DNA of 13,357 nt from positions 1 to 13,357 of the forward strand of contig CANGYC010000036.1 in assembly GCA_947457975.1 (NCBI GenBank), in the 5' to 3' direction. The position numbers were made by a program, and so were the translations under genes. This DNA is from Comamonadaceae bacterium. Lineage in GTDB: Bacteria > Pseudomonadota > Gammaproteobacteria > Burkholderiales > Burkholderiaceae_C. Positions 1 to 13,357 of this stretch are shown here, in pieces. How positions within the stretch are numbered: position 1 is the first letter of the stretch; each line of letters opens with the position of its first letter. The notes below the pieces were generated by a model. That model was not told where the DNA came from, ran no database searches, and saw only the letters and a list, made by a program, of their open reading frames with translations.

Positions 1-539
1 ACCAGGGCCGCGTCTTCAGCCCAGCGCTCGGACAGGAGGTCGCGCACGCCGTCCAGCACGGCCTGCACGGTGGTGAAGTCGTCGCCGGCCTCGGTTTTGT
101 CTTTCAGCACATAGGCCTGCGCTTCATCAGCGGGCACGCGCTGCGGCTCGGCAAAGAGCAGGTCGGCCAAGGGCTCAAGGCCGGCCTCACGGGCAATCTG
201 CCCCTTGGTGCGGCGCTTGGGCTTGTAGGGCATGTAGAGGTCTTCCAGGTCCTGCTTGGTGGCGGCGGCCTCAATGGCCGCGCGCAGCTCGGGCGTGAGC
301 TTGCCCTGCTCCTCGATGCTCTTGAGCACCGTGGCCCGGCGGTCTTCAAGCTCGCGCAGGTAGCTCAGCCGGTATTCCAGTTCACGCAGCTGAATGTCGT
401 CCAGGCCCCCGGTGACCTCCTTGCGATAACGGGCGATGAAAGGCACGGTGGCGCCGCCATCAAGCAGCTCGACGGCTGCCTGCACCTGGCGTTCCTGGAC
501 TTTGATCTCGGCCGCGATCTGGCGGATGATTTTCTGCAT
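1..539 (-). CDS. tex: Tex transcription accessory protein, N-terminal part (runs off the left edge)
   Basis: Only the first 179 codons are inside the window; the family is usually about 770-790 residues, so the YqgF-like nuclease-fold, helix-hairpin-helix and S1 RNA-binding domains lie outside. Visible Tex N-terminal hallmarks are [10 protein letters not shown] (residues 32-41), [14 protein letters not shown] shortly after, and [15 protein letters not shown] (98-112). Tex/YhgF is a conserved cytoplasmic nucleic-acid-binding protein linked to transcription, first described as affecting toxin expression in Bordetella. The start at 539 gives the usual MQKII opening, and the codons immediately upstream offer no other start. 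No Shine-Dalgarno sequence is evident before it. It lies 42 bp after the stop of the SDR gene, behind a candidate terminator, so it is probably not a functional member of that operon. Confidence 0.93.
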
Positions 540-562
540 GAATGAGGGAATGAAAGGAAGGC

Positions 563-593
563 AAAAAAAGGGGGCGCAGCGTCAGCTGCCGCC
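563..593 (-). terminator. Candidate Rho-independent terminator closing the eight-gene operon
   Basis: Read on the minus strand, GGC(G)GCAGC pairs with GCTGCGCC across a TGAC loop. This gives an eight-base-pair GC-rich stem with one bulged G, then CCC and seven T residues (569-563). The TGA stop of the SDR gene lies inside the loop, so terminator and end of gene overlap. Intrinsic terminators normally have fewer bases between stem and T-run than the three seen here, so efficiency is uncertain. The tex start is only 24 bp past the T-run. Confidence 0.55.
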
Positions 594-1478
594 GAGCTGG
601 CGGCCCAGCATTTCGCGCACCTGGGGCCGATCGGCCAGCGGGTCGGTGGGCTGGCGCGCCTCAAGCACGTCTTCCATGCGCGTGCGCACCGAGGCCAGGG
701 CCTGCGGGTGGCTGTAAATGTAGAACTCGCCGCGGGCCACGGCCTTGAAGGTGTGCTCGGCCAGCTGGGCCGCGCTCACCTTGCCGGACTGCACGGCCTT
801 GTCCAGCATCTGCTGGCCCAGGCGCTGGCTCAGGGTAGCTTGTGCCGGGTCGGCGCCGGGCCGTTGGCCCTGGGCAATGCCCGTGGGCACGAAAAAGGGG
901 CACAGCAGCGAGGCCCCTATTTGCGTGGTCACCAGGCCCAGGTCATGGTGCAGGGTCTCGGTGAGCGAGACCACGGCATGCTTGCTGGCGTTGTACACGC
1001 CCATGTTGGGCGGGTTGACCAGGCCCGCCATACTGGCGGTGTTGACAATGTGGCCGCGCCAGGCAGCATCAGCGCGGGCGGCGGCCAGCATGCGCGGCAC
1101 AAAACAGCGCACCCCGTGGGCCACGCCCATGAGGTTGGCGCCCAGCACCCACTGCCACTCCTCGGCCGTGGCCTCCCAGAGCAGGCCGCTGGTGCCCACA
1201 CCTGCGTTGTTGAACACCAGATGCGGCGCCCCCCAGGCCTGCGCCACCGACTCGGCCAGGCCCTCCATGGCGGCGCCGTCAGCCACGTTCAGCGTGAAGT
1301 CCAAGACCTGCGCACCAGCCTGCCGCAGCTCCTGCGCCGCGCGGGCCAAGGCCTGGCCCTGCACATCCACCAGCACCAGGCGCATGCCGCGACGGGCCGC
1401 CGCACGCGCCAGTTCCAGGCCCAGGCCCGAGCCTGCACCCGTGACCACGGCCGTGCCGCCCTCAAAGCGCAGCTGCAT
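582..1478 (-). CDS. SDR family NAD(P)-dependent oxidoreductase (298 aa)
   Basis: This is a short-chain dehydrogenase/reductase with a Rossmann fold. The cofactor motif TGAGSGLG is at residues 13-20, NNAG at 90-93, and the catalytic tetrad is Asn115 (ANLMG), Ser149 (NTASM), Tyr162 and Lys166 (YNASK). Asp38 after the second strand (VLVDVQ) favours NAD(H) over NADP(H). At 298 residues it is longer than the classical 250; the extra C-terminal part (about 235-298) contains EFYIYSHPQA and a charged tail. It is the last gene of the operon, 4 bp after the GST stop (TGA-GCGC-ATG), so translational coupling is likely. A role oxidising or reducing a hydroxy/keto intermediate fits the beta-oxidation context, but the substrate is unknown. 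Confidence 0.93.
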   Translation of the reverse strand: MQLRFEGGTAVVTGAGSGLGLELARAAARRGMRLVLVDVQGQALARAAQELRQAGAQVLDFTLNVADGAAMEGLAESVAQAWGAPHLVFNNAGVGTSGLLWEATAEEWQWVLGANLMGVAHGVRCFVPRMLAAARADAAWRGHIVNTASMAGLVNPPNMGVYNASKHAVVSLTETLHHDLGLVTTQIGASLLCPFFVPTGIAQGQRPGADPAQATLSQRLGQQMLDKAVQSGKVSAAQLAEHTFKAVARGEFYIYSHPQALASVRTRMEDVLEARQPTDPLADRPQVREMLGRQLGGS

Positions 1479-1482
1479 GCGC

Positions 1483-2418
1483 TCAGGCCTTCAAAGCCTT
1501 GAGCGCGTAGCCAATGCGCGGGAAATGCACATGCACGAGGCCTGCGCGCGGGTCGGTGCGGCGCAGCACATAGTGCGTGCGGCTGGCCACCAACAGCTCG
1601 CCCTCGGTCGGCTCCTGGCCAAAGCTCTCGGCCTGGATGCTCACCGCAGAGCCCAGGGCAATGCCGTGCTCGTCCTGGAAATACTCGCCCTCTATCGGAA
1701 GCGGGGTGCAGCGGCGCGCGACCTCGATCGCCTCTTCAGCGCTGAAGGGCTCGGCGCGGCCGTGGCCGATCTCGGCCATGCGGTCCATCCAGTCGAGCAC
1801 GGCCGGGGTCAGGCGAAGGATGTCAGCAAGGGCCGGGGTCTGCACCCGGGTGAACCACAGCGGGGCGTAGGCTGCGAAGTCGGCGATGCTGGGCGCCTCG
1901 CCCAGCAGGAAGTCTCGGCCGTCGAGCATGTCTGAGAGGCGCCGCAAGTAAGACTTGTAGGCCCCTGCGGCATCCAGCGGCCGGGGCCTGGGCAGGTTCT
2001 GGGCCATGGCCTTGCGGTCTTCACCAAAGGCCCGGGCCTGCGATGGGTCGATGTTGGCGAACATCTGCGCCAGGCCCGCCGGCTGGGTGCTGTAGGGCAG
2101 CGCAGCCCAGAACAGGGTGTTGTCGGCCCACTGCGCCAGGGTGCGCGCCAGCCCTTTGCAGGGCTCGGGGTAAAGCGGCGGCAGGGGCTGGCGATGTTCC
2201 AGCACGTCGGCCATGAGTGCGGTGTCGCAGTAAATGTCGGCCCCGATCTGCAGCACCGGGGTCTTGCGAAAGCCGCCGGTGAGTGCCGTCAGATCGGGCT
2301 TGGGCATCACCATGGGAATATGCACCGACTTCCAGGCCAGCTTCTTGTGGCCGATCATGAGGCGGACCTTCTCGGCAAAAGGCGAGGCGGGATAGTGGTG
2401 CAGGATGAGATCGTGCAT
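1483..2418 (-). CDS. Glutathione S-transferase family protein with C-terminal extension (311 aa)
   Basis: The N-terminal thioredoxin-like domain (about 1-78) begins with LHHYPASPFAEKVRL. It has Ser12 near the usual catalytic position, the cis-proline Pro54 in KTPVLQ, and Asp65-Thr66 in place of the usual Glu/Asp-Ser pair that holds the glutathione gamma-glutamyl group. The helical C-terminal domain carries FLLGEAPSIADFAAYAPL (170-187), with the N-capping box Ser177-x-x-Asp180. A further 80 or so residues (about 230-311) extend past the normal 200-220 residue GST; they look beta-rich and unfamiliar. GSTs conjugate or reduce electrophiles. In this operon it could act on an enone, epoxide or halogenated intermediate, but that is inference. 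It starts 9 bp after the preceding stop, so the two are probably coupled. Confidence 0.9.
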   Translation of the reverse strand: MHDLILHHYPASPFAEKVRLMIGHKKLAWKSVHIPMVMPKPDLTALTGGFRKTPVLQIGADIYCDTALMADVLEHRQPLPPLYPEPCKGLARTLAQWADNTLFWAALPYSTQPAGLAQMFANIDPSQARAFGEDRKAMAQNLPRPRPLDAAGAYKSYLRRLSDMLDGRDFLLGEAPSIADFAAYAPLWFTRVQTPALADILRLTPAVLDWMDRMAEIGHGRAEPFSAEEAIEVARRCTPLPIEGEYFQDEHGIALGSAVSIQAESFGQEPTEGELLVASRTHYVLRRTDPRAGLVHVHFPRIGYALKALKA

Positions 2419-2427
2419 GGCAGGCTT

Positions 2428-3444
2428 TCAGACCAATCGAACCAGTTGCTTGCCGAAGTTTCGGCCCTTGAGCAGGCCCAGAAAGGACTCGGGCGCCGCT
2501 GCCAGGCCCTCGGCCACGGTTTCGCGGGGGCTGAAGCGGCCGCTACCCACCAGAGCGCCGAGCTCTTTGAGTGCGGGCGGCCAGTCTTCCATGTGCTCGC
2601 TGACGATGAAGCCCTGCACCTTCAGGCGCTGCACCAGAATGAGCGCGGGATAGGCCATGGGCATGGGCCGGCCGTCGTAGCCGGCGATCATGCCGCACAC
2701 GGCGATGCGGCCAAAGGCATTCATGCGCAGCATCACAGCATCGAGCACCATGCCGCCCACATTCTCAAAATGCCCGTCAATGCCTTCTGGGCAGGCCGTC
2801 TTGAGCGCCTGTGAGAGCGACAGCGCATCCGCGTGCGCGCGGTAGTCTATGCAGTCGTCAAAGCCCAGCTCATCCTTGACGTAGGCGCACTTGGCCGCGC
2901 CGCCGGCGATGCCCACCACCCGGCAGCCGCGCTCGCGCGCCAGCACTCCAACCGCGCTGCCCACGGCCCCTGAGGCGGCGCTCACCACCACGGTCTGGCC
3001 GGCACGCGGCTCGATGATGCGCAGGAGGCCGTGCCAGGCCGTCACGCCCGGCATGCCCACGGCGCCCAGGTAGTGCGACAGCGGTACGCGCGTGGCGTCG
3101 ACCTTGTGCAAGCCGCCTGCTGGTGCGCCGTCGACCACGCTGTAAAGCTGCCAGCCGCCCATGCCCACCACGAAGTCGCCCACGGCAAAACGCGGCGAGC
3201 GGCTCTCCACCACCTGCCCGACGGTGCCGCCGATCATCACCTCGCCGAGCGGCTGCGGCGCGGTGTAGCTCTTGCCCTCGTTCATGCGGCCGCGCATGTA
3301 GGGGTCCAGGCTCAGGTAGTGGTGCTGCACCAGCACCTGGCCCTCTTGCAGGGGCGGGGTCTGGCTGGTGACGAGGCTGAAGTTGTCGACCGAGGCTTGG
3401 CCCTGCGGCCGGCTGGCAAGCAGGAACTGCTGGTTCTGGGGCAT
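2428..3444 (-). CDS. NADP-dependent oxidoreductase, zinc-free MDR family (CurA / prostaglandin reductase type, 338 aa)
   Basis: This is a medium-chain reductase of the group that includes curcumin reductase CurA and leukotriene B4 12-hydroxydehydrogenase, which reduce the C=C bond of alpha,beta-unsaturated ketones with NADPH. The family signature LSLDPYMRGRM is at residues 44-54, the dinucleotide motif AASGAVGSAVG at 156-166, and the typical end LLKGRNFGKQLVRL at 325-338. The catalytic and structural zinc ligands of alcohol dehydrogenases are absent. The start at 3444 is chosen over an open-frame extension to 3642 because family members begin just before the LASRPQG segment, because a GGAG site lies 5 bases upstream, and because the extension would overlap the thioesterase gene. 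It sits 19 bp after the thioesterase stop. The enone specificity is family knowledge; the actual substrate is not known. Confidence 0.93.
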   Translation of the reverse strand: MPQNQQFLLASRPQGQASVDNFSLVTSQTPPLQEGQVLVQHHYLSLDPYMRGRMNEGKSYTAPQPLGEVMIGGTVGQVVESRSPRFAVGDFVVGMGGWQLYSVVDGAPAGGLHKVDATRVPLSHYLGAVGMPGVTAWHGLLRIIEPRAGQTVVVSAASGAVGSAVGVLARERGCRVVGIAGGAAKCAYVKDELGFDDCIDYRAHADALSLSQALKTACPEGIDGHFENVGGMVLDAVMLRMNAFGRIAVCGMIAGYDGRPMPMAYPALILVQRLKVQGFIVSEHMEDWPPALKELGALVGSGRFSPRETVAEGLAAAPESFLGLLKGRNFGKQLVRLV

Positions 3445-3449
3445 GGTGA

Positions 3450-3453
3450 CTCC
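3450..3453 (-). promoter_or_regulatory. Shine-Dalgarno site of the CurA-like gene
   Basis: GGAG on the minus strand lies five bases before the ATG at 3444. It supports this start rather than the long in-frame extension that overlaps the thioesterase gene. Confidence 0.7.
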
Positions 3454-3463
3454 GGGGCTGGGT

Positions 3464-3892
3464 TCAAGCAGCCGGCGCGCCAGTGGCAGGCGCGGGCCGG
3501 GCCATGAACTTGAAAGTGCCGGTGGCGTGGGCGCAGAGCTGGCCCTGGGCATCAAAGATACTGGCCTCGGTGAAGGCCATCTTGGTGGTGCGGTGCAGCA
3601 GGCGGCCCCGGCCTGTGAGTGGGCTGCCATCGCCGGGCGCACCGCGCATGAAGGAGGTCTTCATCTCGATGGTGACCATGCCCATGTCGGGCTGCACGCT
3701 GCGGGCAGCCGAGGCCATGGTCACGTCGAGCAGGGTCATGACGGCGCCGCCGTGGGTGACACCGAAAGAATTGCGGTGCTCTGGCCGGGGCGTGTAAACC
3801 AGGGTGGCCTCGCCTCCCTCAAAGTGGGTGATGGCAAAGCCGAGTTCTTCAACGAAGGGGATGTGGGCGCCAAAGCTCATGGGGTGCGTCAT
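3464..3892 (-). CDS. PaaI family hotdog-fold thioesterase (142 aa)
   Basis: This is a single-domain hotdog protein of the usual 130-150 residue size. The active-site region is NSFGVTHGGAVMTLLD, with Asn41, His47-Gly48-Gly49 at the start of the central helix, and Asp56 as the likely catalytic acid. A second conserved strand, MVTIEMKTSFMRGA, spans about 72-85. Such enzymes hydrolyse acyl-CoA or aromatic-acyl-CoA thioesters and often rescue CoA from stalled intermediates. Here it lies 10 bp after the SDR stop and 19 bp before the CurA-like gene, so it is co-transcribed with the beta-oxidation genes. The ATG at 3880 (residue 5) is an alternative start; neither has a good ribosome site. Confidence 0.92.
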   Translation of the reverse strand: MTHPMSFGAHIPFVEELGFAITHFEGGEATLVYTPRPEHRNSFGVTHGGAVMTLLDVTMASAARSVQPDMGMVTIEMKTSFMRGAPGDGSPLTGRGRLLHRTTKMAFTEASIFDAQGQLCAHATGTFKFMARPAPATGAPAA

Positions 3893-3902
3893 TCTTGAAG
3901 GC

Positions 3903-4694
3903 TCATCCGCCGGTCACGACCGACACGCCGCCGTCCACCGCCAGCCACTGGCCGGTGATGTGCTTGCCGGCGTCAGAGGCGTAGAGCACGCACAGGCCCT
4001 TGAGGTCTTCATCGTCACCCAAGCGCTTGAGCGGTGCGTGCGAAGCCAGTGTTTCCTCGCCCAGGTTCTTCAAGGTGCCAGCCGTCATCTTGCTGGGGAA
4101 AAAGCCCGGGCAGATGGCGTTGACCGTGATGCCGTAGTGGCCCCACTCGCAGGCCAGGGCGCGCGTGAAATTGACGACCGCGCCCTTGGAGGTGTTGTAA
4201 GCCAGGGTCTTCATCTCGGGCGGGTTGCCGCCCAGGCCAGCGATGGAGGCCAGGTTGATGATGCGGCCCTGGCGGCGCGGGATCATGCTCAGGCGGCCGA
4301 CCTGCTGGCTGAGCAGGAAGTAGCCGCGGATGTTGAGGTTCATCACCTTGTCCCAGGCCTCCAGCGGATGGTCTTCGGCGGGTGCGCCCCAGGCCGCACC
4401 GGCGTTGTTGACCAGGATGTCAATGTGGCCCAGGCGCTCCAGGCTGGCTTGGACCAAGCGTTCGATGTCCTCGGGATTGGCGCAATCGGCGGCGATGCAG
4501 TCCACCACCACGCCGCGCTCGCGCAGGTGGGCGGCGGCCTCTTCCAGGTCGGCGGCCTTGCGCGAGCTGATCACCAGGCGGGCGCCTGCCTCGCCCAGGG
4601 CCTCGGCCATCTGCAGGCCCAGGCCGCGGGAGCCACCGGTAACCAAGGCGGTGCGCCCGGTCAGGTCAAAAAGTTGTTGGATGCGTCGGCTCAT
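3903..4694 (-). CDS. SDR family oxidoreductase, 3-oxoacyl reductase-like (263 aa)
   Basis: This is a classical SDR of standard length. TGGSRGLG is at residues 19-26, NNAG at 96-99, and the catalytic tetrad is Asn121, Ser150 (NLASI), Tyr166 and Lys170 (YNTSK). PGFFP follows at 196-200, and the C-terminal HITGQWLAVDGG is typical of FabG-like and gluconate-5-dehydrogenase-like SDRs. Arg23 in the glycine motif and SSR (43-45) after the second strand suggest NADP(H). It differs clearly in sequence from the other SDR of this operon and from its probable NAD preference, so the two are not a recent duplication. It lies 31 bp after the small membrane protein gene. Its substrate is likely a 3-hydroxy/3-oxo acyl or alicyclic compound, by context only. 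Confidence 0.93.
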   Translation of the reverse strand: MSRRIQQLFDLTGRTALVTGGSRGLGLQMAEALGEAGARLVISSRKAADLEEAAAHLRERGVVVDCIAADCANPEDIERLVQASLERLGHIDILVNNAGAAWGAPAEDHPLEAWDKVMNLNIRGYFLLSQQVGRLSMIPRRQGRIINLASIAGLGGNPPEMKTLAYNTSKGAVVNFTRALACEWGHYGITVNAICPGFFPSKMTAGTLKNLGEETLASHAPLKRLGDDEDLKGLCVLYASDAGKHITGQWLAVDGGVSVVTGG

Positions 4695-4725
4695 GGTCTG
4701 GCGTTTTTCTGGGGAAAGGAAATTG

Positions 4726-4929
4726 TCATTCAGTGGATTTCAGGCGGGCGCGCACGAGGATCAGCACGGCCCCAATGAGTGCAATCAGCGCGCCGCCCAC
4801 GATGAACACCATGCCGGCCTCGGGCCGGTAACGCTGCAGGGACAGGCCGAAGACCAGGGCCATCAGGCCGCCGAAGATCAGCACCCAGATCAGGGTCTGG
4901 AGCCGCTTGAGTTTGGTGGGATGGGGCAT
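4726..4929 (-). CDS. Small two-helix membrane protein of unknown function (67 aa)
   Basis: I do not recognise a named family. The protein has a basic N-terminus (KLKR at residues 6-9), a hydrophobic helix at about 12-30, a short charged turn QRYRPEAG at about 32-39, a second hydrophobic helix at about 40-59 rich in Gly, Ala, Ile and Val, and a basic end (RARLK). This reads as a hairpin with both ends in the cytoplasm. It is linked to the thiolase gene by a single base (TGA-C-ATG), so its translation is almost certainly coupled to the thiolase. The tight spacing and sensible topology argue for a real gene. It might anchor operon enzymes at the membrane or serve substrate entry, but nothing in the sequence shows this. 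Confidence 0.8.
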   Translation of the reverse strand: MPHPTKLKRLQTLIWVLIFGGLMALVFGLSLQRYRPEAGMVFIVGGALIALIGAVLILVRARLKSTE

Positions 4930-4930
4930 G

Positions 4931-6109
4931 TCAGGTAATCACTTCGAAGACGCCAGCAGCGCCCATGCCGCCACCAATGCACATGGTCACGCACACCCGC
5001 TTGGCGCCGCGCCTGCGGCCTTCCAGCAGGGCATGGCCGGTCAGGCGCTGGCCGCTCACGCCGTAAGGGTGGCCCAGGGCGATGGCGCCGCCGTTCACGT
5101 TGAGCCGCTCGTTCGGAATGCCCAGTCGGTCGCGGCAGTACATGACCTGTACCGCAAAGGCTTCGTTGAGTTCCCAGAGGTCGATGTCCTGCACCGTCAG
5201 GCCCAGGCGCTTGAGCACCTTGGGCACGGCATACACCGGGCCGATGCCCATTTCGTCGGGCTCGCAGCCGGCCACCGCAAAACCCAGAAAGCGGCCCAGG
5301 GGCTTGAGGCCCTGGCGGCTGGCGAACTCTTCGCTCACCAGCACACAGGCACCCGCACCATCACTGAACTGGCTGGCGTTACCGGCTGAGACCACGCCCC
5401 CCGGCAGCGCGGGCTTGATGCCACTCAGGCCTTCGGCCGTGGTGCCTTCGCGGGTGCCCTCGTCGCGGCTGACGGTGACTTGCCGCGTGACCAGGCCCAG
5501 GGTCTTGTCGGCGATGCCCGCCGTCACGGTGATGGGGGCAATTTCCTCATCGAAGCGGCCGGACGCCTGCGCCGCACAGGCTTTTTGCTGGCTGGCCGCG
5601 CCGTACTCATCCATGGCCTCGCGGCCGATGCCGTAGCGCCGCGCCACCTGCTCGGCCGTCTCCAGCATGCTCCAGTAGATCTCGGGCTTTTTCTTGGCCA
5701 GGGCCAGGTCGCGCAGCATGTGCTGATTCAGTTCCTGCTGCACGCAGGAGATCGATTCCAGCCCGCCAGCCACATAAGCATCGCCCTCGCCGGCCATCAG
5801 GCGCTGAGCCGCCAGGGCGATGCTCTGCAGGCCCGAGGAGCAAAAGCGGTTCACCGTCATGCCGGACACACCCACGGGGCAGTCGGCCATGAGGGCCACC
5901 TGGCGCGCGATGTTGTTGCCCGTGGCGCCCTCGGGCAGGGCGCAGCCCATGACCACGTCCTCGACGTGTCCGGGCGCCACCCCGGCGCGCGCCAGGGCAT
6001 GCTGAACCGCGTGCCCGCCCAGGGTGGCGCCATGGGTCATATTGAAGGCGCCCTTCCAGCTTTTGGCCAGGGGCGTGCGGGCGGTGGAAACGATCAAGGC
6101 TCGGCTCAT
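4931..6109 (-). CDS. Acetyl-CoA C-acyltransferase (thiolase, 392 aa)
   Basis: This is a full-length thiolase that cleaves 3-oxoacyl-CoA with CoA to acetyl-CoA and a shortened acyl-CoA (or the reverse condensation). The acylated nucleophile is Cys90 in [16 protein letters not shown] is at 315-321, the second active-site histidine is His347 in GHPYGVSG, and the general-base cysteine is Cys377 in CIGGGMG. All catalytic elements are intact. It starts with ATG at 6109, with a GGAG ribosome site 7 bases upstream. It follows the hydratase/dehydrogenase gene by 30 bp, giving a fadB-fadA-like gene order. Chain-length preference, and whether it is degradative or biosynthetic, cannot be told from these motifs; the neighbours favour degradation. 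Confidence 0.96.
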
Positions 6110-6116
6110 GCAGAAA

Positions 6117-6120
6117 CTCC
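6117..6120 (-). promoter_or_regulatory. Shine-Dalgarno site of the thiolase gene
   Basis: GGAG on the minus strand lies seven bases upstream of the ATG at 6109. It is one of the few clear ribosome sites in this operon. Confidence 0.7.
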
Positions 6121-6139
6121 AGTGGGGCGGGCTTGCACG

Positions 6140-8245
<2,106 letters not shown>

Positions 8246-8255
8246 GCCTTGCGTG

Positions 8256-8261
8256 TCTCCT
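8256..8261 (-). promoter_or_regulatory. Shine-Dalgarno site of the hydratase/dehydrogenase gene
   Basis: AGGAGA on the minus strand lies ten bases before the ATG at 8245. The spacing is slightly long, but it is the best match near the gene and supports this start over the GTG at 8302. Confidence 0.55.
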
Positions 8262-8278
8262 GTGGCGGGATGCCGGAG

Positions 8279-8300
8279 GGCCCGCATGATGCGGCGGGCC
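8279..8300. repeat. Inverted repeat in the leader of the beta-oxidation operon
   Basis: GGCCCGC (8279-8285) and GCGGGCC (8294-8300) are perfect inverted arms around 8 bases. Overlapping them is a second perfect dyad, CCGCAT-G-ATGCGG (8282-8294). The element begins 34 bp upstream of the first start codon of the operon and just downstream of a possible -10 box. It could be an operator or alternative RNA hairpins; no T-run follows on the minus strand, so a terminator is unlikely. Confidence 0.4.
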
Positions 8301-8333
8301 ACTCAACGAGCACACCCGTGCCGTGCGCGGGCC

Positions 8334-8339
8334 ATTGTA
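8334..8339 (-). promoter_or_regulatory. Possible -10 box for the beta-oxidation operon
   Basis: TACAAT on the minus strand matches five of six positions of TATAAT and lies about 90 bp before the start at 8245. No convincing -35 hexamer is found 16-18 bp upstream, so this is only a candidate; it might need an activator or another sigma factor. Confidence 0.25.
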
Positions 8340-8393
8340 GGTGGGGCGAACTGACGAGCCTGCGGGGCAGGCGGCCTTGTCCGGGCCGACAGC

Positions 8394-9578
8394 TCAGGCG
8401 GGAGTGGAGGTGGCCAGGGCGGCCTGCTGCGCCAGGATGGTGGCGCACAGGTGCGAGGCCAGGCTGCGCAGCAGCGGTTCGGCACGGTCCAGGCGCTGAA
8501 TGGCCCGATCGATGGGAAAGACCCGTGCGTTGATGTCCTGCAGAGCGGCGTAATGCAGGCTGAAGTCCTGGCCCGTGAGGCCCTCGGCCACGCCGACCAC
8601 ACTGCCCTGCCCCAGTTGCAACAGGTGATCGCCCAGGCGAATTTGCGCCCGACCGTTGACCAGCATGGTCCCCAGGCCCAGGTGCTCCTCCCCCGGGCGG
8701 CCCAGGCTCATGCCGGCACGCAGAAGACGCGTGGGCATGAGCTCTGTGCCCTGCAGCTTCAGGCACATGCGCTGGGCTTTGTTCAGGGCTTCATCCGTGG
8801 AGGCGTCCTTGTTCTCCAGCAGAGCGCGTTGAAGCTCGGAGCCAGTCAGGCTCTTTTGCCCCATCAGCTCGTACTTGGTCGGCGCCAGGCCTGCGGCCAT
8901 GCGCGCAGTGATGTCACTGACCATGCGGTACTGCAACACCAGGGACATCATGAGGTGGGGCAACAAGGTGGTGTCGGCGGCCAGTGCCTTGCGCAGGTCG
9001 GCTGCACGAACCAGGGCGCATCGGGCCTGGCCCACGGCGGTGAGCGATTCGGTGTGCACCCCTTCTTCAAAGAGGGCATGCTCGCCGAACACCTCGCCCG
9101 GCCCTACGATGCGCTCGGCACTGCCATCGCCCTGTTGAGACACGCGCAACTGGCCGTACAGAAGAATGAAGATGTGCTCGCCGCGCTCGCCCAGGCGGTA
9201 CAGCGGTGCGCCGTCCTCGTAAGTGCGTGCATCACCCAAGGCCTCGGTGGCTGCCATGGCCGGCAACAAGCGAATTTGAGGGGGCGCGGGACGCGCGGCC
9301 TGAGCTGCAGCGGCAGGCGCCTGGGGTGAGGCCCGAAAAATCGAAGGCGTGGGCTTGCGCGTGTTCTGCAGCAAGGCATGGGTGCGGGCGTCCAAAGGCT
9401 CGGGCGACTCGACCCCGTGCTTTTTGAGTTCTGCCAGGGCACGCGTGAGTTCGACTTCGAGGACGCGGGAGACGCCCGAGGCGACAAAGCCGACGGGCGG
9501 TCTTCCTGGTTCATGGAAGAATTTTTCCGCAGCGTCAGTACGGGGTGTGAGAGAAGCCTCGCGGGGATCTTGAAGCAT
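8394..9578 (-). CDS. Cyclic-nucleotide-binding-domain protein, paralog A (394 aa)
   Basis: Numbered from the ATG at 9578. An N-terminal segment (about 11-60) has TPRTDAAEKF and PPVGFV, then a Pro/Ala-rich linker (about 75-110). CNB domain 1 (about 115-215) contains YEDGAPLYRLGE, FILLYGQLRV and the phosphate-cassette start FGEHALFEEG. The cassette arginine that normally contacts the cyclic phosphate is replaced by His175 (GVHTES), so cAMP/cGMP binding is doubtful. A helical linker (about 216-285) leads to a degenerate second CNB fold with GVAEGLTGQDF (about 329-339). There is no helix-turn-helix, kinase, cyclase or membrane segment, so it is not a Crp-type regulator. It is homologous throughout to the next upstream gene. 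A GTG at 9590 is an alternative start; neither has a clear ribosome site. Output function is unknown. Confidence 0.88.
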   Translation of the reverse strand: MLQDPREASLTPRTDAAEKFFHEPGRPPVGFVASGVSRVLEVELTRALAELKKHGVESPEPLDARTHALLQNTRKPTPSIFRASPQAPAAAAQAARPAPPQIRLLPAMAATEALGDARTYEDGAPLYRLGERGEHIFILLYGQLRVSQQGDGSAERIVGPGEVFGEHALFEEGVHTESLTAVGQARCALVRAADLRKALAADTTLLPHLMMSLVLQYRMVSDITARMAAGLAPTKYELMGQKSLTGSELQRALLENKDASTDEALNKAQRMCLKLQGTELMPTRLLRAGMSLGRPGEEHLGLGTMLVNGRAQIRLGDHLLQLGQGSVVGVAEGLTGQDFSLHYAALQDINARVFPIDRAIQRLDRAEPLLRSLASHLCATILAQQAALATSTPA

Positions 9579-9630
9579 GGAAAGCCGCACTGAGCAAAGG
9601 TTTCTGGCAGAGGCAAGCCCGGGACAGGAA

Positions 9631-9672
9631 CCAGGCCCTGAAGGTGCCTGGAGAGGCCTGATTCAGGGTCTC
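9631..9672. repeat. Two adjacent hairpin-forming dyads in the leader of paralog A
   Basis: CCAGGC (9631-9636) and GCCTGG (9646-9651) form a perfect six-base stem. Immediately beside it, GAGA-gg-CCTGA-T-TCAGG-g-TCTC (9651-9672) forms a broken nine-pair stem. Both lie in the 211-bp gap between the two CNB genes, some 50-95 bp before the start of paralog A. No T-run follows on the minus strand. They could be mRNA leader structures or protein sites. The rest of this gap shows no gene and no convincing promoter. Confidence 0.35.
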
Positions 9673-9789
9673 AAAACGTTTGAAAATGTAACAGATGAAG
9701 AAGGCAGCAGGTCGATGCTCGGCCTCAAGGTGCTTGCTCCATGACCAACAGGACAGCGAAAAGAGGGCGACAGGAGGTCAGCGGCAGGT

Positions 9790-10992
9790 TCAGCTGGCAA
9801 AGGAGCGCTGCAGCTCCAGAATGCGCGAGGTGGTGTAGCGCACGATGCCGCCGATGCCCGAATTGGCGCGTTCCAGGTCGCGCAGCACCCGGTCCATGGG
9901 GATGATCTTGACGGTGACGTCTTCCAGCGCCACCAGCGACCAGGTGAAAGGCGTGCCGGTGATGCCCTCGGCCAGGCCCAGCACGCTGCCGTGGCGCAGG
10001 CGGATGGACTTGCCGCCCACGTGCGCCTCCACAGCCCCCTCCACCAGCACAAAGGCTTCGCCATCCGGTGGTTGGGAGGGGCTGCCCAGGGAACGCCCGG
10101 CACGGTAAAGGCTGGTCTGCAGGCGGTCGGTGGCCTGCAGCTTGAGGTAAGTCAGCTGCTCGGCGCTCAGGCCGTGCGAATTCGGGTTGGCGTAGGCCTC
10201 GTTGAGCTTGCGCTGCATTTGCACGGAGTTGAGGTTTTCGTCGCCCAGGATCTCGTACACCAAGGCTGCGTCCGGCTTGGCCATCTGCCGCGTCAGGAAG
10301 TTGGCCATGCTCTGCTGCAGCAGCAGGCCCTCGACCGTAGGCACCAAAAGGCCCGTGTCGGCCTTGAGAATGGCGCGCAAGGGCTCGGTGCGGATCTCGA
10401 TGCACTTGACCTCGCCGGATGCGCGCACCGAGGCGCCGCGCACACCTCCCTCAAGAATGGCCATCTCGCCGAAGGACGCGCCCTGCCCCAGCGTGGCCAG
10501 CACGCGGTTGTCGGCCGGGTCGAACACCTCCACCGAGCCGGCGGTGATGATGGCCAGGTGATTGGCGGCATCGCCCTTGTTGAAGAGCACCTGCCCGTCT
10601 TCGTACACCACGGTCTCGCCTGCATTGACCGGGGCCGTGCTGGGCTTGATGGCCTGTGGCCTTGCCACAGGCGCCGGGGCCGGCTCGGCACTGGGCAGGG
10701 GTGCGGCAAACATCGAGCGGCGGGGGGCGGCGCGCACGGGCTCGGCCGCGGCGTCGGCGGACTCCTCTGGCGTGCTGTTCACGGGCGGCTCAATGCCATT
10801 GGCCCGCAGCAGCTCATGGGCCTCGGCCAGTTCCAGCTCAAGCCGCTTGGCCACCTCTGACAGCACGAAGCCCGTGGGCTTGGCGTTGGGCGCAAAGAGG
10901 AATCGCTCGGCCGCATCCACCCGCGGGGTGCGCGAGTTCGGGTCGCGCGGCGGCGGCTTGCGCGAAGATGGAGAGGAAGGCAGCGAGCTCAC
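9790..10992 (-). CDS. Cyclic-nucleotide-binding-domain protein, paralog B (400 aa)
   Basis: It has the same architecture as paralog A. The N-terminal segment has TPRVDAAERF (22-31), KPTGFVLSEV and LELELAEAHELLRANGIEPP, then a Pro/Ala-rich linker (about 72-122). CNB domain 1 (about 127-225) has VYEDGQVLFNKGD and an intact phosphate cassette: FGEMAILEGG (174-183) followed by Arg185 and Ala187-Ser188. Real cyclic nucleotide binding is therefore plausible. After a helical linker, a degenerate second CNB fold carries GLAEGITGTPF (339-349). No output domain is recognised. The start is taken as GTG at 10992 because this matches paralog A in length; no ATG lies near, and no ribosome site is visible. 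It follows the HD phosphodiesterase-like gene by 38 bp, so they are probably co-transcribed and it may sense the nucleotide that enzyme degrades. Confidence 0.88.
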   Translation of the reverse strand: MSSLPSSPSSRKPPPRDPNSRTPRVDAAERFLFAPNAKPTGFVLSEVAKRLELELAEAHELLRANGIEPPVNSTPEESADAAAEPVRAAPRRSMFAAPLPSAEPAPAPVARPQAIKPSTAPVNAGETVVYEDGQVLFNKGDAANHLAIITAGSVEVFDPADNRVLATLGQGASFGEMAILEGGVRGASVRASGEVKCIEIRTEPLRAILKADTGLLVPTVEGLLLQQSMANFLTRQMAKPDAALVYEILGDENLNSVQMQRKLNEAYANPNSHGLSAEQLTYLKLQATDRLQTSLYRAGRSLGSPSQPPDGEAFVLVEGAVEAHVGGKSIRLRHGSVLGLAEGITGTPFTWSLVALEDVTVKIIPMDRVLRDLERANSGIGGIVRYTTSRILELQRSFAS

Positions 10993-11030
10993 GGCGTTGG
11001 TCGAAAGGGGGAGCGATACAGACCGTGCCC

Positions 11031-11861
11031 TCAGGCACTGGCAGCCGCCTCGAGGCTGGCGAGCTGGTCGGCGCGGATGGCCGGGATGCCCAGGCGCCGG
11101 CTCGCCGGACTGGAAAAAAGGGCCCCAAAGCGCAGAAAGCCCATCCGGCCAGCCTGTGTGAGCACCTGCCGGGCACGCTGCTCGTCCACCGGCAGCCATT
11201 CGCGCGCCAATTGACGCGTGAGCTCCAGGCCAGGGTCAGGCAGGCTGCTGGCCAGGATGTCGGCCTCCTGCACCAGCACGGCCAGGCAATCCGGGTCGGT
11301 GATGGAAAAGGGCCGAGAGGCAATGCGCTGGTGCGAGGCCGACACCTTGGTTGGGTCGGTCAGAAGGATGAACTCACGCACCAGGGCACGGTCGGCTGCG
11401 GCCACGCCGTGGCGCGCCATGAGCGGGGCCAGGGCGTCGGCCGAACGCAACTCCAGCTGGCTGGGGCTCTGGTTGATGGTGCCGTCGTGCAGGTAATCGT
11501 GGCCCAGCATGGCCAGCATGGCCACCCATTCGGCGTGGCTGGGCCGCGTGTTCGAGGGTTCATCCTCGCGGCTGAGCAGCAAGAGAGTGGTGAGGGCTAC
11601 CAGCGCATCGGCCATATGCAGGCGGTTGTGGTAGGCCGGCTCCTGCCCCAACGCATGGCGGCTGCGGCCGTCGTGCTCGATGAGCTGCGCCAGTTCCTGC
11701 ATGCAGGCGTGGATGGACCGGTCCTCGGCCGCGAGGGCTCGCCGCGAAGCATGGCCCAGGCGGCCCAGGCAGCGCTCCATCACCAGGGCCAGACCGGGCC
11801 AGGCCTGGGGCCAGGGTTGCCTCAGGTTGCGGAAGGTGGTCTGAAGGTCGTCGAAGGTCAT
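11031..11861 (-). CDS. HD-domain protein resembling class I 3',5'-cyclic nucleotide phosphodiesterases (276 aa)
   Basis: The metal-site signature of class I PDEases can be traced. YHNRLHMADAL (77-87) gives the general-acid histidine His78 and metal ligand His82. GHDYLHDGTINQ (120-131) gives metal ligands His121-Asp122 plus His125 and Asn130. EADIL (199-203) gives Asp201, placed like the second metal aspartate in the ADLSNP segment of mammalian PDEs. In that family these residues hydrolyse cAMP or cGMP to the 5'-monophosphate. The purine-binding glutamine near the C-terminus (QxGF) is not seen; the best-aligned segment is RMGF (239-242). An N-terminal helical region (1-70) has no known domain, and no transmembrane segment is visible. 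It precedes two CNB-domain genes. Another HD phosphohydrolase activity cannot be excluded. The start codon has no clear ribosome site. Confidence 0.82.
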   Translation of the reverse strand: MTFDDLQTTFRNLRQPWPQAWPGLALVMERCLGRLGHASRRALAAEDRSIHACMQELAQLIEHDGRSRHALGQEPAYHNRLHMADALVALTTLLLLSREDEPSNTRPSHAEWVAMLAMLGHDYLHDGTINQSPSQLELRSADALAPLMARHGVAAADRALVREFILLTDPTKVSASHQRIASRPFSITDPDCLAVLVQEADILASSLPDPGLELTRQLAREWLPVDEQRARQVLTQAGRMGFLRFGALFSSPASRRLGIPAIRADQLASLEAAASA

Positions 11862-11913
11862 GCGTCGAAGAAGAAAGAGGCCTGGCCGCGGGGCAAGACA
11901 CTCTGATCAACTT

Positions 11914-11942
11914 ATCTTACGCTGTGTCAAATTTAGAAACAA
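11914..11942 (-). promoter_or_regulatory. Possible promoter of the PDE-CNB gene block
   Basis: On the minus strand, TTGTTT (11942-11937) and TAAGAT (11919-11914) are separated by 17 bases, about 55 bp before the HD gene start. Both boxes are only moderate matches. The inverted repeat at 11925-11949 covers the -35 box and most of the spacer, which is where a repressor would be expected to act. Confidence 0.3.
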
Positions 11943-11949
11943 TTTGACA
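11925..11949. promoter_or_regulatory. Perfect 9-bp inverted repeat, candidate operator
   Basis: TGTCAAATT (11925-11933) and AATTTGACA (11941-11949) are perfect inverted arms with a 7-bp AT-rich spacer, in a 100-bp gap. Each arm contains TTGACA on one strand. The AT-rich stem and the lack of a T-run argue against an intrinsic terminator for the CoA ligase gene, whose stop codon ends 12 bp away. The regulator is unknown; the site does not match the Crp (TGTGA-N6-TCACA) or FNR (TTGAT-N4-ATCAA) consensus. Confidence 0.5.
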
Positions 11950-11961
11950 GGCCTGGATTCC

Positions 11962-13357
11962 TCAGGTGCCGGGCAGTTTGTAGCCCTTGAGCGTCTCGCG
12001 CAAGCGCGTCTTGAGCATCTTGCCGGTGGCTCCCAGGGGGATGGCCTCGACGAAGACCACGTCGTCCGGGATTTGCCACTTGGCCAGCTTGCCCTCATAG
12101 AAGGCCAACAAATCCTCGCGGCTGAGTTCGGCCCCCGGCTTCTTGACCACCACCACGATGGGCCGCTCGTCCCACTTGGGGTGCGGCATACCCACGCAGG
12201 CGGCCATGGCCACGGCCGGGTGGGCCACGGCCAGGTTCTCCACGTCGATGGAGCTGATCCACTCGCCGCCCGACTTGATGACGTCCTTGCTGCGGTCGGT
12301 GATCTGCATGAAGCCGTCAGCATCGATGGTGGCCACATCGCCCGTGGGGAACCAGCCGTCCTGCAGTGGATCGCCGCCCTCCCCTTTGAAATACTCACGC
12401 ACCACCCAGGGCCCGCGCACCAGCAGGTTGCCGAAGGTGCGCCCATCCCAGGGCAGTTCCTGGCCGGCGTCGTCCACGATCTTCATGTCCACGCCAAAGA
12501 TGGCGCGGCCCTGCTTGAGGCGGATGCCCATGCGCTCGTCGTCGCCCAGCACCTGGTGCTTGTTCTTGAGCGTGCAGACCGTGCCCAGGGGGCTCATTTC
12601 GGTCATGCCCCAGGCGTGCAGAACCTCCACGCCGTAGTCTTCGCGGAAGGCCGTGATCATGGCCGGCGGGCAGGCCGAGCCGCCGATGACGGTGCGCTGG
12701 AGCGAGGAAAAACGCAGGCCCTGCGGCTTCATGTGACTGAGCAGCATCTGCCAGACGGTGGGCACTCCGGCGGCGTAGGTGACCTTCTCGGACTCGAGCA
12801 GTTCGTAGACGGACTTGCCGTCGAGCCCGGGGCCGGGCAGCACCAGCTTGGCACCTGTCAGCGCCGTGGCATAGGGAATGCCCCAGGCGTTGACATGGAA
12901 CATGGGCACCACCGGCAACACCGAATCGCGCGCCGACAGGCCCATGACGTCGGGCAAGGCCGAGGCATAGGCGTGCAGCAGCGTGGAGCGGTGGCTGTAG
13001 AGGGCGGCCTTGGGATGGCCGGTGGTGCCGGAGGTGTAGCACATGCTCGAGGCGCTGTTTTCATCAAAACTGGGCCAGCTGTAAAGATGGCTTTGCCCAC
13101 CCACCCAGGCCTCGTAGCTCTGGAGATTGGGGATGCCGCTGTCCTGGGGCAGCCGGTCGGCATCGCACAGCGCAATGAAATGCCGGATGGTGCGGCAATG
13201 GGCATGGATGGACTGCACGATGGGCAGAAAGCTCAGGTCGAAGCACAGCACCTGGTCTTCGGCGTGGTTGGCGATCCAGGCAATCTGCTCGGGGTGCAGG
13301 CGCGGGTTGATGGTGTGCAGCACCCGGCCCGAGCCGCTCACACCGTAGTACAGCTCG
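11962..13357 (-). CDS. Fatty-acyl-CoA ligase, AMP-forming (AlkK/DmdB-like), N-terminus outside the window
   Basis: This ANL-superfamily enzyme activates a carboxylic acid with ATP to acyl-AMP and then the CoA thioester. The frame is open to the right edge ([10 protein letters not shown] before HTINPRL), so the GTG at 13341 is internal and roughly 80 N-terminal residues are missing from a usual 540-550. Counting from Val at 13341: the P-loop [10 protein letters not shown] is at 102-111, MFHVNAWG at 147-154, the A5 motif HAWGMTE at 242-248, WFPTGD at 330-335, [13 protein letters not shown] at 349-361, and the catalytic lysine Lys441 in GATGKMLK. The VxHTINPRL segment is typical of medium-chain AlkK-like and methylthiopropionyl-CoA (DmdB-like) ligases, so medium-chain or branched acids are likely substrates. 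It could feed the beta-oxidation operon downstream, but the PDE-CNB block lies between. Confidence 0.95.

What the first reader, a model, noticed from the sequence alone, without database searches (positions are those of the whole stretch)
8394..11861. Class I PDE-like enzyme encoded with two stand-alone cyclic-nucleotide-binding proteins
Seen: an HD protein with YHNxxH, HDxxH and a downstream ADI aspartate, followed on the same strand by two CNB-domain proteins with no DNA-binding or enzymatic output domain. Known: class I PDEases hydrolyse cAMP/cGMP and are uncommon in bacteria, and CNB domains bind these nucleotides. Inference: this may be a self-contained module in which the PDE sets the ligand level read by the CNB proteins. 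No cyclase is in the window. This block is the best candidate here for an undescribed signalling system.
Basis: partly seen in the sequence, partly recalled or inferred. Interest (0 to 1): 0.72.

Follow-up and report, generated by a model that had tools for sequence, protein, structure and literature searches.

The report
Bacterial cAMP enzyme with paired receptors
A freshwater-type bacterium carries a gene block that looks like one half of a small cyclic-nucleotide circuit, an enzyme of the animal phosphodiesterase type plus two receptor-like proteins, and many relatives carry the other half, the cyclase that would make the signal.

Summary

Among 70 related loci, CNB-A and CNB-B lie next to the PDE in 40 of 50 betaproteobacterial-type loci. 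A class III cyclase lies within 1.5 kb on the same strand in 23 of these 50 and in 16 of 20 alphaproteobacterial loci, which have no CNB. Two inputs recur: SiaC-type partner-switch genes (15 of 50), whose cyclases carry the SiaC-docking motif of SiaD (15 of 15 vs 0 of 37 others), and CheR-CheB genes (6 of 50).

Best reading: a cyclase/PDE/CNB module, probably for cAMP, of which the window holds PDE and receptors only. The window's incomplete genome has one weak FHA-type cyclase and its nearest relative none. Activity, ligand and output are untested.

The parts
11031..11861 (-). Class I-type phosphodiesterase-like HD enzyme, 276 aa
11616..11633 (-). YHNRLH motif (residues 77-82; H78, H82)
   Evidence: H78 and H82 each in 55 of 55 beta-set and 17 of 17 alpha rows
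11472..11501 (-). HDxxHxGxxN motif (residues 121-130)
   Evidence: H121 and D122 in 53 of 53 ungapped beta-set and 17 of 17 alpha rows; N130 in 51 of 52 ungapped beta-set rows and in no large share of alpha rows
11247..11267 (-). EADILAS (residues 199-205) with the metal-binding aspartate D201
   Evidence: D201 in 52 of 52 ungapped beta-set and 17 of 17 alpha rows; aligned to the PDE5 aspartate, weakly,
11133..11147 (-). RMGFL (residues 239-243): Arg at the place where class I PDEs have the nucleobase-binding Gln (recalled motif)
   Evidence: R239 in 48 of 51 ungapped beta-set and 16 of 16 ungapped alpha rows; the equivalence itself is inferred
9790..10992 (-). CNB1, 400 aa: N-terminal conserved segment, low-confidence linker, CNB-A, helical linker, CNB-B
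   Evidence: PF00027 92.3 bits; AF2 model pLDDT 82.6; fold matches to PKA-R/PKG tandem CNBs
10438..10473 (-). CNB1 phosphate-binding cassette FGEMAILEGGVR (residues 174-185), canonical Glu and Arg
9793..10209 (-). CNB1 CNB-B domain, degenerate cassette (GSVLGLAEG)
   Evidence: own CNB-B profile, 183 bits; this sequence was among the profile's seeds; alignment
8394..9578 (-). CNB2, 394 aa, paralogue of CNB1
   Evidence: PF00027 58.5 bits; 27-member family of its own
9054..9089 (-). CNB2 cassette FGEHALFEEGVH, in which the phosphate-binding Arg is His (H175)
   Evidence: His invariant in 27 of 27 aligned rows

Best explanation
The block is the hydrolysing and receiving half of a cyclic-nucleotide signalling module, most likely for cAMP. 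In relatives a class III cyclase, driven by a SiaABC-type phospho-switch or a chemosensory array, makes the nucleotide. CNB-A binds it and passes the signal through the degenerate CNB-B to an unknown protein partner, not to DNA. The class I-type PDE resets the signal. In the window's lineage the CNB-A and CNB-B units are fused and duplicated; the second copy (CNB2) lacks the phosphate-binding Arg and may be a constitutive or decoy partner. Shown by sequence or model: domains, fold, residue conservation, gene association. Inferred: catalysis, ligand identity, direction of signalling, output.
For: PDE fold and conserved metal residues. CNB-A and CNB-B within 1.0 and 1.3 kb of the PDE on the same strand in 40 of 50 betaproteobacterial-type loci; cyclase within 1.5 kb on the same strand in 23 of 50 and, in alphas, 16 of 20. 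Recurrent orders SpoIIE-SiaB-SiaC-cyclase-CNB_B-CNB_A-PDE (complete in 10 loci) and CheR-CheB-cyclase-PDE-CNB_B-CNB_A (6 loci); Pfam confirms the Sia genes in L012, L020 and L036, and REC-cyclase, CheA and MCP in L047. Cyclases show K in K-x-[ILV]-G-D, with D (Che type) or T (Sia type) at the second base-contact site where my pattern could be read: the adenylate type, as recalled. CNB-A cassette FGE...R read in 45 of 49 matches; the exceptions are the two CNB2 copies (His), L042 (Arg present, pattern too strict) and the weak match L051. A and B occur as separate genes, fused A-B (window) or fused B-A (L033), which suggests that they work together. Complete genome G617 has MCP-MCP-PDE-CNB(A-B), with a cyclase, CheR and CheB on the other strand, the cyclase about 11 kb away.
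Against: No enzyme or binding assay. The window PDE is under the Pfam cut-off, and only one PDB chain reached Foldseek E 0.001. The apparent Gln-to-Arg change leaves substrate choice open. No match in the own genome for SiaC or CheB, and no typical module cyclase; G164, 89% complete, has no PF00211 match. 27 of 50 beta-set loci have no cyclase within 1.5 kb on the same strand, though several are cut by contig ends, and in L033 the cyclase is split over two frames. CNB matches in 0 of 20 alpha loci. No output partner was identified.
Confidence: 0.7

Rival explanations
1. The module is real but the nucleotide is not cAMP: the Arg in place of Gln and the CNB cassette serve cGMP or a pyrimidine cNMP.
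For: R239 conserved in 48 of 51 ungapped beta-set and 16 of 16 ungapped alpha rows. Two Sia-type cyclases match a PADLOC PycC model (98.8 and 90.9 bits) and one Che-type cyclase does so less well (54.8 bits); CNB1 matches the CNB regions of Pycsar TIR and PycC models weakly (31.6 and 30.1 bits).
Against: Cyclase base-contact residues are K with D or T where read, adenylate-like as recalled. PycC proteins are class III cyclases too, so a match is expected for any of them (recalled). No TIR or other effector domain above its Pfam cut-off in the CNB proteins.
Confidence: 0.15
2. The HD enzyme is a phosphohydrolase of another substrate and sits by chance beside CNB genes; the CNB proteins serve unrelated signalling.
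For: Below the PF00233 cut-off; a weak phosphohydrolase match in PHROGs (24.1 bits); no NCBIfam match.
Against: All 50 rows shown by VIA-align are class I PDEs; repeated adjacency to CNB genes and cyclases in beta-set loci and to cyclases in alphas.
Confidence: 0.08
3. In the window's own lineage the block is a degenerating orphan remnant, its cyclase and chemosensory inputs lost, that no longer signals.
For: No match for CheB in G000 and G164 or for SiaC in G000 and G120; only a weak GC-FHA cyclase in G000 and no PF00211 match in G164.
Against: All three ORFs are open in the window and in L004 at 96-97% identity, catalytic residues are intact, and seven homologues at 57-72% PDE identity seem to keep PDE and CNB1 on one contig. 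Both genomes are incomplete.
Confidence: 0.15

Closest known systems
Class I cyclic-nucleotide phosphodiesterases (PDEase_I, PF00233; e.g. PDE1B, PDE3A, PDE4D)
   Different: Stand-alone 276-aa protein, 12-21% identity in the rows shown, below the Pfam cut-off, Arg where the nucleobase-binding Gln is expected, bacterial gene block with CNB genes
PKA regulatory subunit / PKG tandem CNB proteins
   Same: N-terminal segment, linker, then tandem CNB-A and CNB-B; top Foldseek matches
SiaABCD of Pseudomonas aeruginosa (PMC8457831: passages and section 8 seen; PMC7647112: passages seen)
   Same: 15 of 50 relatives carry SiaC, most with SpoIIE-type phosphatase and SiaB (DUF6272), next to a cyclase whose stalk has R-[HI]-[SA]-D-[RK], the SiaD R80-I81-S82-D83-R84 site
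   Different: The output cyclase is class III (PF00211), not a GGDEF diguanylate cyclase; not found in the window or its genome
CRP/FNR regulators
   Same: CNB-A domain
   Different: No DNA-binding domain found
Pycsar (PycC plus CNB effectors; features recalled)
   Same: Class III cyclase and CNB proteins
   Different: No effector domain found, a PDE is present, inputs are Sia or Che genes

Membership tests
Class I PDE (PDEase_I) | Fold of the catalytic domain | tested here: met
Class I PDE (PDEase_I) | HNxxH, HDxxHxGxxN and metal-binding Asp | tested here: met
Class I PDE (PDEase_I) | Score above the curated PF00233 cut-off | tested here: not met
   window 17.8 vs 24.8 bits; relative L012 31.3 bits, over it; L020 24.3 and L026 21.6, under it. 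Hence described as class I-like, not filed as a PF00233 member
Class I PDE (PDEase_I) | Conserved Gln that binds the nucleobase | tested here: inconclusive
   Arg at the recalled Q-x-x-F position by motif and spacing; no residue-level superposition available
Class I PDE (PDEase_I) | Hydrolysis of 3',5'-cNMP | not testable with these tools
   needs an assay
Cyclic nucleotide-binding domain (PF00027) | Score above cut-off | tested here: met
   CNB1 92.3, CNB2 58.5, cut-off 27.5 bits
Cyclic nucleotide-binding domain (PF00027) | Phosphate-binding Arg and Glu | tested here: met
   met in CNB1 domain A only; not in CNB2 domain A (His) nor in either domain B
CRP/FNR transcription regulators | C-terminal helix-turn-helix | tested here: not met
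   no such Pfam match in CNB1 or CNB2
PKA regulatory subunit | Docking domain, inhibitor site and partner kinase | tested here: inconclusive
   no Pfam match in the N-terminal segment and no kinase among the seven window proteins scanned; partner unknown
SiaABCD system | SiaC present | tested here: not met
   no match in G000 (78% complete) or G120; present in relatives G092 and G121
SiaABCD system | GGDEF output enzyme SiaD | tested here: not met
   class III cyclase next to SiaC in the relatives scanned, L012 and L020
Pycsar | CNB effector with TIR or transmembrane output (recalled) | tested here: not met
   only PF00027 above cut-off in CNB1 and CNB2; weak CNB-region matches to Pycsar models; no transmembrane prediction was run

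The most novel reading that the evidence does not exclude
An undescribed, exchangeable bacterial cAMP circuit: a class III cyclase that takes the place of the diguanylate cyclase SiaD under SiaABC control, or serves as the REC output of a chemosensory array, with its own class I-type PDE (with an altered base pocket) and a two-piece, PKA-R-like receptor that acts on proteins and not on DNA. The window is a derived form with fused, duplicated receptors.
Probability: 0.5. Interest if true: 0.75.

Novelty: new variant of a known kind. Interest (0 to 1): 0.62.

Why it matters
Bacterial cAMP is mostly studied through CRP-type DNA-binding receptors (general knowledge). Here is a compact set of cyclase, class I-type phosphodiesterase and output-less CNB receptors, wired in relatives either to a phospho-switch that the papers I saw describe for c-di-GMP, or to chemosensory genes. 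If true it gives a testable case of one nucleotide circuit being swapped under the same kind of input, a bacterial counterpart of the animal-type PDE, and a possible local cAMP signal to protein partners in freshwater bacteria.

Tried and rejected
PF00233 searches gave no match in the own genome and 4 matches, 1 over the cut-off, in 274 genomes of the class. That profile misses the window enzyme itself, so it undercounts this family, and I used the protein and profile A1 instead. phmmer of the window PDE alone against PDB sequences: 0 matches. A transcription-factor reading of the CNB proteins was rejected (no HTH match). A defence reading (Pycsar) was rejected as the main account: PADLOC gave no match for the PDE and CNB- or cyclase-level matches for the others. 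A link to the neighbouring acyl-CoA genes was not pursued; of the loci searched, only L004 had the ligase, FadB and thiolase genes directly around the block. Promoter and terminator scan: nothing above chance. Class I adenylate cyclase (PF01295): no match in G000 and G164. The first motif control collapsed many non-Sia cyclases into one and is replaced. The first, stricter stalk pattern (R-x-S-D-R) missed L048, L069 and the G092 cyclase; I loosened it after reading those sequences. Paper searches for a prior description (four of them listed no paper): listings only, apart from term-find passages of PMC7647112 and term-find passages plus section 8 of PMC8457831. I saw no title or abstract start in those listings that describes this module. 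The library lacks most subscription journals.
Full report
What is in the window. On the minus strand lie an HD enzyme (11031-11861, 276 aa), CNB1 (9790-10992, 400 aa) and CNB2 (8394-9578, 394 aa). The mechanical ORF start of CNB1 at 11199 lies inside the enzyme gene. Homologues support GTG 10992, just after the enzyme's stop, and ATG 9578 for CNB2. Around the block lie acyl-CoA metabolism genes: an AMP-binding ligase, a FadB-like protein, a thiolase and an SDR. Overall base composition does not set the block apart (GC 0.66-0.69); third-position GC of CNB2 is lower (0.77) than that of the six other genes measured (0.85-0.89).

Neighbourhoods. One scan of the species-genome collection with two peptide patterns gave 70 loci; loci without those patterns are missed. 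I sorted them by record title into 20 alphaproteobacterial and 50 others, which I call the beta set (Betaproteobacteria or Burkholderiales titles; L008 is titled only 'uncultured bacterium'). In 40 of the 50, CNB-A and CNB-B lie within 1.0 and 1.3 kb of the PDE on the same strand. L008 and L044 show only CNB-A. In L006, L007 and L021 a CNB match is on the opposite strand (the L021 match is weak, 26 bits). L010, L024, L025, L026 and L051 show none; L025 and L051 are cut by a contig end on one side. A class III cyclase lies within 1.5 kb on the same strand in 23 of 50 (22 with both CNBs; in L033 it is split over two frames) and somewhere in the fetched locus in 30 of 50. In the alphas the cyclase is adjacent in 16 of 20 (of the four others, L059, L061 and L070 end within 300 bases of the PDE), and CNB matches are found in 0 of 20. 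The profiles were built from a few of these loci themselves, so scores are partly circular. Pfam scans of examples confirm the labels: REC plus PF00211 in L047; PF00211 in L043, L012 and L020; SiaC PF09345, DUF6272 and SpoIIE in L012, L020 and L036; CheA and MCP domains in L047.

Two wirings. Fifteen of the 50 loci have SiaC in the locus (L012, L020, L027-L030, L034-L036, L041, L043, L045, L048, L069, L071). Ten of them show the full order SpoIIE-SiaB-SiaC-cyclase-CNB_B-CNB_A-PDE; L029 and L030 lack upstream genes at the contig end, L069 lacks a same-strand SpoIIE, L012 has SiaB-SiaC-cyclase-SpoIIE-PDE-CNB(A-B), and in L020 the Sia genes and cyclase lie on the opposite strand. Six (L031, L039, L040, L046, L047, L072) have CheR-CheB-cyclase-PDE-CNB_B-CNB_A. 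In P. aeruginosa, SiaC activates the diguanylate cyclase SiaD by binding its helical stalk, with contacts that include R80, I81, S82, D83, R84 and Q86 (PMC8457831, section 8 read). Cyclases from loci with SiaC carry R-[HI]-[SA]-D-[RK]-x-[QE] before the catalytic core in 15 of 15 distinct cases, against 0 of 37 other cyclases in the set (nine fragments or cyclases without the K..GD pattern were set aside, and repeats with the same core were counted once). I take this as good evidence that SiaC docks on them. The pattern was fitted to these same sequences and the paper, so the contrast is descriptive.

Ligand. Where my pattern could be read, the cyclases have K in K-x-[ILV]-G-D and D (Che type) or T (Sia type) at the second base-contact site, the adenylate type from recalled knowledge. 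In 45 of 49 CNB-A matches the cassette reads FGE...R; the others are the CNB2 copies of the window and L004 (His), L042 (Arg present, pattern too strict) and L051 (a 23-bit match). The residue after the Arg is G, S, N or D in the rows I read, except Thr in L044; Thr there is typical of cGMP sites (recalled). cAMP is therefore the best guess, not a result.

The window's place. In the PDE tree (76 rows) the window groups with eight rows (97/94 support), L004 and seven database proteins, apart from the Sia and Che groups. I labelled those seven as having fused CNB from contig lengths, and P0002 by assumption. Seven relatives at 57-72% PDE identity have PDE and CNB1 matches with the same longest-contig length (P0005/P0124, P0007/P0127, P0008/P0128, P0010/P0131, P0012/P0125, P0013/P0130, P0014/P0129), which I read as the same contig; P0247 (CNB2) shares the length of P0005. 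Fused CNB proteins are rare in held genomes: 3 of 399 in the family at E up to 1e-30, with four candidates scored per genome. The PDE is found in 3 of 120 family and 8 of 87 genus genomes, the window's own included in both. In G617 (100% complete) the order is MCP-MCP-PDE-CNB(A-B), with a cyclase plus CheR and CheB on the other strand, the cyclase about 11 kb away, and a Sia-type cyclase elsewhere. G092 has PDE-CNB(A-B) on one contig and Sia- and Che-linked cyclases on others.

Against the reading. The window genome (77.8% complete) has one GC-FHA cyclase at 47 bits, no match for SiaC or CheB, and one MCP match. G164, its 97% relative at 89% completeness, has no PF00211 match, no CheB match and two MCP matches. 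Of two further genus genomes with a PDE, G190 and G191, neither showed a CNB or cyclase in the fetched stretch. So in this clade the half-module may take its nucleotide from elsewhere, or may be an orphan. No output partner is known.

Verdict. The kind of system (cyclase, PDE, CNB) is known; I saw no description of this combination in the listings of my ten paper searches.

Noticed in passing
L049, L050, L052-L062, L064-L068, L070, L073 (20 alphaproteobacterial loci, e.g. L055:9752-12768): A divergent relative of the PDE sits directly upstream of a class III cyclase in 16 of 20 loci, with no CNB match.
   Followed up: partly
L033:740-1579: One ORF carries CNB-B then CNB-A, the reverse fusion order to the window's CNB1 and CNB2.
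   Followed up: no
window 10813-10932 (CNB1) and 9429-9548 (CNB2): Fused CNB proteins share a conserved N-terminal segment (TPRxDAAERF...P.GFV.S...LE.EL) with no Pfam match; perhaps a docking segment.
   Followed up: no
L011, L013-L017, L019: In these mostly Limnohabitans-type loci the CNB_B-CNB_A-PDE genes lie near a gene that I labelled flagellar hook-type by eye (not Pfam-checked), several also near MCP genes.
   Followed up: no
L088:9659-10654 (window's own genome, contig C11): A GC-FHA class III cyclase, the only PF00211 match in the own genome.
   Followed up: partly
L043, L068, L073: Lake MAGs bear names such as Bordetella parapertussis, Asaia bogorensis and Roseomonas mucosa; L043 groups with Betaproteobacteria- and Comamonadaceae-titled MAGs in the PDE tree, so its label is doubtful.
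   Followed up: no
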